Positions 1 through 64,000 of a DNA stretch of 64,000 bases are shown here, piece by piece. The stretch spans positions 1-64,000 of the forward strand of contig NZ_JAPNXS010000009.1 in assembly GCF_030397575.1 (NCBI RefSeq), given 5' to 3'. Below the pieces are notes generated by a model, which was not told the DNA's origin, ran no database searches, and saw only the letters and a program-made list of their open reading frames with translations. Within the stretch, counting starts at the first letter, position 1. Every line of letters begins with the position of its first letter. A program made the position numbers and the translations under genes. Source of the stretch: Psychromonas sp. 14N.309.X.WAT.B.A12 (GTDB lineage Bacteria > Pseudomonadota > Gammaproteobacteria > Enterobacterales > Psychromonadaceae).

Positions 1-231
1 AATCACATCAACAATAAGTGCTCACACAGATTGTTTGATTAAATTGTTAAAGAGCATGCCTTTCGGCTAGGCGGCGTATATTACGCTAACCTTCAACCTT
101 GTCAACAATAAACTTTAAAAGTTTTTATTGACTCAAACTCGTTGAGTTTAATGGTTCAGACTGCGTTAGTAACTTGCGCTACATCCCGTGTCTGTGGGTG
201 CGCATTATAGGGATTAAGATCACATTGGCAA
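1..231 (-). promoter_or_regulatory. rRNA operon promoter and leader (16S gene lies beyond the left edge)
   Basis: Read on the minus strand this is a typical gammaproteobacterial rrn leader. A first promoter has TTGCCA (226-231), a 16-base spacer and TATAAT (204-209), followed by a GC-rich discriminator. A second has TTGACA (100-105), a 16-base spacer and TAATAT (78-83), followed by ACGCCGCC, a GC-rich discriminator of the kind linked to stringent control. Next comes the boxA-like antitermination element TGCTCTTTAACA (45-56) and the conserved sequence that precedes 16S processing. The 16S gene itself is not in the window. A GC-poor stretch upstream of P1 (about 238-300) could hold UP-element or Fis sites, which is inference. 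AAACTC-GTT-GAGTTT (135-149) is a small dyad between the promoters. Confidence 0.9.
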
Positions 232-318
232 GCGTTTTATTGTAATTAAATGGTTATTTTTACTATTTATTTTAATTCGTTTAAATAACCATCAAATAAC
301 ACTATTTTTGCTGAATTT

Positions 319-933
319 TTACTCGCACCAACGTTTACTAGTTTGGTGTTCGATCTTTAAATGGTCCATCACTCTGGCTACCATAAAATCTTGTAATTCT
401 AGAATAGTGGTTGGTTTATGATAAAAACCTGGTGCTAATGGCATTACTGTTGCGCCTAACTCAGATAATGTAAGCATATTTTTCAAATGTAATGTAGAAA
501 ATGGCGCTTCTCTTGGCATGACAATCAGCTGCCCTCTTTCTTTAAATACAACATCAGCAGCTCTTTCAATAAGATTATTAGATAAACCTTGTGCAATAGA
601 AGCGAGTGTTCCACAACTACAAGGGCAAACAACCATTTTTTTAGGTGCCGAAGAGCCAGATGCTACCGGTGAAAACCAATCTTTCGCTGTTAATGCAACA
701 ATCTGCCCTTCTTGACTATTAAAACGAGAAACTAAAAATGTATTTAACGTATCAATATCACGAGGCCATTCTTCATCAGCTTCTGTGTTTAGTACGATCT
801 GCGCCGCTTCTGACAACAATAGATATACTTTTACGTTTGCGTCCACCATGGTTTGTAACAAACGTAAAAAGTATCCACTTCCAGATGCGCCTGTTACACC
901 TAAAGTCACGGTATCGTTATATTGCATTGTCAT
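319..933 (-). CDS. ubiX: UbiX flavin prenyltransferase
   Basis: UbiX attaches a dimethylallyl group to FMN to make prenylated FMN, the cofactor of the UbiD decarboxylase in ubiquinone synthesis; it is cytosolic. The N-terminus has the flavoprotein fold signature GVTGASGSGY, and the middle has the CPCSCGTLASIAQG and NNLIERAADV segments typical of the family. The end PLAPGFYHKP is also characteristic. The open frame extends to a GTG at 945, but the ATG at 931-933 has a better placed GAG-rich ribosome site and gives about 204 residues, near family length. It lies directly behind mpl (mpl stop at 947-949), so the two are probably co-transcribed. Confidence 0.93.
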   Translation of the reverse strand: MTMQYNDTVTLGVTGASGSGYFLRLLQTMVDANVKVYLLLSEAAQIVLNTEADEEWPRDIDTLNTFLVSRFNSQEGQIVALTAKDWFSPVASGSSAPKKMVVCPCSCGTLASIAQGLSNNLIERAADVVFKERGQLIVMPREAPFSTLHLKNMLTLSELGATVMPLAPGFYHKPTTILELQDFMVARVMDHLKIEHQTSKRWCE

Positions 934-946
934 CTTTTTGCTCACT

Positions 947-2287
947 CTATAATCTATCTAATAATTTTTGATGAATATTGCCAAAGCCACCATTACTCAT
1001 TACTAAGATATGATCATTTGGTTTTGCCTTTTTCACCACTTGTTCAACTAATGTATCTATATCTGTTTCTATCTGTACACGTTTACCTTGTTCATCAAAT
1101 AATTCTTGCATTGACCACTGAATGTTTTTATCTTCGAAACAATATACGTGGTCTGCAACATTTAAAGAATTTACTAAAGCTTCTTTATGAATACCTAATT
1201 TCATCGTATTAGATCGTGGCTCTAATACAGCGATGATATTTTCATCCCCTACTTTTGCTCGTAATCCGGCTAACGTTGTTTTAATCGCTGTTGGGTGATG
1301 TGCAAAATCATCATAAACAGTAATATTATTTACCGTCCCCTTTACTTCCATACGACGCTTGATACTTTTAAACTCAGCCAATGCAGCAATTGATATTTCT
1401 GGTGTTACGCCAACATGGCGAGCTGCTGCAATCGCGGCTAATGCGTTATCAATATTATGGTCTCCCATCAATTCCCAGTTAACCAGACCTTGATTTTGTT
1501 GGTCTAATTGCACTTGGAACTGTGTGCCATCTTCTTTTACTTTGATAGCTGACCAGTTTTTACCTAGGTATTCCACTTCACTCCAGCACCCCATATGTTT
1601 AACCGACATAAGAGCTTCATCTTTATTGGGGATAAATACGCGGCCAGTACTCGGTATACTACGCATCAAGTGATGAAATTGTTTTTTAATCGCATTTAAA
1701 TCTTCAAAAATATCTGCATGATCGAACTCTAGGTTATTTAATACTAAGGTTCTTGGACGGTAATGAACGAATTTAGAACGTTTATCAAAGAAGGCACTAT
1801 CGTATTCATCAGCTTCAATAACAAAGAAAGGCGTTTCTCCTAAACGAGCAGATAATCCAAAGTTCTCAGGTACGCCACCAATCAAAAAGCCTGGTTGCAT
1901 ATTGGCGTATTCTAAGATCCATGCCAACATACTAGATGTTGAGGTCTTACCATGCGTACCAGCCACCGCTAATACCCAACGATCTTTTAATACATGCTCT
2001 AATAACCATTGTGGACCAGAGATATAAGGGATTTGTTTATCTAATACAGCTTCTACACATGGGTTACCACGACTCATGGCATTACCAATGACCACTAAGT
2101 CAGGTTTGTTATCTAACTGGCTTGGATCAAAGCCCTGAATTAATTCGATCCCCTGTTTTTCTAGTTGAGTACTCATTGGCGGATAGACATTTTTATCTGA
2201 ACCAGTCACTTTATAACCTAATGATTTAGCTAAGATAGCAACGCCACCCATGAATGTGCCACAAATGCCAAGTATATGAATATGCAT
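947..2287 (-). CDS. mpl: Mpl, UDP-MurNAc:L-alanyl-gamma-D-glutamyl-meso-DAP ligase
   Basis: Mpl reuses the murein tripeptide released during wall turnover by joining it to UDP-N-acetylmuramic acid, so it belongs to peptidoglycan recycling in the cytoplasm. The protein has 446 residues. It shows the Mur-ligase N-terminal nucleotide fold (HILGICGTFMGG), the ATP loop AGTHGKTST at residues 109-117, the ExDEYD motif near 158 and the DDFAHHPTAI segment of the C-terminal domain. GICGTFMGG rather than the MurC version, together with the neighbouring ubiX, supports Mpl. A CGAGG ribosome site precedes the ATG. The gene meets ubiX with a single-base gap. Confidence 0.95.
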   Translation of the reverse strand: MHIHILGICGTFMGGVAILAKSLGYKVTGSDKNVYPPMSTQLEKQGIELIQGFDPSQLDNKPDLVVIGNAMSRGNPCVEAVLDKQIPYISGPQWLLEHVLKDRWVLAVAGTHGKTSTSSMLAWILEYANMQPGFLIGGVPENFGLSARLGETPFFVIEADEYDSAFFDKRSKFVHYRPRTLVLNNLEFDHADIFEDLNAIKKQFHHLMRSIPSTGRVFIPNKDEALMSVKHMGCWSEVEYLGKNWSAIKVKEDGTQFQVQLDQQNQGLVNWELMGDHNIDNALAAIAAARHVGVTPEISIAALAEFKSIKRRMEVKGTVNNITVYDDFAHHPTAIKTTLAGLRAKVGDENIIAVLEPRSNTMKLGIHKEALVNSLNVADHVYCFEDKNIQWSMQELFDEQGKRVQIETDIDTLVEQVVKKAKPNDHILVMSNGGFGNIHQKLLDRL

Positions 2288-2410
2288 GAAACCTCGATAT
2301 GCCGAATAAAATAGAGATGAGAAAAGATGTTAACAACATATCTAACAAAAAATAAGAGGGAGTAATAACAAATAGCAGGAATTAAACGTACATTAACTTT
2401 ATCTTAGATA

Positions 2411-2445
2411 ATAAAAAAGGCGAATTCCCTCAGGAAATCCGCCTT
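2411..2445 (-). terminator. Rho-independent terminator after ppaC
   Basis: On the minus strand a stem with arms AAGGCGGATTTCC and GGAATTCGCCTT (one bulge) and a four-base loop is followed by a T run (plus-strand A run 2413-2418). It sits about 50 bases past the ppaC stop codon. Confidence 0.85.
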
Positions 2446-2497
2446 AGCCATAAAACAGTAACTAATAAACTAACTGACTTAGCTTATTAGTTGTTTT

Positions 2498-3418
2498 TTA
2501 TTCTGCTTCAAATGCAGCTTGTAAGAATGGAATAATTTGCTTCTTACGGCTTACTACGCCGGGTAAATCAAATGTATGATCTACAACGGTGCTGTTCAAT
2601 GCCTTAGCGACTTTATCTTCATCTTCTGAGATTATAATTGCTACGGTATCAAGTTTATTGATATCTGTTAATAAAACGATGGTTGAGTGATAACCTTTTT
2701 CAGCTTGCAAAACGCCCATCTCAGCTAACATGTCTGATTTTTTAGATAATGCTGTATCTAAAGAAGTTAATTCAAGTTGGCCGATTGCTAATTTATCACC
2801 CGCCATTTCAAATACTTTTTGATCACGCAAAATTAATTCAGCAGCAGGTACCGATGCGATATCTGATTTAGCTTCAAACTGCGCAGCAGCAAATGCTTCA
2901 ATATCATCAACGCCAGCGATTGCAGCTAATTCATTCGCAGCAACTTTATCGATATCAGTCGTTGTTGGGCCTTGGAAGTTAACCGTATCAGAGATGATTG
3001 CACCCATCATCATTTTAGCTACAGGCGCATCTGGAACTTGGTTATTAAATTTATACATGTTGTATACGATAGTTGCACTACAACCTACTGGCCAAATCCA
3101 ACACTCTAATGGAGTAGACGTTGTGATATCACCTAATTTATGGTGGTCCACAATACCTAGAATTGTTGCTTTCTTCATGTCTGCAGTACCTTGACCCCAG
3201 TCAGAGTAGTCAACAATAAAAATTTCTTCACCCGCAACTTCTGTACGGATTTCTGGTTGTGGCAAACCTGATTGCTCTAACAAGAATAACGCTTCTGGAT
3301 TTGGCTCACCTTGTAGAGCAGGTGTTGCTGTTTTACCCATTTTATTAAATAAGCTGGCAAGGCCAATAGCACTACAAAGGCTATCACAGTCCGGGTTTTG
3401 GTGTCCTAATACGATCAT
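2498..3418 (-). CDS. ppaC: Manganese-dependent inorganic pyrophosphatase, family II
   Basis: The enzyme hydrolyses pyrophosphate to phosphate and drives biosynthetic reactions; family II enzymes are DHH-superfamily proteins using Mn2+ or Co2+. The N-terminal DHH domain shows GHQNPDCDS (metal-binding His and two Asp), VDYSD and the hallmark VDHHK. The C-terminal DHHA2 part has the substrate-binding SRKKQI near the end. The open frame begins at a GTG at 3430, but the ATG at 3416-3418 has GGAA eight bases upstream and gives 306 residues with the usual MIVLGH start. It stands alone between two terminator-like or palindromic regions. It marks the last core gene before the accessory island. Confidence 0.94.
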   Translation of the reverse strand: MIVLGHQNPDCDSLCSAIGLASLFNKMGKTATPALQGEPNPEALFLLEQSGLPQPEIRTEVAGEEIFIVDYSDWGQGTADMKKATILGIVDHHKLGDITTSTPLECWIWPVGCSATIVYNMYKFNNQVPDAPVAKMMMGAIISDTVNFQGPTTTDIDKVAANELAAIAGVDDIEAFAAAQFEAKSDIASVPAAELILRDQKVFEMAGDKLAIGQLELTSLDTALSKKSDMLAEMGVLQAEKGYHSTIVLLTDINKLDTVAIIISEDEDKVAKALNSTVVDHTFDLPGVVSRKKQIIPFLQAAFEAE

Positions 3419-3997
3419 CGTTGTTTCCACATATGTTAGTAAATTAATTTGGGGGTTATTAGTTAATTACTTGAAGAATACCTGATTCTGCAAGTAATTT
3501 TAAGTATAAACGCTTATCTAAAATAACTATTTTTAATCTTACTATTCTTACATTAGAAGTATTAAGCGTTAAGATATTATTCTACATAGAATATTAGTAG
3601 TTATTCTTAGTATTAATTATCGAGTGCAATAAATTAATACTTTCTATCATCTCATTTAGATAGATTCAGAAACGTTAATATAAATAAAATTATACTCCGA
3701 TGAGTTAGCAAAATATATAATACTGCTTAAGGTGAAAAAGTACTGCTTATTACACCTTTTTTAAATGCAAAGTGAGAGTACCATTTAGCCATTAGGTTAA
3801 GCATTTAATTGATAATATAAATTTAGCTAAAGTTTTATAAATAACCTTTATAAGTTAAAAACAGCCTGAGTCTTTTTATGGTTGAACTCGAAGGCCGTTT
3901 AAAAATGTGAACTAAACTAGGTGGTTAAACCAAAAACGCGACAAAAACTAGCAATGTCAGTTCAAAGCTGAACGAACCACCTAAATAAAACTTAGTT
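3419..3997. other. Non-coding AT-rich junction between ppaC and the accessory island
   Basis: I find no convincing gene here. It contains a strong inverted repeat at 3466-3498 (arms ATTACTTG-AGAAT and ATTCT-CAAGTAAT with one unpaired base on each side) in the ppaC 5' region. There is also a hairpin-plus-T-run at about 3731-3766 (AAGGTG and CACCTTTTTT on the plus strand) and a nested palindromic element at 3911-3990, listed separately. Base composition is extremely AT-rich, as expected for an insertion boundary. Confidence 0.6.
3911..3990. other. Nested palindromic element downstream of the viperin operon
   Basis: Outer arms TAGGTGGTT (3918-3926) and AACCACCTA (3975-3983) are perfect 9-base complements 48 bases apart. 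They enclose a smaller hairpin GTTCA-AAGC-TGAAC (3960-3973). It lies immediately behind the kinase-like gene, where the operon transcript would end. It could be a terminator-like structure, a small RNA, or one end of a lost mobile element. No T run follows the outer stem, so an ordinary intrinsic terminator is less likely. Confidence 0.4.
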
Positions 3998-4602
3998 TTA
4001 GCGACTTACCTTCGCAAAAACAAGATTAATTTGTTCTTTCATTAGTTGATAGTTTTCCTCTATAGAACGACCATGTTTTTCTGATGTATCAATTTCTACA
4101 ATGGGGATATCAAACCACTTAAAGATTTTTTATAGGCTGTTTCTACACAATTATTTTGCGTTATTTCATCGCCGTACCACTGAAGCTCACCACCTCTAGC
4201 TTTTATCCTACTTTCTATAGTGTCTGCATCAGCTTTAACAAAGACAACCACTTCTGGAAGAAGAAGTTTTTCGGCAATGTTAAGCGTATCAAAGATACAC
4301 TTGACTGTATTTTCTCCAAGCATAATGGTCTGGTATGCTAATGTTGAAAATATATATCTGTCTAGTATGACATCCCCTGACTCTACTCCCTCCGAGACCT
4401 CATGACTCTTCAAAAAGTTATTCATCAAAAAAAATAACAAAGCACTCTCCATTGATTCATAAGAATCAATGACCTTTCTTAGTTCTAATGACTCATCTAC
4501 AACTGCTGAATGAACCATGGAGTTTCTCTCTTTTGCATAGAGTGAACTTAGTGTTGTTTTTCCACACGCGTCTAATCCTTCAAAAACGATAAATTTATTC
4601 AC
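3998..4602 (-). pseudogene. Thymidylate-kinase-like nucleotide kinase, frameshifted near its 3' end
   Basis: The first 168 codons (4096-4602, GTG start with AGGTG upstream) encode a dTMP-kinase-like P-loop kinase. It has FEGLDACGKTT with the Walker A GKT at residues 14-16, a DRYIFSTLAYQ segment resembling the family DR(Y/F) motif near residue 81, and a LID-like RIKARGGELQ. The frame then runs to a stop. Adding one A to the A6 run (plus-strand T6 at 4126-4131) restores a natural continuation of about 42 residues (beginning IFKWFDIPIVEIDTSE) that ends at 3998-4000, giving about 200 residues, the usual family length. The loss therefore looks like a one-base deletion. It may be real decay, a sequencing error, or slippage that still yields some full-length protein. 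It is the last gene of the viperin operon. A nucleotide kinase beside a viperin fits supply of NTP substrate. Confidence 0.75.
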
Positions 4603-4745
4603 TTTTCACACCTATTCTAATTTATAATTTGTCAGTAAAATGGAGGCCCTTATAACGACCACCAATATAAACTTCACTTTTACGTTGGCACTTTTTAGCG
4701 CTATAACGTACAACTGTATTTTTGATTTTTTAGAATCAGAGTAAT

Positions 4746-6056
4746 TTATGGGTTATTCATTTTCTTCTCAACTTGTGCCCACTGAATCTTTAATCTATTC
4801 TTTGCTATTTCAAAATCAGATACTTTCAAAAGATAGTCTGCAAACGCAGTCATCATTCCAAGAGGATTTATAAAATCATTTTTCATGTACTTTAACGCGC
4901 TCGCATTACCTAATTTAATCGCTTTATTTAAACATTCTTCAGCTAGTTCAATATCAGCTTTAACATACTCTCCTCGATGAAATATCTTAGCTAACTCAAA
5001 CATTGAATCAGCACAACCAAATTCACTTGCTTGCCTAAAGTATTCAATGGATAGATTGATATCTCTTGCACAAGCCTTGCCTTCAAGATAAATAATCCCT
5101 TTCTTATGCAGACTGAAATTGTCTTTTATTGCTTTGTCATGAGTGATTAATTTGGCTCCCTCTTTATAGTGGCCAGCTAAGTATTTTTTCCACCCTAATT
5201 GTGGATACGCTGCGCTATATTTCCTTTTAACCAATGCACGTAAAATTAATTGTTCTTCATCTGGATTAATTTCAGCGATTTTTTCAGTTATAGAGAGCAT
5301 TACATAATGAAATAGTGACTCATAACCATTAGGGCTAATTTTGATACCTTGCTTATTCTTGATAGAGATATCTGAAATAGATAAACCTGTACTAAAATAA
5401 AATGCACTTTTAAAGCATTCATTAGCAAAGCGATAATAAGGGTTTGGCACTTTAGAACGACCATCATTACACAAGACAAAATTTTCGCGTTCTTTCGCTA
5501 AGCTTTGATACACAATCCCTAGGGTAAAATGTTTTTGATGATCTGTTGAACCTAAGCAAGTGTAGAAAAGCTCTTTAACTCCTTGTCCACCAGCTGCAGA
5601 TAGAGCGTATTTAGGTATACGTTTTACTACCTTAAGATCAATAGCTACTAACTCCAATATTTCTAATATGTCTTTACGCACTTTTATTGCATTACTTATA
5701 AGCTTCTTAGTATGTGCCGTAATATCAATGTTTCTTATCTCTTTTTTTCCAATCAAGTTCTCAGGTAGGTGCACGCCCGCATTTGTTTGTTGTCTAGCTT
5801 TGTGTAACAACTCTTTTGTAATAACGTTGATAAACGTTTCTTTAGCTAATTCATTAATTTGCTCGCATAAATCAGTATTATCAAATTCGTAATCATAATT
5901 TTTCGCCACTTTTAAGCATAAACTCTCGAGCCCCTTTCTAAACATCATTAAACTAACATCGGCATATACGTCCATTAACATTAATGCATTGCTATATTCA
6001 GTGGCTATAGGCTCACCGAATAAAGCTACAAATTGCTTGTCATTATCAATACTCAT
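4746..6056 (-). CDS. HEPN/DUF4145-like and Sel1-like repeat protein, viperin operon partner
   Basis: The protein has 436 residues, is predicted cytoplasmic and has no signal peptide. The N-terminal 25-100 region resembles DUF4145-type HEPN domains: a helix with LMMFRKGLESLCLKVAK followed by LHKARQQTNAGVHL, whose R88, N92 and H96 fit the R-x3-N-x3-H pattern of this group. Residues about 318-392 form two Sel1-like helical repeats (INLSIEYFRQASEFGCADS and IELAEECLNKAIKLGNASA). The middle is unrecognised. Its ATG overlaps the viperin stop by four bases (ATGA at 6053-6056) with an AGGAG-type site, so the two are translationally coupled. HEPN domains in defence systems are often RNases, and Sel1 repeats mediate protein contacts. 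A role as sensor, effector or scaffold for the viperin pathway is inference. Confidence 0.7.
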   Translation of the reverse strand: MSIDNDKQFVALFGEPIATEYSNALMLMDVYADVSLMMFRKGLESLCLKVAKNYDYEFDNTDLCEQINELAKETFINVITKELLHKARQQTNAGVHLPENLIGKKEIRNIDITAHTKKLISNAIKVRKDILEILELVAIDLKVVKRIPKYALSAAGGQGVKELFYTCLGSTDHQKHFTLGIVYQSLAKERENFVLCNDGRSKVPNPYYRFANECFKSAFYFSTGLSISDISIKNKQGIKISPNGYESLFHYVMLSITEKIAEINPDEEQLILRALVKRKYSAAYPQLGWKKYLAGHYKEGAKLITHDKAIKDNFSLHKKGIIYLEGKACARDINLSIEYFRQASEFGCADSMFELAKIFHRGEYVKADIELAEECLNKAIKLGNASALKYMKNDFINPLGMMTAFADYLLKVSDFEIAKNRLKIQWAQVEKKMNNP

Positions 6057-7030
6057 GCTAATTCTCCTTGACTTAAAAGAGACAATGATTGGTTTTGCTT
6101 AAACTGGTATTCACGATCACTAATCAGTTCAAGTACATTCATTACGGTTGATTTTTTATAACGGCTGCTAAATATTTCCCAATCAATCTCACAGATCTTT
6201 AATGCTTGATCAACGCTAACATCTAAAATTAACTCACCATATTGGTAACCGCTTTGTGTGGTACTATTTTGATAAAAACGACCTTCAGGATTAATCATTA
6301 AATATGAATTGGTCATTGCATCATTATCTTCAACAACCATCACTTCGCTTAACTCTTGATGATTATCGACAAAATCAGAAAACTGCTTATCAGTTACTAA
6401 GAGCTGTTTATTTAATACAGGAAGTACTTGAAATACTTTCCATTTATCAGGGCAGATCTGAGCAATCAGCTCTACAAATGACTCTTGATAATTCAAGCTA
6501 TTGACCACTGTATTTACTTTTATCGAAATAGTTGGATTAACCTTACGTAGACGATTAACAGTATTAATTAAATCAACTTCATCAAATGAGCCACCTTTTC
6601 GATCTATTCGACCAATATTTTTTCTACCATCAACAGATTGACTATCAAAGCTAATACCAATCATCGAGAATAAAGAACCATAATGGTTTATAAATTCATT
6701 GGTTAAGTAATGCCCATTAGTAATAAGCGATAAGTTAAAACCAAGCTCCTTAGCTTTTAAAATGAGTTGTGAAAAACGTTCTTTCAGAATTAAAGGTTCA
6801 CCACCTGCAAAATTAATACGAACACTTTTATAGGGAAAAGTAGCTTTGACTTGATGAGTATTTTCATCAAAAAAATAAGCGGCTAATTTTTCAAGCATTA
6901 ACTCTGCATCTTTCCCTTGGGCATGTATTTCATTTGGGCGGTCCCATTTCGCATAACAAAATTTGCAAGAGTAATTACAAACTTCTGTAACATGATAATT
7001 AATGACTAGTTCATTAAATGAATTACTCAT
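6053..7030 (-). CDS. Prokaryotic viperin (pVip), antiviral radical-SAM ddhNTP synthase
   Basis: Viperins use a [4Fe-4S] cluster and S-adenosylmethionine to turn NTPs into 3'-deoxy-3',4'-didehydro-NTPs, chain terminators that block phage or viral RNA synthesis. The 325-residue protein has the viperin-type start VINYHVTEVC and the radical-SAM triad C18-x3-C22-x2-C25 followed by YAKW. It also has the SAM-binding FAGGEPL and SLITNGHYLT. Matches to the vertebrate enzyme continue downstream: GISFDS, IKVNTVVNSLN, DKWKVFQVLPV and NSYLMINPEGRF line up with its KINSVINRFN, VRWKVFQ and DSYLILDEYMRF segments. Those C-terminal matches separate it from MoaA-type proteins. A strong TTAGGAG site precedes the ATG. 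A 37-codon ORF overlaps its start, and its stop overlaps the next gene. Confidence 0.93.
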   Translation of the reverse strand: MSNSFNELVINYHVTEVCNYSCKFCYAKWDRPNEIHAQGKDAELMLEKLAAYFFDENTHQVKATFPYKSVRINFAGGEPLILKERFSQLILKAKELGFNLSLITNGHYLTNEFINHYGSLFSMIGISFDSQSVDGRKNIGRIDRKGGSFDEVDLINTVNRLRKVNPTISIKVNTVVNSLNYQESFVELIAQICPDKWKVFQVLPVLNKQLLVTDKQFSDFVDNHQELSEVMVVEDNDAMTNSYLMINPEGRFYQNSTTQSGYQYGELILDVSVDQALKICEIDWEIFSSRYKKSTVMNVLELISDREYQFKQNQSLSLLSQGELA

Positions 7031-7136
7031 AAGAAACTCCTAATACAAGGTTCATAAGTATTTCTTTAATGAGTTGATCCGCTAAAGATAATTGATTGGT
7101 CTCATTAATTAGAGAAAGAAGAACTAAATGATACAT
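7023..7136 (-). CDS. Small ORF (37 aa) overlapping the viperin start; possible leader peptide
   Basis: The ATG at 7134-7136 has an excellent AGGAG site seven to eight bases upstream. The frame reads 37 codons (MYHLVLLSLINETNQL and so on) and stops at TAA 7023-7025, inside the first codons of viperin (ATGAGTAA). The peptide is leucine-rich and amphipathic and matches nothing I recognise. The overlap means ribosomes leaving this ORF could reinitiate on viperin. A translational control role, or a small toxin or sensor peptide, is inference; the reading frame and its ribosome site are seen directly. Confidence 0.6.
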   Translation of the reverse strand: MYHLVLLSLINETNQLSLADQLIKEILMNLVLGVSYE

Positions 7137-7142
7137 AATTTA

Positions 7143-7204
7143 CTCCTAATATCACCGCACTATGCGGTGACTTCAGGAGCAAGTATCAAACTGTGAAATT
7201 CACA
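7143..7204 (-). promoter_or_regulatory. Control region of the viperin operon: SD-masking hairpin and promoter dyad
   Basis: A perfect 8-base stem TCACCGCA-CTA-TGCGGTGA (7152-7170) is flanked symmetrically by CTCCT (7143-7147) and AGGAG (7175-7179). In the minus-strand RNA the 5' CTCCT can therefore pair with the AGGAG ribosome site of the 37-codon ORF across a 4x4 internal loop. Just upstream is a perfect dyad TGTGAA-A-TTCACA (7192-7204). It adjoins a candidate -10 box GATACT (7182-7187). The dyad is placed where a repressor would block RNA polymerase. Folding and repression are inference; the symmetry is seen. Confidence 0.6.
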
Positions 7205-7226
7205 AAAAAGGGGGAAATGAAATTAT

Positions 7227-7910
7227 TTAATATTTATTTAGTAACTGTGCATACTCCTCATATTCCGCTTTTTTACTGTAGTAAAGCTGTACTAACCATT
7301 CACCATGCTCACTAGTAAAAGCCTCAGGATGATCTAGAATCAATACGCCAAGCTTGCCAAACTCTCCCTCAATAACGGCCTTTAATGCTAGATCGTAGGG
7401 GCTAGAATCCATATCCAGGGCAATAGAATTAGCAATCATCTCCATTGAACTGTATTTCCCATCACTAAAAGGATAAGGGATCTCATCTTGAGCCCAATCT
7501 ACCTCTTCATTTAATAAAAAAAGTCGAAGGTCGCCAACATGTTTATCCAGCGCTTGAAACAATACCTTTTTTGCTTTCCATTCATTGGCAAATTTTTCAA
7601 AATTGTCGGCTTCAATTTTTTCACCATTAAGCCAATTAATCACTAATTTTTTATCTTCAAATAAAGTATCTAAAATCACTAGATTGCGAATAAAAACATG
7701 ATTACCAGCTTTAATGGGCTTAGGTACATAATCAACTGACTCTGACTTTACGTCTGGCTCATCAAGCAGCTTAGCTTTTAGCTTTTTATCTTTAACGTAA
7801 TAATTTAAGCGAGCTCTCAACCGCTCAGGCAACAAGTAACGTTCAATGCCTAAAGCTTGACAGGCAACAGCTGCAATACTTGTATTCTTACCAGCCATAT
7901 CGATTTCCAT
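7227..7910 (-). CDS. Uncharacterised cytoplasmic protein, last gene of a three-gene cassette
   Basis: I do not recognise this protein. The open frame starts at a TTG at 7931, but ATG at 7908-7910 (AAAGG ten bases upstream) or ATG at 7896-7898 (GGAA seven bases upstream) is more likely. The first gives about 227 residues. The sequence is mixed alpha/beta, charged and without signal or membrane segments; it ends in a tyrosine-rich helix (VQLYYSKKAEYEEYAQLL). It overlaps the end of the preceding secreted-protein gene, so both belong to one operon. Its place between a viperin operon and a restriction remnant makes a defence role plausible but unproven. Confidence 0.6.
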   Translation of the reverse strand: MEIDMAGKNTSIAAVACQALGIERYLLPERLRARLNYYVKDKKLKAKLLDEPDVKSESVDYVPKPIKAGNHVFIRNLVILDTLFEDKKLVINWLNGEKIEADNFEKFANEWKAKKVLFQALDKHVGDLRLFLLNEEVDWAQDEIPYPFSDGKYSSMEMIANSIALDMDSSPYDLALKAVIEGEFGKLGVLILDHPEAFTSEHGEWLVQLYYSKKAEYEEYAQLLNKY

Positions 7911-8313
7911 AGCAGCCGAGCCTTTGCTCAACCATACTCAGTGAAGAAGCGCCATCAGCAATAGCCTGGTAATTTATGCTATACGTATCAACATCACAGT
8001 CTTGCGCAGTTTTATATATGGCCCCAATACAAGTACCAGCTAAATATGCTTCTTTAAGCGAAGTACTAAAAGAAAGTAATGATTTTTTTTGCTCTATAAA
8101 CTCAGAACAAGATTCTCTAAAGCTTATTCTAGAGTGAGAATAATAACCTGTGCATTGTCCCGCTAAATGAGCTTCAGTAACAGAGGTAGATAACCTTGTT
8201 AACAGTGACTGCTTTTGCTCTTCTTTTTCTTCGCAAGCTAGTTTTATATTAACGTCAGCGAAACTATTTGAGCTAAAAAGCAAGCTAGTAAATAATAAAA
8301 ACCACTTATACAT
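7888..8313 (-). CDS. Small secreted protein with an internal cysteine repeat, possibly Rap1a/Tai-like
   Basis: The protein has 141 residues with a clear signal peptide (MYKWFLLFTSLLFSSNSFA, cleavage after FA), so it should be periplasmic. The mature part carries two similar units: residues about 39-56 with TEAHLAGQCTGYYS, and about 79-97 with KEAYLAGTCIGAIY. Each joins a serine/leucine-rich helix to a Cys-Gly motif. This vaguely recalls Rap1a/Tai-type immunity proteins of type VI secretion (Cys-x-GYI-x-G), but I hold that only weakly. The ATG overlaps the stop of the upstream membrane-protein gene by eight bases (ATGTATAA), and its own stop overlaps the next gene. Confidence 0.6.
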   Translation of the reverse strand: MYKWFLLFTSLLFSSNSFADVNIKLACEEKEEQKQSLLTRLSTSVTEAHLAGQCTGYYSHSRISFRESCSEFIEQKKSLLSFSTSLKEAYLAGTCIGAIYKTAQDCDVDTYSINYQAIADGASSLSMVEQRLGCYGNRYGW

Positions 8314-9142
8314 TCGCAGCCTCTACTTCTTTTAAATCCTTTGACACATCATTTTCAATCGGCTTATCAACAAGTTTAAAATTAATAAGACAAACAAGAA
8401 ACAAACTGATAATAACGATATCATCAACCCAATACGGATTAAATTTAATGGTAATCAGAATAGGAATAAAACATAGGAAACACACTTTCAAGAATATATT
8501 GACACAATGAATCCCCAATAAACTGATATTAAATCGAAACGGGGTTTTAGCTGCTTTTCTATATTTACTAATTAATTGCTTAATTGCTTTAAAGTTTGCA
8601 ACACAAAACCAAATTAATAGTAGTTGAACAAACAGGTTTTCTTGTGTTTTAAAAAACATTAAAAGACTTACAAAACCTATTATTCCTATAACAATGAGCA
8701 TAAAAATAAAGTGTATAAGAGAGTGCCCCCAATGAGTCGGTAGTAATTTTTGGGCAATATGTTTCTCTCTAGAAACAAAATAAAATCTTGATTTAGATTG
8801 CACTTGAGCGGCTTTATTGAGCGTTGATAAGTAATTAAACACCAACTGATGATTTGTTTTATATGTTAAAAAACCAGCATCAGAGAACTGAAAGTCTGCA
8901 TTTTCATCTAACAAAGTATTTTTCTTATCTAAATATTCGACGGCTTCAAACACTTTTGTTAACTGCTCATTTTCTTTATCTTTTATATCCGTTATCTCGA
9001 ACTCAACATCCTTTTTTAAACACATTAAAGTGGTTCGCCACTGCTGTATTAATTCAAGCTGAGATAAAACAGCCTCAGATGTATCAGACTTCGTGTCTTG
9101 TGCGCTTTCACTTGCTTTGTTCGGTTCATCTTTACTGTTCAT
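8306..9142 (-). CDS. Membrane protein with an N-terminal coiled-coil region
   Basis: The protein has 278 residues. The first 30 are polar and Ser/Glu/Lys-rich. Residues about 30-80 form a likely coiled coil (ELIQQWRTTLMCLKKD, then EKDKENEQL-type heptads). Four hydrophobic segments follow: about 142-166, 169-185, 205-232 and 238-256. The C-terminus is charged and probably cytoplasmic. I do not recognise the family. It is first in a cassette with the secreted Cys-repeat protein and the 227-residue cytoplasmic protein, with eight-base gene overlaps, which points to one functional unit. Its ribosome site is weak. Confidence 0.6.
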   Translation of the reverse strand: MNSKDEPNKASESAQDTKSDTSEAVLSQLELIQQWRTTLMCLKKDVEFEITDIKDKENEQLTKVFEAVEYLDKKNTLLDENADFQFSDAGFLTYKTNHQLVFNYLSTLNKAAQVQSKSRFYFVSREKHIAQKLLPTHWGHSLIHFIFMLIVIGIIGFVSLLMFFKTQENLFVQLLLIWFCVANFKAIKQLISKYRKAAKTPFRFNISLLGIHCVNIFLKVCFLCFIPILITIKFNPYWVDDIVIISLFLVCLINFKLVDKPIENDVSKDLKEVEAANV

Positions 9143-9222
9143 TTGACTTTAAATACCCTTTTTGATTAATTTAAAATAAGATTCTTTCAATAATTACTAA
9201 CTTTAAAAATATACTGTATAAA

Positions 9223-9683
9223 CTATGTCTTAATATTCGCCTTAACCGCCTCTGCTTGCTCAAAAATTTCTTTGTATACTTCATCACGGTGATTCCAGTC
9301 TGTGAACTTCGCTTTATTATCGACAATCACTTTTACCGCTTTAGCCAGTTCAATGAGCTTGTCTTCTGGGTAATCAAAGTCATAACGAATGGCTAGTTCA
9401 TTTGAATAAACGACCAACGTGCGTCTTCAGGTAAGTAGAAGATATTTTCCATGGTGTAAAACTCCACCATATCGATATATTCATTGCCATGCTCTGCGGC
9501 AATGGCGTTTTTACGCACTTCAAACTTGTCACTGATGAATTTAAGGAAGATGAGACTTAATACGATGTGCTTGTATTCAGCCGATTCAACACTACCACGT
9601 AGTTTGTTGGCGGCATCCCAAAGTGATTCTTCAAAACCAACTTGTATTTTTTTTGGGGTCTTTTTTGCGGGAGATTTTGCCAT
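9223..9683 (-). pseudogene. Type I restriction-modification remnant: HsdM start joined to HsdR end
   Basis: The 5' part (9393-9683, ATG with lysine-rich MAKSPAKKT start) is the first roughly 93 residues of a HsdM DNA methyltransferase: SLWDAANKLRG, HIVLSLIFLKFISDKF and LPEDARWSFI are the family N-terminus. It runs to a stop, and in an overlapping frame (9223-9417) the sequence becomes the C-terminus of a HsdR translocase/nuclease (DKLIELAKAVKVIVDNKAK, DEVYKEIFEQAE). Part of the HsdR tail between these two segments also appears to be missing. The catalytic NPPF of HsdM, all of HsdS and the motors of HsdR are gone, so the locus is dead. A deletion between hsdM and hsdR explains it. Confidence 0.8.
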
Positions 9684-10036
9684 GATTTTATACCTAAAAC
9701 GTTGTTTGAAAGAGCTTACCCTTTAATAACTATAATCATACCGAACTATTCATAAAAATTTTACTTTTAAATCAAATAGATCACTGAATATTGTAAATAT
9801 TGTGCAAGTAATACCAATTTAGCATGGAGCCTAATTAGTTTTGTTACTGTGCCTATTATTTCAATTGTCAAATATAGACTCCATGAACAAATCAAATTCA
9901 ATCAAAGCTAAACTCAATCAAAACAATATTAATTTAAAAACAGATATTGATTAAATAAAAATAATCACTTACACTCCTTAAATCGAATCAAAACAATATC
10001 AACAATAAAATACATTTAGATTAAGGAGTTGATGGT
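9684..10036 (+). promoter_or_regulatory. Upstream region of the UDG-like operon, with repeats and an SD-masking hairpin
   Basis: This AT-rich gap has no gene. AATCAAAACAATAT occurs twice in direct orientation (9916-9929 and 9986-9999, 70 bases apart), which could be operator sites. ACTCCTTAA (9973-9981) is complementary to TTAAGGAGT (10021-10029), the ribosome site of the next gene, so the leader RNA could hide it; ATC/GATT extends the pairing with one bulge. CATGGAG (9823-9829) and CTCCATG (9879-9885) form a further inverted pair. I could not pick a convincing promoter. Confidence 0.45.
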
Positions 10037-10735
10037 ATGTTACCTTGTCACGGAAAAATTGATTGTAATAAGTGTTATAACAATATGGACCGAGTTACCA
10101 ATTTAAACCCGCTTTGGAAAATGAAAAATGATCCTGGTGCGTGGGGCTCAAGTAAACCTGAAGTTCTTATATTAGGCTTTTCAAAAGGCAGTACTCAGGC
10201 AAATATTTATGAGAACGGTAATTTTAATGATATTGCATTTGGCGGCCCCTCTCGTAGTCGACTTGACCAAGCATTGAAATGCGTTGGTCTACTTCAACCT
10301 AGCGAGCATGTAACCGATATGATATCGAACAACAATAGTAAAATGGCTTTTGGCTCACTAGTACGCTGTAGCTTAAGCCGAGAAGACAAAAATGGTAAAC
10401 ATGCATGCTCTGGCGCATTAATAAATAAATCATTCAAGGAAATTCCAGAAATATTAAACAACTGTGTTTCTCAACATATTGCTGTATTACCAGAAGAAAC
10501 CAAGCTGATTATTATGCTAGGAGTAGGCGAGGCTTATATTAAAAATTGTCGCCATCTGTTATCTAAAATAGGTGACATAGAAGAAATAAACGCCGTTAGC
10601 TATAAAGTGAATAACAAAATGTTTGTTCATTTGACCCACCCTTCTCCTGCTAATGGGCATTTTAATGCTTGGATAGAAGGTGGAAACAAACAAAAGTTAG
10701 CTAAATTAGCAATTAACAAAACAATGACACTTTAA
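10037..10735 (+). CDS. Uracil-DNA-glycosylase-superfamily-like protein
   Basis: The protein has 232 residues and a good AAGGAG site. The fold signals are VLILGFSKG (equivalent of the VLILGQDPY-type first strand), a central segment RSRLDQAL and a C-terminal HLTHPSPANGHFNAW that resembles the HPSP DNA-binding loop of uracil-DNA glycosylases. Cysteines near the N-terminus (C4, C10, C13) and later ones (C114, C124) recall the Fe-S cluster ligands of family 4/5 enzymes, but I cannot assign them. The usual catalytic Asp/Asn is not evident, so activity is uncertain. The next gene follows after 14 bases and is likely co-transcribed. In a defence island such proteins may recognise modified or damaged phage DNA, which is inference. 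Confidence 0.6.
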   Translation: MLPCHGKIDCNKCYNNMDRVTNLNPLWKMKNDPGAWGSSKPEVLILGFSKGSTQANIYENGNFNDIAFGGPSRSRLDQALKCVGLLQPSEHVTDMISNNNSKMAFGSLVRCSLSREDKNGKHACSGALINKSFKEIPEILNNCVSQHIAVLPEETKLIIMLGVGEAYIKNCRHLLSKIGDIEEINAVSYKVNNKMFVHLTHPSPANGHFNAWIEGGNKQKLAKLAINKTMTL

Positions 10736-10749
10736 AAAGGAAAACTAAG

Positions 10750-11556
10750 ATGAATGACTTTGAATTATTTTGGCAAGACTTAAACAGCGAGTTTACTCAT
10801 TACATTAAGGCGACAGAAAAAGAGATGCCTGAAAAGCTACAGCTACTAATGAAATATGGCAAAACAGGTAAATTTGAGGAAGGTTTGGATGTCGACCTTC
10901 TGGATGATCTTTCATGTACTGTATTAACAGGTGAAATAGTTGCAGATATAAGAGGGTTAGACAAAAAGCCCCTTATACAACTCAAAGACGCACTGACACT
11001 TTTTTTTGCACGACTTAAGCTAGAAATAGAGAGAGGAGTTGAATTACCGCCGATGCTTGAAGCCTGTTTTCCGCTAATAGACTTAATGACAGGCGTTCAA
11101 GAGGATTATTTAACAATTTATGAGTTAAGCCTGCTCTGGGAAATGCATCCAAACACGATTAGAAATGAAGTGCTTAACACCACCAAAATTCGTTCGGAGC
11201 TTCAGAAGAAAGAGCGTTTGGTACTTGTACCTGTTGGACTTGCATTATCGTTATCCATGGAACGACGAGGGTTTACCGCGACAGAAGAGCCAGAAACAGA
11301 AGGCATGATATTAGTCCCTGTGACGTCTAACAATGAGTTTTTTAATTATCAGTGTCGAAACCGCAAAGGTTTTCGGATAGGCCTTAAAGGCTCAGAGTTT
11401 ATTATTGATGACGTCACAACCGCGTTATCTGAACTCAGGTTAATGAAGCCTAAAGCTTACTGGCGCAGGAAGAACACATCAGGTAACTGGACAATTGTTT
11501 CGGCGATGCGTTGGGAGCTAAGAACAACAGAAGAAGTACTAGGTACTGAATCATAA
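10750..11556 (+). CDS. Uncharacterised protein with a helix-turn-helix-like segment
   Basis: The protein has 268 residues and I do not recognise it as a named family. Residues about 122-140 (LTIYELSLLWEMHPNTIRNEV) look like a helix-turn-helix that could bind DNA. The N-terminal half is helical and acidic. The C-terminal half is beta-rich (QCRNRKGFRIGLKG, AYWRRKNTSGNW). A purine-rich AAAAGGAAAAC site precedes the ATG. It follows the UDG-like gene by 14 bases, so the two probably act together. Confidence 0.6.
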   Translation: MNDFELFWQDLNSEFTHYIKATEKEMPEKLQLLMKYGKTGKFEEGLDVDLLDDLSCTVLTGEIVADIRGLDKKPLIQLKDALTLFFARLKLEIERGVELPPMLEACFPLIDLMTGVQEDYLTIYELSLLWEMHPNTIRNEVLNTTKIRSELQKKERLVLVPVGLALSLSMERRGFTATEEPETEGMILVPVTSNNEFFNYQCRNRKGFRIGLKGSEFIIDDVTTALSELRLMKPKAYWRRKNTSGNWTIVSAMRWELRTTEEVLGTES

Positions 11557-11641
11557 CAATACTGCTAATAAATACGATGCTGGGATGCTGATAGTTATTA
11601 GAAGCGACAATAAAATTTAATAAATTAGGTTTGAAATATAG

Positions 11642-12454
11642 ATGCATGAATCTATCGCTAAAGCGCAATTAAAAGGTCAAGTTAGACTTGCACAATCTCA
11701 GTCAAAAGAGATTTTGGATCATATGCAAAATCAACATTTGCCTAAACCACTGCTCAGTAACAAAAAAGGTATCAATAAATATATAAAAGCATTTACTGAT
11801 ATGGCAGCTAATTCAATTATTAAAGAAAAGCATCATATTAAAAGGTCATCGTGGCACTATAAATATCAACTTATTCATTTTCAAGACACGCCAAGTAACA
11901 TACCTGGATATGGCTCATATAATTCGATAATAATGTATTCTTTTGATACAAGAAAACTCATCAATATTAAGAAAATGGAACAAGGTCATGTCCATACTAT
12001 AGTGAACATTTTCTGTCATGAGCATTTTTTTATTCGCTGTATTCAAAGAATTAATGCATTAAATATAGGCGATGTTGGTAAAAAAATTTATCCGATAATA
12101 GAGTGGTTGATACAAAATAACATCCCAATGAAACATATTCCTGAAGATGCCTACTTTGTGTGCGAAGACTGCGTGTTTGTGGCTTTAAGGTTGCCGAATA
12201 GTCAAGGTCTGTTGTTCAAGACTATTTTAATGAAAGACCAAATGACTGATAAACAAAATCGGCTATTCACTGAAAATAAAAACTTATCAGCAGGATCTGA
12301 GGTGTTTGCTTATTTGGTCAATGAAGAAGCCAGTATCCTAAGGACTATTCCAAAAGAAAATAATGATGCTTTTGCCATAGATTCAAAACCTTCAAATTGG
12401 CTGCTTCATTTAGAATATGGATCAACTGTTGAGAATGAACAAAACACAAAGTAA
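11642..12454 (+). CDS. Uncharacterised 270-residue protein
   Basis: I do not recognise this protein. It is basic and rich in His, Lys and Asn, without signal peptide or membrane segment. It contains a His/Cys cluster (NIFCHEHFFIRCIQRI, near residues 122-137) and a CEDCVF motif near 179, which could bind metal. The gap of 85 bases from the previous gene holds no terminator, so it may belong to the same transcript. Codon use is as AT-rich as its island neighbours. No function is proposed. Confidence 0.55.
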   Translation: MHESIAKAQLKGQVRLAQSQSKEILDHMQNQHLPKPLLSNKKGINKYIKAFTDMAANSIIKEKHHIKRSSWHYKYQLIHFQDTPSNIPGYGSYNSIIMYSFDTRKLINIKKMEQGHVHTIVNIFCHEHFFIRCIQRINALNIGDVGKKIYPIIEWLIQNNIPMKHIPEDAYFVCEDCVFVALRLPNSQGLLFKTILMKDQMTDKQNRLFTENKNLSAGSEVFAYLVNEEASILRTIPKENNDAFAIDSKPSNWLLHLEYGSTVENEQNTK

Positions 12455-12491
12455 ATATTTTTATAAAATTATTTGATAACGGGACAACAAA

Positions 12492-12794
12492 ATGGCTTTA
12501 AACAAAGAAGACTTTCTACTAGATGTATGGGCATTTGATGATAACGGCAAAAAACTACCCCCCTATAAAGGTGAACGTGGTGCTAAAAAAGGTCTGTTTT
12601 CTGTTAATTTCACCAACGACACCAATAAATTTCAAGGTCTGACAGAAGAACAGCTGATTAAATCAATTGAAGTAGGCAAGTTTAAAAGCAGAGGTACTAT
12701 CAGAATGCTACCGTTAGATTATAAACACGGTTGTGATCGTAATGCATTTGGCCCAACGTTTTATAAAGGAAAACATATAAAAGAATTCGGTTGA
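12492..12794 (+). CDS. Small uncharacterised protein (100 aa)
   Basis: A GGGACAAC site precedes the ATG. The protein is soluble and basic with conserved-looking turns (YKGERGAKKGLFS, GTIRMLPLDYKHG, FGPTFYKGKHI), and is complete in 100 residues. I do not recognise a family. It is last of the four plus-strand genes starting at 10037, and 37 bases separate it from the previous gene. It is followed by GGCTCC-containing sequence that mirrors sequence ahead of the group. Confidence 0.55.
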   Translation: MALNKEDFLLDVWAFDDNGKKLPPYKGERGAKKGLFSVNFTNDTNKFQGLTEEQLIKSIEVGKFKSRGTIRMLPLDYKHGCDRNAFGPTFYKGKHIKEFG

Positions 12795-12862
12795 ACGAGA
12801 TTTGGAACCTAAAGTATGAGTTATATTTAACTTAATAATAGGCTCCGAATACACTTTTAATT

Positions 12863-13168
12863 AAAAAACTATTTATTAGTTTCATCTAATAATTTAATTA
12901 GTTTACTTGACTCATCTAGTTTATCAATCAAGCCAAAGTAGCACTCTCTTCAGACTCACAAAAAATAATTAACGGGTACATTTAATTCTTTAGCCATCTT
13001 TTTCAATGTATCGATATCAGGCATGTGGCGACCAGTTTCATAGTGGTTCATTCGACCACTTGCTGAGCTTGGGTCTATTCCTATTTTAATACCTAAATCT
13101 TTTTGACTTATTTTCATGTTTTTACGAGCCTGTTTAAGGCGCTCTGTAAAAAAGGATTTAACCTGCAC
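12863..13168 (-). CDS. XRE-family transcriptional regulator with a broken C-terminal tail
   Basis: Residues 1-70 (12956-13168) form a complete Cro/C1-type helix-turn-helix domain: ERLKQARKNMKISQKDLG, then DPSSASGRMNHYETGRHMP and VPVNYFL. The frame stops there. Beyond the stop, a second frame and then the first frame again give an intact-looking tail (CESEESATLA, IDKLDESSKLIKLLDETN) that ends near 12863. Two small indels, the first in a T6 run, therefore separate a once longer protein. The DNA-binding domain is intact and may still work. It faces a broken gene across a palindrome that is probably its operator. Confidence 0.7.
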
Positions 13169-13231
13169 TAGTACATCATCTCTATGAGTTTTATATAAAA
13201 CTGATTGTCTAGTTTTTACCTTGCCCTGTAT

Positions 13232-13248
13232 ACTTAGGAATTCTAAGT
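13232..13248. promoter_or_regulatory. Palindromic operator candidate between the XRE gene and a divergent gene
   Basis: ACTTAG-GAATT-CTAAGT is a perfect dyad of 6-base arms around a 5-base centre. It lies in the 105-base space between the two divergent genes, 26 bases before the plus-strand ATG. This is the usual place for autoregulatory XRE repressor binding. Binding is inference. Confidence 0.5.
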
Positions 13249-13273
13249 TTATGGTTATTTCCGAGGCAGTGCA

Positions 13274-13702
13274 ATGAGCAATAAAGTAGATATGAATGTA
13301 TTTTTACATTCGCTTTTAGTAACTAAGCAAATGGATAATTTCACTATATCTGAAGCTAAAGAGGCTCTAATAGCTCATCTCGTTGAATTTACAGATCCTG
13401 TTGAAGCAAGAAAGTTTATATACCGCCAGTTAACCTGAGGTATTGAAAAAGGATTAATTAAACGTAGCGACACCCCAAATAAAAAAATTAGAAAAGTTAT
13501 TTACTCCAAAACAGAGTTATTTTTTAACTCTACTTTTGTACCAAAAAAAGGGTAAATAAAGCTAAAAAGCTAATTCAACGTAAACAATGCCAACAAGAAT
13601 TAAAAAAACTAAGTTATCAAACTGAGTTACAACAAGAACTTCTAACCTATGAAATAGACTTAAACACCTTAATCGAAGAGGCTAAGAAATATAAACGATG
13701 AA
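13274..13702 (+). pseudogene. Broken helical regulator-like gene, joined to the truncated tnsB
   Basis: From the ATG at 13274 (GAGGCAG site) 54 codons read MNVFLHSLLVTKQMDNFTIS, then EAKEALIAHLVEFTDPVEA and RKFIYRQLT, then a TGA at 13436-13438. The same frame continues sensibly after the stop (GIEKGLIKRSDTPNKK, VIYSKTELFF) to an A7 run near 13543. A one-base shift there restores a helical tail (QQELKKLSYQTELQQELLTY, IDLNTLIEEAKKYKR) ending at about 13702. The last codons merge with the antisense end of tnsB, so the Tn7-like element replaced the rest of the gene. I do not recognise the family; its position opposite an XRE gene suggests a regulated accessory function. Confidence 0.6.
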
Positions 13703-14844
13703 ACTCTTCAACAAACGTTGAAAACCTCATAATTGCATCTTTCTTTGGATTATATTCTTCTTTTTCAAGAATATTTGAAAAGGTCTTACCGGGTAACTCA
13801 GATAAAAAGTATTGATTAATCATTCCAAAAAACCTTTCAACAAAAGGTTTTAACCAGGGTTTACGCACAGGGTTGTATTGAATATTGATGCCTGTAGCTT
13901 GACATGCATGCTCTAGGCTTTTTGACCAAAACTCTGCTCCGTTATCTACAACTAAGCTCTCAAATTTTCCATAGCAGGGCCATTCATTTTGCAGCTTAAT
14001 ATTTAAGTGGTCTAATTTTTTTGGTTTGATTGCATGTGAAATAGCCTTTGCTGCAGACACATAAGATGGCGCTTTGTAGCTTAGGTGAACCCCTAAAACA
14101 CAGCTACTAAACACATCAACGACTAATGTTAAGTAAGGTCGCCCAATCGGAATCATTAACTCATCATCCAGTAAAATCAAATCAAGTGGAGTATGATCTA
14201 TTTCTACCCGCTCTAATATACGTCTAGGCGGTATATGAGATGAGCAATAAGCAAACCATTGATCAGCTTTGAATTTACCATGTCGAGCAATGGCTGTCGG
14301 ATAAGGGGGAAGTGATTTAATTCGTTTATTAAACGCGTTATAAGAAACAGTTGGAATTTTTCCATCAACAATATTTTCATTCGCAATAATAATAAGATCT
14401 TTATAATATTGGTAAGCTATAGATATTTTAGGTCTTATGGCATCTAGAAAGCGCTCTAACGCTTTATTAAAAAACGAGCTTTAGCATTTGTTCTGTTGCC
14501 CATTTTATGATTCCCAGCGGCCAATGAAGCAACATCGCCATCACTTTCTATATATTTTTTACGCCAGCGAACAACCTTCCGCCAATCAGGCCTTATTGAA
14601 TTGTCTTTAACAAATAACTTATCCAATATTGGATCTATATTTTTTTGAGTCCATCCGCCAGTTTTTGTTTGTCTATAATGGTTATAAGCTTATATTTATC
14701 AAACGCTTTATCTTTCAAGAAATTAGAAAAGGTATCTAAATCTCTTTTAACTAGGTTTGCATCTTCTAATTTAATATACTGAGGTGGGGTATCGGGCTTG
14801 ATAGGTATTAACTCTTCCGAAAATTCATCAAAAAAATCACTCAT
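13647..14844 (-). pseudogene. tnsB: tnsB-like DDE transposase, frameshifted and 3'-truncated
   Basis: TnsB is the Mu/retroviral-type transposase of Tn7-like elements. The start at 14842-14844 overlaps the tnsA stop (ATGA), as in Tn7. The reading frame is broken twice. At a T7 run (14640-14646) one A is missing on the coding strand, after which the frame resumes with IDPILDKLFVKDNSIRPDW. At an A6 run (14469-14474) a second base is missing, after which it resumes with ALERFLDAIRPK. The catalytic triad is still readable: D in VEIDHTPLDL, D in VVDNGAEF and E in KPFVERFFGMI. After FVEEFHRLY the sequence becomes antisense of another gene (about 13697), so the C-terminal TnsC-interacting part is lost. 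No tnsC, tnsD or tniQ follows. The element is dead. Confidence 0.85.
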
Positions 14845-15470
14845 ACTGAAAACCATAACTTAGGATTATTAGTTAAATCATCATTGTTTAAATCTGCTTT
14901 TAAAAACCCTTTATGAAGCAAAGCATAAAGGAAAGATCGGGCCTCACCTGTTGATAAGTTAAATTCCGAAGATATGTCGTTAAGCTTTACCACACCTGAA
15001 TTTTTTATTGTTTTAAGCAACTCTTTTTGGATGGCACTTATCCCATAAATACCAGAATAACGATGTAAAAGTTTTAAGTTATTCAAACAGGATTAACACG
15101 GACTTGTTTATCTGTAACTAAAATAAGATTACACCCCAATGCCAATGAAGCTTCTCTTCTAGCTACAAATTTTTCTCTGAATAAAGGAGATGAAATTTTA
15201 CTGTATGGTTTGTATTCATGAAATATTTCTACATCATCAAAATATTCAATTAGTGTATCTCGAGTGTAGGGAAGTGTTTTCCCTCTAAATTGGTATTTAA
15301 AGCCTTGAGGTTGGCTTCCATAACTTTTAATTGCATCATTATATTCATGATGAAAACAGGCATCGAACTCCAGTGTACTTTCACACATAACCACATCACT
15401 AATTTTTGTACTAGCAAATTTGAATACATTTTTTATTCAGAGATGTTTTTCGTAAATTTTGTATATACAC
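14841..15470 (-). pseudogene. tnsA: tnsA-like transposon endonuclease, frameshifted twice
   Basis: TnsA cuts the non-transferred strand and works with TnsB. A start at GTG 15468-15470 gives VYIQNLRKTSLNK; an extra A in the A6 run (15429-15434) shifts the frame, and it resumes with NVFKFASTKISDVVMC. The nuclease core ESTLEFDACFHHEYN, QPQGFKYQFRGK, YTRD and HEYKP shows candidate E, D and K residues of the PD-(D/E)xK type. At 15083-15086 one T is missing; the frame then continues as the winged-helix C-terminal domain (NNLKLLHRYSGIYG to NPKLWFSV). The last codon overlaps tnsB. Family and order are clear; neither half would be made as a full protein. Confidence 0.85.
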
Positions 15471-15531
15471 AAAACAAACCTGATCGTTTTTTGTACAATT
15501 AAGTATATACTAGTTTAAAAATAAAACAATT

Positions 15532-15652
15532 TGTCAGACTATGATTATAATTAACAATAATCTATTGATTTATAAAACCATTTTTTTAATTAGATTACTA
15601 TTTTTTATGTCAATGTATGGTTTAAATTTGTCAAAGTATGGTTGTAGCGCCC
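15532..15652 (-). mobile_element. Left end of the Tn7-like element with three TnsB-site-like repeats
   Basis: Three copies of TGTCAnnnTATGrTT occur in the same orientation: 15532-15546, 15608-15622 and 15629-15643. The last two start 21 bases apart, the usual overlap of TnsB sites, and the third lies 76 bases further in. On the tns strand they read AACCATACTTTGACA, very like the sites at the ends of Tn7-like and CAST elements. The expected terminal TGT is not present at the outermost position (GGGCGCTA is there instead), so the exact end is uncertain. It adjoins the 3' end of rsmJ (stop at 15684). Confidence 0.65.
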
Positions 15653-15683
15653 CCCTAAAAATTAACAAACTCAAAACTTTAGG

Positions 15684-16436
15684 CTAAGTGCCAATTGCCT
15701 GTTTGACGTATACGTCAAACCTGTTTTTCTTTGTTTTAATGCTCATAGAAGGTTTTTTATCGTTTAGGAATGGCGCGTAATCAGGGCGCTTCACTACAAC
15801 TCTGTATTTAGCAGCATTTAAAGCAACCTCTAACAAGTCATCTGCATCGAGATCTGCGCCCACAACGCCTTGGAATACACGCATCTCTTTTTTTACTAAT
15901 GCGGATTTCTTTTTATGCGGGAACATCGGATCTAAATAAACCACGTCTGCTTGGTGGTGTTGTAAATAATCGTAACCACTGGCATGCGTTAAACGCATAC
16001 GTTGTTGCATCCAATCGCCTATCTCTGCATCCAAATAGGCACGCTCAAGGCCATCTTCTAATAATGCAGCGGCAACGGGTGAACGTTCAACCATATCCAC
16101 GTTACAGCCTAGTGAGGCTAATACAAAGGCATCTCTTCCTAACCCTGCTGTTGCATCAATCACATGTAATTGAACACCTGCTTTCATACCAACCGCTTTA
16201 GCAATTGACTGCCCTTTGCCACCACCAAACTTTCGACGATGGGCTACAGCACCAGAAGCGAAATCAACAAAAACCAGCCCTTGTTGTTTATCATCTAATT
16301 GCTCTAAGGCTAAATATTCTGGTAACAGGCGTAATTGAAACTGTTCACTTTTTTGTGCAACAAAGCCCCATTTTTCACGTAATTTTTTTGCTTTAGGCGC
16401 TAAAATATTTTCATTACAAATTAATGCGATATCCAT
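15684..16436 (-). CDS. rsmJ: RsmJ, 16S rRNA (guanine-1516-N2) methyltransferase
   Basis: RsmJ adds a methyl group to N2 of G1516 in the small-subunit rRNA, in the cytoplasm. The 250-residue protein has the family core [19 protein letters not shown] (residues about 58-76), the SAM-binding [13 protein letters not shown] near 95, VERSP near 117 and the catalytic-region [13 protein letters not shown] near 168. The C-terminus [14 protein letters not shown] is also typical. Its ATG overlaps the stop of the GGDEF-EAL gene (TAATG at 16434-16438), so translation is coupled to that gene. It is the first intact core gene beyond the accessory island. Confidence 0.93.
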
Positions 16437-19400
16437 TACATATCATCCTCGGTTAATGAAGTAGATAATAATGCCATCATATCGATCGGCATGGGTTTGC
16501 CTAAGTGATACCCTTGCGCAAAATCGACACCAATTTCATTTAACTTTTCAATTATCGCTTCGTTTTCTACATACTCTGCGATGGTTTTTTTACCAAACAG
16601 ATGGCTTAATTCATGGATCGTTTTAACGATACCAAAGTCTTGCTCGTCAGTGGCCATGTCTTTAACAAAGACACCATCAATTTTTAAGTAATCGACATTA
16701 AGACGCTTTAAATAACCGAATGACGATAACCCAGTTCCAAAGTCATCTAAAGCTAATTGGCAACCCAGTTGTTTTAAAGAGTTAATCAGTTTAGAGGCAT
16801 TAGTAAAATTACCAATGGCGACGGTTTCAGTGATCTCAAAACATAATTTTTCTAAAGGCAGAGAAGAGTGCATGAGTAGCTCTACTAAATCATCAATAAA
16901 TTGTGGGTCACCTAAGGATTGTCCAGATAAATTAATGGAACACATATTTAACTGTAAAACATGCTCTGGATGATTTTTCAGCCAGTTTAATGTTTTAGTA
17001 ATGATGATCATGTCTATCTTGTCCGCTAAGTTATAGCTTTCAGCGATAGGAATAAACTTAGCAGGCGGCGCAAGCTCACCGTTCTCATCAATCATGCGTG
17101 TTAATATTTCATAATGCAGGTAGTTTTCATCACCATTAACTGGCTTAATTACTTGTGCATATAAGCAAAAACGCGTTTCATCACGTAAAGCATCTTGTAC
17201 TTTATTGACCCACACCACCTCTTCACGGCGCAGTTCTTCTTGGATATCCTCTTCATAAATATGAATACGATTACGGCCTGATTGCTTTGCTGTGTAGCAA
17301 GCACTGTCTACACAATTTAAGGCATGAACCCCATCACGATAGAAGTGTGATAACTCAGTTAAACCAATACTAACCCCTAAGGAGAAGTGATGCCCTTCCC
17401 ATAGGAAATAATGCTTAGCAATGGCTGAAATAATGCTCTCAGCTGTTTTTTGTGCCTCGTCAAGCTCTGCATTAGGTAAAATAATAGCAAACTCATCTCC
17501 ACCTAACCTTGCCACCATTGCTCTTGCAGAAACACTCTCCGTCAAGATGGTAGAAATTTGACGTAAGACTTCATCACCAGCATGATGCCCACAGGTATCA
17601 TTGATGATTTTAAATTTATCCATATCAAGATACATTAAACAACATGGTGTGTGGTGCTGTTTTACTTCATCTAAGTTTTTCTCTAACTGGCTTTCAAAAA
17701 ATAATCTATTTTTTAACCCGGTTAAATAATCATGAGAAGCACGATAATTTAACTCTTTCGATAGCTCATAACGCTCGGTGATATTTTCACAAACTAAAAA
17801 GTATTGATCGTGGCCTTCTATTTTACGCACTCTTTCGTTAATCCATACTTTTCTACCATTTTTAGTAGAGTAAGATATTTCGCGAGTACGTAACATATCT
17901 TCTTGATCGGCACATTCTGCTAAATAATTTTTTAAATCATCGATATTAATTAACTGAGAATAAAGGGTGACTAAATTACGCCCGACTAACTCTCCGTCAC
18001 CGTAACCTAATAAGTTACAACCAAATTTATTACATGAAAGAATCAAGCCCTGAACGTTTAACATTAATAGCATGGAAGGACTTTCATCCAACAATAGGTT
18101 AGAACGTTTATTGGCTTTTTGAATCTCTTCTTCAACGGCTTTAATGGAACTTATGTCCCTTGCTTCAACAATGATAGAGGTAATTTCGTGACGAGGGTTA
18201 TTGACACTACGCTCATTTTTTACCGGCTGTATGAAAACATCAAAGGCATTACTATGATGATTTTTATCGATTAAACGACATTCAAAACGCGCGGTTTTAC
18301 CAACTCTTGCTTGCCCCATTGCAGACTTTAGTTTTTTCTTGCTCGCCGCGTCATGTTGCCACCACGGAGTTTCCCATAGGATCTCTCCATTGATGTCATT
18401 TTCATCCATGTTAATGAAGTCTAATGCTGTTTGGTTAGCTATTTTTATTTCGCCAACCAGATCTAGAATAAAAATAAAATCATAGGAGACATTAAAGATA
18501 TTATTCACTCGCTCATGTTGTGCTTTAAGCGAGGTTGTGGTGCTGACTAAGTTCGTATATTTGCGCCATATCCAAATGGTGATTAAACCTAAAATAAACA
18601 AAATGGCAGATAAGATAATGATGCTAAAATCAGTTTCATTTTGTTGTATAGGCTCATTAATGATTTCATAACCACTTGGTAAATCGTTACCTTTTAGCCC
18701 CCACCTTAATAACTCAGCATATTGTATTAGATGCTTATTACTTAAACTGACTTCCGTTGGTAAATCTTCTACTGCAACCCCCTGAAGTAAAGTTAATACT
18801 TTATCTGCAGCTGCTTCACCTTGAGAAAAGCCACTGGTTACTACGCCGCCTAATACTCCTTCCATTAAGTCATGCTGATGAATAACAAATAAAGGAATTC
18901 TAGCAATAGCGGTCAGAGATTTGAGGACATCTGTACGGTTTAAACTTAACCCGCCACTATCTTTTGAGAAGTCACTAAAGACTAACAAGGAGTTACTAGG
19001 TGCTTGACTAATAGTTTTCTTCAAAGAAGAGGGAGTCTCATTGTTTAAAATGAAAATACTTTGTTGGTTAAAGTCTGATAATAGCTCACGCTCACTTTCA
19101 TTTAATTGGCTATTCTCTGCACTACCCGTGACAATATAAACATCAATGGTATTCGGAAATAGCTTTAATCCGAGAGCAACGGTTTCAACAATATTTTCTG
19201 GCTCTATGACAGCTGATATTGCATGAGTAAACTCAGTTAAGCGATTCTGTTTTAACTTGGTGCCAGTGAAAATAACAGGAATATTGGCAAATAACCTTTG
19301 CCCATATTGTCTTACCAATTTTAATGCATTTTCACCACTTACAATAACTGCATCAAAACTCTTGATATCAAACTTTCTTGATAAAAAATCTACTTGGCGA

Positions 19401-19654
19401 ATTAAGGCTTGATCAGACATTAGTTGATTACTGTCTAAATAGGAAACATATAAAGAGATGTTACTATCGGTAAATTTTTGCTCGATCCCCTTCTGTATTT
19501 CACGAGTTTCTAGATCGCCTTGATATTCAGAATGAAGTACTAAAACTTCAGCAGATAAAACCTGGAGAGAGATAAAACATGACAACAATATATAGCATTT
19601 AACTATAGTCTTTCGGAGGGTAAACTTTAAAAACGTAGACAAGGTAATTTCCAT
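16436..19654 (-). CDS. Periplasmic-binding, PAS-PAS-GGDEF-EAL sensor of c-di-GMP turnover
   Basis: A large inner-membrane signalling protein. After an N-terminal hydrophobic signal region comes a periplasmic domain resembling ABC-type substrate-binding proteins ([31 protein letters not shown]), then a transmembrane helix (about [19 protein letters not shown]), two PAS domains, GGDEF and [12 protein letters not shown] suggests an intact cyclase signature. The EAL part has EILTR for [21 protein letters not shown] and DGVFVKDM, consistent with an active phosphodiesterase. The open frame starts at a TTG at 19696; the ATG at 19652-19654 gives 1072 residues and a better signal peptide, but neither has a clear ribosome site. 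It probably binds a small ligand outside the membrane and tunes c-di-GMP. The stop overlaps rsmJ. Confidence 0.88.
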
Positions 19655-19699
19655 ATAAAAACAAATGCTAATCGAACTATCATATACTTTATTCAAAGC

Positions 19700-19728
19700 A
19701 AAAAAAAGCCAGTCAATAGACTGGCTTT
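19700..19728 (-). terminator. Rho-independent terminator of the carboxylase gene
   Basis: Arms AAAGCCAGTC (19705-19714) and GACTGGCTTT (19719-19728) around a four-base loop, with a minus-strand T run at 19700-19704. It lies 23 bases past the carboxylase stop and ahead of the GGDEF-EAL gene, whose promoter must lie in or near it. Confidence 0.9.
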
Positions 19729-19750
19729 CGTTTCTCTAAGGCAATAACGC

Positions 19751-22700
19751 TTATAGAGGAGTTATGATGTATAACAAGTCGCCACTTGACACTTGTTGTC
19801 CGTTTGTATTGATAATACGCTCAATACGGAACTTAGTGTTTGCATCATATAACACAGCATCTTTACGGTTAAAGCTGCCTAGTGTTACTGGTGAGAACAT
19901 CTTCATTGCTTCCATTAAACCTAATGTTTGTTCAATACCAACAATATCACCTTCTAATACAAAATCAGGTTCAGCTGGAGATGAAGCACGGTAGAAGATA
20001 CCAGCACTTTGTGCAATTACTTTCAGCTCGTTACTACCATCAACTTGAATTGACTCAGCAGCACCTTCAAGACCAGATGCAGCAGAAGCTTCCATCTCAT
20101 CAATCATAACTTGCTGATCAAGTTTCGCCATGAACTTAGGTAAGTAAGTTGTATCGTAGTTACCGTTTAAGAACGTTTCATCTTTCAGGATACGTTGTAA
20201 TAATGGAATGTTTGTTGCGATCCCTTTAATACTTACTTTATCTAAGAAAGCTAATAGTTTCTTAACTGTATCGTTACGATCTTTACCATGACAAATGAAC
20301 TGTGCCACTAAGCTATCATAGTAAGGTGATACTTCTTTACCTGTTGCTATCATAGACATTACTTCAACGTCATCTTGCTCAGGGATGATGCATTCAACTA
20401 CTTTACCAGGATGTGGTAATAGTTGCATAACGCCATCAGAGTCAATACCTGCTTTCTCAGCAGTCACACGTACTTCGATTGCGTAACCTTCTTTCTTAGG
20501 TGTTAGCTCAGAAATATCTGCACCCGATGCAATATCGTATTGTGCTTTAACGATATCAATACAAGAAGTCGCTTCAGTTACTGGATGCTCTACTTGAAGA
20601 CGCGTGTTCATTTCCATGAAGTAGATATCATCTGCATCTAGGTCGTAAATAAATTCAACCGTACCTGCGCCCATGTAATCAACCGCGTTAGCTAAAGCAG
20701 CGGTATGTTTCAGTGCTTCTTGCTCTAGTTTTTCAGGCAACATTGTAGAAGCAGATTCTTCAACTACTTTCTGGTTGTTACGTTGTACAGAACAGTCACG
20801 AATACCTAATACTTTTGTATTACCGAATTTATCACGTAATAACTGAACTTCGATGTGACGAAGAGATGTAATGTATTTCTCTAGGTATAAATCACCGTTA
20901 CCAAATGCACTACGAGCTTCTGCAGATACTTGGTTGAAACCAGCGAACATATCTTCAGCTTTATTGATGACTAAGATACCTTTACCGCCACCACCATTTA
21001 CCGCTTTAAGCAGTACTGGGTAACCCATTTCGTTTGCGATATCTAACGCTTGCTCTGCACCGCTTAAAATACCGTGAGAACCAGGTACTACTGGTACGCC
21101 ATTGGCTTGAGCAGTTTTAATCGCATTAGATTTATTACCCATTGTTAACATACTGTTCATGCTTGGCCCAACAAAGTTAACGTTGTGGCTAATACATAAA
21201 TCAGCAAATTGTGGGCTTTCAGATAAGAAACCGATACCTGGGTGTAATGCATCTACTTGCTCATATTCAGCAACTTTTAATACTGAACTTGCATTCAAGT
21301 AACTTTCATCAGATGTGTTACCACCTAAACAAACTAGCTTATCACCTTCGCCTAGCATATCTGCTGGTACAGATGTCATATCTGGGTCAGACGCAACTAA
21401 TACGACGTTGATGTTATTTTGCTTAGCGATACGGATTAATTTAACCGCAGTACAACCACGTGCGTGAATTAATACTTTCTTAACTGGATGCATTAATTGA
21501 CGAGGATCTGACTTAGTGAAGTTATCTTCTTCAGCTAGGTTACAAACAGGAACAAAACCAGATAGTGCACGTTGAATCGTCTCTTCAACGGTTGCAACAG
21601 GCATTGGCATGTTTTCATCTATTTCACGTAACTTACTATTTAAATCATCAGAGAACGGGTTGATAACTAAACCATCCATTGCACCCGGTACACGAGATAA
21701 GTAGTTAGATAACGTTGAAGTCGACGGTAAGTAAGCAGGTACAACCATTTGACCAGCAAACGGCATATTTGTACCAGATAGGTAGTACGTTTGTGCCATT
21801 GGGTGTGTTACAAAGCTTGCTTGAGCACCACCGGTACAGTCACCGTAACCAAACATAACAACGGGTAAGTCATTATCACGGATAAAACGAGTGATACGGT
21901 CGTTCACTACCGACATAGAGAATAGTGCAGCAGCACCCTCTTTAGTTTGCATACCACCAGAACTGATGAAAGCAATAACCGGCAAATGTTGTTTTGCACA
22001 TTTAACTAATAACGCACAGAATTTCTCAGCACTTGCCATATCGAAGGCACCAGCTTGGAAAGACAAGTTAGAGACAGCAACACCCACTCGCTGAACTTCA
22101 CCACTTTGTAAAGTAAAGTCACCGGTACCAGTGATTAAACCACAAGGTTTGATGTTTTTATCTAATGCATCTTCAACAGATAAACGGAAACCAGGGAACT
22201 CTAGTAAGTTAGCTGTCATCAAGTCTGCACGAGACTCTTTAAAGTTAGCAAAGAACTTTTCAATGATTGCTTGATGTGAATTGTTCTTTTTGTTTTTCTC
22301 AGAACGTAATACAGCTTGAATCAATAGATCTTGGTAACCCATAGTTAAACGGTTCCAGAAATCTTTACGACGACCGATTCGTACTGGGTTAATCGCACCA
22401 TTGTATGAGCTTTCATCTTCACGGCTGTTGTAGTATTCAGGCAACAGTTTTTCGAATAAATAAGTCAGGATAACAAATAAACTTGAGTTCATTTGCGGTG
22501 CACCGATACTCTTCCACTCTTCAACTTTAGCTAGAATTTCACCACGCTCAGATTGCTCTGTAAAGTATTGTAGCCATGCATTGAAAGTCACTTTCAATTG
22601 CTCGTAATCATCATCACTTACTTTACTTAGCGCAGCTTTTAATGAACTACGAACTAAAGAAGAGACAGATTCACGAGATAGCTCTTTTGTAGCCATCGCT

Positions 22701-24319
22701 TCTTTAGCAATAGACGCTAAGTTACCCATTGTATTGTCGTATAACGCGTTAAACACTAACATATGACGACAATGTAAGATGAAGCTTTCACGTGTTTCAA
22801 CATGAGAAACAGCATCAATAATGTTTAAGTCAGCAAGATCAGGCCATGATTCCGTTAACGGTGCTTTCTCTTCATTCTCTAAATGCTTAATCAGTGAATG
22901 GAAGTTATTTTCAGCACTGGTTTTCCAACGGTTGTATAAAGACCAAGTTAAGTTAATCATTAACGTACTACGTGCATTATCGTAGTTAGCTTTTGGTTCA
23001 CCTAAAATAAGTTTGGTCAATACATTACGCTCAACGCTTTTATCTTCACGTTTTTGTAAGAATGATTTCCAGTTCTTGTTTAGCGTATCGTCGTAAATTA
23101 ACTTATCTGGATTTTCTAACCAGTTTAAGAATATTTGTTTACGATCAGCTTCGATACGTGCTTTTAAATCACCTTCTGGTACAGTCAGTTTTGATAAACG
23201 ACCGTATTCGTTCTTCTGAATCGCTTTGATACGAGAACGTAGTGTTAAATAACGCATGTAACGGTAAGTCGTACCGAATGCATTATTATGTGATGTTGGG
23301 TTTTTAGCTAACAAGCGTGCTTCAGTTGCATTTTCAATCGCAGCAAGCTTACTTGATGGCTCAAGGTAACGAGATAAACTACGGTTGTAATGCTCTAATA
23401 ACTCTGGATATTGACGAACGAAGTCTACTGACTTAGCTTCAATAGATAAGATACCTGACACAATCGCTTTTTGTAGGTTATGCTGGCGTTCGTCTTGGTC
23501 AACTGGAGAATAATCAACAATACCATCGATACAGCCCATTGTAAGCAGCTCTTCTGGAGACACACCTACTGATTGAGCACATTCCTGCCATGATAAGTTG
23601 TACTTACGCGCAATGCTTTGTAAACCTTTAGGCTGGATTGTATTAAATATACCATCACGAACAGACAGTAAAATGTTAGCTGTTGCTAATGGGATTGCAC
23701 CACCAGAGTAACCAACACCTACAACGATACCGATAGTAGGGACATCAACGTTCGCACTTTCAGTGATCATTTGTGAAATAGTATGTGCTTGGTTTTGGCT
23801 ATTCGCTTCTTCACCAGCATCAGCCCCAGGAGTGTCAATTAAGTACACAATAGGTAATGATAGGTCAGCAAATTTACGAATAGCTTTACTTGCGGCTAAG
23901 TGATGCTCAGGCATCCACGCGCCATTATTTGAGCTGCGCTCTTGAGCAATAAAACCAACACGTCGGCTGTATCCGCCGAAATCTAGTTCCATTTCTGCAG
24001 AGTAAAAAGCGCCATTAACTTGTTCAGTAACAATCTTACCATTGAAGCCTTCTACAATGCTTTTGGCACCGGGACGTTTGTTACTTTCAGCCGGAGTGAC
24101 TGTTCGCGCAATATAAGCATCCACATCTAGCTTTTTAATTGTCGCTAAATTTGACTTAATTCGCTTACTTTCAATAAGACCTTCTACACCATCTGTTTTC
24201 GATGGTAATGAATTGTCTGGAAATAAAGAAAAATCTTTTGCGATATGCTCAGCATGAATAAATAGCGGATCTGCAATATTATTCACTTCAAACTGAGAAG
24301 ATGAAGGTTTTCCTGTCAT
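19751..24319 (-). CDS. Single-chain acyl-CoA carboxylase (carboxyltransferase, biotin carboxylase, biotin carrier)
   Basis: One 1522-residue polypeptide holds all activities of a biotin-dependent acyl-CoA (acetyl/propionyl) carboxylase. The order seen is an AccA-like carboxyltransferase half (about 75-330: YLIDTPGADAGE, GVGYSGGAIPLA, FNTIQPKGLQSIA), a long helical linker, then an AccD-like half (about 740-930: FISSGGMQTKEGA, GYGDCTGGAQAS). A biotin carboxylase follows (about 970-1400: ATP-grasp AVNGGGGKGI, FMEMNTRLQVEHPVTE), and last a C-terminal biotin carrier with the biotinylation motif EAMKM near 1470. The open frame begins at 24412, but ATG 24317-24319 has an AAGGG site. The gene stands alone with its own terminator. 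Bacteria normally use four separate subunits; such fusions occur in some marine gammaproteobacteria. Substrate is uncertain. Confidence 0.9.
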   Translation of the reverse strand: MTGKPSSSQFEVNNIADPLFIHAEHIAKDFSLFPDNSLPSKTDGVEGLIESKRIKSNLATIKKLDVDAYIARTVTPAESNKRPGAKSIVEGFNGKIVTEQVNGAFYSAEMELDFGGYSRRVGFIAQERSSNNGAWMPEHHLAASKAIRKFADLSLPIVYLIDTPGADAGEEANSQNQAHTISQMITESANVDVPTIGIVVGVGYSGGAIPLATANILLSVRDGIFNTIQPKGLQSIARKYNLSWQECAQSVGVSPEELLTMGCIDGIVDYSPVDQDERQHNLQKAIVSGILSIEAKSVDFVRQYPELLEHYNRSLSRYLEPSSKLAAIENATEARLLAKNPTSHNNAFGTTYRYMRYLTLRSRIKAIQKNEYGRLSKLTVPEGDLKARIEADRKQIFLNWLENPDKLIYDDTLNKNWKSFLQKREDKSVERNVLTKLILGEPKANYDNARSTLMINLTWSLYNRWKTSAENNFHSLIKHLENEEKAPLTESWPDLADLNIIDAVSHVETRESFILHCRHMLVFNALYDNTMGNLASIAKEAMATKELSRESVSSLVRSSLKAALSKVSDDDYEQLKVTFNAWLQYFTEQSERGEILAKVEEWKSIGAPQMNSSLFVILTYLFEKLLPEYYNSREDESSYNGAINPVRIGRRKDFWNRLTMGYQDLLIQAVLRSEKNKKNNSHQAIIEKFFANFKESRADLMTANLLEFPGFRLSVEDALDKNIKPCGLITGTGDFTLQSGEVQRVGVAVSNLSFQAGAFDMASAEKFCALLVKCAKQHLPVIAFISSGGMQTKEGAAALFSMSVVNDRITRFIRDNDLPVVMFGYGDCTGGAQASFVTHPMAQTYYLSGTNMPFAGQMVVPAYLPSTSTLSNYLSRVPGAMDGLVINPFSDDLNSKLREIDENMPMPVATVEETIQRALSGFVPVCNLAEEDNFTKSDPRQLMHPVKKVLIHARGCTAVKLIRIAKQNNINVVLVASDPDMTSVPADMLGEGDKLVCLGGNTSDESYLNASSVLKVAEYEQVDALHPGIGFLSESPQFADLCISHNVNFVGPSMNSMLTMGNKSNAIKTAQANGVPVVPGSHGILSGAEQALDIANEMGYPVLLKAVNGGGGKGILVINKAEDMFAGFNQVSAEARSAFGNGDLYLEKYITSLRHIEVQLLRDKFGNTKVLGIRDCSVQRNNQKVVEESASTMLPEKLEQEALKHTAALANAVDYMGAGTVEFIYDLDADDIYFMEMNTRLQVEHPVTEATSCIDIVKAQYDIASGADISELTPKKEGYAIEVRVTAEKAGIDSDGVMQLLPHPGKVVECIIPEQDDVEVMSMIATGKEVSPYYDSLVAQFICHGKDRNDTVKKLLAFLDKVSIKGIATNIPLLQRILKDETFLNGNYDTTYLPKFMAKLDQQVMIDEMEASAASGLEGAAESIQVDGSNELKVIAQSAGIFYRASSPAEPDFVLEGDIVGIEQTLGLMEAMKMFSPVTLGSFNRKDAVLYDANTKFRIERIINTNGQQVSSGDLLYIITPL

Positions 24320-24810
24320 ATAATTACCCTTGCAAGAAAGTGATGGAAAAAATAAATGCCGTAATTTACAACTTATTAGCAGATGATTCCAGTATTCAGC
24401 TCTATTCAACATGAATCATTTGTTAATAAATTGTATATTCTTTGGCTTGGGGCCAATAATAGCCCAAATATACAACTATTCTGATCTATTAAGATTAAAA
24501 AAACAACAAAATAGCAACAGTTACACTAAGTTGTGAAGTCAACCCAATGTAAATAGTATTTAACGCTTTGCTTTAAAAATTTAACAAGTCTCTAAGACTA
24601 AGGGAAACTTGATAAGTTTAGTATGCAAATAAATTATTTTAATGGCTCAATACAGCTCACTATCGTAAATCGATTTCTACAATATTTATTTAATGCTTTT
24701 TATATAAATAATGTTCATTAAATAAACTATCTGTACCTATGACGATCACACTTGACTTATTATGCCATAAAATAGTTTTACTATTACTGATAAATTTAAC
24801 CTTCAAAACA
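24320..24810. other. Non-coding region between rpmE and the carboxylase gene
   Basis: No convincing gene is present; a short minus-strand open frame that runs into rpmE is only antisense or out-of-frame reading. Inverted sequence TTGGGGC and GCCCAA (about 24450-24475) upstream of the carboxylase start could be a regulatory site. The carboxylase promoter should lie here on the minus strand, but I could not fix it. Confidence 0.45.
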
Positions 24811-24833
24811 AAAAAAGCACCCGAAGGTGCTTT
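24811..24833 (-). terminator. Terminator of rpmE
   Basis: Stem GCACC-CGAA-GGTGC (24817-24830) extended by AAA/TTT pairs, with a minus-strand T run (24811-24816). It lies 23 bases past the rpmE stop. Confidence 0.85.
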
Positions 24834-24855
24834 GTAAAAACGGGGTAATTTTATC

Positions 24856-25071
24856 TTATTTAGAAGATAAAGCACCGAAACGTTTTTTGAACTTGTCGAT
24901 ACGACCGCCAGTATCAACAACACGTTGAGTACCAGTATAGAACGGGTGACAAGATGAACAGATATCTAAGCTTAGCTCTTCTTTACCAAGAGTAGAACCA
25001 ACTTTGATTACGTTACCACATGAACAAGTAGCAGTAACTAATTTGTATTCTGGATGAATTTCGTTTTTCAT
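24856..25071 (-). CDS. rpmE: 50S ribosomal protein L31, zinc-binding form
   Basis: L31 bridges the two ribosomal subunits. The 71-residue protein starts [10 protein letters not shown] and has the zinc ligands C16, C18, C38 and C41, so it is the zinc-containing (C+) form whose zinc can be released when a zinc-free paralogue is made under starvation. The C-terminus FKKRFG is typical. A minus-strand promoter TTGTAC (25195-25200), 16-base spacer, TATACA (25173-25178) lies about 100 bases upstream, leaving a leader that could hold translational control. A purine-rich AGAGG lies upstream of the ATG. Confidence 0.96.
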
Positions 25072-25404
25072 TAGGAAAACCTCTTTTAGGCCGTGTCGCT
25101 GCTCAGCTTGAATGAATTATTTCACTCAACAAAGTACCACACGTATTTATCATTAAATTTCAGGTTGCGAATTGTATAGTAAGGTTCAATAAAAGTACAA
25201 CTGAAAATCATTAAAATGTTGAGCGTTACTTTTAAACCTAATATCCCTCTTACAACCACACTATAAAAGGGCTTAACCTAATCTACAACTCCCTATATAA
25301 AACAATTACTAACGCACATTTTAAAAATAATAAATGAGAACAAAGCAGTTGTTCAATAAACAAGATACAATACCTTTTTTCATTTTCAAGCATCAATTTC
25401 ACTT
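25072..25404. promoter_or_regulatory. Divergent promoter region of rpmE and priA
   Basis: It holds the rpmE promoter on the minus strand (-35 TTGTAC at 25195-25200, -10 TATACA at 25173-25178) and a leader of roughly 100 bases. On the plus side the priA start is preceded by an AT-rich stretch without an obvious consensus promoter or strong ribosome site. No gene is present. Confidence 0.6.
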
Positions 25405-27639
25405 ATGGCTAACGCATTAATTTGTAGAATTGCACTGGCAATTCCACTACATAAACAATTTGATTACCTGTTAAACAATGATTTAGTGGCTGATGACCCA
25501 CGCACATTAATTGGACGACGAGTAGTCGTGCCTTTTGGTGGCGGTTATCGTAAGCAGGTTGGTGTAATAACAGACTTACCAGAAACATCGGATTATGCGA
25601 TAGATAAGTTAAAAGGGATAACCGAACTACTCGACCACCAGCCATTATTAAGTGATTCACTCTACCAGTTACTAAACTGGGCAAGTGTCTATTATCAACA
25701 TCCTTTTGGTGATGTATTCCAGCAAGCAATTCCAACGTTATTACGCAAAGGCAAACCAGCTGCCTTTAACAGTAAAGAATATTGGCGATGTGTTGATAAA
25801 GAGATGGATGCTACACCTTTGAGCAGAGCTAAAAAGCAGCTCGCTGCATTCAACTTGTTAATACAAGAAGATTTATCTTACGAAGCACTAAAGCAGCAAG
25901 GCGTGAGTCGTGCCACACTTAATAGCTTACAAGAAAAGCATTTCATTAGTAGTTATCAACAATTGCCTGACAGTAATCTATCTTGGGCAGAGTCAACACA
26001 GACAATAGAAGAAACTCCGCAACTCAGTACGGAACAAGCATTAGCCGTGACCAGTGTGACACAACAATTAAACCACTTTAAATGTTATCTGTTAGAAGGG
26101 ATCACTGGTAGTGGCAAAACAGAAGTGTATTTAAATATACTTAAAGCCGTGTTAAATGCAGGACAACAAGCATTAGTTATAGTGCCTGAAATAGGCTTAA
26201 CACCACAAACAATAAAACGTTTTCAAGCGCGCTTTAATGTGCCTGTTTATTTAAAACATTCAGCATTGAACGATCAACAACAATTAGAAACATGGTTACA
26301 TGCACAACAAGGTTCGGCAGCCATCATAATCGGTACACGCAGTGCTATTTTTAGTGACTTTAAAAACTTAGGCGTGATTATTTTAGATGAAGAGCATGAT
26401 GCTTCCTTTAAACAGCAGGACAGTTTCCGCTACCACGCGAGAGATTTTGCCATTAAACGTGCTTCGCAATTAAATATTCCGATTTTATTAGGTTCTGCAA
26501 CACCTGCTTTCGAATCATTGAATAACGCGTTAACAGGTCGCTATCACCACCTACAGCTAACCCACCGCCCAGGGAATGCCCGACCTCCTAAAAATGACTT
26601 GATCAATTTAACAGGTTTACCGCTTAAATCGGGGTTATCGCCGCAACTTATTACCTTAATGCAGCAGCATTTGGCGAAAAATAATCAAGTGATTTTATTC
26701 CTTAATCGTCGAGGTTACGCTCCAGTATTAATGTGTCATGAGTGTGGGTGGTTAGCTAAGTGCCAACGTTGTGATGCTTTTTACACTTATCATAAAAGTG
26801 CCAACTACCTACATTGCCATCATTGTACTGCCACTCACCCAGTGCCAGAGCAATGCCATGATTGTGGTTCAACTAACTTACACTCTACAGGTGTTGGTAC
26901 AGAACAACTTGAAGAGACACTTCAACAGCTTTTCCCAGATCACCCAACCGTGAGAATTGACCGCGACAACACAAGAAAGAAAGACAGCTTTAATACCTAT
27001 TTAAACGACATTAATAGCGGAAAATATAAAATCTTACTGGGCACACAAATGTTAGCAAAAGGCCATCATTTCCCAGACGTAACCCTCGTGGCTTTAGTTG
27101 ATGTGGATGGCGCATTGTTTAGTAATGACTTTAGAGCCAGTGAACGTTTAGGACAGCTATTTACTCAGGTTGCAGGGAGAGCGGGACGAGCTGAGAAAAA
27201 AGGACAGGTTGTTTTACAAACCTTCCATCCAGAGCACAATTTATTACAGGAGTTGGTAAATAATGGTTACGCAGACTTTTCTCGAAGCGCATTAACGGAA
27301 AGACGTCTAGCTCAACTACCGCCTTTCTCTTATCAAGCCCTAATCAGAGCGGAGGCATTAAATGCAACACAAGCGGAAAACTTTCTCAGATTATGTAAAC
27401 AGACATTACAACAGATAGCAGATAACAATAAAGTCAGCGAACGTGTACTGCTATTAGGCCCTATTCCCGCATCTATGGAACGAAGAGCCGGTAAGTATCG
27501 CTTCCAACTTTTAATACAAAGTGAGCAAAGAGTACTAGTAACTAAAATGTTGAATACTGCTTTAGCACACTTTGATAAGATGCCAGAAGGTAGAAAAGTG
27601 CGCTGGTCGATTGACGTCGACCCTATCGACTTTATTTAG
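25405..27639 (+). CDS. priA: PriA, primosomal replication restart helicase
   Basis: PriA recognises stalled or repaired forks and reloads the replicative helicase. The 744-residue protein has the 3'-DNA-binding domain at the N-terminus (GRRVVVPFGGGYRKQVGVI region). The helicase follows, with Walker A GITGSGKTEVY near 233, DEEHD in motif II near 330 and GSATPAFES. Next is the paired-zinc module with eight cysteines (CHECGWLAKCQRCDAF, LHCHHC and CHDCGS), then the second helicase lobe with GTQMLAKGHHFPDV and VAGRAGRAEKKG. All motifs look intact. It is convergent with relA. Confidence 0.97.
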   Translation: MANALICRIALAIPLHKQFDYLLNNDLVADDPRTLIGRRVVVPFGGGYRKQVGVITDLPETSDYAIDKLKGITELLDHQPLLSDSLYQLLNWASVYYQHPFGDVFQQAIPTLLRKGKPAAFNSKEYWRCVDKEMDATPLSRAKKQLAAFNLLIQEDLSYEALKQQGVSRATLNSLQEKHFISSYQQLPDSNLSWAESTQTIEETPQLSTEQALAVTSVTQQLNHFKCYLLEGITGSGKTEVYLNILKAVLNAGQQALVIVPEIGLTPQTIKRFQARFNVPVYLKHSALNDQQQLETWLHAQQGSAAIIIGTRSAIFSDFKNLGVIILDEEHDASFKQQDSFRYHARDFAIKRASQLNIPILLGSATPAFESLNNALTGRYHHLQLTHRPGNARPPKNDLINLTGLPLKSGLSPQLITLMQQHLAKNNQVILFLNRRGYAPVLMCHECGWLAKCQRCDAFYTYHKSANYLHCHHCTATHPVPEQCHDCGSTNLHSTGVGTEQLEETLQQLFPDHPTVRIDRDNTRKKDSFNTYLNDINSGKYKILLGTQMLAKGHHFPDVTLVALVDVDGALFSNDFRASERLGQLFTQVAGRAGRAEKKGQVVLQTFHPEHNLLQELVNNGYADFSRSALTERRLAQLPPFSYQALIRAEALNATQAENFLRLCKQTLQQIADNNKVSERVLLLGPIPASMERRAGKYRFQLLIQSEQRVLVTKMLNTALAHFDKMPEGRKVRWSIDVDPIDFI

Positions 27640-27698
27640 GAAACTAGATCTAACAAGGTTTGATCCAAAAAGGTTTTTTAAACACTATTTATCAAACA

Positions 27699-27731
27699 CC
27701 CCTAACCTGAATAAATGATTCAGGTTAGGGG
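27699..27731. terminator. Palindrome between convergent priA and relA
   Basis: Perfect 14-base arms CCCCTAACCTGAAT (27699-27712) and ATTCAGGTTAGGGG (27718-27731) around a 5-base loop. No long T run follows on either side, so it is a strong hairpin serving both convergent genes but not a textbook intrinsic terminator. Confidence 0.75.
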
Positions 27732-27737
27732 AAAAAG

Positions 27738-29951
27738 TTAAAGACGATGTGCGTCTGATACATCTTTTAGCTGTTTTAATTTAGCTAATAACTTTTTAAT
27801 CTCTTTATTACTATCCACTTCCAAAGACAGATCAATAGTTGCCGTTAAGGTTTTAGTATTTGTTTGGCTGTTCACCCCCAACAAATTAACCTTCTCATTG
27901 GATAACAAAGTAGTAATATCTTTTAACAAGCCATTTCGGTCATCGGCAATTAAACGTAAAGTAAGCGAATAACCTGATGATTGAGAGTCCCCCCAATTTG
28001 CAGTAATAATACGCTCTGGATGTGCATCTTCTAAGTCCGCCAACTGTTCACAATTTTTACGGTGAATAGAAATACCACGCCCTTGTGTAATATAACCAAC
28101 GATATTCTCGCCAGGTACTGGTTGACAACAACGAGCAATGTGGTGCATTAAATTACCAACACCGTCAATGATAATATCTTTACCGGTATTTTTAGGAGCC
28201 GCTTGTACTTTGCGATTTTGTAGCTCTAATAGTGCAGCTGCGTCTTGTTGCTCGAGCGTTTGTTTGTGATAAAAACCATCCAAAAAGTGCACTAGCTGGT
28301 TAATACGTAAATCACCATTGCCAATACCTGCGTAAATATCATCAGCCGTCCCAACATTAAAGCGAGTAATCGCTGGTGTCACATCAGCTAATTTTAATTC
28401 AACTTTAGCTAACTCAACTTCCAATAATTCACGTCCAGCAATAATATTCTTATCACGATCTTGCTTTCTAAACCAAGTAGCGACTTTATGTCTTGCACGT
28501 GGTGCATTGATATACCCCATTTGTGGGTTTAACCAATCTCGACTTGGATTAGGCTCCTTTTGAGTCAAAATTTCAATTTGATCGCCGGTTTTTAATTGGT
28601 AAGTAAAAGGAACGATATGATTCGCTACTTTTGCTCCAATACAACGATGTCCAATTTGACTATGGATATAATAAGCAAAATCAAGTGGTGTTGAACCTGC
28701 GGGTAAATCAATCACCTCGCCTTTAGGGGTAAATACATAGACACGATCATCAAAAACCTGACTGCGGATCTCTTCCACTAAGTCATCGCCTTCACTCATG
28801 TCTTCTTGCCAAGCTAATAGTTTACGTAACCAAGCAATTTTCTCTTCATAGTTACTTGCAGCCTTACCGCCAGCACTCCCCTCTTTGTACTTCCAATGCG
28901 CGGCAACACCCAACTCAGAATCTTCATGCATTTGTTGGGTGCGGATTTGTACTTCTACCGGCTTGCCACTATCTCCTAATACCACGGTATGGATTGATTG
29001 GTAGCCATTAGGTTTAGGGTTAGCGATATAATCATCAAATTCACGTGGGATATGGTGCCATTTAGTATGAATAGCACCTAACGCGGCATAACAGTCTTGT
29101 AATTTTTCAACGACCACGCGCACCGCACGCACATCATACAGTTCATCAAATTTAAGGTCTTTATTTTGCATCTTACGGTAGATGCTATAGATATGCTTAG
29201 GTCGACCATAAGCCGTACCTTCAATATTCATCTCTTTAAGTGAGGTCTTTACGGTATCAACAAAGTCTTGGATGTAATTTTCACGATCGATACGTTTTTC
29301 ATCTAATTGCTTTGCAATATTCTTATAGGTGTCTGCTTGCAGATAACGGAAAGAGAGATCTTCTAGCTCCCACTTTAATTGGCCAATGCCTAAACGGTTA
29401 GCTAATGGGGCATAAATAGTTGAAATTTCATGTGCTAGTTTTACTTTAGTTTCTTCGTCGGCAATTTTAACCTGACGTAAATAACATATTCTTTCAGCAA
29501 GCTTAATTACAACCGCTCGTACATCTTCCACCATAGCCAATAACATATGACGTAAGTTATCAACCTGTGACTCAGCCCCCTTTTTACTACCTTGGCTTTG
29601 CAGAGCACGAATACCCTCCATCTCCATTGCGCCTTTTGCTAATTTAGCAATACGCTTTGGCCATAACTCGTCAACTTTTTCTGTGCTTAGTACTTCTTGC
29701 GCTAATAATGGAAAAATTAATGCAGCATTGAGAGTGTCCATATCCATATTTAATGTCACTAGGATCTCTACCATTTCACAGCCTAACTGCAAAGCGGCCA
29801 CTTGTTGCTCAGAATCACATAAACCACTTACTTTGTTGTAATTCTCAAATAGATTATTTTGATCTTGTTTACTTAAACCAAATGTTGTCACCCACTTATC
29901 TGGGTCATTTAATGCACTTTGGTAAAAATGTGTATCACGAACTGAAACCAT
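27738..29951 (-). CDS. relA: RelA, ribosome-associated (p)ppGpp synthetase
   Basis: RelA senses uncharged tRNA on stalled ribosomes and makes (p)ppGpp. The 737-residue protein has an N-terminal pseudo-hydrolase domain lacking the HD metal motif (around ALIFPLLAQEVLSTEK), a synthetase domain (YGRPKHIYSIYRKM, FDELYDVRAVRVVV, KPNGYQSIHTVV), a TGS domain (VYVFTPKGEVIDLPAGSTP), the conserved cysteine region (HHIARCCQPVPGE) and a C-terminal ACT domain. The inactive hydrolase site separates it from SpoT. A GGAGTGTTAG site precedes the ATG. Confidence 0.97.
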   Translation of the reverse strand: MVSVRDTHFYQSALNDPDKWVTTFGLSKQDQNNLFENYNKVSGLCDSEQQVAALQLGCEMVEILVTLNMDMDTLNAALIFPLLAQEVLSTEKVDELWPKRIAKLAKGAMEMEGIRALQSQGSKKGAESQVDNLRHMLLAMVEDVRAVVIKLAERICYLRQVKIADEETKVKLAHEISTIYAPLANRLGIGQLKWELEDLSFRYLQADTYKNIAKQLDEKRIDRENYIQDFVDTVKTSLKEMNIEGTAYGRPKHIYSIYRKMQNKDLKFDELYDVRAVRVVVEKLQDCYAALGAIHTKWHHIPREFDDYIANPKPNGYQSIHTVVLGDSGKPVEVQIRTQQMHEDSELGVAAHWKYKEGSAGGKAASNYEEKIAWLRKLLAWQEDMSEGDDLVEEIRSQVFDDRVYVFTPKGEVIDLPAGSTPLDFAYYIHSQIGHRCIGAKVANHIVPFTYQLKTGDQIEILTQKEPNPSRDWLNPQMGYINAPRARHKVATWFRKQDRDKNIIAGRELLEVELAKVELKLADVTPAITRFNVGTADDIYAGIGNGDLRINQLVHFLDGFYHKQTLEQQDAAALLELQNRKVQAAPKNTGKDIIIDGVGNLMHHIARCCQPVPGENIVGYITQGRGISIHRKNCEQLADLEDAHPERIITANWGDSQSSGYSLTLRLIADDRNGLLKDITTLLSNEKVNLLGVNSQTNTKTLTATIDLSLEVDSNKEIKKLLAKLKQLKDVSDAHRL

Positions 29952-30191
29952 CTAACACTCCAAAAATGAGCTAAATATAAAAGTTAAAAAGAGACCATTT
30001 ACACTATACATTGCTGTACTGAGTCATAGTGTAGATTTAACTGTCACCTTATCCTTTTAGCTTGGGAAACTACCCTCTCACTATTCTTATTGTGAATTTT
30101 AAATCACCTGATTAAAAACTAATAATACTTAAAATTACCAAGTTATAAAGTGATAGTCTGCTTATTCTTAACAAAGCCTATACGTTCAACA

Positions 30192-31529
30192 CTATGCTTT
30201 AGTAAACAGTGCCATCGATTCCATATGAGCAGTTTGTGGGAACATATCAATTAAACTAAGTTTGCTCAGCTTATACCCACCACTCAACAATTGCTCACTA
30301 TCTCTTGCCAACGTCACAGGGTCACAGGAAACATAGACAATATGCGTCGGCTGTTTATTGATTATAAAACCCATGCACTCTGCTGCACCAGCACGAGCAG
30401 GATCTAATAACACCTTTTGATAACTGCCCTGTGCCCAGTCCGCTTGCAACGCATTTAAATCACTTAAATCTGCTTGAAAAAATTGCACATTGTTTAATTC
30501 AGCCTGTAACGCATTGGCTGTACCGCGATCCACCATTTTTTGCACGCCTTCAACCGCTACCACTTGCTCACTTAATTTAGCAATAGGTAAGCTAAAGTTA
30601 CCTAAACCACAAAATAAGTCTAATACGCGATCGCTTGGTTTTAACGCTAACCAATCAATAGCTTGTGCTACCATTTTCTCATTTACTTCTGCGTTTACTT
30701 GTAAAAAGTCATTAATATTAAATTCGTAATGACAATCTTGTTGCGTTAACGAATAGCTTAAACGCGTATCACTGGTTAAACATTGAATCTCTGTTGGGCT
30801 ACTTTGCACGTAGAACTGAATATTTTGAGATGCTGAGAAATCCACGATCAGTTGTTTATCTTGCGCTGAAAGCGGCTTTAAATGACGTAGTAACACTGCC
30901 ACCGTATTATCCGCTTCTACCATTTCTACATGCCCTAGGGACATTTTCCCCTGTAACTGATTTAACAGGGTTTTAATCGGCACAATCAAATGTGCCAAAG
31001 TAGGCTTTAACACAGGACAAGTTTGTTGATTAATTAACTCACTACTCCCTGAGCGACGAAAGCCCATTTGTACTTTTTTACTTTTTTTATCGTAGATAAC
31101 ACCAAATCGAGCACAACGACGATATGCCCAAGGTGATGAACTAATAGTCGGTGCTAATTGTTCTGGTTTATATTTTGCGAAACGTTCGAATAGGTCTATT
31201 AAGCCCTGTTGTTTAATACTCACTTGGCTACTTTGTTCAATATGTTGCAAATGACAGCCACCACATTCTTGATAATGTTGGCAATTTGGTTCAATACGTA
31301 ACTCACTGGCTTTTTGTATTTTTACAATACTGGCTTTTTTATAGCGTTTTTTATCTTCATCAATACATACATCAAGTATTTCACCAATTAATCCCCCTTC
31401 CACAAACATGGGTTTATTTTGGTGGAAAAGCATGCCTCTTCCTTGATGATCAAGTTTATCAACCTGACAATGTTTAATTATTCTATTATTTTGCTTATTT
31501 GTGCGTGATGCTTTGAAGAACTGGGCCAT
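30192..31529 (-). CDS. rlmD: RlmD, 23S rRNA (uracil-1939-C5) methyltransferase
   Basis: RlmD methylates U1939 of 23S rRNA using SAM. The 445-residue protein starts with a TRAM-like RNA-binding domain (residues about 15-70: VDKLDHQGRGMLFHQNKP), then the Fe-S cluster ligands C83, C89 and C92 (CQHYQECGGCHLQH), with C170 as fourth. The methyltransferase core shows VLDLFCGLGNFSLP, LLDPARAGA with its DPPR-like motif, and VYVSCDPVTLARD containing the catalytic cysteine. All ligands and the nucleophile are present. It lies next to relA and divergent from barA, the same neighbourhood as in Escherichia coli (rlmD, relA, barA). Confidence 0.96.
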   Translation of the reverse strand: MAQFFKASRTNKQNNRIIKHCQVDKLDHQGRGMLFHQNKPMFVEGGLIGEILDVCIDEDKKRYKKASIVKIQKASELRIEPNCQHYQECGGCHLQHIEQSSQVSIKQQGLIDLFERFAKYKPEQLAPTISSSPWAYRRCARFGVIYDKKSKKVQMGFRRSGSSELINQQTCPVLKPTLAHLIVPIKTLLNQLQGKMSLGHVEMVEADNTVAVLLRHLKPLSAQDKQLIVDFSASQNIQFYVQSSPTEIQCLTSDTRLSYSLTQQDCHYEFNINDFLQVNAEVNEKMVAQAIDWLALKPSDRVLDLFCGLGNFSLPIAKLSEQVVAVEGVQKMVDRGTANALQAELNNVQFFQADLSDLNALQADWAQGSYQKVLLDPARAGAAECMGFIINKQPTHIVYVSCDPVTLARDSEQLLSGGYKLSKLSLIDMFPQTAHMESMALFTKA

Positions 31530-31644
31530 AAATATTTCACAGGTGAAGTAAGCTATGCCATGATAGCGGTTACGTTTATCGGAACGCTATTGTCACACAA
31601 AAAATACAAGCATTCATTACTCCATTTAAATTAGATTTTACCTT

Positions 31645-34428
31645 ATGACTAAATATGGCCTACGCGCACAAGTTATTGCTTACACCGTTTTACCAACCGT
31701 TCTTATTGGCGGGATATTAGCAGGATACTTTTCATTCCATCGTTTTCAACAAGCCGATGAGTTTTTAATTGACAGAGCACTGAATATTGCAGATGCATTA
31801 TCTATCGCCAGTGAATATGGTATGCAAGATGAAACACGTACTATTTTACGTCGTTTGATTGGTACCACTCATCGAAAAAATAGCCCTATGATCAAGAGTA
31901 TTGCTATTTTCACTGCCGATAATGAACTGTTTGTAATTAGTAACTACCATCGCGACTATGAAAAGTTAAGGTTAGATAACAATCAACCTATCCCTGATTT
32001 GCCACAAATTAGTAATACTGGTGATAGCATCGTTATTCATAGTCCAATTATTGATGAAACCAATTACTTAGAATACCAGCTTACCTTTGATCAACCGCGT
32101 AAAGTAGTTGGTTATGTAGCTTTGGAGATCAATAAAGATCAAGTTGAGTTACTGCTATATCGGGATGCAGCAATCTCTTTATTAGTGGTATTACTGGGTA
32201 TCTTAGGGAGCTTGTATCTTGCCTTTAAACAAGCCAAACGTATTACCGCCCCTATTTCCGACATGGCCTCGGTTGTTGAGAAAATCAGTTTAGGTCGGCT
32301 TAATTCACGTGTTGAAGGTGAATACACAGGTGAAATAGGCTTATTACAACATGGTATTAATGAGATGGCCTTGGCGATGTCTAAACACCATGAAGAGATG
32401 CAGGACAGTATCGACTTAGCGACAAGTGAGCTTCGTGAAACCTTAGACCAAATGGAAGTGCAGAATATTGAGCTCGATATTACTCGTAAAGAAGCACAGC
32501 AAGCCGCTTCAGTTAAATCTGAATTCTTAGCTAACATGAGTCATGAATTACGTACCCCTTTGAATGGTGTAATCGGTTTTGCAAGGCAACTACTGAAAAC
32601 TAAAATGACTAATAATCAAGTAGACTACCTACAAACTATCGAGCGCTCAGCAGGTAACTTACTTAATATTATCAATGATATTTTAGATTTCTCTAAACTA
32701 GAAGCTGGTAAATTAGATCTAGAGTACATCCCTTTTGATATCCGAGACAGTATTGATGAAACCATGCATTTATTGGCTCAAAGTGCGCATGAGAAAAATA
32801 TTGAATTAAGCATGATCGTGGCTCCCGATGTTCCTCAAGAATTAGTCGGTGATGCCATGCGTTTACAGCAAATCCTGACTAACTTAATCGGTAACGCAGT
32901 GAAGTTTACTGAGAAAGGTAATATAGAAGTAAAAATAGAACGAACCGAACCAGAAAATGACACCGATAAATGCATTAAACTGAAATTTACTATTTCAGAT
33001 ACCGGTATTGGTATCTCTAAAGACCAACAAGAACAGCTATTTAAAGCCTTTGGCCAAGCAGATAGCAGCATCACACGCCAATATGGTGGTACTGGTCTAG
33101 GTTTAGTAATTACTCAAAAACTAGTGCGTCAAATGAAAGGTGCAATCGATTTAACGTCAACACCAAATGCAGGTTCAACCTTCTGGTTTACTGTCGTGAT
33201 TGAAAAAAGTAGTCGAACTCCACTAACATCATTGCCATTAGAAAGATTAGCTGAGCGTTCAGTACTGGCGTACGAAAGTAATGCTTATGCGGTTCGTGCT
33301 TGTTCCGAGCTATTGGAGGAGTGGCAAACCAATGCAACAATTATTGATAACCAGGAGCAATGGCAGCAATCGCTCAATAAAAACTATGACAGCATAGTAA
33401 TCGGTCACAGTAATAACTTAGATATTAATCCTTTATTAACAGCGATTGAACAAGCTAAGCAATATACAGACAATATCATTGTATTAATTAACTGTAGTGA
33501 TCCAAGTACCTTTGATACGGTTATGAAAACAGGTGTAACTCACTGTTTAGGTAAACCTATTAACCATAAAAACTTTGCTAACGCATTAGTCTCTAATGAA
33601 ACCGTACCTGCAAGAATACAAATCACAACGCCTTTAGAACGAAAGAAAATTAATGTGATGGCGGTGGATGATAATCGTGCTAATTTAAAACTCATCTCTG
33701 CCATGTTAGGAGACCGAGTTCAGCATGTAACCACCTGTAAAAATGGGCAGGAAGCCGTTGACCATGCTAAGACCACACCTTTTGATATTATCTTTATGGA
33801 TATACAAATGCCGGTACTAGATGGTATTAGCGCCTGCGCTCAAATCAAAAAAGACTCGTTAAATCAAAACAGTCCAATTATTGCTGTTACCGCACACGTA
33901 TTACCCGGTGAAAAAGAGAAGTTTTTACAAAAAGGGATGGATGACTGTCTAGCCAAACCAATTGATGAACTTGCACTGCAAGCAATTATCAATAAATGGG
34001 TACCTGATGCTGAGGTAATTGAAACAATCCAACAAACTAATATAGAAAATATCACTCCGCAAATGGCAGCCAGCGCAGTTACCGTCAAAAAATCATTTGA
34101 CTGGAATTTAGCTTTACAGCAATCAGCAGGAAAAGAAGATTTAGCGAAAGAGATGCTCAGTATGCTACTAGATGAATTTGCCCCAATTCGTAAGCTTGCA
34201 AATAGTGCGATGGTTAATGAAGTGGATAACGAAGCATTTGCACAAGCAATCCATAAATTCCATGGGGGATGTAGTTATAGTGGCGTACCGCAATTAAAAA
34301 GCATTGCAGGCTTAATAGAGAAAGAGTTAAAAAGAAATATTAGTCCAGATCACTTAGAGCCTGAGTTATTAGAATTGTTAGACGAACTGGATAACGTAGA
34401 GAAAGCTGCACAAGATTATTTAAGCTAG
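31645..34428 (+). CDS. barA: BarA hybrid sensor histidine kinase
   Basis: BarA phosphorylates UvrY/GacA to switch on CsrB-type small RNAs and carbon-storage control. The 927-residue protein is a tripartite hybrid kinase. Two transmembrane helices (about 11-30 and 175-195) flank a periplasmic domain. Then come HAMP, a phosphoacceptor domain with FLANMSHELRTPLNG (His near 301), an ATPase domain (NLIGNAVKFT, DTGIGIS, YGGTGLGL), a degenerate receiver, a full receiver (AVDDNRANL, MDIQMPVLDG) and a C-terminal HPt with HKFHGGCSYSGVP. The phosphorelay residues all look intact. Translation starts at an ATG with a weak site. Confidence 0.95.
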   Translation: MTKYGLRAQVIAYTVLPTVLIGGILAGYFSFHRFQQADEFLIDRALNIADALSIASEYGMQDETRTILRRLIGTTHRKNSPMIKSIAIFTADNELFVISNYHRDYEKLRLDNNQPIPDLPQISNTGDSIVIHSPIIDETNYLEYQLTFDQPRKVVGYVALEINKDQVELLLYRDAAISLLVVLLGILGSLYLAFKQAKRITAPISDMASVVEKISLGRLNSRVEGEYTGEIGLLQHGINEMALAMSKHHEEMQDSIDLATSELRETLDQMEVQNIELDITRKEAQQAASVKSEFLANMSHELRTPLNGVIGFARQLLKTKMTNNQVDYLQTIERSAGNLLNIINDILDFSKLEAGKLDLEYIPFDIRDSIDETMHLLAQSAHEKNIELSMIVAPDVPQELVGDAMRLQQILTNLIGNAVKFTEKGNIEVKIERTEPENDTDKCIKLKFTISDTGIGISKDQQEQLFKAFGQADSSITRQYGGTGLGLVITQKLVRQMKGAIDLTSTPNAGSTFWFTVVIEKSSRTPLTSLPLERLAERSVLAYESNAYAVRACSELLEEWQTNATIIDNQEQWQQSLNKNYDSIVIGHSNNLDINPLLTAIEQAKQYTDNIIVLINCSDPSTFDTVMKTGVTHCLGKPINHKNFANALVSNETVPARIQITTPLERKKINVMAVDDNRANLKLISAMLGDRVQHVTTCKNGQEAVDHAKTTPFDIIFMDIQMPVLDGISACAQIKKDSLNQNSPIIAVTAHVLPGEKEKFLQKGMDDCLAKPIDELALQAIINKWVPDAEVIETIQQTNIENITPQMAASAVTVKKSFDWNLALQQSAGKEDLAKEMLSMLLDEFAPIRKLANSAMVNEVDNEAFAQAIHKFHGGCSYSGVPQLKSIAGLIEKELKRNISPDHLEPELLELLDELDNVEKAAQDYLS

Positions 34429-34437
34429 TGAGATATA

Positions 34438-34461
34438 ACGCAGACTTAGTCTAGTCTGCGT
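34438..34461. terminator. Bidirectional terminator between barA and the MscS-family gene
   Basis: Arms ACGCAGACT (34438-34446) and AGTCTGCGT (34453-34461) around a 6-base loop, followed on the plus strand by TTTATAAG. It lies 10 bases past the barA stop and 20 bases past the minus-strand gene's stop. Confidence 0.75.
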
Positions 34462-34479
34462 TTATAAGCTTTTATGCCT

Positions 34480-35589
34480 TTATTTAACGCTATCAGCGCT
34501 TTCTAATAAACGTTGATGGTCTTCACGATCTAAATGTAGTTGCCGTGTCGGGAAGGCAAACTCAGCGCCGTGCTCAGTGACAATCTTAGCCACTTTCAAT
34601 AATACATCCTGTTTAACTTCATGGAATAAAATCCAATTGGTTGTTTTAGTGAAAGTGTAAATAAAGAAGTCTAACGATGAATTATTAAACACATCAAAAT
34701 TCACAATTAACGTCTGTGACTGATCGATATCGTTATGCTCCTGTAGCATCCCACGTACCGCTTTTATAATCGCCTCGACCTGTGAAATATCTTTATAACG
34801 TAAGCCAAAGTTCTCTTTAATACGTCTATTGCTCATTCTAGAAGGATTTTCTACCACAATATGCGTGAATAAACTATTTGGCACATATAAAGGACGTTTA
34901 TCAAAGGTACGAATACGGGTAACACGCCAACCTATTTCTTCAACCGTTCCTTCTATCGATTTATCAGGGCTGCGGATCCAGTCCCCTACTTTGAAAGGTT
35001 TATCCATATAAACCATAGCAGCACCAAACAGGTTAGATAGTAAATCTTTAGCCGCCATACCGACGATCAGTCCCCCCATACCACCAAATGCCAATACCCC
35101 AGAGATACTAACTCCTAACGTTTGCACGATAGACAATGTCACGAAGGTTAAAATAGATAGTTTAGCTAACTTAGCTAATGCTGTAACAGTCGTTGTGTCT
35201 CTTTTTTCATCAGCCACAAAGGTGTGCTCGGCTTTATAAACCAAACGCCAGAATACCCACCCAATTAAAAATAAAGCAGCGACCTTTTGCCCTAGTGGAA
35301 GGTAATCAGAAATGCCTAGCCCTTCACTTTCAGCTACAACTCGTAGTGAAGTGGAGGTTCCCATTAACAAAATCAACCAATTAACAGGTTTATTAATGGC
35401 GAAAAAGACAATATCGTCCCAGTTATTCGAGGTTTTTAAAATAGCCTCTTCCATTTTTTTGGCAAAGTAGCGCCACACTAATTGTATTAAAATGGTGACA
35501 CAAAGTAATAATGAGAAATTGACAACCCAACTCTCAATATTTAATGAGCTCACCCAATCGCTGATATATAACTCAACTTTATCAAGCAT
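34480..35589 (-). CDS. MscS-family mechanosensitive channel (larger, YnaI-like)
   Basis: The protein releases ions under membrane tension. The open frame begins at a TTG (35601), but the ATG at 35587-35589 with TGAGG upstream is the likely start, giving 369 residues. Five hydrophobic segments are visible (near 18-38, 60-82, 92-110, 140-160, 165-185). The last carries the pore-lining pattern LAFGGMGGLIVGMAAKDLLSNLFG. The beta domain DKPFKVGDWI and the SMR-like C-terminal alpha/beta region follow. The GMGG rather than GAAG pore and the extra helices fit the YnaI/YbdG type. Another MscS gene lies just upstream in the same orientation. Confidence 0.88.
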   Translation of the reverse strand: MLDKVELYISDWVSSLNIESWVVNFSLLLCVTILIQLVWRYFAKKMEEAILKTSNNWDDIVFFAINKPVNWLILLMGTSTSLRVVAESEGLGISDYLPLGQKVAALFLIGWVFWRLVYKAEHTFVADEKRDTTTVTALAKLAKLSILTFVTLSIVQTLGVSISGVLAFGGMGGLIVGMAAKDLLSNLFGAAMVYMDKPFKVGDWIRSPDKSIEGTVEEIGWRVTRIRTFDKRPLYVPNSLFTHIVVENPSRMSNRRIKENFGLRYKDISQVEAIIKAVRGMLQEHNDIDQSQTLIVNFDVFNNSSLDFFIYTFTKTTNWILFHEVKQDVLLKVAKIVTEHGAEFAFPTRQLHLDREDHQRLLESADSVK

Positions 35590-35846
35590 AAAAAACCTCA
35601 AAATAAAAAATAGACTTAATACCGCTCACTCAGTGCCTGTGATTGGTAATAATATATTTACAATATCGATAAATGATCACATAAATAAGAATACTCATAA
35701 TGAATACACCAGGTTACAAAACTCCCCTTCCCTATAAATCATTATCCATAATGACATAAATAGTGGGATTAGGTTTCAAAAAAGGGCTAATCAAGACTTG
35801 GTTGCATTCACCTAACCAATTACAACCTAGATTTAAAAAGCTCACC

Positions 35847-36713
35847 TTAAGTTTTACAATGCACCTGTAGTTGAGCATAGGGAATATTAATATTAGCGTC
35901 ATCTAGAGCGACTTTAATTGCTTCTGTTAGCGCGAAACGCACCGACCAATAATCCGATGACTTGACCCAAGGGCGAACCACTAAATTAACGCTAGATGCG
36001 GCTAACTCCGACACTGCAATTTGCAGCTTAGGGCTAGCCAACACTTTTTCATTAGCTAATACCACACTTTCTAATAACGCTTTAACTTGCTTTAAATCAC
36101 TTTTATAACCAACCCGTATTACCAAATCAATGCGACGTTCCGGTTTACGAGAAACGTTCACAATATTACTTTTTAAAATACTGCGATTAGGCACGACGAT
36201 ATACCTATTATCCCCAGCTTTTAAAATACAATTAAAGATTTGAATCGACTCAACACTGCCAGACGTACCAGCCGCTTCAATAAAATCACCTAATTTAAAA
36301 GGGCGTAAAACAATTAATAAGATACCAGCTGCAAAATTAGATAATGCGCCTTTTAATGCTAAGCCAATGGCTAGACTGGCCGCCCCTAAAATAGCGATTA
36401 AAGAAGCAGTTTGTACACCTATATGTGCTAACCCAGCAATGATACTAATAGTGGTGAATGTATATCGAAATATTAAACAGATAAAGTCACGAATAGTTTG
36501 ATCAATGGCTTTCTTTATTAACGTTTTATTTAATAAATGGGTGCATAGACGAGCCAATGAAACACCCACGTAAATAATCAATATACCCACTACCAACTGC
36601 ATGATAGATTCCCAGATAAGTGTTTGATGTTGTTGGATCCACTCAACCAATGGCATAAACATATTTACTACTGTATTATTTTTTTCTGACACAGCAAGAT
36701 CAACCGAGGACAT
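35847..36713 (-). CDS. mscS: MscS small-conductance mechanosensitive channel
   Basis: MscS opens on hypo-osmotic shock to vent solutes. The open frame extends to 36791, but the ATG at 36711-36713 follows an ideal TTAGGAGTAACC site and gives 288 residues, close to the E. coli protein (286). Three membrane helices end in the TM3 pore helix TASLIAILGAASLAIGLALK. Then come GALSNFAAGILLIVLRPFK and the cytoplasmic vestibule with GDFIEAAGTSGSVESI and VVPNRSIL. The alternating Ala/Gly packing of TM3 is intact. Its neighbour is a second, longer family member. Confidence 0.93.
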   Translation of the reverse strand: MSSVDLAVSEKNNTVVNMFMPLVEWIQQHQTLIWESIMQLVVGILIIYVGVSLARLCTHLLNKTLIKKAIDQTIRDFICLIFRYTFTTISIIAGLAHIGVQTASLIAILGAASLAIGLALKGALSNFAAGILLIVLRPFKLGDFIEAAGTSGSVESIQIFNCILKAGDNRYIVVPNRSILKSNIVNVSRKPERRIDLVIRVGYKSDLKQVKALLESVVLANEKVLASPKLQIAVSELAASSVNLVVRPWVKSSDYWSVRFALTEAIKVALDDANINIPYAQLQVHCKT

Positions 36714-36787
36714 GGTTACTCCTAATTTCGAAAACACTAAAAAATGGACTATTTTATAGTAAGATAAAAACCAGCTTATTATTAATA

Positions 36788-37100
36788 GCAATCACACGAA
36801 TTAACAGATCTAATTTACTTATTAACATAACTGATTTCTTGTTATAAGTTTTGTTAATAGACTAAACACTTACCTCAAGTTAAGCCTTATACCAATCACA
36901 CTAATTAACGGATCTATTTTACTTGTTAAAATAACTTATTTCTTCGTTTCAATTTTCGCAAATAGAACAACTATTTAACTAAAATTACGCCTTGAACTCA
37001 GTCATTTTTCCTGCGTAAAATTTAGATCACTTATTTAATATAATTGGTATTAACCTGGAACATTTTCCCATGTGAAATTTAGATCTCTTATTTGTAAAAA
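36788..37100. repeat. MITE-like repeat, apparently nested in an older copy
   Basis: A full copy spans 36889-37050 with terminal inverted repeats TACCAAT (36890-36896) and ATTGGTA (37043-37049). Both are flanked by TTA (36887-36889 and 37050-37052), which looks like a target duplication. The left flank from 36788 repeats the first half of the unit (CAATCACACGAATTAACAG against CAATCACACTAATTAACGG). The right flank, about 37058-37098, repeats the last part (GTGAAATTTAGATCTCTTA against GTAAAATTTAGATCACTTA). A related copy is at 40856-41075. No open reading frame is inside. Confidence 0.75.
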
Positions 37101-37111
37101 TTTACAACAAA

Positions 37112-37143
37112 AAAGCCGCTTAGATTACTCTAAACGGCTTTTT
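37112..37143. terminator. Terminator of the rplU-rpmA-obgE operon
   Basis: Arms AAAAGCCGCTTAGA (37112-37125) and TCTAAACGGCTTTT (37130-37143) with one mismatch and a short loop; the minus-strand transcript ends in a T run. It lies 24 bases past the obgE stop. Confidence 0.85.
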
Positions 37144-37167
37144 AGTATTCACAATGAAGAGAGTTAA

Positions 37168-38361
<1,194 letters not shown>

Positions 38362-38440
38362 CTACTTATAGAGCGACGATTATACCTATTTCTATTGATC
38401 ATAGATCACATTTTTTATTTTCAATAGAAATAGATAGACA

Positions 38441-38469
38441 AAAAAAAACCTCGCATTTGCGAGGCTTTT
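38441..38469 (-). terminator. Terminator after rpmA
   Basis: Stem CCTCGCA (38449-38455) and TGCGAGG (38458-38464), with a minus-strand T run at 38441-38448. It lies between rpmA and obgE and would reduce obgE transcription relative to the ribosomal genes. Confidence 0.85.
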
Positions 38470-38490
38470 TAAAATTTGCTTCGAAATAAA

Positions 38491-38748
38491 TTATTCAGCT
38501 ACGATGCTCACGAATGAACGAACAGGCTTACCTTTCTTTTCGAATTTAACAGTACCAGTCGCTTTAGCGAATAGTGTGTGGTCTTTACCTAGGCCAACAT
38601 TTAGACCAGCGTGGAATTTAGTACCACGTTGACGAACTAAAATGTTACCAGCTAAAACAGATTCGCCACCAAAACGTTTAACACCTAAGCGTTTACTTTC
38701 TGAATCACGACCGTTATTAGTACTACCACCAGCTTTTTTATGTGCCAT
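38491..38748 (-). CDS. rpmA: 50S ribosomal protein L27
   Basis: L27 reaches toward the peptidyl-transferase centre. The 85-residue protein has the conserved start [16 protein letters not shown], then [24 protein letters not shown] and the C-terminal [12 protein letters not shown]. There is no Firmicutes-type cleavable leader. It follows rplU after 16 bases and is second in the operon. Confidence 0.97.
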
Positions 38749-38764
38749 TTTTAATAACTCCTAA

Positions 38765-39076
38765 TTAAGCGTTAATCGCAGTAATTTTAATTTCAGTAAA
38801 CCACTGGCGGTGACCAGCTTGCTTACGAGAATGTTTACGACGGCGGAACTTAACGATTTTAACTTTTTTACCACGACCGTGAGTTACTACTTCTGCAGTA
38901 ACTTTACTACCTTCAACGTATGGAACACCAACTTTAACGTCTTCAGCACTTGCTACTAATAGAACTTTATCAAATTCTACAGTTGCACCAGCTTCAACAT
39001 CAAGTTTTTCCAAACGAAGAGTTTGTTCAACAGCAACACGGTGTTGCTTGCCACCACTCTGGATAACAGCGTACAT
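38765..39076 (-). CDS. rplU: 50S ribosomal protein L21
   Basis: L21 binds 23S rRNA. The 103-residue protein starts [14 protein letters not shown] and has the basic C-terminal [19 protein letters not shown], both signature segments. The promoter upstream is TTGCCA (39184-39189), a 17-base spacer and TAGAAT (39161-39166), followed by the GC-rich CCGCGTCC. That fits growth-rate or stringent control. Confidence 0.97.
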
Positions 39077-39648
39077 GTTTCTTACTCCGTTCAGGCATCT
39101 CGTGTTGTTTTATTTCAAACAGAACATCGAGAGCGCACTAATTAATCACAATGGACGCGGATTCTACAGAGAGATTGTCAATTTGGCAATGGCTTTTAAG
39201 TAAAATATTGCAATTATATTGTAGTTTTTTATTCACCGTAAAAATCACGGTAAAAGTAGCTAAAAATCAGCTGTAATTATTCTCGATATGACGCAAATAA
39301 AATACACTGCTAATATTTCGATAAATCTTCAAGGCTCATTATAACAAATAAATGCCCCTCTAAAAGCAGGAAAACTACCGCCACTCACTCAGTAAATGGT
39401 CATGTTAACCACTAAAACAACTTCAAATGTTAAATAGATAAACTTTATAATTCACAATTTACCTAAAAAACAACAAAAAAAGTATTAAAAAGAAGCAAAA
39501 TAAAATCGTAATAATCAACTAAAATCGGCTTAACTTCATAGTTGATTATTAAATGATGATTAAGGCTCTGTAAATACCCCTATGGAGTTGAGATATGCTG
39601 AAGAAACGGGAATAATACACCCACTATTTCCAATGGGACTTTTTTGGC
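39077..39648. promoter_or_regulatory. Divergent control region of rplU and ispB
   Basis: The rplU promoter is on the minus strand at 39161-39189 (-10 TAGAAT, -35 TTGCCA, 17-base spacer). A small hairpin ACCGT-AAAAATC-ACGGT occurs at about 39236-39252. The remaining sequence toward ispB is AT-rich with no gene I can support; the ispB promoter must lie within it but I could not pinpoint it. Confidence 0.6.
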
Positions 39649-40620
39649 ATGGATATTAAACAAATTCAGCAGCTTTCTTCTACAGACATGACTCAAGTTA
39701 ATCAATTGATTACTGAGCAATTGAGCTCTGATGTTGCATTAATTAATCAACTTGGTTTTTACATCATCAATAGTGGTGGTAAACGCATTCGCCCTTTGAT
39801 CACAGTACTAGCTGCACAAGCCTTAGAAGTACATTCTCCAGAAACAACAAAATTGGCTGCTATCATTGAGTTTATTCATACGGCCACGTTATTACATGAT
39901 GATGTTGTTGATGAGTCAGAATTGCGCCGCGGTGAGAAAACCGCAAACGCCCTATTTGGTAATGCTGCTAGTGTATTAGTAGGTGATTTTCTTTATAGCC
40001 GTTCTTTTGAAATGATGACCGAGCTAGAAAACCTTAAAGTAATGAAAGTACTAGCTAGTGCGACCAACGTCATTGCTGAAGGTGAAGTATTACAATTAAT
40101 GAATTGTAATAATCCAGATACGACTGAAAAAGTGTATATGGACGTTATCTACTTCAAAACAGCCAAACTATTTGAAGCTGCGACACAGTTAGTTGCAGTA
40201 CTAGGTGAGCAATCGACAGATATTGAAAATGCTCTATTGGATTACGGTAAATATCTAGGTACTGCATTCCAACTGACAGACGACGTCATGGATTATGCAT
40301 CTAACGCTAAAGAAATGGGTAAAAACACCGGAGATGATCTTGCAGAAGGCAAACCAACTCTTCCCCTACTATATGCAATGCAGCATGGTAACGAAGCACA
40401 AACTAGCTTGATCCGAGAAGCGATTGAAAAAGGCAATGGGATCGAAAATTTTGAGACTATCATGCAAGCTTTAAACGAAACCAAAGCACTAGAATATACA
40501 AAAGCACGTGCGATGGAAGAAGCCGACAAAGCCATTAATGCTATTGCAATACTACCTGACAGTGATTACAAGCAAGCACTAATCAGTCTTGCGCATATTG
40601 CAGCTAACCGAAACAGCTAA
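39649..40620 (+). CDS. ispB: IspB, octaprenyl diphosphate synthase
   Basis: IspB builds the C40 side chain of ubiquinone and menaquinone by adding isopentenyl diphosphate to farnesyl diphosphate. The 323-residue protein has the two aspartate-rich motifs: first DDVVDE (in LLHDDVVDESELRRG, near 84) and second DDVMDY (QLTDDVMDYAS, near 210). GGKRIRP near 44 and the lysine/arginine-rich LRRGEKTAN are also visible. No signal peptide. It is divergent from rplU, the same pairing as in E. coli, and ends at a terminator. Confidence 0.96.
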   Translation: MDIKQIQQLSSTDMTQVNQLITEQLSSDVALINQLGFYIINSGGKRIRPLITVLAAQALEVHSPETTKLAAIIEFIHTATLLHDDVVDESELRRGEKTANALFGNAASVLVGDFLYSRSFEMMTELENLKVMKVLASATNVIAEGEVLQLMNCNNPDTTEKVYMDVIYFKTAKLFEAATQLVAVLGEQSTDIENALLDYGKYLGTAFQLTDDVMDYASNAKEMGKNTGDDLAEGKPTLPLLYAMQHGNEAQTSLIREAIEKGNGIENFETIMQALNETKALEYTKARAMEEADKAINAIAILPDSDYKQALISLAHIAANRNS

Positions 40621-40691
40621 CCATTATAGTTAATAGCACTACTCATTAGGTTTAATAGTAGTAACACAATCAACGACAACACGAATAATAG

Positions 40692-40725
40692 AAGGGACAA
40701 TATCTACGTATTGTCCCTTTTTTAT
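40692..40725 (+). terminator. Terminator of ispB
   Basis: Arms AAGGGACAATA (40692-40702) and TATTGTCCCTT (40709-40719) with a T run to 40723; about 70 bases past the ispB stop. Confidence 0.9.
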
Positions 40726-40798
40726 GTCTATTTTTGACGAGTTTATCGAGGCTTTTACCTAGTTAAACTGACTAACTATTTAATATCTTGCAAGATCA

Positions 40799-40840
40799 AA
40801 AAGGCCCGCGCTATTTTCAAAAATAACGCGGGCCTTTTTT
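40799..40840. terminator. Strong bidirectional hairpin between ispB and purA
   Basis: Arms AAGGCCCGCG (40801-40810) and CGCGGGCCTT (40827-40836), with inner pairing of CTATTTT and AAATAA, flanked by A and T runs on both sides. It can end the purA transcript on the minus strand, beyond the MITE-like repeat. Confidence 0.85.
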
Positions 40841-40855
40841 AACACAATTATACCT

Positions 40856-41075
40856 ATACCAACCACACTAATTAACTGATCTATTTTACTTGTTAAAATA
40901 ACTTATTTCTTCGTTGTAATTTTCGTAAATAGAGCAACTATTAGAGAATTAACATCTTGTCGTTAACTCTCCAACAGACAATTAACCAAGTTAATCGTCT
41001 AAAGACTTAAATTACGTCTTGAACTAAGTCATTTCTCAGGCGCAAAATTTAAATCAATTATTCAATGTGATTAAT
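40856..41075. repeat. Second copy of the MITE-like repeat, with an extra structured insertion
   Basis: It begins ATACCAACCACACTAATTAAC and follows the 36889-37050 copy closely for about 85 bases. An insertion of about 60 bases (40943-41000) then appears, built of two hairpins: GAGAATTAAC with GTTAACTCTC (40944-40971, one mismatch) and AGACAATTAA with TTAATCGTCT (40976-41000, one mismatch). The shared right part (CTTGAACTAAGTCATTT and AAAATTTAAATCA) then resumes. The right terminal repeat is decayed to ATTAATAC. It runs up to the purA stop codon, so it is transcribed with purA. Confidence 0.7.
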
Positions 41076-41076
41076 A

Positions 41077-42408
<1,332 letters not shown>

Positions 42409-42496
42409 CTAGCGAATTGAGCGGGGATTTTAGCAAAGTTTAAACAGTTGGATCAATATCTTTGTGAGTTTATCGCGACATATATAATTTAAAATA

Positions 42497-42525
42497 AAAA
42501 AAAGGCCGATAAATCGGCCTTTTTA
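42497..42525 (-). terminator. Terminator of hflK-hflC
   Basis: Arms AAGGCCGAT (42502-42510) and ATCGGCCTT (42513-42521) with A and T runs; it lies about 45 bases past the hflC stop. Confidence 0.9.
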
Positions 42526-42566
42526 CAATCACTTAGTATTTAATTTCGAACTATAAATAGTGAATA

Positions 42567-43433
42567 TTATTTCTTATTGTTCATATATTTAAAGAAGTCT
42601 GAGTCAGGGCTTAATACCATTACGTCTTGTTTGTCTGCAAAGCTTTTTTGATAAGCTTGCATACTACGCATGAAGGCATAAAACTCAGCATCTTTAGCAA
42701 AGGCTTCTGAGTAAATTTTAGATGATGTTGCATCACCACGACCACGTATCTCAGCAGACTCTTTATTTGCTTGAGCTAGCATAATAGATACTTTACGGTC
42801 GATATTAGCGCGTATCACTTCAGATTTTTCTTGACCTTCTGAACGATGCTCTCTTGCAACAGCTTGTCGCTCGGCGCGCATACGCTTGTAAACACTATTA
42901 CTCACACCATCCGGTAAATTAATTTTCTTGATGCGCACATCAACTACTTTAATACCTAACTCAGATGAACGTGCCATACGTTTCAATGCCGTTTCCATCA
43001 CTTCACCACGTTTACCAGAGACAATATCTTTAATCGTATGTGAACCAATTTCATTACGCAGACCATTATTGATTTTACGCTTCAATAACGCTTCAGCTTG
43101 CATTTTATTACCACCAGTTGATAAGTAATAAACCGCTAAATCATCAATTTGCCACTTAACATAAGAATCAATGATTAAATCTTTTTTCTCTGATGTTACA
43201 AAGCGATCTGGTTGGTCATCTAGCGTTTGAATACGTGTGTCCATAACACGAACAGTATCGATAAATGGCACTTTGAAGTGTAAACCAGGTGCATAAACCA
43301 CTGGATTATTATCACTATCACGTTTTACTTTACTAAACTGTAAAACAATACCGTTTTGACCTTCAGAAACAACAAACGCGCTGCTAATGAAAGCTATAAA
43401 CAAAATTGCTGGTAGTATTAATAATCTTTTCAT
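42567..43433 (-). CDS. hflC: HflC, FtsH protease modulator
   Basis: HflC and HflK form a membrane cage of SPFH/prohibitin type around the FtsH protease. The 288-residue protein has one N-terminal membrane helix (LLILPAILFIAFISSAFVV), then the SPFH domain (VVSEGQNGIVLQFSKVKR, VDTRIQTLDDQPDRFVTSEKK-type strand) and a long coiled-coil helix. Its ATG overlaps the hflK stop by one base (TAATG), so both are made together. The next gene is purA after a terminator. Confidence 0.96.
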   Translation of the reverse strand: MKRLLILPAILFIAFISSAFVVSEGQNGIVLQFSKVKRDSDNNPVVYAPGLHFKVPFIDTVRVMDTRIQTLDDQPDRFVTSEKKDLIIDSYVKWQIDDLAVYYLSTGGNKMQAEALLKRKINNGLRNEIGSHTIKDIVSGKRGEVMETALKRMARSSELGIKVVDVRIKKINLPDGVSNSVYKRMRAERQAVAREHRSEGQEKSEVIRANIDRKVSIMLAQANKESAEIRGRGDATSSKIYSEAFAKDAEFYAFMRSMQAYQKSFADKQDVMVLSPDSDFFKYMNNKK

Positions 43434-44617
43434 TAGTAGTCTCTCCCCGTTGTACGGCTGCTACGCGAAGCTCTCTCATTAATTGCGGCACGCTCATCTA
43501 GGTCTGCTTTTTGATCTTCACGTGAACGTGTTTCGATCTCAGTTTCAACCGGTAAACGTGTTGTGTTGTTAGACTTATCCATCAATTTATCAAGCGGAAG
43601 GAAAGTTAAGTTACCACCTGCTTTGTTATCGATTAATACCTTAGATGCATTACCCAATACTTTCTCCATCGTTTCAATGTATAAACGTTGGCGAGTGACT
43701 TCAGGGTTAGCTTGGTACTCAGGTAGTAATTGATTAAATTTAGCAACTGCACCTTGCGCTTCTAAGATAATACCTTCTTCATATGAACGAGCTTGTTGTT
43801 CGATACGTTTAACTTGACCACGTGCAATTGGTTCTTTCTCTCGCTCATAAGCTTCAGCTTCACGTACAAAACGCTCTTCATCTTCTTGTGCAGCAATTGC
43901 ATCATCAAAGGCATCTCTAACTTGTTCAGGTGGACGTGTTTGTTGTAAGTTCACGTCTAGAATTTGGATACCTAAGTGGTAGCTCTCAATAATTTTATTA
44001 AGCATCTCCCACGTTTCTTGACGAACCACTTCACGACCTGTTGTTAATGCATCATCCATAGTTGAATGACCAATAACAAAACGTAAAGAACTGTCTAACG
44101 CCTGTAATAAACTATTATCAGCATTAGTTACGCTGAATAGATATTTTTCAGGCTCAACGATTCGGTATTGAATTTCCATTGAAACTTGTACAATATTTTC
44201 ATCTTCGGTCAACATAAAACCAGATGTAGGTAAGGTACGGAAGGCTTCAACGTTAATTGGAATAATTTGATCAACAAACTTTGGATTCCAATGTAAACCA
44301 GGTTCAACCTGTGAATGATAAGCACCAAAACGCAGCACAACACCACGGTCAGATTCTTTAATGGTATACCAACCACTGGCGAACCAAACAATAGCGATGA
44401 CACTTAGTATGGCAATAGCAACAACCTTACCGCCATTACCACTGTTGCCACTAGAAGGACCTTGTGTAGATTTCTTTCCAAATAAGCCACCTAAAAATCC
44501 AGATATCTTTTGAAAAACAACGTCTAAGTCAGGAGGTCCCTGCTCATTCTTTTTATCGTTTTTGTTCCACGGGTCTTGATCTTTTTTATCATCTTTACCC
44601 GGTTCATTCCAAGCCAT
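43433..44617 (-). CDS. hflK: HflK, FtsH protease modulator
   Basis: Partner of HflC. The ATG at 44615-44617 follows an ideal TCAGGAGCTAAC site, giving 394 residues that start MAWNEPGKDDKKDQDPW. The Gly/Asn/Pro-rich cytoplasmic N-tail is typical. One membrane helix (AIAILSVIAIVWFASGWYTI) is followed by the SPFH domain (ESDRGVVLRFGAYHSQVEPG) and a charged coiled coil. The tail is rich in Arg/Ser. It sits between hflX and hflC in the classical order. Confidence 0.96.
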   Translation of the reverse strand: MAWNEPGKDDKKDQDPWNKNDKKNEQGPPDLDVVFQKISGFLGGLFGKKSTQGPSSGNSGNGGKVVAIAILSVIAIVWFASGWYTIKESDRGVVLRFGAYHSQVEPGLHWNPKFVDQIIPINVEAFRTLPTSGFMLTEDENIVQVSMEIQYRIVEPEKYLFSVTNADNSLLQALDSSLRFVIGHSTMDDALTTGREVVRQETWEMLNKIIESYHLGIQILDVNLQQTRPPEQVRDAFDDAIAAQEDEERFVREAEAYEREKEPIARGQVKRIEQQARSYEEGIILEAQGAVAKFNQLLPEYQANPEVTRQRLYIETMEKVLGNASKVLIDNKAGGNLTFLPLDKLMDKSNNTTRLPVETEIETRSREDQKADLDERAAINERASRSSRTTGRDY

Positions 44618-44755
44618 GTTAGCTCCTGATTTACTCATAAATTGAATTAATAAAATCTGTTTAATAATGAATCATTTAAAAGAATTTACCAAACACTTAA
44701 ACTATTACTGCAATGTAACAATGTTCAGTCTAATAATAAAGCGCTTAATGACATA

Positions 44756-46087
44756 TTAGGTCCAATCTTCTTTCTCTAACTCTGCCACAGTTTGATAATT
44801 ATTATCCACTACAAATTGCTCTATGTAGTCACCTTCTTGCTTTATTAAACGTTGCCAATCGGTGTTATTCAAACGAATATCGATTACACAATTACCATTT
44901 TCTGCATAGCTTTCATTTTCAATACACTCTAATTGATAAAATAGAGCACGCAACTTGCCTTGAGCAGGTGGTATTGATAATTGTAATGAACGAATCTTAC
45001 CCGATAATAAACTGCTTAAAGCATTAAACAATAGATCTACACCAATATTTTGCTGTGCTGATAACCAAACGCGAGTTGGCACACCTAAATCATCATAGTC
45101 TATTCTTGGTTCCGCTTCTTCTAGCGCATCAATTTTATTCATCACCATTAAATGAGGCACTTCACTAGCATCAATTTCTGCTAACACTTCTTCTACAGCT
45201 TCAACATTGGCCAAGTAGTTTTCATCAGAGCAATCCACTACATGTAACAACAGAGTTGCTTCACGTGTTTCTTGTAAGGTCGCCTTAAAAGCTGCCACTA
45301 AATCATGTGGTAAGTGACGGATAAAGCCTACTGTATCAGCTAAAATACAAGTACCTACATCATCTACTGAAATTTTGCGTAATGTTGGGTCTAAGGTCGC
45401 AAATAGTTGGTCAGCAGCATACACTTTTGCTTCGGTAATTTGATTAAACAAAGTCGATTTTCCGGCATTGGTGTAACCCACCAGCGAAACCGTAGGCACT
45501 TCATTACGAAGACGAGCTCTACGGCCCTGCTCACGTTGTTTCGATACCTTGCTTAACCTTGATTTAATCGTTGTGATACGAGCGCTTAATAAACGTCTAT
45601 CAGTTTCTAACTGAGTTTCACCAGGACCACGCATACCAACACCACCTTTTTGTTTATCAAGGTGACTCCAACCACGTACTAACCGGCTCGACATATAATG
45701 AAGTTGTGCAAGCTCAACTTGTAATTTACCTTCATAGGTGCGTGCGCGTTGTGCAAAAATATCCAGAATTAATGCAGTTCTATCTAACACTAAACACTCA
45801 CACTTTTGCTCCATATTACGCAATTGTGCAGGTGATAATGCATGATTGAAGATAACAATATCAGCGCCCATGGTATGAACGGTATCTGCAATTTCTTGCG
45901 CTTTACCTGTACCAACAAAAAAACGTGCGTGAGGTGACTTACGAGGACCTGTTACTGTGGCAACAGGTGTAACACCGGCAGAGCTAACTAACAACTTTAG
46001 TTCATCAATATCTTCTTTATTATTTTCATCTGTAAAAGAGACATGAACTAAAACAGCCTGTTCACCGGCTTCATAACGATCAAACAA
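44756..46087 (-). CDS. hflX: HflX, ribosome-splitting GTPase
   Basis: HflX rescues stalled ribosomes, notably after heat shock. The most likely start is a TTG at 46085-46087, six bases behind GGAG, because it gives the family start MFDRYEAGEQAVLVHV; an upstream TTG would add four residues. The 443-residue protein has the N-terminal HflX domain (FVGTGKAQEI, NHALSPAQLRNME), the coiled GMRGPGETQLETDRR and the G domain (GYTNAGKST, DTVGFIRHLPH, NKID). A TTG start implies low expression compared with hfq. Confidence 0.95.
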   Translation of the reverse strand: MFDRYEAGEQAVLVHVSFTDENNKEDIDELKLLVSSAGVTPVATVTGPRKSPHARFFVGTGKAQEIADTVHTMGADIVIFNHALSPAQLRNMEQKCECLVLDRTALILDIFAQRARTYEGKLQVELAQLHYMSSRLVRGWSHLDKQKGGVGMRGPGETQLETDRRLLSARITTIKSRLSKVSKQREQGRRARLRNEVPTVSLVGYTNAGKSTLFNQITEAKVYAADQLFATLDPTLRKISVDDVGTCILADTVGFIRHLPHDLVAAFKATLQETREATLLLHVVDCSDENYLANVEAVEEVLAEIDASEVPHLMVMNKIDALEEAEPRIDYDDLGVPTRVWLSAQQNIGVDLLFNALSSLLSGKIRSLQLSIPPAQGKLRALFYQLECIENESYAENGNCVIDIRLNNTDWQRLIKQEGDYIEQFVVDNNYQTVAELEKEDWT

Positions 46088-46225
46088 ATAATTCTCCAAT
46101 ATAATAAGTAAAGATAATAGGTGGTGCTTAATGACGAGATTTCAAGACTAAACATCAAATTTAATCCTATCACAGCTGTCATATGAATATACTGTATAGA
46201 TTAGAAAAGAGACCACTATTAAATA

Positions 46226-46254
46226 AAAAAATGGCCTGCATTAAGCAAGCCATT
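46226..46254 (-). terminator. Terminator of hfq
   Basis: Minus-strand stem AATGGCTTGC and GCAGGCCATT with one G-T pair and loop TTAAT, followed by a T run (plus A run 46224-46230). It lies about 43 bases past the hfq stop. Confidence 0.8.
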
Positions 46255-46296
46255 TTATTTATAATAGGATAATTCCCATTTCATTAAATAAGTACA

Positions 46297-46545
<249 letters not shown>

Positions 46546-46678
46546 TTATTATTATAATCAAATATAAGTATAACTAAGGAATAGAAAAAAACCGACTGAA
46601 AACGTAAAATTTTGATCCGTACCTCCTTCTATCCTCTTGTAATTTAAATAACTAACGATTTGCACTAGATTTGGACGC

Positions 46679-47614
46679 TTATAAAACACCTTTAATTTTT
46701 TCAAAGTTATCTAGATCGGCACTTTCTAACCAATGGATATTTTGTTTCCAACCTCTTAACCAGGTCATTTGTCGTTTAGCTAGTTGGCGAGTCGCAACGA
46801 CACCTCGGAAACGCATCTCTTCATAATCCATTTTTCCTTCTATATATTCCCACATTTGACGATAGCCAACACAGCGCATGGAAGGTAAATCTAAATGTAG
46901 GTCGCCACGTTCATACAAGGCTCTGACCTCTTCCTCAAAACCACCAGCTAACATCAGATCAAAACGACGCTCTATACGTTCATGTAACACTGCTTTTTCA
47001 GATGGCGCTATCGCAAATTGTTGTACATCAAACGGGATTGGATCACTTTTTACTTCGGTCAGCTCCGTCATGCTTTTACCTGTAATACGGTACACTTCAA
47101 TGGCACGAGCCAATCGTTGTGGGTCGTTAACATGAATACGCTTCGCAGAAACGGGATCTATCTGTTGAAGCTCTTCGTGTAGTGCTTGCCAACTGCTTTC
47201 ATTAACTTGCTTTTCTATTGCTGCCCGTACTATTGGATCTGCGCTCGGTAAAGGTGATAAACCTTCTACTAAGGCCTTATAATACAACATGGTACCGCCT
47301 ACTAATAAAGGCGTATTACCTCTAGCAACAATCTCATTCATTAAACGCAATGCATCATCACGAAAATTGCCCGCGGAATAACTCTCTGTGGGGTCAATAA
47401 TATCAACTAACATATGAGGAGCTAAAGCTTGCTCTTCTGCACTTGGTTTGGCTGTACCAATATCCATCTGTTTATAAATAAGTGCAGAATCCACACTAAT
47501 GATTTCACAGCGACATTGTTGAGCCAGTTTGATCGCTAAATCTGTTTTACCTGAGGCAGTTGGCCCCATTAAAAAAATCGCTTTTGGGAAGGCGCTGGTA
47601 ATGGTGTCGGTCAT
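46679..47614 (-). CDS. miaA: MiaA, tRNA dimethylallyltransferase
   Basis: MiaA adds the isopentenyl group to A37 of tRNAs reading UNN codons. The ATG at 47612-47614 follows the mutL stop by one base (TAG-A-ATG) and gives 311 residues; a longer open frame reaches into mutL but is less likely. Motifs are [12 protein letters not shown] (P-loop), [44 protein letters not shown] and the zinc-finger-less [10 protein letters not shown] end. It is in the mutL-miaA-hfq-hflX order. Confidence 0.96.
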
Positions 47615-47615
47615 T

Positions 47616-49508
47616 CTATTGAATACCCTGTAATAATAATGACAAATTAGGTTGTTTAAAGCAGCTTTGTAGTGCTTCATCTGACAAACTGCTTAATGCT
47701 TCAAGTAAAGGATTTATCTCTGTTGCAGAAAACGCTTTTTCAGACTCTTGAGCTACTAATAAGTGGCTGAGTTGATCACATAATTGCTTCACTTGTTGCT
47801 CGCTATTTTGGTTTTCTACTTGGCTATCTACCTGGTTGGATGAATCGAATAGCTGCGGTAAAATAGTCGCAATCGGAGCATGTCTAAAAGCGGCAGGCAC
47901 TTGACTAACAATCACAAACTGCGATTGAAATTTATAAGTGAAACCTAAGCGAGCTAATAATGTGCTAGCTTGCTCTGCTACAGTTAACATCTCAGCATTC
48001 AATTTAAAGCGTACTGGCAACAATAAAGGTTGTGAAATCACTTCACCATCTTGCCAAGCATTGAATAGCTGAGCAGACACGCTATTTTTATGCACTTTAG
48101 ACAGTGACATGATCAATAAGCCATTCGATGTTAATGCACTTAATGAAGCAGCAATAGGTTGAATCAGCAAATGCTCTTGATCAATCACACTGACTAATTT
48201 AGCCATTGCGGAAGAACTTTGTGTACTCGTTGTATTACTGGGTAACGCAATATCCTGCTGGAACGCTTCCGCCACAAAATCACAATAAGCACCAACTTGT
48301 TGATGGTCTAATTGTGGGCGGGCTGGCATCGCAGAATAACCACCAGAAGTACCAGAATACTCACCACGACGAGGGCTAGCTTCGCTGTTCGAAGCTTGAT
48401 TGTAATCACCGGACTGCCCGCCGGATAACTGGCTTGGCGGTTGGTAAGCATGCTCTGCTACGCGGGGTTGCTCAGTAGCTTGCTGCGCTTCAACATCATG
48501 ACTTAATAATGAGCTATCACTCAAAGTTGAGTTTAGCGTGCTACTAATAAAGTCATGCACCCAGCGAGCTTGATGGAATCGTACTTCATGTTTAGCAGGA
48601 TGCACATTGACATCCACCTCTTTAGCATCACATTCAATGTAAATAATATAACCAGGAAACATGCCCTGTGGAATAAAGTGTGCAAACACTTGTTTAATCG
48701 CATGATTCACTAATTTGTCTCGAATCATGCGTCCATTGATATAACAATATTGCACATCAGCTAATGGACGAGGAGATAAACGATCCGATACCCAACCGGA
48801 TATCTTCAAAGCTTGGTCTGCATGTTCAAAAAACACCGCATGTTGAATAAACTGCTCGCTGCAAATAGCTGCAATACGTTTTTCCTGCTGTACCTGTTCT
48901 GGCGCAGCTCTGTACTGCCTTACGATTTTTCTATTATGTTTGAGAGTGAGCGCAATATCAAAGCGACTCAATGCAATACGCTTGATTAACTCGTCTATAT
49001 GTTGAAATTCAGTTTTTTCTGTTTTTAAAAAGCGACGTCGAGCAGGTGTATTAAAGAACAGATCCAACACCTCAACAGTTGTCCCTTGCGGATGAGCGGC
49101 AGGCTGTACATTAACTTGCATATCTCTGCCTTCAGCAACGGCTTGCCATGCTTGCTCTTGGTCCGCAGGTTTAGAGGTAAAAGTCAATCGAGAAACAGAG
49201 CTTACACTGGCTAATGCCTCACCTCTAAAACCTAAACTGACAATCGCCTCTAAGTCATCAAGATGGCTTATTTTACTGGTAGCATGGCGGCTTAATGCAA
49301 GTGTCAATTGATCTTTACTGACACCTTTACCGTTATCTTTAATGCGGATGCACTTAGCACCACCCTGCTCTATTTCTATTTCAATACGGGTGGCGCCAGC
49401 ATCTAAACTGTTTTCCACTAACTCTTTAACCACAGAAGCAGGACGCTCTACCACTTCACCAGCCGCAATTTGGTTAGCTAAACGTGCAGGTAATATCTGA
49501 ATTGACAT
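47616..49508 (-). CDS. mutL: MutL, DNA mismatch repair protein
   Basis: MutL couples MutS mismatch recognition to downstream repair factors. The 630-residue protein has the GHKL ATPase domain at the N-terminus: [32 protein letters not shown] (catalytic Glu and Asn), [20 protein letters not shown] and ATSKI. A linker of about 120 residues rich in Ser, Gln and Gly follows, then the C-terminal dimerisation domain. The family has a metal-binding endonuclease motif DQHAxxER in species without MutH; I do not see it here, so MutH-dependent repair is likely. Confidence 0.95.
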
Positions 49509-49526
49509 GATAATAGACTCGTTAAA

Positions 49527-52154
49527 CTAGCTCACAGGAATTGTTAACACTTGGCCAACAGCCAATGATTTACTACGTAAATTATTAGTCGAAATAATTG
49601 CACTGGTAGTTGTACCATAACGCTGTGCAATTACCGACAATGACTCTCCACTGCGCACTTTATGTTGTGTTTTTTGCGCGCTAGCCGTTGGTATTTTTAA
49701 ACGTTGACCAATATTTAATGAATTTGAACGTAAGCCATTAAACTGTTTTAACTGTTGTGTAGACACGCCGTATCGGCTTGCAATCACTGACAAAGATTGG
49801 CCTTTTTCCACGGTATGTGTTGATGGTCGAACCGGTGCGCTGTAATTTTCACTTGGAATTTTCAGTACTTGGCCTACAGACAAACGTGTCGAACTTAACT
49901 GGTTATAAGCTTGAAACTGTTGAGCGCTTCTATCATAGCGTTGCGCAATTACAGACAATGACTCACCACGCTCTACTTTATGCTCTGTTGGCACCTCTAC
50001 TTTCACTACAGGTGCTTGATAGTTTGAACTCCCCGCCCCAGGTATTTTAATCTTTTGACCAACACGTAAAGAGGTCGATTTAAGATTATTATAACTTTTT
50101 AAAGTCGATGTACTGGTGCCATACTTTTTAGCAATGACGGATAAAAACTCACCTTTTTTAACCACATGAAGGCGTTCAGGTTCAGCTTGTACTTGCCCGC
50201 CTGGTACTTTCAATTTTTGCCCAACAAAGACACCACTAGATTTTAAATTATTCGCTTGTTTAAGGTGGGTAATATTCGTCGCATACTTTTCAGCAATAAC
50301 CGATAAAGAGTCACCTGATTTCACCGTATAAATCTGACTTTTTATTTGCGGTTTTATTTCCGGTGCTGGTGCTTTCGGAGCCACTTTTTTCTCCACAACA
50401 CGTGTCTTTGTTGTTTCGGTGTAAGCACCAGGTATTTTAAGACGTTGCCCGACGCGTAATGTAGTTGAGGTTAGCTTGTTATATGAGGTTAACTGTTTAA
50501 TACTTTTATTATATTTTTTAGCAATGGCTGATAGATACTCGCCACGAACAACGGTATGAACGACAGGTGTTTTAACCACTACTGTTTGTGTATTCGATGC
50601 TGCATTACCCGCACCAGGAATAGCAATTTTTTGTCCCACCGATAGTGTGGTATTTGATAAGTTATTATAAGCCACTAATTGCGCAGTAGTTTTACCGTAT
50701 CTACTAGCAATTACTGATAAAGACTCACCTCGTTTAACTATATGGGTTGTCGCTTTTTGCACTGAAGTAACACGAGGTTCAGGTTCAACTACAACCTGAT
50801 AATTCTCTGGAATACTTAATACTTGTCCAATTTTTAACGAACTAGATGTTAAATGATTAAAGCTTTTGAGTTTTGCCGCACTCACACTGTAGCGCTTAGA
50901 AAGAATTGATAGCGACTCACCACTTCGCACCGTATGTTTAGTCGCATGTTTTTTCTGAGCAAACAAAGTCCCTTGAGGTGGTTTTAAACTAAAGTGTTTG
51001 TAAATCCCTTTAAACACTGCATTCGCTATTTTAGCTTGAAACTCAGCTTGGTTAAGTAAACGTTCTTCAGTTGGATTAGTAATAAACCCAGCCTCCACCA
51101 AGATAGAAGGAATATCAGGTGATTTTAATACTGCAAGACTGGCATGCACAGGCTCTTTTTTATGCATGGTAGTAACTTTAGATAGCTCACTTGTCACTAA
51201 GCTACCAATGTTATAACCCACCCCCATGGTATTCCCCATAGACATATCCAAGAGCATTTTATTCAAGAATGGCACACTGTCTGAGTCTTGGATTAAATCT
51301 CCCGCACCACCTAATAACTGAGATTGCGCTTCATTTTTTTCCATCCAACGACCTAACTCAGTGGTCGCTCGACGATTAGATAATACCCAAACAGAAGCAC
51401 CTTTAGGGCGACTAGAAGTAAAACCATCGGCATGGATAGACACTAAAAAGTCTGCTTTACCTTTACGTGCAATTTCAGAACGTTTGTTTAAGTTAACAAA
51501 ATAATCACCAGTTCTGATCAAAAATGATTGCATACCACGTTGTGCATCAATAGTGTTTTTTAAGCGTTTAGCAATTTGTAGTGTGACTTTTTTCTCGTAA
51601 CTATATTTACCCAAAGCCCCCGGATCATCACCACCATGACCAGCATCTATCGCGACGATAATGTTACGGCCATTAGGCGTTGCCGCTATTTTAGTGGGAA
51701 CCTTGGTAGCAATTGTTGGTAAATCAATGACTAAACGGTGCCCATAGGGCTTTGCTGGCGGTAAGCTGAAAATTCTTGCTTTACTCGCAGTGGTTAAATC
51801 AATCACCAATCGAAAAGTATTCGCTTTTGCTGTTTTACTTTCGCGAATGCGAGTGATCAACTTACCTTTATTAGTAATCGCATTTAAGTCCGCTTTATTA
51901 CGCGTTCCAGTTAAATCAATCACTAAACGATCCGGTTTAGTCAGATAATGGGTTTCGTATTGAGGTTTATTGGCGAGATCAAGTACAACCCGAGTATTGT
52001 CAGGAGAAGGCCAGGTACGTACACCTTTTAGTTCATTTTGAGCCGCAGCTACACTTAAACTAATGCATTGCATCATCAGGAAAGCGCAAAGCAAACTAAC
52101 CTTACTAGATAACAGAGGCTTTAATAACATCACTGGATTGTACTTATTCATCAT
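49527..52154 (-). CDS. amiB: AmiB-type N-acetylmuramoyl-L-alanine amidase with eight LysM repeats
   Basis: The enzyme cleaves the amide bond between MurNAc and the peptide during daughter-cell separation; it acts in the periplasm. The 875-residue protein has an N-terminal signal region, an AMIN domain ([20 protein letters not shown]), a zinc Amidase_3 domain ([40 protein letters not shown]) and then eight LysM repeats. Each LysM is about 44 residues with the pattern [17 protein letters not shown] and LxVGQxLxIP, joined by linkers with Pro, Val and Glu. E. coli AmiB has one or two LysM and about 445 residues, so this version is about twice as long. It overlaps tsaE by four bases. Confidence 0.95.
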
Positions 52155-52609
52155 AAATTCTTTAATACTCTTAAGCCATTATCGGTATTTGCTTGTAACG
52201 TAATTTCACGCTGCTCACCAACATAAACGATGGTTAAATCTATATCTGGGTTAGGTAAAAAACCAACACCACGCTCAGGCCATTCCACTAAACAATGACT
52301 AGTTTCACCAAAATAATCTCGGATCCCCATAAACTCTAACTCTTCAGGGTCTGATAAACGATAAAGGTCAAAATGATAAACCTGCCAGTCAGCTAATTCA
52401 TAAGGTTCAACTAACGTATAAGTCGGACTTTTTACATTACCAACATGCCCTAACCCCTGAATAAAACCACGTGTTAAGGTGGTTTTACCTGCACCAAGGT
52501 CACCGTGTAGATAAATACACGTAGCAGTTTCACAAGCTTTACTTAAACGGTTACCAAATTGAACAGTTTGTTCAGCATACAGTAACTTTTCTTTTAATAG
52601 ATTCGACAT
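52151..52609 (-). CDS. tsaE: TsaE, tRNA threonylcarbamoyladenosine synthesis ATPase
   Basis: TsaE, with TsaB and TsaD, transfers the threonylcarbamoyl group to A37. The 152-residue protein has the P-loop GDLGAGKTT near residue 36, SPTYTL near 60 and FDLYRL near 86 and ends after VEWPERG and LRVLKNL. The stop overlaps the amiB start by ATGA. TsaD is encoded nearby. The gene usually follows nnrD, which is not here. Confidence 0.95.
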
Positions 52610-52890
52610 TGAGATTTATTCATTCCGGTCTTGAGTTGAGTATATTGACAGCTAAATTCTTTAAATAGCATGAAAAACAATCTGAAATTGCGCTATTAAT
52701 GAAGATAATAACAGAAAGCAGATACTTCACACTAGTGCTAGCCTAGTGCACAGCATAAACAATCACTCCAGAAAGTAAATTAATTACCTCTAGCCGAGCT
52801 AAGAGAAACACTCATGTTTAGTAAGTTATGCTAAACTAATGGCCTAGAAAACAGCTAAAAATAGACTTCTCACAACGAAATGCATAACAA

Positions 52891-54072
52891 ATGACAAAAA
52901 ATCAAAAATCAGAAGTATTACAAACAGATCCCAAAACTCCACTGTCATCGACTGCGTTAAGTGCGTTAGCTGAAAATATAAAAGCCTGGGGAAAAGCATT
53001 AGGGTTTCAAGCTGTTGGTATCAGTGATGTTGATTTAAAAGATCAAGAAGCAAATTTACAAGCTTGGTTAGATAACCAATACCATGGTGAAATGGATTAC
53101 ATGGAAAAGCACGGAATGATGCGCGCTCGTCCAGATGAACTTTTACCTGGCACCTTGCGCGTTATTTCCGTCAGAATGGATTATTTACCTGACGATGCAC
53201 AATTTGCTGCTAATTTAGAAGACAAAGATCTCGCGTATATAAGTCGTTATGCATTAGGCAGGGATTACCATAAAGTACTGCGCAAACGCTTGAAGCAGTT
53301 GGGTGATAAAATAAAAAATGAAGTTGGCGAGTTAGGCTTTCGTCCTTTTGTTGATAGTGCACCTATTTTAGAGCGCCCGCTTGCTGAAAAAGCAGGTTTA
53401 GGCTGGGTAGGTAAGCATTCATTATTATTAGATAAAGACTCAGGATCTTGGTTTTTTCTTGGCGAACTATTAATTGATCTTGCTTTGCCCGTTGATCAAG
53501 CACAACAAAATCAGTGTGGTCAATGTGTTGCCTGTATCAAGATCTGTCCCACACAAGCAATAGTTGCACCTTATGTCGTGGATGGACGACGTTGTATCTC
53601 TTATTTAACCATTGAGCTACAAGGTGCAATTCCTAGCGAATTTCGTAAAGCAATCGGTAATCGTATTTATGGCTGTGATGATTGCCAATTAATTTGTCCG
53701 TGGAATCGTTTTGCAGAAACCACTCAAGAGTCAGATTACCAAGCCAAAGACTTTTTACAAAACCAGTCACTACTCAGTTTATTTGCTTGGTCTGAAACAA
53801 CCTTTTTAAAAAATACTGAAGGTTCCCCGATACGACGTATTGGTTATCAGCGGTGGCTAAGAAATATCGCCGTTGCGCTAGGTAATGCACCAAGTAGTAT
53901 TGATGTAATTACTAGTTTGCAAAATAAACTAACCGAAAGCGAAGATGAACTAGTCAATGAGCATATTGAATGGGCACTTACCGAGCAACAACAAAAATTG
54001 CCAATCAATATAGACAGATTAAACCAACGCTTAATTAAAGCCGTAAAAAAAGGCTTACCTAGAGATGCTTAA
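52891..54072 (+). CDS. queG: QueG, epoxyqueuosine reductase
   Basis: QueG removes the epoxide oxygen from epoxyqueuosine, the last step of queuosine tRNA modification, using a cobalamin cofactor and two 4Fe-4S clusters. The 393-residue protein has the cobalamin domain with DSAPILERPLAEKAGLGWVG and two cluster motifs, CGQCVACIKICP and CDDCQLICPWN. All eight cysteines are present. It is divergent from tsaE; in E. coli queG is followed in the same direction by nnrD and tsaE. The ATG has a weak ribosome site. Confidence 0.95.
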   Translation: MTKNQKSEVLQTDPKTPLSSTALSALAENIKAWGKALGFQAVGISDVDLKDQEANLQAWLDNQYHGEMDYMEKHGMMRARPDELLPGTLRVISVRMDYLPDDAQFAANLEDKDLAYISRYALGRDYHKVLRKRLKQLGDKIKNEVGELGFRPFVDSAPILERPLAEKAGLGWVGKHSLLLDKDSGSWFFLGELLIDLALPVDQAQQNQCGQCVACIKICPTQAIVAPYVVDGRRCISYLTIELQGAIPSEFRKAIGNRIYGCDDCQLICPWNRFAETTQESDYQAKDFLQNQSLLSLFAWSETTFLKNTEGSPIRRIGYQRWLRNIAVALGNAPSSIDVITSLQNKLTESEDELVNEHIEWALTEQQQKLPINIDRLNQRLIKAVKKGLPRDA

Positions 54073-54175
54073 AAATAAATAATCTCAATTAAGGATAAGC
54101 AAAATGATACAACACTATTCCCGCGGATTTCTGCGTTATAATAATAATTATTAACCAAAGTGTAGATAAAGTAAT

Positions 54176-54216
54176 AAAAAAGCCGTTAAACAATTTAATG
54201 CTCAACGGCTTTTAAA
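54176..54216. terminator. Bidirectional terminator between queG and tsaD
   Basis: Arms AGCCGTT (54181-54187) and AACGGCT (54204-54210) with flanking A (54176-54180) and T (54211-54213) runs; it serves the two convergent genes. Confidence 0.75.
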
Positions 54217-54238
54217 ATGCAAGATAAAGGGTTAAAGA

Positions 54239-55258
54239 TTAACTCTTCACACTTTCTAATTGATCTAATGGCCAACGTGGTTTAGCTTTAATTTCTAATC
54301 CTTGTATGTGCCCAGCTTTTAAACGTTGCATACCTGCATAAGCAATCATCGCACCATTATCGGTACAAAACTCACCGCGTGGATAAAATGCTTTGCCACC
54401 TAGCTTTTGCATTGTTTCAGCTAACTGCTCACGTAATGCCGTATTCGCACTCACACCGCCAGCAACGACTAAACGCTTCAAGCCAGTTTGTTTTAAAGCT
54501 CGCTTACATTTTATCGCAATGGTATCAATCACAGCTTCTTGGAAAGCATAAGCAATATCAGACTGTGTCTGTAAATCATTACCTTCACGAGCAATCGTTA
54601 CAGCTGCAGAGGTTTTTAACCCGCTAAAACTGAAGTCTAAACCAGGTCTATCTGTCATTGGACGAGGAAATTTAAAACGCCCAGCTACACCATTTTCAGC
54701 CATTTTAGCTAAACGAGGTCCACCTGGGTAATCTAAACCTAACAATTTAGCGGTTTTATCAAAAGCTTCACCAGCTGCATCATCAATACTCTCACCTAAT
54801 AAAGTATATTCACCAATATCATCCACTTGTACTAATAACGTATGTCCACCAGACACTAATAAAGCTACAAAAGGAAAATCAGGTTTATCATCTTCTAACA
54901 TAGGTGCTAAAAGGTGCCCCTCCATGTGGTGAACAGCAATCGCTGGTTTATCCCATGCAAACGCAATACTACGACCAATACACGACCCCACTAATAATGC
55001 CCCCACTAAACCAGGGCCAGCAGTATAAGCAATTGCATCAATATCCTCTTTAGTGCAATTAGCTAAGGCTAACGCTTCTTTAATAAGTGGAATAGTTTTT
55101 CGTACATGGTCACGAGATGCAAGCTCAGGAACAACACCACCGTAATCCGCATGTAATTTCACCTGACTATATAACTGGTGCGATAACAAACCTTGTTGGT
55201 CGTCATAAACAGCAATACCTGTTTCATCACATGACGTTTCAATGCCTAAAATTCGCAT
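54239..55258 (-). CDS. tsaD: TsaD, tRNA threonylcarbamoyl transferase
   Basis: TsaD transfers the threonylcarbamoyl group to tRNA A37 as part of the TsaBDE complex. The ATG at 55256-55258 follows AGGTTG and gives 339 residues, starting [14 protein letters not shown]. Family motifs are HMEGHLLAP with the two metal-binding histidines (HMEGH), [19 protein letters not shown] and [11 protein letters not shown]. The open frame could extend three codons upstream through a TTG start. It is divergent from rpsU, the arrangement common in gammaproteobacteria. Confidence 0.97.
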
Positions 55259-55547
55259 ACTAAACAACCTTATAACTAAAATAATTAGCTTTTCATTAAC
55301 GCTAATTAAGTAAAATAGAGAACAAAATAAAAAATGTAACGCATTCTAACGGAAAATACAGCCAAGGTGGATTTTTTTATCAAGCGTGATTATAAGCACG
55401 GATCTAAAGATCATTAAGATCTTTCTGCTTTTTTAATGAAAATTAATGCGGAATTTCTTTACATCATCCCCCAAATAGGATTAAAATTCGGCACCAATTT
55501 AAATGCACTGGTCAATTTACGACCGTAACCATAAAGGTAAGAGGCAT

Positions 55548-55763
55548 ATGCCAGTAATTAAACTTCGTGAAAACGAACCATTTGACGTAGCATTACGTCG
55601 TTTTAAACGTTCTTGTGAAAAAGCAGGTATCTTAGCAGAAACTCGTAAACGCGAATTTTTCGAGAAACCTACTACAGTTCGTAAACGTGCTAAAGCAGCA
55701 GCTGTTAAACGTCACCTGAAAAAACTTTCTCGTGATAACGCTCGTCGCGTACGTTTATACTAG
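55548..55763 (+). CDS. rpsU: 30S ribosomal protein S21
   Basis: S21 helps the small subunit bind messenger starts. The ATG at 55548-55550 follows AAGAGGCAT; the 71-residue protein starts [18 protein letters not shown] and ends RRVRLY, both conserved. It is the first gene of the macromolecular synthesis operon (rpsU-dnaG-rpoD), here followed by yqeY. Confidence 0.97.
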
Positions 55764-55781
55764 AATAGATAAAGGTCTCCG

Positions 55782-56225
55782 ATGTCTATAAAAACAAGAT
55801 TACAAGAAGAGCAAAAGCTTGCAATGCGTGCAAAGGATAAAGTCCGTGTAAAGACTATCCGTTCATTAATTGCAGCTGTTAAGCAAATTGAAATTGATAA
55901 TAAAATTGAACTTGATGATGACGCTGTCACGACAGTTGTTGTGAAATCGGTTAAACAACGTAAAGAATCAATTACACAATTTGAAAAAGCAGACCGAGCT
56001 GATCTTGTTGATATAGAAAAAACGGAACTTGCTATTTTAGAGGAGTTTTTACCTCAAGCACTAACTGCTGAAGAAGTAGATGCTCATATTAAACAAGCTA
56101 TTGCATCTGTTGATGCACAAGGCATGCAAGATATGGGTAAAGTGATGGGAATACTCCAAAAAGAGATACAAGGAAGAGCTGATATGGCTGCAGTAAGTGG
56201 GCTTGTAAGAGCTAGCTTAAAATAG
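55782..56225 (+). CDS. yqeY: YqeY/GatB-like tRNA amidotransferase-related protein
   Basis: The 147-residue protein matches the YqeY/GatB-tail family: helical, with KDKVRVKTIRSLIAAVKQIE, LAILEEFLPQALT and the C-terminal MGKVMGILQKEIQGRADM motif. Its role is not established; it resembles the tRNA-binding tail of the GatB amidotransferase. It lies 18 bases past rpsU with an AAAGG-type site, and a terminator follows, so dnaG is transcribed separately from rpsU-yqeY. Confidence 0.94.
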   Translation: MSIKTRLQEEQKLAMRAKDKVRVKTIRSLIAAVKQIEIDNKIELDDDAVTTVVVKSVKQRKESITQFEKADRADLVDIEKTELAILEEFLPQALTAEEVDAHIKQAIASVDAQGMQDMGKVMGILQKEIQGRADMAAVSGLVRASLK

Positions 56226-56246
56226 TCGTCTCGTCTTCTTGATTAA

Positions 56247-56284
56247 AAAAACCTCAGCTTATTTATAAGTCTGAGGTTTTTTTG
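56247..56284 (+). terminator. Terminator after rpsU-yqeY
   Basis: Arms CCTCAG (56252-56257) and CTGAGG (56271-56276), with inner pairing CTTAT and ATAAG, followed by a long T run. Confidence 0.9.
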
Positions 56285-56529
56285 TTTTAATGAAAGCTAC
56301 TTTGTTAATTAATCATTAACTTTATAGTAAAGAATTTTATAATTAAGCAATAATATAAAACAGTAAATTGGATGTTAACTAATGCACCGCTTAACGCACT
56401 TTTAAAAATAAACCAAACACCAATAGTACTTTGAAAATAAATCTCATCTAATCTGAATTAAAAATACAATAATTGTGTCGTATTAAATACTGTGAGTATA
56501 CTACTCCCTTTTCTCCATAGGACTCTTAA
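56285..56529 (+). other. Non-coding region upstream of dnaG
   Basis: This AT-rich gap follows the rpsU-yqeY terminator and has no gene. It should hold the dnaG promoter; an ATTGTGTCG-containing stretch with TATACT-like boxes near 56495-56500 is a weak candidate. Confidence 0.4.
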
Positions 56530-58278
56530 ATGGCTGGCCGCATTCCAAAGAATTTCATTGACGACTTAATCTCACGTACCGATATCGTTGATATAATTGA
56601 TAGCCGTCTTAAATTGAAGAAAAAAGGCAAAAGCTACCGCGCACGCTGCCCTTTCCATAATGGTAATAACGATTCCACTTTCTCAGTAAGTCCAGACCAA
56701 CAGTTTTACCACTGCTTCAACTGTGGTGTAAGCGGTAATGTTGTCTCCTTCTTGATGGAATATGATGGTATCGAGTTTGTTGATGCGGTAGAAGTTTTAG
56801 CAGAGCAATTATCCATTGAAGTCCCGCGCGAAGAGTCTGGCAGTAATCAACCTGCAACGACCTATGTCGATAGAAAAGACTTATATCAATTAATGGCAGA
56901 CATTACGCGCTTTTATCAACAACAATTACGTACACATAAAAACAGTGAAAAAGTCATTAACTACTTAAAAAGTAGAGGCTTATCTGGCGCAACAGCGAAA
57001 CACTTCCAAATCGGCTATGCACCAGACGGTTGGGATGAAGTACGTAAAAAATTTGCTATCAATAAACAAACAGAACAACAACTTATTGATGCAGGCATGT
57101 TAATCAGCAAAGACAATGGCGGCAGTTACGACCGCTTCAGAGACCGCTTAATGTTCCCTATTTTAGATAGGCGAGGACGTGTCATTGGCTTTGGCGGTCG
57201 GGTATTTGATGATACAACACCAAAATATTTAAACTCACCTGAAACACCTATTTTCCATAAAGGGAAAGAGCTATACGGCTTATATCAAGCTAAACAACAT
57301 AGTAAAGAGATACAGCGTATTTTAGTAGTCGAAGGCTATATGGATGTAGTTGCCTTAGGGCAATTTGATATTCATTATGCCGTCGCCTCTTTAGGCACCG
57401 CAACCACACCGGACCATATACAACTTCTATTCAGACAAACCAGTGAAATTATTTGCTGTTTTGATGGAGACAAAGCTGGGCGAACAGCTGCGTGGAGGGC
57501 TCTTGAGAATGCCCTTCCCTCAATCCAAGATGGTCGAACAGTACGCTTTATGTTCCTACCAGATGGAGAGGATCCAGATAGCTTAGTACAAAAAGAAGGT
57601 AAAGCGTTCTTCGAAAAACTCGTCGACCAAGCGATGCCTCTTTCTGACTTTTTGTTTCAACAATTGTTAACACAAGTGGATATGACGAGTGCCGATAGCA
57701 AATCAAAACTTGCACAATTAGCTATTCCGTTATTAACTAAGTTACCTGACTCAGTATTTAGACAGATGATGGAAACGCGTTTAATTAGCTTATTAGGTAT
57801 TGAAAAAGAAGGTTTACAAAAATTATTACCCGCGGCACAAAAAGTAGAAAAGAAACCAACTTCGCAAAAAATAACACCAATGAGACTGGCGATTTCATTA
57901 TTGCTTCAGCATCCTCAAATGGCTTATCAGTTGGCTGAAATACCTGAATTTAAAGAGATACAAATACCGGGGTTAACTCTTTTAAATACACTACTTGAAA
58001 TTTGTAGAGACACACCCCATCTCTCTACAGGACTGTTATTAGAACATTGGCGTGGTCAACCCGAAGAAAAACAATTAATTGCCTTAGCAACTTGGAAAAA
58101 CCAAGTTGATGAACATACATACGAAGAAGTATTCTTCGATATATTAGATAACTTTTTATCTTTACACCTTACGCAACGTATTGAATTTTTGAAGCAAAAA
58201 TCAAGACAGGGCGAAGTTTTAACAACAGAGGAGACAGTGCAATTAGCACAACTTCTCAAAGAACAAAAACAACATTAA
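56530..58278 (+). CDS. dnaG: DnaG, DNA primase
   Basis: DnaG makes RNA primers at the fork and is activated by DnaB. The 582-residue protein has an N-terminal zinc finger (CPFHNGNNDSTFSV and HCFNCG), an RNA-polymerase core with FGGRVFDD and the TOPRIM motif EGYMDV with CFDGDKAGRTAA, and a C-terminal DnaB-interaction helical domain. All catalytic acidic residues of the TOPRIM segment appear intact. An ATAGGACTC site precedes the ATG. Confidence 0.97.
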   Translation: MAGRIPKNFIDDLISRTDIVDIIDSRLKLKKKGKSYRARCPFHNGNNDSTFSVSPDQQFYHCFNCGVSGNVVSFLMEYDGIEFVDAVEVLAEQLSIEVPREESGSNQPATTYVDRKDLYQLMADITRFYQQQLRTHKNSEKVINYLKSRGLSGATAKHFQIGYAPDGWDEVRKKFAINKQTEQQLIDAGMLISKDNGGSYDRFRDRLMFPILDRRGRVIGFGGRVFDDTTPKYLNSPETPIFHKGKELYGLYQAKQHSKEIQRILVVEGYMDVVALGQFDIHYAVASLGTATTPDHIQLLFRQTSEIICCFDGDKAGRTAAWRALENALPSIQDGRTVRFMFLPDGEDPDSLVQKEGKAFFEKLVDQAMPLSDFLFQQLLTQVDMTSADSKSKLAQLAIPLLTKLPDSVFRQMMETRLISLLGIEKEGLQKLLPAAQKVEKKPTSQKITPMRLAISLLLQHPQMAYQLAEIPEFKEIQIPGLTLLNTLLEICRDTPHLSTGLLLEHWRGQPEEKQLIALATWKNQVDEHTYEEVFFDILDNFLSLHLTQRIEFLKQKSRQGEVLTTEETVQLAQLLKEQKQH

Positions 58279-58283
58279 TGGGA

Positions 58284-58313
58284 TTGGCATAAAATTCAAT
58301 TTAGGCGTATAAT
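58284..58313 (+). promoter_or_regulatory. Candidate rpoD promoter
   Basis: TTGGCA (58284-58289), an 18-base spacer and TATAAT (58308-58313) lie just past the dnaG stop and about 60 bases before the rpoD start. That allows rpoD to be transcribed on its own as well as with dnaG. Confidence 0.6.
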
Positions 58314-58375
58314 CGAGCGCTTAGATTTTTTCCCATTTACACCACATTTTACGACTAATTTTTTGGATGGTACCT

Positions 58376-60223
58376 ATGGCCCAAACACCTCAATCGCAGC
58401 TTAAAGAGCTGATCATTAAAGGTAAAGAAAATGGTTTCTTAACCTTCGCAGAAGTGAATGATCACCTGCCGCAAGATATCGTTGAGTCAGAGCAAATTGA
58501 AGATATCATTCAAATGATCAACGACATGGGTATTCGCGTTGTTGAGACTGCTCCTGATGCTGATGATCTAATTCTATCTGGTACAGATAACGATGAGCCA
58601 GATGAAGATGCTGTAGAAGCTGCTGCGCAAGTATTAGCAACAGTAGAATCAGAAATTGGCCGTACCACTGACCCAGTTCGTATGTACATGCGTGAAATGG
58701 GTACTGTTGAACTACTAACACGTGAAGGCGAAATTGTTATCGCTAAGCGTATCGAAGAAGGCATCAAAGAAGTACAAAACTCTGTTTCTGAGTATCCTGC
58801 CACTATTCGTAACTTATTAGATAACTACGACAGCTACGAAGCTGAAGAAATGAAACTCACTGATTTAATCAGTGGTTTTATTGACCCTAATGATGATATG
58901 ACTCAAGCGGTAAGTGCAACTAACATCGGTTCTGAATTATCTGAATCTGATTTAGCTGATGACGACGTAGATGATGTAGATGACGACGAAGAAGAAGAGG
59001 AAGGCCCTAAAGGTCCATGTCCTGAAGAAGCGGCAGAAAAATTTGCAGAGTTACGCCGTTTAAATAATATTGTTGAAAAATCTATCACTAAAAATGGTCG
59101 TAAACATGCTGATACATTAGCTGCGATCAACGAACAAGCTGAATATTTCCAACAATTTAAACTAATTCCTAAACAATTTGACCGTATGGTGAAATTGATT
59201 CGCGGTAATATGAATGCAGCTCGTGTTCAAGAACGTTTAATCTTAAAAATCTGTGTTGAACAGTGCAAAATGCCAAAAGCAGAATTCATTAAACTGTTTA
59301 AAGGTAATGAAACTAGCAATGCATGGTTAGAGAAAGTCTTAAGCGGTGATCAAGCTTACGTAGCAGGCATTAAAGAAGCTGAAGAAGACCTAGAACGTTG
59401 TATTCGTAAGATGTTAGCGATTGAAGTTGAAAGCACATTAAGCATTACCAACTTAAAAGAAATCTCTCGTGCAATGAGCATCGGTGAGACTAAAGCGCGT
59501 CGTGCGAAGAAAGAGATGGTAGAAGCGAACTTACGTCTTGTTATCTCGATTGCTAAGAAATACACCAACCGTGGTTTACAATTCTTAGATTTAATCCAAG
59601 AAGGTAACATCGGCCTAATGAAAGCCGTTGATAAATTTGAATACCGTCGAGGTTACAAATTCTCAACTTACGCAACATGGTGGATCCGTCAAGCAATCAC
59701 TCGTTCAATTGCTGACCAAGCACGTACTATCCGTATTCCTGTACACATGATTGAAACGATTAATAAACTTAACCGTATCTCTCGTCAAATGTTACAAGAG
59801 ATGGGGCGTGAGCCACAGCCTGAAGAGCTAGCAGAACGCATGATGATGCCTGAAGATAAAATTCGTAAGGTATTAAAAATCGCTAAAGAGCCAATCTCAA
59901 TGGAAACGCCTATTGGTGATGATGAAGATTCTCACTTAGGTGACTTCATTGAAGATACAACGATTGCTCTACCGGTTGATAGTGCAACAAGCGAAAGCCT
60001 TAAAAATGCAACAAATGATGTATTAGAAGGTTTAACAGCTCGTGAAGCGAAAGTACTACGTATGCGTTTTGGTATTGATATGAATACTGACCATACTTTA
60101 GAAGAAGTAGGTAAGCAGTTTGATGTTACACGTGAGCGTATTCGTCAAATCGAAGCTAAAGCACTTCGTAAACTACGTCACCCAAGCCGCAGTGAACAGC
60201 TACGCAGCTTCTTGGACGAGTAA
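58376..60223 (+). CDS. rpoD: RpoD, primary sigma factor
   Basis: RpoD directs RNA polymerase to housekeeping promoters. The ATG at 58376 (GGATGG upstream) gives 615 residues starting [20 protein letters not shown]; another ATG three codons earlier lacks a ribosome site. Region 1.1 is at the N-terminus, then the non-conserved acidic linker ([18 protein letters not shown]). Regions 2 to 4 follow, with [35 protein letters not shown] (region 2.4) and the HTH of region 4 ([19 protein letters not shown]). It is the last gene of the operon. Confidence 0.98.
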
Positions 60224-60250
60224 TCGAGACTTGATTTATAGGCTAATAGA

Positions 60251-60276
60251 AATCCTACTTCGGTAGGATTTTTTAT
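60251..60276 (+). terminator. Terminator of rpoD
   Basis: Arms AATCCTAC (60251-60258) and GTAGGATT (60263-60270) around a TTCG tetraloop, followed by a T run. Confidence 0.92.
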
Positions 60277-60432
60277 ATCTAAAACGAAAATAAGCATCAG
60301 TTATTCAATGATAAAAACCATATAAAATAAATATTTAAGAATGCTAAGCCAATAGCGATGATTTAATAAGCAATCAAACTGAATAAACTAGACAGCGAAA
60401 TAAGTAGCTTATATAATCAGCGCACAAATTAA

Positions 60433-60509
60433 GGCCCTTTAGCTCAGTTGGTTAGAGCATACGACTCATAATCGTCAGGTCCCCCGTTCGAGTCGGGGAA
60501 GGGCCACCA
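60433..60509 (+). tRNA. tRNA with CAU anticodon, most likely tRNA-Ile2 (lysidine type)
   Basis: The 77-base cloverleaf has a complete acceptor stem (GGCCCTT pairing with AAGGGCC), a D-arm with AGCTCAGTTGGTTAGAGC, anticodon stem around CTCATAA (anticodon CAT at 60467-60469), T-arm GTTCGAGTC and an encoded CCA. The GGCCC(C/T)TTAGCTCAGT start matches E. coli ileX/ileY rather than elongator tRNA-Met (GGCTACG), and ileX lies near rpoD there. C34 would then be modified to lysidine by TilS. A strong terminator follows. Confidence 0.95.
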
Positions 60510-60516
60510 TATATAG

Positions 60517-60552
60517 AAAGGTTAGTAGGCGTATTGCTTACTAACCTTTTTT
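60517..60552 (+). terminator. Terminator after the tRNA
   Basis: Arms AAAGGTTAGTA (60517-60527) and TACTAACCTTT (60539-60549) followed by further T; 8 bases past the tRNA end. Confidence 0.9.
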
Positions 60553-60932
60553 ATTGGTGCTACACCTATGCTACATTTACCCTGCTTTATAACCTCTATG
60601 TATTCTTCATATCACCCACTACAATACAGATTGAATATAGCTTTAACGCTAAATGAATAATATGAGTCGTATACATTCTATTAAATAAATACTCTCAATT
60701 TAGCTTAGTTAAAATGGCATTGTGTAAGGCAGAAGTTGAGCAAGGCTAATCGCGTTAATCTTTATGGGCGATGGAACGAAGGTGTTAATTCGTATGCTTG
60801 GTATAACACTAATCAAGCGTAACAACCTTGCTACTGATTAGTTGTTTAACCGAATTTAATGAAAAGCGTTTTGAATTAGTCAAAAGAGATGAACTCTCAA
60901 GTAACTAATTCAAATTTAATTAAAGTATTTAG
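60553..60932. other. Non-coding region between the tRNA and the diguanylate cyclase
   Basis: I find no gene or clear repeat here. Two stretches (60560-60610 and 60720-60850) are less AT-rich than surrounding spacers but have frequent stops in all frames, so they may be old gene remnants. The minus-strand cyclase gene ends at 60933 without an obvious terminator. Confidence 0.4.
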
Positions 60933-62600
60933 TCAGCTATCCTTGATCTGACTGTCATCGATAACCGTACGATTTCGCCCCATCTCTTTAGCTTTATAAA
61001 GTGCATCATCTGCTCTATGTAACCAGTCTTTAAACTCTTCATCATGCCTTATGGTGGCCATACCAATACTAAATGTAACTTTATCGACGGTATCAAATTT
61101 CATATTAGCGATATTTTCACGCATTTCATCCATATGTTTAAAAGCGCCTCTCGCCGTAGCTCCCCATAATAAAATAACGAACTCTTCACCACCCCAGCGA
61201 CAGATCAGATCTTCAACACGCATGTTAATGGTTAACTCATTGGCAAAGCGACATAACACTTCATCGCCAACATTATGCCCATAAGTATCATTAATTCGTT
61301 TAAAGTGGTCAATATCTAGTATCGCAAGTGTCACCGGCGACTTATGTCTTCTTGCACGAGCAAGCTCTTTATCAAGTAAACGACTAAATGCTCGACGGTT
61401 ATATAAATGAGTTAATGGATCCTTAGAAACTAACTCTTCAAGTTGATCATTCTGCTCACTCAATAAAGAGTTTTTCGTGGCGATCTCTTGTGTACGTTGA
61501 TTCACCATTTTTTCTAAATGCATAGTATGAGTACGTATTTTTCTGAAACTACTATCAAATGCTTTAGACAACTGCCCTATTTCATCTTTTGAATCAATAC
61601 CATGAAAATATTCACTATTACTATTTACAACGCATTTTACTTCTCGAGTTAATTTAACAATAGGTTTTGTCACTTTATTCGCTAATTGACTAATGAACAC
61701 TAAAAATACAACCATTAACAGTACAGCGATAATGATTACATTATATAGAATTTCATAAATACCTTGAAAAATTTCAGATTCTTTAGTTGTTACGTATAGC
61801 ACCCAGTTAGGAAGGTATTTGATATGCGCATAAGTGACTATTTTAGACTCATCTAGTACCAAATCCATATAGCGACCGTAGCCATTATTCTTTAATTTAG
61901 CTTCTTTCACTATTTCATTAAAACCAGGGTAGTTCGGATTTTCTTCAGTAGTTGCCCTATTTTTCATAATAAATTCAGGGTTGGGATGAGAAACGAGTAA
62001 TCCTTCCGTATCAACTAACCAAGCATAACTGCCTAAACCCAATTTAATAGAGGCTAATTTTTTAGGCAGAATATCAATAGGTACTGCAGCAGCTATTGTT
62101 CCACTCCATTCATTTTTCTCATTACGAATTGGCACTGAAACCATAATTACCGGCTTAGTTTCAAAGCTAGTATTGACAGGATTACTTATATTAAACTCTT
62201 TATTATCCCAATCCTTACCTTTTAACAATGATGGATGAACCGCTTTCATTCTATTGTAATTTGCATCGGTAAGGTTTAATGCTTGGTCAATGTAAATAGC
62301 ATTAATAAAGTTATCTCCGCCGGCCTTTATTAACCTTTGCAATAATCGGTGAATAGTTTCTTGATCATTATGTACAGGTTCAAAATCACCACTCAACACT
62401 TTTAGCATTGCAACATATTGGGCAAACTCTTGGCTTAATTTAGTGGCATGCATTTGTGATATTTCAGTAGAAGTTGTTAACTCCAACTCTAACATTCTAT
62501 CTTTTTCATTAATGTATACTGTTAATAAAAGTAATGATGCAAATGCAACAATAACAATAGAATAAATAGTAATGATCTGGGCTTTAATACTATGAAACAT
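60933..62600 (-). CDS. Membrane diguanylate cyclase (dCACHE-HAMP-GGDEF)
   Basis: The protein senses an external ligand and makes c-di-GMP. The 555-residue protein has a first membrane helix (IITIYSIVIVAFASLLLLTVY), a periplasmic dCACHE-type sensor to about residue 275 (IKLGLGSYAWLVDTEGLLVS, LPNWVLYVTTKE), a second membrane helix (NVIIIAVLLMVVFLVFISQL) and HAMP. A coiled coil leads to a C-terminal GGDEF domain. The active motif is GGEEF (RWGGEEFVILL) and a product-inhibition site RVED lies five residues before it, so it should be an active, feedback-controlled cyclase. An AAGGTC site precedes the ATG. Confidence 0.92.
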   Translation of the reverse strand: MFHSIKAQIITIYSIVIVAFASLLLLTVYINEKDRMLELELTTSTEISQMHATKLSQEFAQYVAMLKVLSGDFEPVHNDQETIHRLLQRLIKAGGDNFINAIYIDQALNLTDANYNRMKAVHPSLLKGKDWDNKEFNISNPVNTSFETKPVIMVSVPIRNEKNEWSGTIAAAVPIDILPKKLASIKLGLGSYAWLVDTEGLLVSHPNPEFIMKNRATTEENPNYPGFNEIVKEAKLKNNGYGRYMDLVLDESKIVTYAHIKYLPNWVLYVTTKESEIFQGIYEILYNVIIIAVLLMVVFLVFISQLANKVTKPIVKLTREVKCVVNSNSEYFHGIDSKDEIGQLSKAFDSSFRKIRTHTMHLEKMVNQRTQEIATKNSLLSEQNDQLEELVSKDPLTHLYNRRAFSRLLDKELARARRHKSPVTLAILDIDHFKRINDTYGHNVGDEVLCRFANELTINMRVEDLICRWGGEEFVILLWGATARGAFKHMDEMRENIANMKFDTVDKVTFSIGMATIRHDEEFKDWLHRADDALYKAKEMGRNRTVIDDSQIKDS

Positions 62601-63046
62601 AATGACCTTAAAATTTAATTAGTAGGCAGATACTTAGCATCAGATTTAAAATGAAGATATATTTATTAATTATCGACCAAATAAAAAAATACTTAACTTC
62701 AAATAACAGGTTTGACGTGATTTAAATTATCTATGGTAGATATTACATAAAACATACAATTATGGTTATTAAGAACCACTTTTATTTATGTAAAGTTTCA
62801 TGTTTTATAGATTAAAAGTGATATTCAGCACTTAATCTTGATAATTTTAACATTTGCCTACACCTTAGACATTGTTTTTTTTCAGTTACAGCTTATAAAA
62901 GAAAGTATATTACTCTTACTATTTAATCATTAACCATCTAAGTAACCTATCAAAATACAATAACTTTAATCAATCTCAGCTAGCAAAATCTTCCATTTAC
63001 TTTAAGCTAGCAATGTACTTTATTAACAGAGCGAATAGGACAATAT
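62601..63046. other. Non-coding region between the cyclase and the DUF2750 gene
   Basis: Divergent AT-rich control region. I see no gene, repeat or clear promoter I can defend; a T-rich stretch at 62870-62882 and TTAA-rich sequence near 62660-62720 could hold promoters. Confidence 0.4.
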
Positions 63047-63439
63047 ATGAGCGATTTAACGCCACAACGTATTAAAGAAATTTTAAAATTTGATGCTCAA
63101 CAACGGTTTCAATACTTATGTAAAGAAATTCAAAAACAACAAGAAGTATGGTTATTAGTTGATGAGCATGGCTGTGTAATGCTTAATACGGAAGATGAAG
63201 ATTGTGTGCCTGTATGGCCTAATAAAGTATTTGCTGAAGACTGGGCGACAGATGAGTGGTCACACTGTACAGCACAAGCCATTGATTTAACAACTTGGTT
63301 TTCACGCTGGACACCCGGCTTAACAGAAGACGAATTATCTATCGTGATTTTCCCTGATAACCAATTAAATGGCATTATTTTGTTCCCTGAAGAGTTTGAG
63401 CAAGAACTTACGCCTAACTCAAAACAAAAACGCTATTAA
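63047..63439 (+). CDS. DUF2750 family protein
   Basis: The 130-residue protein has an AGGAC site and the conserved DUF2750 core: VWLLVDEHGCVMLNTEDEDC, VPVWPNKVFAEDWA and LSIVIFPDNQLNGIILFPEEF. No signal or membrane segment; it is acidic with a Trp-rich middle. The function of this family is unknown. The DUF1007 gene follows after 12 bases and may be co-transcribed. Confidence 0.88.
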   Translation: MSDLTPQRIKEILKFDAQQRFQYLCKEIQKQQEVWLLVDEHGCVMLNTEDEDCVPVWPNKVFAEDWATDEWSHCTAQAIDLTTWFSRWTPGLTEDELSIVIFPDNQLNGIILFPEEFEQELTPNSKQKRY

Positions 63440-63451
63440 TAAAACCTTAGT

Positions 63452-64000
63452 ATGTACTTTTTTATCACAAAAAATAAAAGCCTCTGGTGCCGTAAAATAC
63501 TCTTTATTATAGCGCTGCTATTACCAACGCTTTTATCGGCCCATCCACACGCATGGGTTAATACCAACACTTATTTTGAAACTCACGAGGCACATATTAG
63601 GTCGCTCCATATGACTTGGTCATTTGATGCAGATACTTCGGCTTATATGCTACAAGGTGAAGATGTAAGCCCAGATAACCTTGAAGCTACACTACAAAAA
63701 CTAACAAAGGCTGTTATCGCTAACCTGTATAACGAACACTATTTTACTTATTTATACGACGGTAATACGCCAGTAAAATATAAAAGTGCGATCCACCCAC
63801 AAATGGTGAAAGATAAAGATAAGATAGTGCTCAGTTTTGAACTTCCGTTATCTTCACCTATTGCTTTTGCAGGAAAAAACTTCAGACTTTATATTTACGA
63901 TGAAACCTATTTTGTTGATATGTCTTGGTTAAATAAAGGTGATGTACAGCTATCCGAGCAACTTATCTCTGCTTGTAACGGTGAAATAGTAGAGCCTAAA
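63452..64000 (+). CDS. DUF1007 family periplasmic protein (partial, cut by window edge)
   Basis: The first 183 codons are visible. A signal peptide (CRKILFIIALLLPTLLSA) is followed by the family hallmark HPHAWVN and beta-rich sequence (SLHMTWSFDADTSAYML, KDKIVLSFELPLSSP). DUF1007 proteins are exported and usually lie next to a nickel/cobalt-type NicO/RcnA transporter, which would be expected beyond 64000. The His-rich start suggests metal binding, which is inference. The frame is open to the last base. Confidence 0.85.
   Translation, partial: MYFFITKNKSLWCRKILFIIALLLPTLLSAHPHAWVNTNTYFETHEAHIRSLHMTWSFDADTSAYMLQGEDVSPDNLEATLQKLTKAVIANLYNEHYFTYLYDGNTPVKYKSAIHPQMVKDKDKIVLSFELPLSSPIAFAGKNFRLYIYDETYFVDMSWLNKGDVQLSEQLISACNGEIVEPK

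Follow-up and report, generated by a model that had tools for sequence, protein, structure and literature searches.

To our knowledge, both the way in which bacterial viperins are turned on and the partners with which they work are largely open. The question is raised by a locus in the 64,000-nucleotide stretch of DNA from a marine Psychromonas bacterium analysed here (the window), in which an earlier note had read a viperin operon with a HEPN/Sel1-like protein and a nucleotide kinase. Three minus-strand ORFs bear out this reading (Table 1). Missed at that stage were three genes at 7227-9142 and a conserved leader before the viperin gene. There is about an even chance that the whole set, comprising o278-o141-o234, the leader, pVip, HEPN-Sel1 and VakA, forms a multi-gene anti-phage cluster in which the module, the leader and the effectors would have the roles proposed below. 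The genes, their order (conserved in relatives), the 4-nt pVip/HEPN-Sel1 overlap, and a leader that has an ORF and whose predicted hairpin is stable are read directly from the DNA.

Table 1. Features of the locus, in window coordinates
Feature	Coordinates	Strand	Basis or remark
Rest of the kinase C-terminal part, in another frame	3998..4095	-	By-eye reading against relatives
VakA-type TMPK-like kinase, open part 168 aa	4096..4602	-	Pfam, PADLOC; frame interrupted near C-terminus
HEPN(DUF4145)-Sel1 protein	4746..6056	-	Pfam DUF4145 and Sel1; 436 aa
pVip, radical SAM viperin	6053..7030	-	NCBIfam, PADLOC and PDB matches; 325 aa
Leader ORF, 37 codons, MYHLVLLSLINETNQLSLADQLIKEILMNLVLGVSYE	7023..7136	-	End overlaps pVip start by 8 nt
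Leader hairpin, 16 pairs, one A-A mismatch	7143..7179	-	Predicted fold
Palindromic element TTGTGAATTTCACAG	7191..7205	-	21 nt past o234 stop
o234, soluble, predicted cytosolic	7227..7898	-	MAGKN start common to relatives
o141, small, predicted exported	7888..8313	-	Signal-peptide-like N-terminus (by eye), six cysteines
o278, predicted membrane protein	8306..9142	-	Hydrophobic segments ~145-163, 169-187, 214-232, 239-257

The viperin and its kinase

The viperin protein contains the radical SAM CxxxCxxC motif at residues 18-25 (C18-x3-C22-x2-C25, HVTEVCNYSCKFCYAK) and the viperin C-terminal region. It scores 336 bits against the NCBIfam equivalog NF038283 (cut-off 180), matches the PADLOC model pVip 'associated with kinases' at 2.7e-103, and has as its top PDB match the viperin-like enzyme 7n7h (1.7e-29, residues 9-291 aligned). 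Consistent with the earlier claim, these matches identify the predicted product as a bona fide prokaryotic viperin.

Prokaryotic viperins (pVip) with an associated kinase, VakA, were reportedly described by Bernheim in 2021. The viperin enzyme and TMPK-like kinase of this locus strongly match the PADLOC entries for pVip and VakA (PDLC02904 / PDLC02911); the HEPN-Sel1 gene and the three upstream genes are extra here, and PADLOC includes no RNA leaders. The pVip-kinase pair is known, whereas the HEPN-Sel1 partner is not in PADLOC.

The kinase matches Pfam Thymidylate_kin (2.8e-12), in line with the thymidylate-kinase-like gene of the earlier note, and PADLOC VakA (5e-54, 181 bits), but its open frame ends at 4096 and not at 3998. 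The frame encodes 168 aa, against 201 aa counted from a common MN start in the three relatives compared (L002-L004), and the final ~40 residues of these relatives are matched here, by eye, in another frame that runs to 3998-4000. This shift marks an interruption of the kinase copy, through either a mutation or an error in the assembly, and counts against the cluster reading given above. The segments GLDACGKTT and LDRY, which we take to be the P-loop and the DRY motif, lie upstream of the break.

If the break is genuine, the cluster could be decaying in this strain and the locus could be a remnant, to which the type I methylase fragment adjoining the cluster (9393-9683, PADLOC) would also point. 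This is improbable: the frames of the five other genes are open, and the leader is conserved; a homopolymer assembly error may have caused the break; and the HL-AS2 plasmid has the cluster without a kinase in the 17 kb read, so that the kinase may be dispensable. In animals, a nucleotide kinase gene likewise adjoins the viperin gene as the RSAD2 (viperin)-CMPK2 pair, a likeness of gene position (PMC10058120).

The HEPN-Sel1 partner

The HEPN-Sel1 gene lies downstream of pVip. Its product exceeds the Pfam gathering cut-offs for both DUF4145 (29.2 bits versus 23.1) and Sel1 (40.3 versus 30.7), which upholds the HEPN/DUF4145 and Sel1 assignment of the earlier note; the four-base overlap noted there is present as well. 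HEPN-type helices occupy residues ~1-140, with R88, N92 and H96, and a helical repeat solenoid, as expected of Sel1, spans ~159-396. N92 and H96 are invariant in 23 of 23 aligned sequences; R88 is kept in more than 90% and is Asn in G128. Canonical HEPN active sites have a spacing of Rx4-6H. Here, the R88...H96 motif, located at the end of helix 78-95, has the wider spacing Rx7H, which, like the Asn of G128, counts against the preferred reading. A fold search with the HEPN-Sel1 model returned no HEPN fold among the best 50 matches listed, all of them repeat proteins; with the listing taken up by repeats, this speaks neither for nor against a HEPN fold. Neither HEPN-Sel1 nor o278, o141 or o234 matched a PADLOC model better than E 0.004.

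HEPN/Sel1 proteins recur directly beside pVip elsewhere, so that the lack of co-occurrence which the earlier note had named as refuting is not what is seen. Matches above 100 bits occur in six of 394 genomes and adjoin pVip in five of the six; one of these neighbours is a broken copy directly after pVip (G006), and another is only 24% identical, yet adjacent to pVip and overlapping it (G128). The chance that five or more HEPN-Sel1 genomes also have pVip is 2.5e-6 if genomes are independent, which these samples are not. Of the five HEPN genomes, three moreover figure as rows of the search alignment or lie close to such rows. By locus, a relative lies directly 3' of pVip in L002, L003, L004, L092, L093 and L110. 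Against the preferred reading, HEPN-Sel1 adjoins only 5 of the 23 pVips in the order sample, counting the broken G006 copy, with a sixth in G022 that is a remnant; the 18 pVips other than these five have no adjacent same-strand HEPN-Sel1. Some other pVips of this sample are adjoined by a PADLOC Ankyrin-type gene. Left uncounted were a divergent neighbour near the G304 pVip, with a weak HEPN-model match (1.6e-5), and three repeat-rich ORFs near the G300 pVip, at least 2.4 kb off on the opposite strand and with weak HEPN-model matches. The family is rare (10 clusters in a single-sequence search) and has no relatives among viral_contigs. In three metagenomic cluster pairs (P0004/P0021, P0005/P0028 and P0010/P0027) the longest contigs are equal in length, which is a hint of HEPN/o234 co-location only.

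HEPN-Sel1 is not exclusive to viperins. SEC-C-bearing relatives are found without pVip, next to an SMC/MksE operon in G174 and next to PglZ and a ResIII helicase in G346. In addition, the toxin genes hicA and relE adjoin pVips, again placing an RNase-type protein next to the viperin (PMC10865869); here, the putative RNase is instead a HEPN(DUF4145) domain fused to Sel1, encoded downstream and probably coupled in translation. One possibility would be that several defence systems share HEPN-Sel1 as a general plug-in, either a toxin or a sensor, with the pVip pairing one of many and the upstream genes a separate regulator. We place this only slightly below an even chance; it overlaps the preferred reading and little speaks against it, apart from the adjacency of the close family (>100 bits) to pVip in all but one of its genomes.

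The domain pairing has a precedent. In Anantharaman 2013 (PMC3710099), a DUF4145 HEPN domain is fused to Sel1 and DUF4145 is linked to defence loci; the pairing is identical to that seen here, and viperin has 0 occurrences in the paper. An archaeal viperin with a TPR-domain protein, a system type reported only in Archaea, appears in PMC12988326 (citing Bernheim 2021). By description, the viperin partner is a helical-repeat protein in both cases; here it is a Sel1 protein from a bacterium, with a HEPN domain at its N-terminus. Among the papers searched, none described a viperin joined to a DUF4145/Sel1/HEPN protein or to a leader peptide. Within the trio that the earlier note had not seen described, the kinase pairing is not new, being known from PADLOC VakA. 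The three genes are present but the unit is larger, in that three upstream genes and the leader travel along and HL-AS2 has no adjacent kinase.

The upstream genes and the leader

The product of o278 has no Pfam match at E 1 and no PADLOC match at E 0.01; it is 47-52% identical to six relatives, likewise upstream of pVip. By eye, o141 contains two copies of a C...SLL..LSTS..EA.LAG.C.G repeat. It matches a 165-aa ORF in the equivalent L070 position (hhalign 96%, E 1.5e-9), and is alone in doing so: compared with the neighbouring L070 genes, o278 and o234 gave 2% and 3%, which is not significant. The o234 protein, whose frame an alternative upstream TTG start would extend to 7931, shares 78-80% identity with six relatives from Pseudoalteromonas and Psychromonas. 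A profile search of 5.8 billion proteins gave at least 90 clusters of its family, which occurs in 5 of 394 genomes and has no relatives in viral_contigs or phages. The o234 structure model was discarded (pLDDT 52), making any role a guess. The three genes stand upstream of pVip in eight of nine close pVip loci. Two observations count against the preferred reading: o278 is split across frames in L110, and the G006 pVip (73% identity) lacks the three upstream genes and any clear leader.

The leader lies 18-23 nt downstream of o234 in all nine loci that have o234, and a second leader precedes pVip in the five loci with a kinase gene in between. Of 109 genomes, four have o234, and exactly these four show the leader core pattern; one of them has PDC-M51 and lacks a viperin. 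Two leader patterns had no match in viral_contigs, and no Rfam 15 family reached its gathering score in window positions 3400-9700 (best overlap rli61, 26 bits versus 50). The window kinase, the L002 kinase and the second L067 kinase have no leader match, which weighs against the preferred reading.

The predicted hairpin covers a Shine-Dalgarno, the AGGAG that serves the leader ORF and lies in the 3' arm; the pVip Shine-Dalgarno lies within the end of this ORF. With its flanks, the hairpin folds at -28.6 kcal/mol (z -8.26; 0 of 200 shuffles equally stable), and z is -6.0 to -8.3 in each of the seven leaders folded. In the arm opposite the Shine-Dalgarno, every substitution (columns 31, 33 and 34 of A10) preserves standard pairing. 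Less favourably, six leaders folded minus the 5' arm give z of only -1.7 to -4.0, and the two double pair changes, both in L105, are matched by 24 of 500 shuffles. At the peptide level, the leader ORF of G028 (PDC-M51) resembles those of pVip loci, with 0 of 5000 shuffles scoring equally high in each of four comparisons; codons 2-27 of G028 and G022 are the same in 4 cases, synonymous in 11 and non-synonymous in 10. Codon positions 1 and 3 of the pVip leader ORFs are equally variable, which is atypical for coding and counts against the preferred reading.

The leader could instead be a transcriptional operator only, bound by a dimeric protein at the TTGTGAnnnTCACAG palindrome, the hairpin being incidental. 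Both palindrome arms are preserved at 12 of the 14 sites, the downstream GATACT is a possible -10 box, and none of the seven pVip leaders has a compensatory pair change. The stability of every hairpin relative to shuffles, the retained anti-Shine-Dalgarno pairing with the L105 double changes, and the peptide-level conservation make this rather unlikely. If GATACT is a -10 box, part of the hairpin 5' arm would be untranscribed, which would speak against control by the hairpin. A sigma-70 scan found promoter-like sites no commoner than in shuffles (20 versus 28.8). The first 14 bases of the palindrome have one exact copy and one 1-mismatch copy in the 3.77 Mb genome.

In G028, o278-o141-o234 and the leader stand before PDC-M51, with no pVip; this genome is not one of those that match pVip at E 1e-20. 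PDC-M51 is a PADLOC candidate system of a radical SAM protein (M51A) and a kinase (M51B), so that it and the window both pair a radical SAM protein with a TMPK-like kinase. M51A matches pVip models weakly (0.00027 in L105, 0.0021 in L070). The window locus is not itself PDC-M51: of the ten window proteins compared with PADLOC models, none matched M51A, and the window kinase matches M51B (2.6e-20) more poorly than VakA.

These contexts also bear on whether the locus is simply an ordinary pVip and VakA in a defence island, with HEPN-Sel1 and the upstream genes as hitch-hikers by common descent that have no joint function. VakA is already established as a pVip companion in PADLOC, HEPN-Sel1 and o234 are rare, and the 18 order-sample pVips without same-strand HEPN-Sel1, some with an Ankyrin-type neighbour, would be expected. 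Short ORFs in L003 and L004 also look like the beginning of the restriction gene in L092, indicating that the surroundings of these loci are related. However, seven loci (window included) keep the three genes, pVip and HEPN-Sel1 despite differing downstream neighbours (type I restriction, DRT1a, DUF262 genes, core genes), the divergent G128 pair remains adjacent and overlapping, and the three genes and leader occur with PDC-M51 where pVip is absent. Shared descent alone is therefore unlikely.

Proposed working of the cluster

The set has the look of an anti-phage system with unusually good regulation. If it acts as one cluster, its working would involve: sensing of the cell envelope or of infection by a module of o278 (membrane), o141 (exported) and o234 (cytosolic); control of the leader by this module; and synthesis of the effectors. 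The hairpin can hide the ribosome-binding site, which would keep effector synthesis low until it is unlocked, and the 37-codon ORF may act as a gatekeeper or a micro-partner. VakA would supply nucleotide substrate to pVip, which would convert it into chain-terminating ddh-nucleotides. HEPN-Sel1, through coupled translation, could add a further arm, for which RNA cleavage or a Sel1-solenoid sensing scaffold is the likeliest form.

A broader and more tentative proposal, which we hold possible though well short of even, is that o278-o141-o234 and the leader, locked by its hairpin and carrying a microprotein ORF, form a portable expression chassis that responds to infection and in which nucleotide-chemistry defences can be swapped. 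The cargo would be viperin with HEPN-Sel1, VakA, or a ParE-like protein with PDC-M51, each behind its own leader copy, which the envelope module would unlock on infection.

The same module and leader before a different radical-SAM/kinase system suggest shared control of nucleotide-based immunity, and make PDC-M51 a better candidate for analogous chemistry. For the viperins themselves, the cluster offers a testable candidate answer to how the bacterial enzymes may be turned on, and with which partners.

The viperin cluster and its kinase

The window is drawn from contig 43 in a 3.77 Mb genome. Identification of its prokaryotic viperin (pVip), as the earlier note had proposed, is secure by sequence comparison: the NCBIfam equivalog scores 336 bits versus 180; the PADLOC pVip model matches at 2.7e-103; and a viperin-like enzyme in the PDB matches at 1.7e-29. 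The proposed nucleotide kinase likewise matches VakA, PADLOC's TMPK-like viperin-associated kinase (5e-54), so the pairing of pVip with a kinase is already known. The operon end placed at 3998 holds in part: the open frame stops at 4096, and the expected last ~40 residues continue, out of frame, to 3998, which explains that coordinate. In another Psychromonas, G022 (locus L067), two VakA-like kinase genes (7969-8574 and 10353-10970) lie on either side of pVip.

Features of the cluster in the window, in order of transcription
Feature	Position	Strand	Remark
o278	8306-9142	-	first in transcription order
o141	7888-8313	-	second, after o278
o234	7227-7898	-	third; longer version from upstream TTG
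leader	between o234 and pVip	-	fourth
pVip	6053-7030	-	after leader
HEPN-Sel1	4746-6056	-	after pVip
VakA kinase, open frame	4096-4602	-	last gene

Just upstream of o278, a 96-aa fragment (9393-9683, minus strand) resembles the N-terminus of a type I methyltransferase; locus L002 has a complete type I restriction subunit in this place. A possible insertion-element remnant close to defence genes is the ORF at 13647-14180 (minus strand), which matches the integrase core (rve) weakly and below cut-off. The protein at 10037-10735 (plus strand) has a weak, below-cut-off match to the uracil-DNA-glycosylase superfamily and adjoins two ORFs without Pfam matches (10750-11556 and 11642-12454).

The HEPN-Sel1 protein and its association with viperin

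The middle protein had been described as HEPN/DUF4145-like plus Sel1-like, and both domains exceed Pfam cut-offs. Its AlphaFold model (pLDDT 81.4, pTM 0.60) contains helices to residue 140, which we read as the HEPN domain, followed by a solenoid to about residue 396. In this model, R88, N92 and H96 are positioned where helix 78-95 ends and just past it. All 23 aligned proteins carry N92 and H96, and more than 90% carry R88. The canonical HEPN motif has a narrower R-to-H spacing, so any catalysis by this protein is putative.

Searching 5.8 billion proteins with the single sequence returned relatives in 10 clusters. In all six relatives with nameable, readable surroundings, HEPN-Sel1 is directly 3' of pVip: one Psychromonas (L002); Pseudoalteromonas MMG010 and XI10 (L003, L004); and three Pseudoalteromonas plasmids (L092, L093, L110). 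The two genes overlap by four bases in five of these loci and are separated by a two-base gap in L004. No viperin is annotated near two weak plasmid matches, in Vibrio parahaemolyticus (22% identity) and Cupriavidus (19%).

Among 394 genomes sampled from the order, pVip is above cut-off in 23 and HEPN-Sel1 exceeds 100 bits in six (G000, G020, G365, G006, G128 and G174). Five of the six adjoin pVip, bearing out the co-occurrence elsewhere that the earlier note had set as a check. The probability of at least five sharing a genome with pVip is 2.5e-6 assuming independence, a value that is optimistic given the relatedness of the genomes and the presence of G000, G020 and G365 within or close to the query alignment. 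The G128 and G006 proteins fall outside this alignment; the former is 24% identical and still overlaps its own pVip, and the latter is a broken copy. In G022, HEPN-Sel1 is reduced to a remnant 3' of pVip that retains the first codons only (MNTTSDDKQFVAL); it adjoins what appears by eye to be a transposase remnant. Across all 23 pVip regions (one contig of only 3.4 kb, another of 4.2 kb), HEPN matches beyond these five were limited to weak or distant ones, near the pVips of G304 and G300. The divergent neighbour of pVip in L069 is a PADLOC Ankyrin protein, and similar-looking ORFs of 891-931 aa occur in L065 and L071-L073.

In the sixth genome, G174, HEPN-Sel1 adjoins MksE and an SMC-like protein weakly matching LmuB; a more distant relative in G346 adjoins PglZ and a ResIII helicase; and five other relatives of family f6 (L086-L090) seemingly share, by eye, the same surrounding chromosomal genes. 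Taken together, HEPN-Sel1 is a genuine, recurrent partner of pVip, yet it is not viperin-specific. HEPN(DUF4145)-Sel1-SEC-C proteins occur at L083 8265-9707, next to an MksE/SMC operon, and at L106 7416-8861, next to PglZ and a ResIII helicase. This architecture is possibly a plug-in partner for several defence systems.

The upstream genes and the leader

Nine close pVip loci, 71-100% identical to the window pVip, were inspected. In eight of these (the window, L002, L003, L004, L067, L092, L093 and L110), pVip is preceded by o278, o141 and o234; the ninth, in G006 (L075), is without all three. In L110 (Pseudoalteromonas shioyasakiensis A316), o278 at 2780-3614 is split across two frames and the remaining cluster is open. 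The downstream neighbours vary: type I restriction (L092), DRT1a (L093), DUF262 genes (L110) and core genes (window, L002). L003 and L004 are not fully independent, because both carry short ORFs resembling the start of the L092 restriction gene (tested for L003).

Judged by hydropathy, o278 is a likely membrane protein. We read a putative signal peptide at the o141 N-terminus; the window copy is below the hydropathy threshold used. By eye, o141 has two similar halves, each with a cysteine pair (C27/C54 and C69/C95). Conservation of o234 is 78-80%, versus 38-62% for HEPN-Sel1. A profile search found at least 90 o234 clusters among the best 7996 candidates scored, a count not like for like with the 10 for HEPN-Sel1 as a profile search reaches beyond a single-sequence one. 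The gene is rare: 5/394 genomes in the order, 1/335 in the family of G365, 0/11 in that of G135 and 1/152 in that of G028.

Four of the five o234 genomes have pVip (G000, G020, G022 and G365), and the fifth, G028, has no pVip match. There (L105, 7958-12634), o278-o141-o234 and a leader with ORF are followed by a ParE-like toxin and the PADLOC candidate system PDC-M51, comprising PDC-M51A (radical SAM) and PDC-M51B (kinase). In G135 (L070), three ORFs, one o141-like, lie 5' of pVip, followed by PDC-M51A and a kinase; G024 (L076) resembles this arrangement by eye. An NYN/OST-HTH protein also accompanies pVip, PDC-M51A and the kinase at L070 6265-12460 and, by eye, in L076.

The leader lies in 186 nt, spanning the pVip start, that align gap-free in seven loci (window, L002, L003, L004, L067, L092 and L093). 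Its parts are the palindrome TTGTGAATTTCACAG; a hairpin of 16 pairs, with the leader ORF's Shine-Dalgarno forming its 3' arm; and that ORF itself, which is 37 codons long and runs 8 nt into the start of pVip. Folded as 53-nt stretches picked to contain it, the hairpin has energies of -24.3 to -28.6 kcal/mol (z -6.0 to -8.3), with 0/200 shuffles as stable at each of the seven loci; 76-nt stretches without the outer 5' arm give z of -1.7 to -4.0 (six loci). Sequence variation among the seven alters a single pair without breaking it; another pair is lost in two sequences.

A covariance model searched over 28 sources gave 25 matches. Eight are pVip leaders, seven of which built the model; five further copies are directly 5' of a kinase (L003, L004, L067, L093 and L110; E 1.8e-8 or better); one follows o234 in G028 (E 2.1e-9); the G006 pVip has a weak partial match (E 0.0012); and 10, at E 0.07-0.9, fall on the opposite strand, in or close to the places just named. 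No match was found 5' of the kinase of the window or L002, 5' of the second kinase of L067, or anywhere in the other pVip loci searched. The window's own genome has a single match. Across 14 sites, 12 of them distinct, 94.8% of cells pair versus 34-51% when slid; double changes are seen at two pairs, both times in L105. For the five measures used, shuffles attained the observed value in 68, 24, 72, 23 and 25 of 500. These comparative statistics are supportive of the predicted hairpin, not proof.

The leader starts 18-23 nt past the o234 stop in 9/9 loci having o234. Its core pattern, one mismatch allowed, occurs in 4/109 genomes, G000, G020, G022 (two sites) and G028, which are exactly the o234 genomes among the 109. 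The other 105 are without it, including eight with pVip above cut-off (G006, G009, G019, G024, G071, G085, G091 and G107). Such coincidence is expected at 1 in 5,563,251 if independent, with three of the four genomes belonging to one genus.

Judging from its substitution pattern, the leader ORF is probably translated, with conservation at the peptide level. In the seven pVip leader ORFs, 24, 9 and 22 of the 37 columns vary at codon positions 1, 2 and 3, respectively. It is not typical for positions 1 and 3 to be similarly variable, but the largest synonymous fraction is the in-frame one (0.34 versus 0.20 and 0.06). The ORF starts MYQLILFYLLNTKNLSPTDKTLKHQL at the PDC-M51 locus of G028 versus MYHLILFSLLNTTDQLSPSDTVIKTDL in G022; after manual insertion of a one-codon gap, codons 2-27 comprise 4 identical, 11 synonymous and 10 non-synonymous codons. 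In comparisons of the PDC-M51 leader ORF with four pVip leaders, 0/5000 shuffles reached the observed score. At the five kinase-site leaders, the kinase start is within two bases of the expected ORF start.

Proposed mechanism

RNase toxins adjoining viperins (PMC10865869) and HEPN-Sel1 fusions (PMC3710099) are already known. Among the papers listed in a limited literature search, none was found to link bacterial viperin to DUF4145 or Sel1, viperin to VakA, or viperin to a leader peptide in an anti-phage context; nothing was found on PDC-M51.

From the observed anatomy, conservation and association, we infer the steps of a mechanism. A regulatory link between the three upstream genes and the leader is favoured over one between the leader and pVip, because the leader is directly 5' of the effector genes and is absent from sampled genomes without o234. 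In this mechanism, o278-o141-o234 would sense and signal; the three genes would open the leader; VakA would feed pVip; and HEPN-Sel1 may act as an RNase or scaffold.
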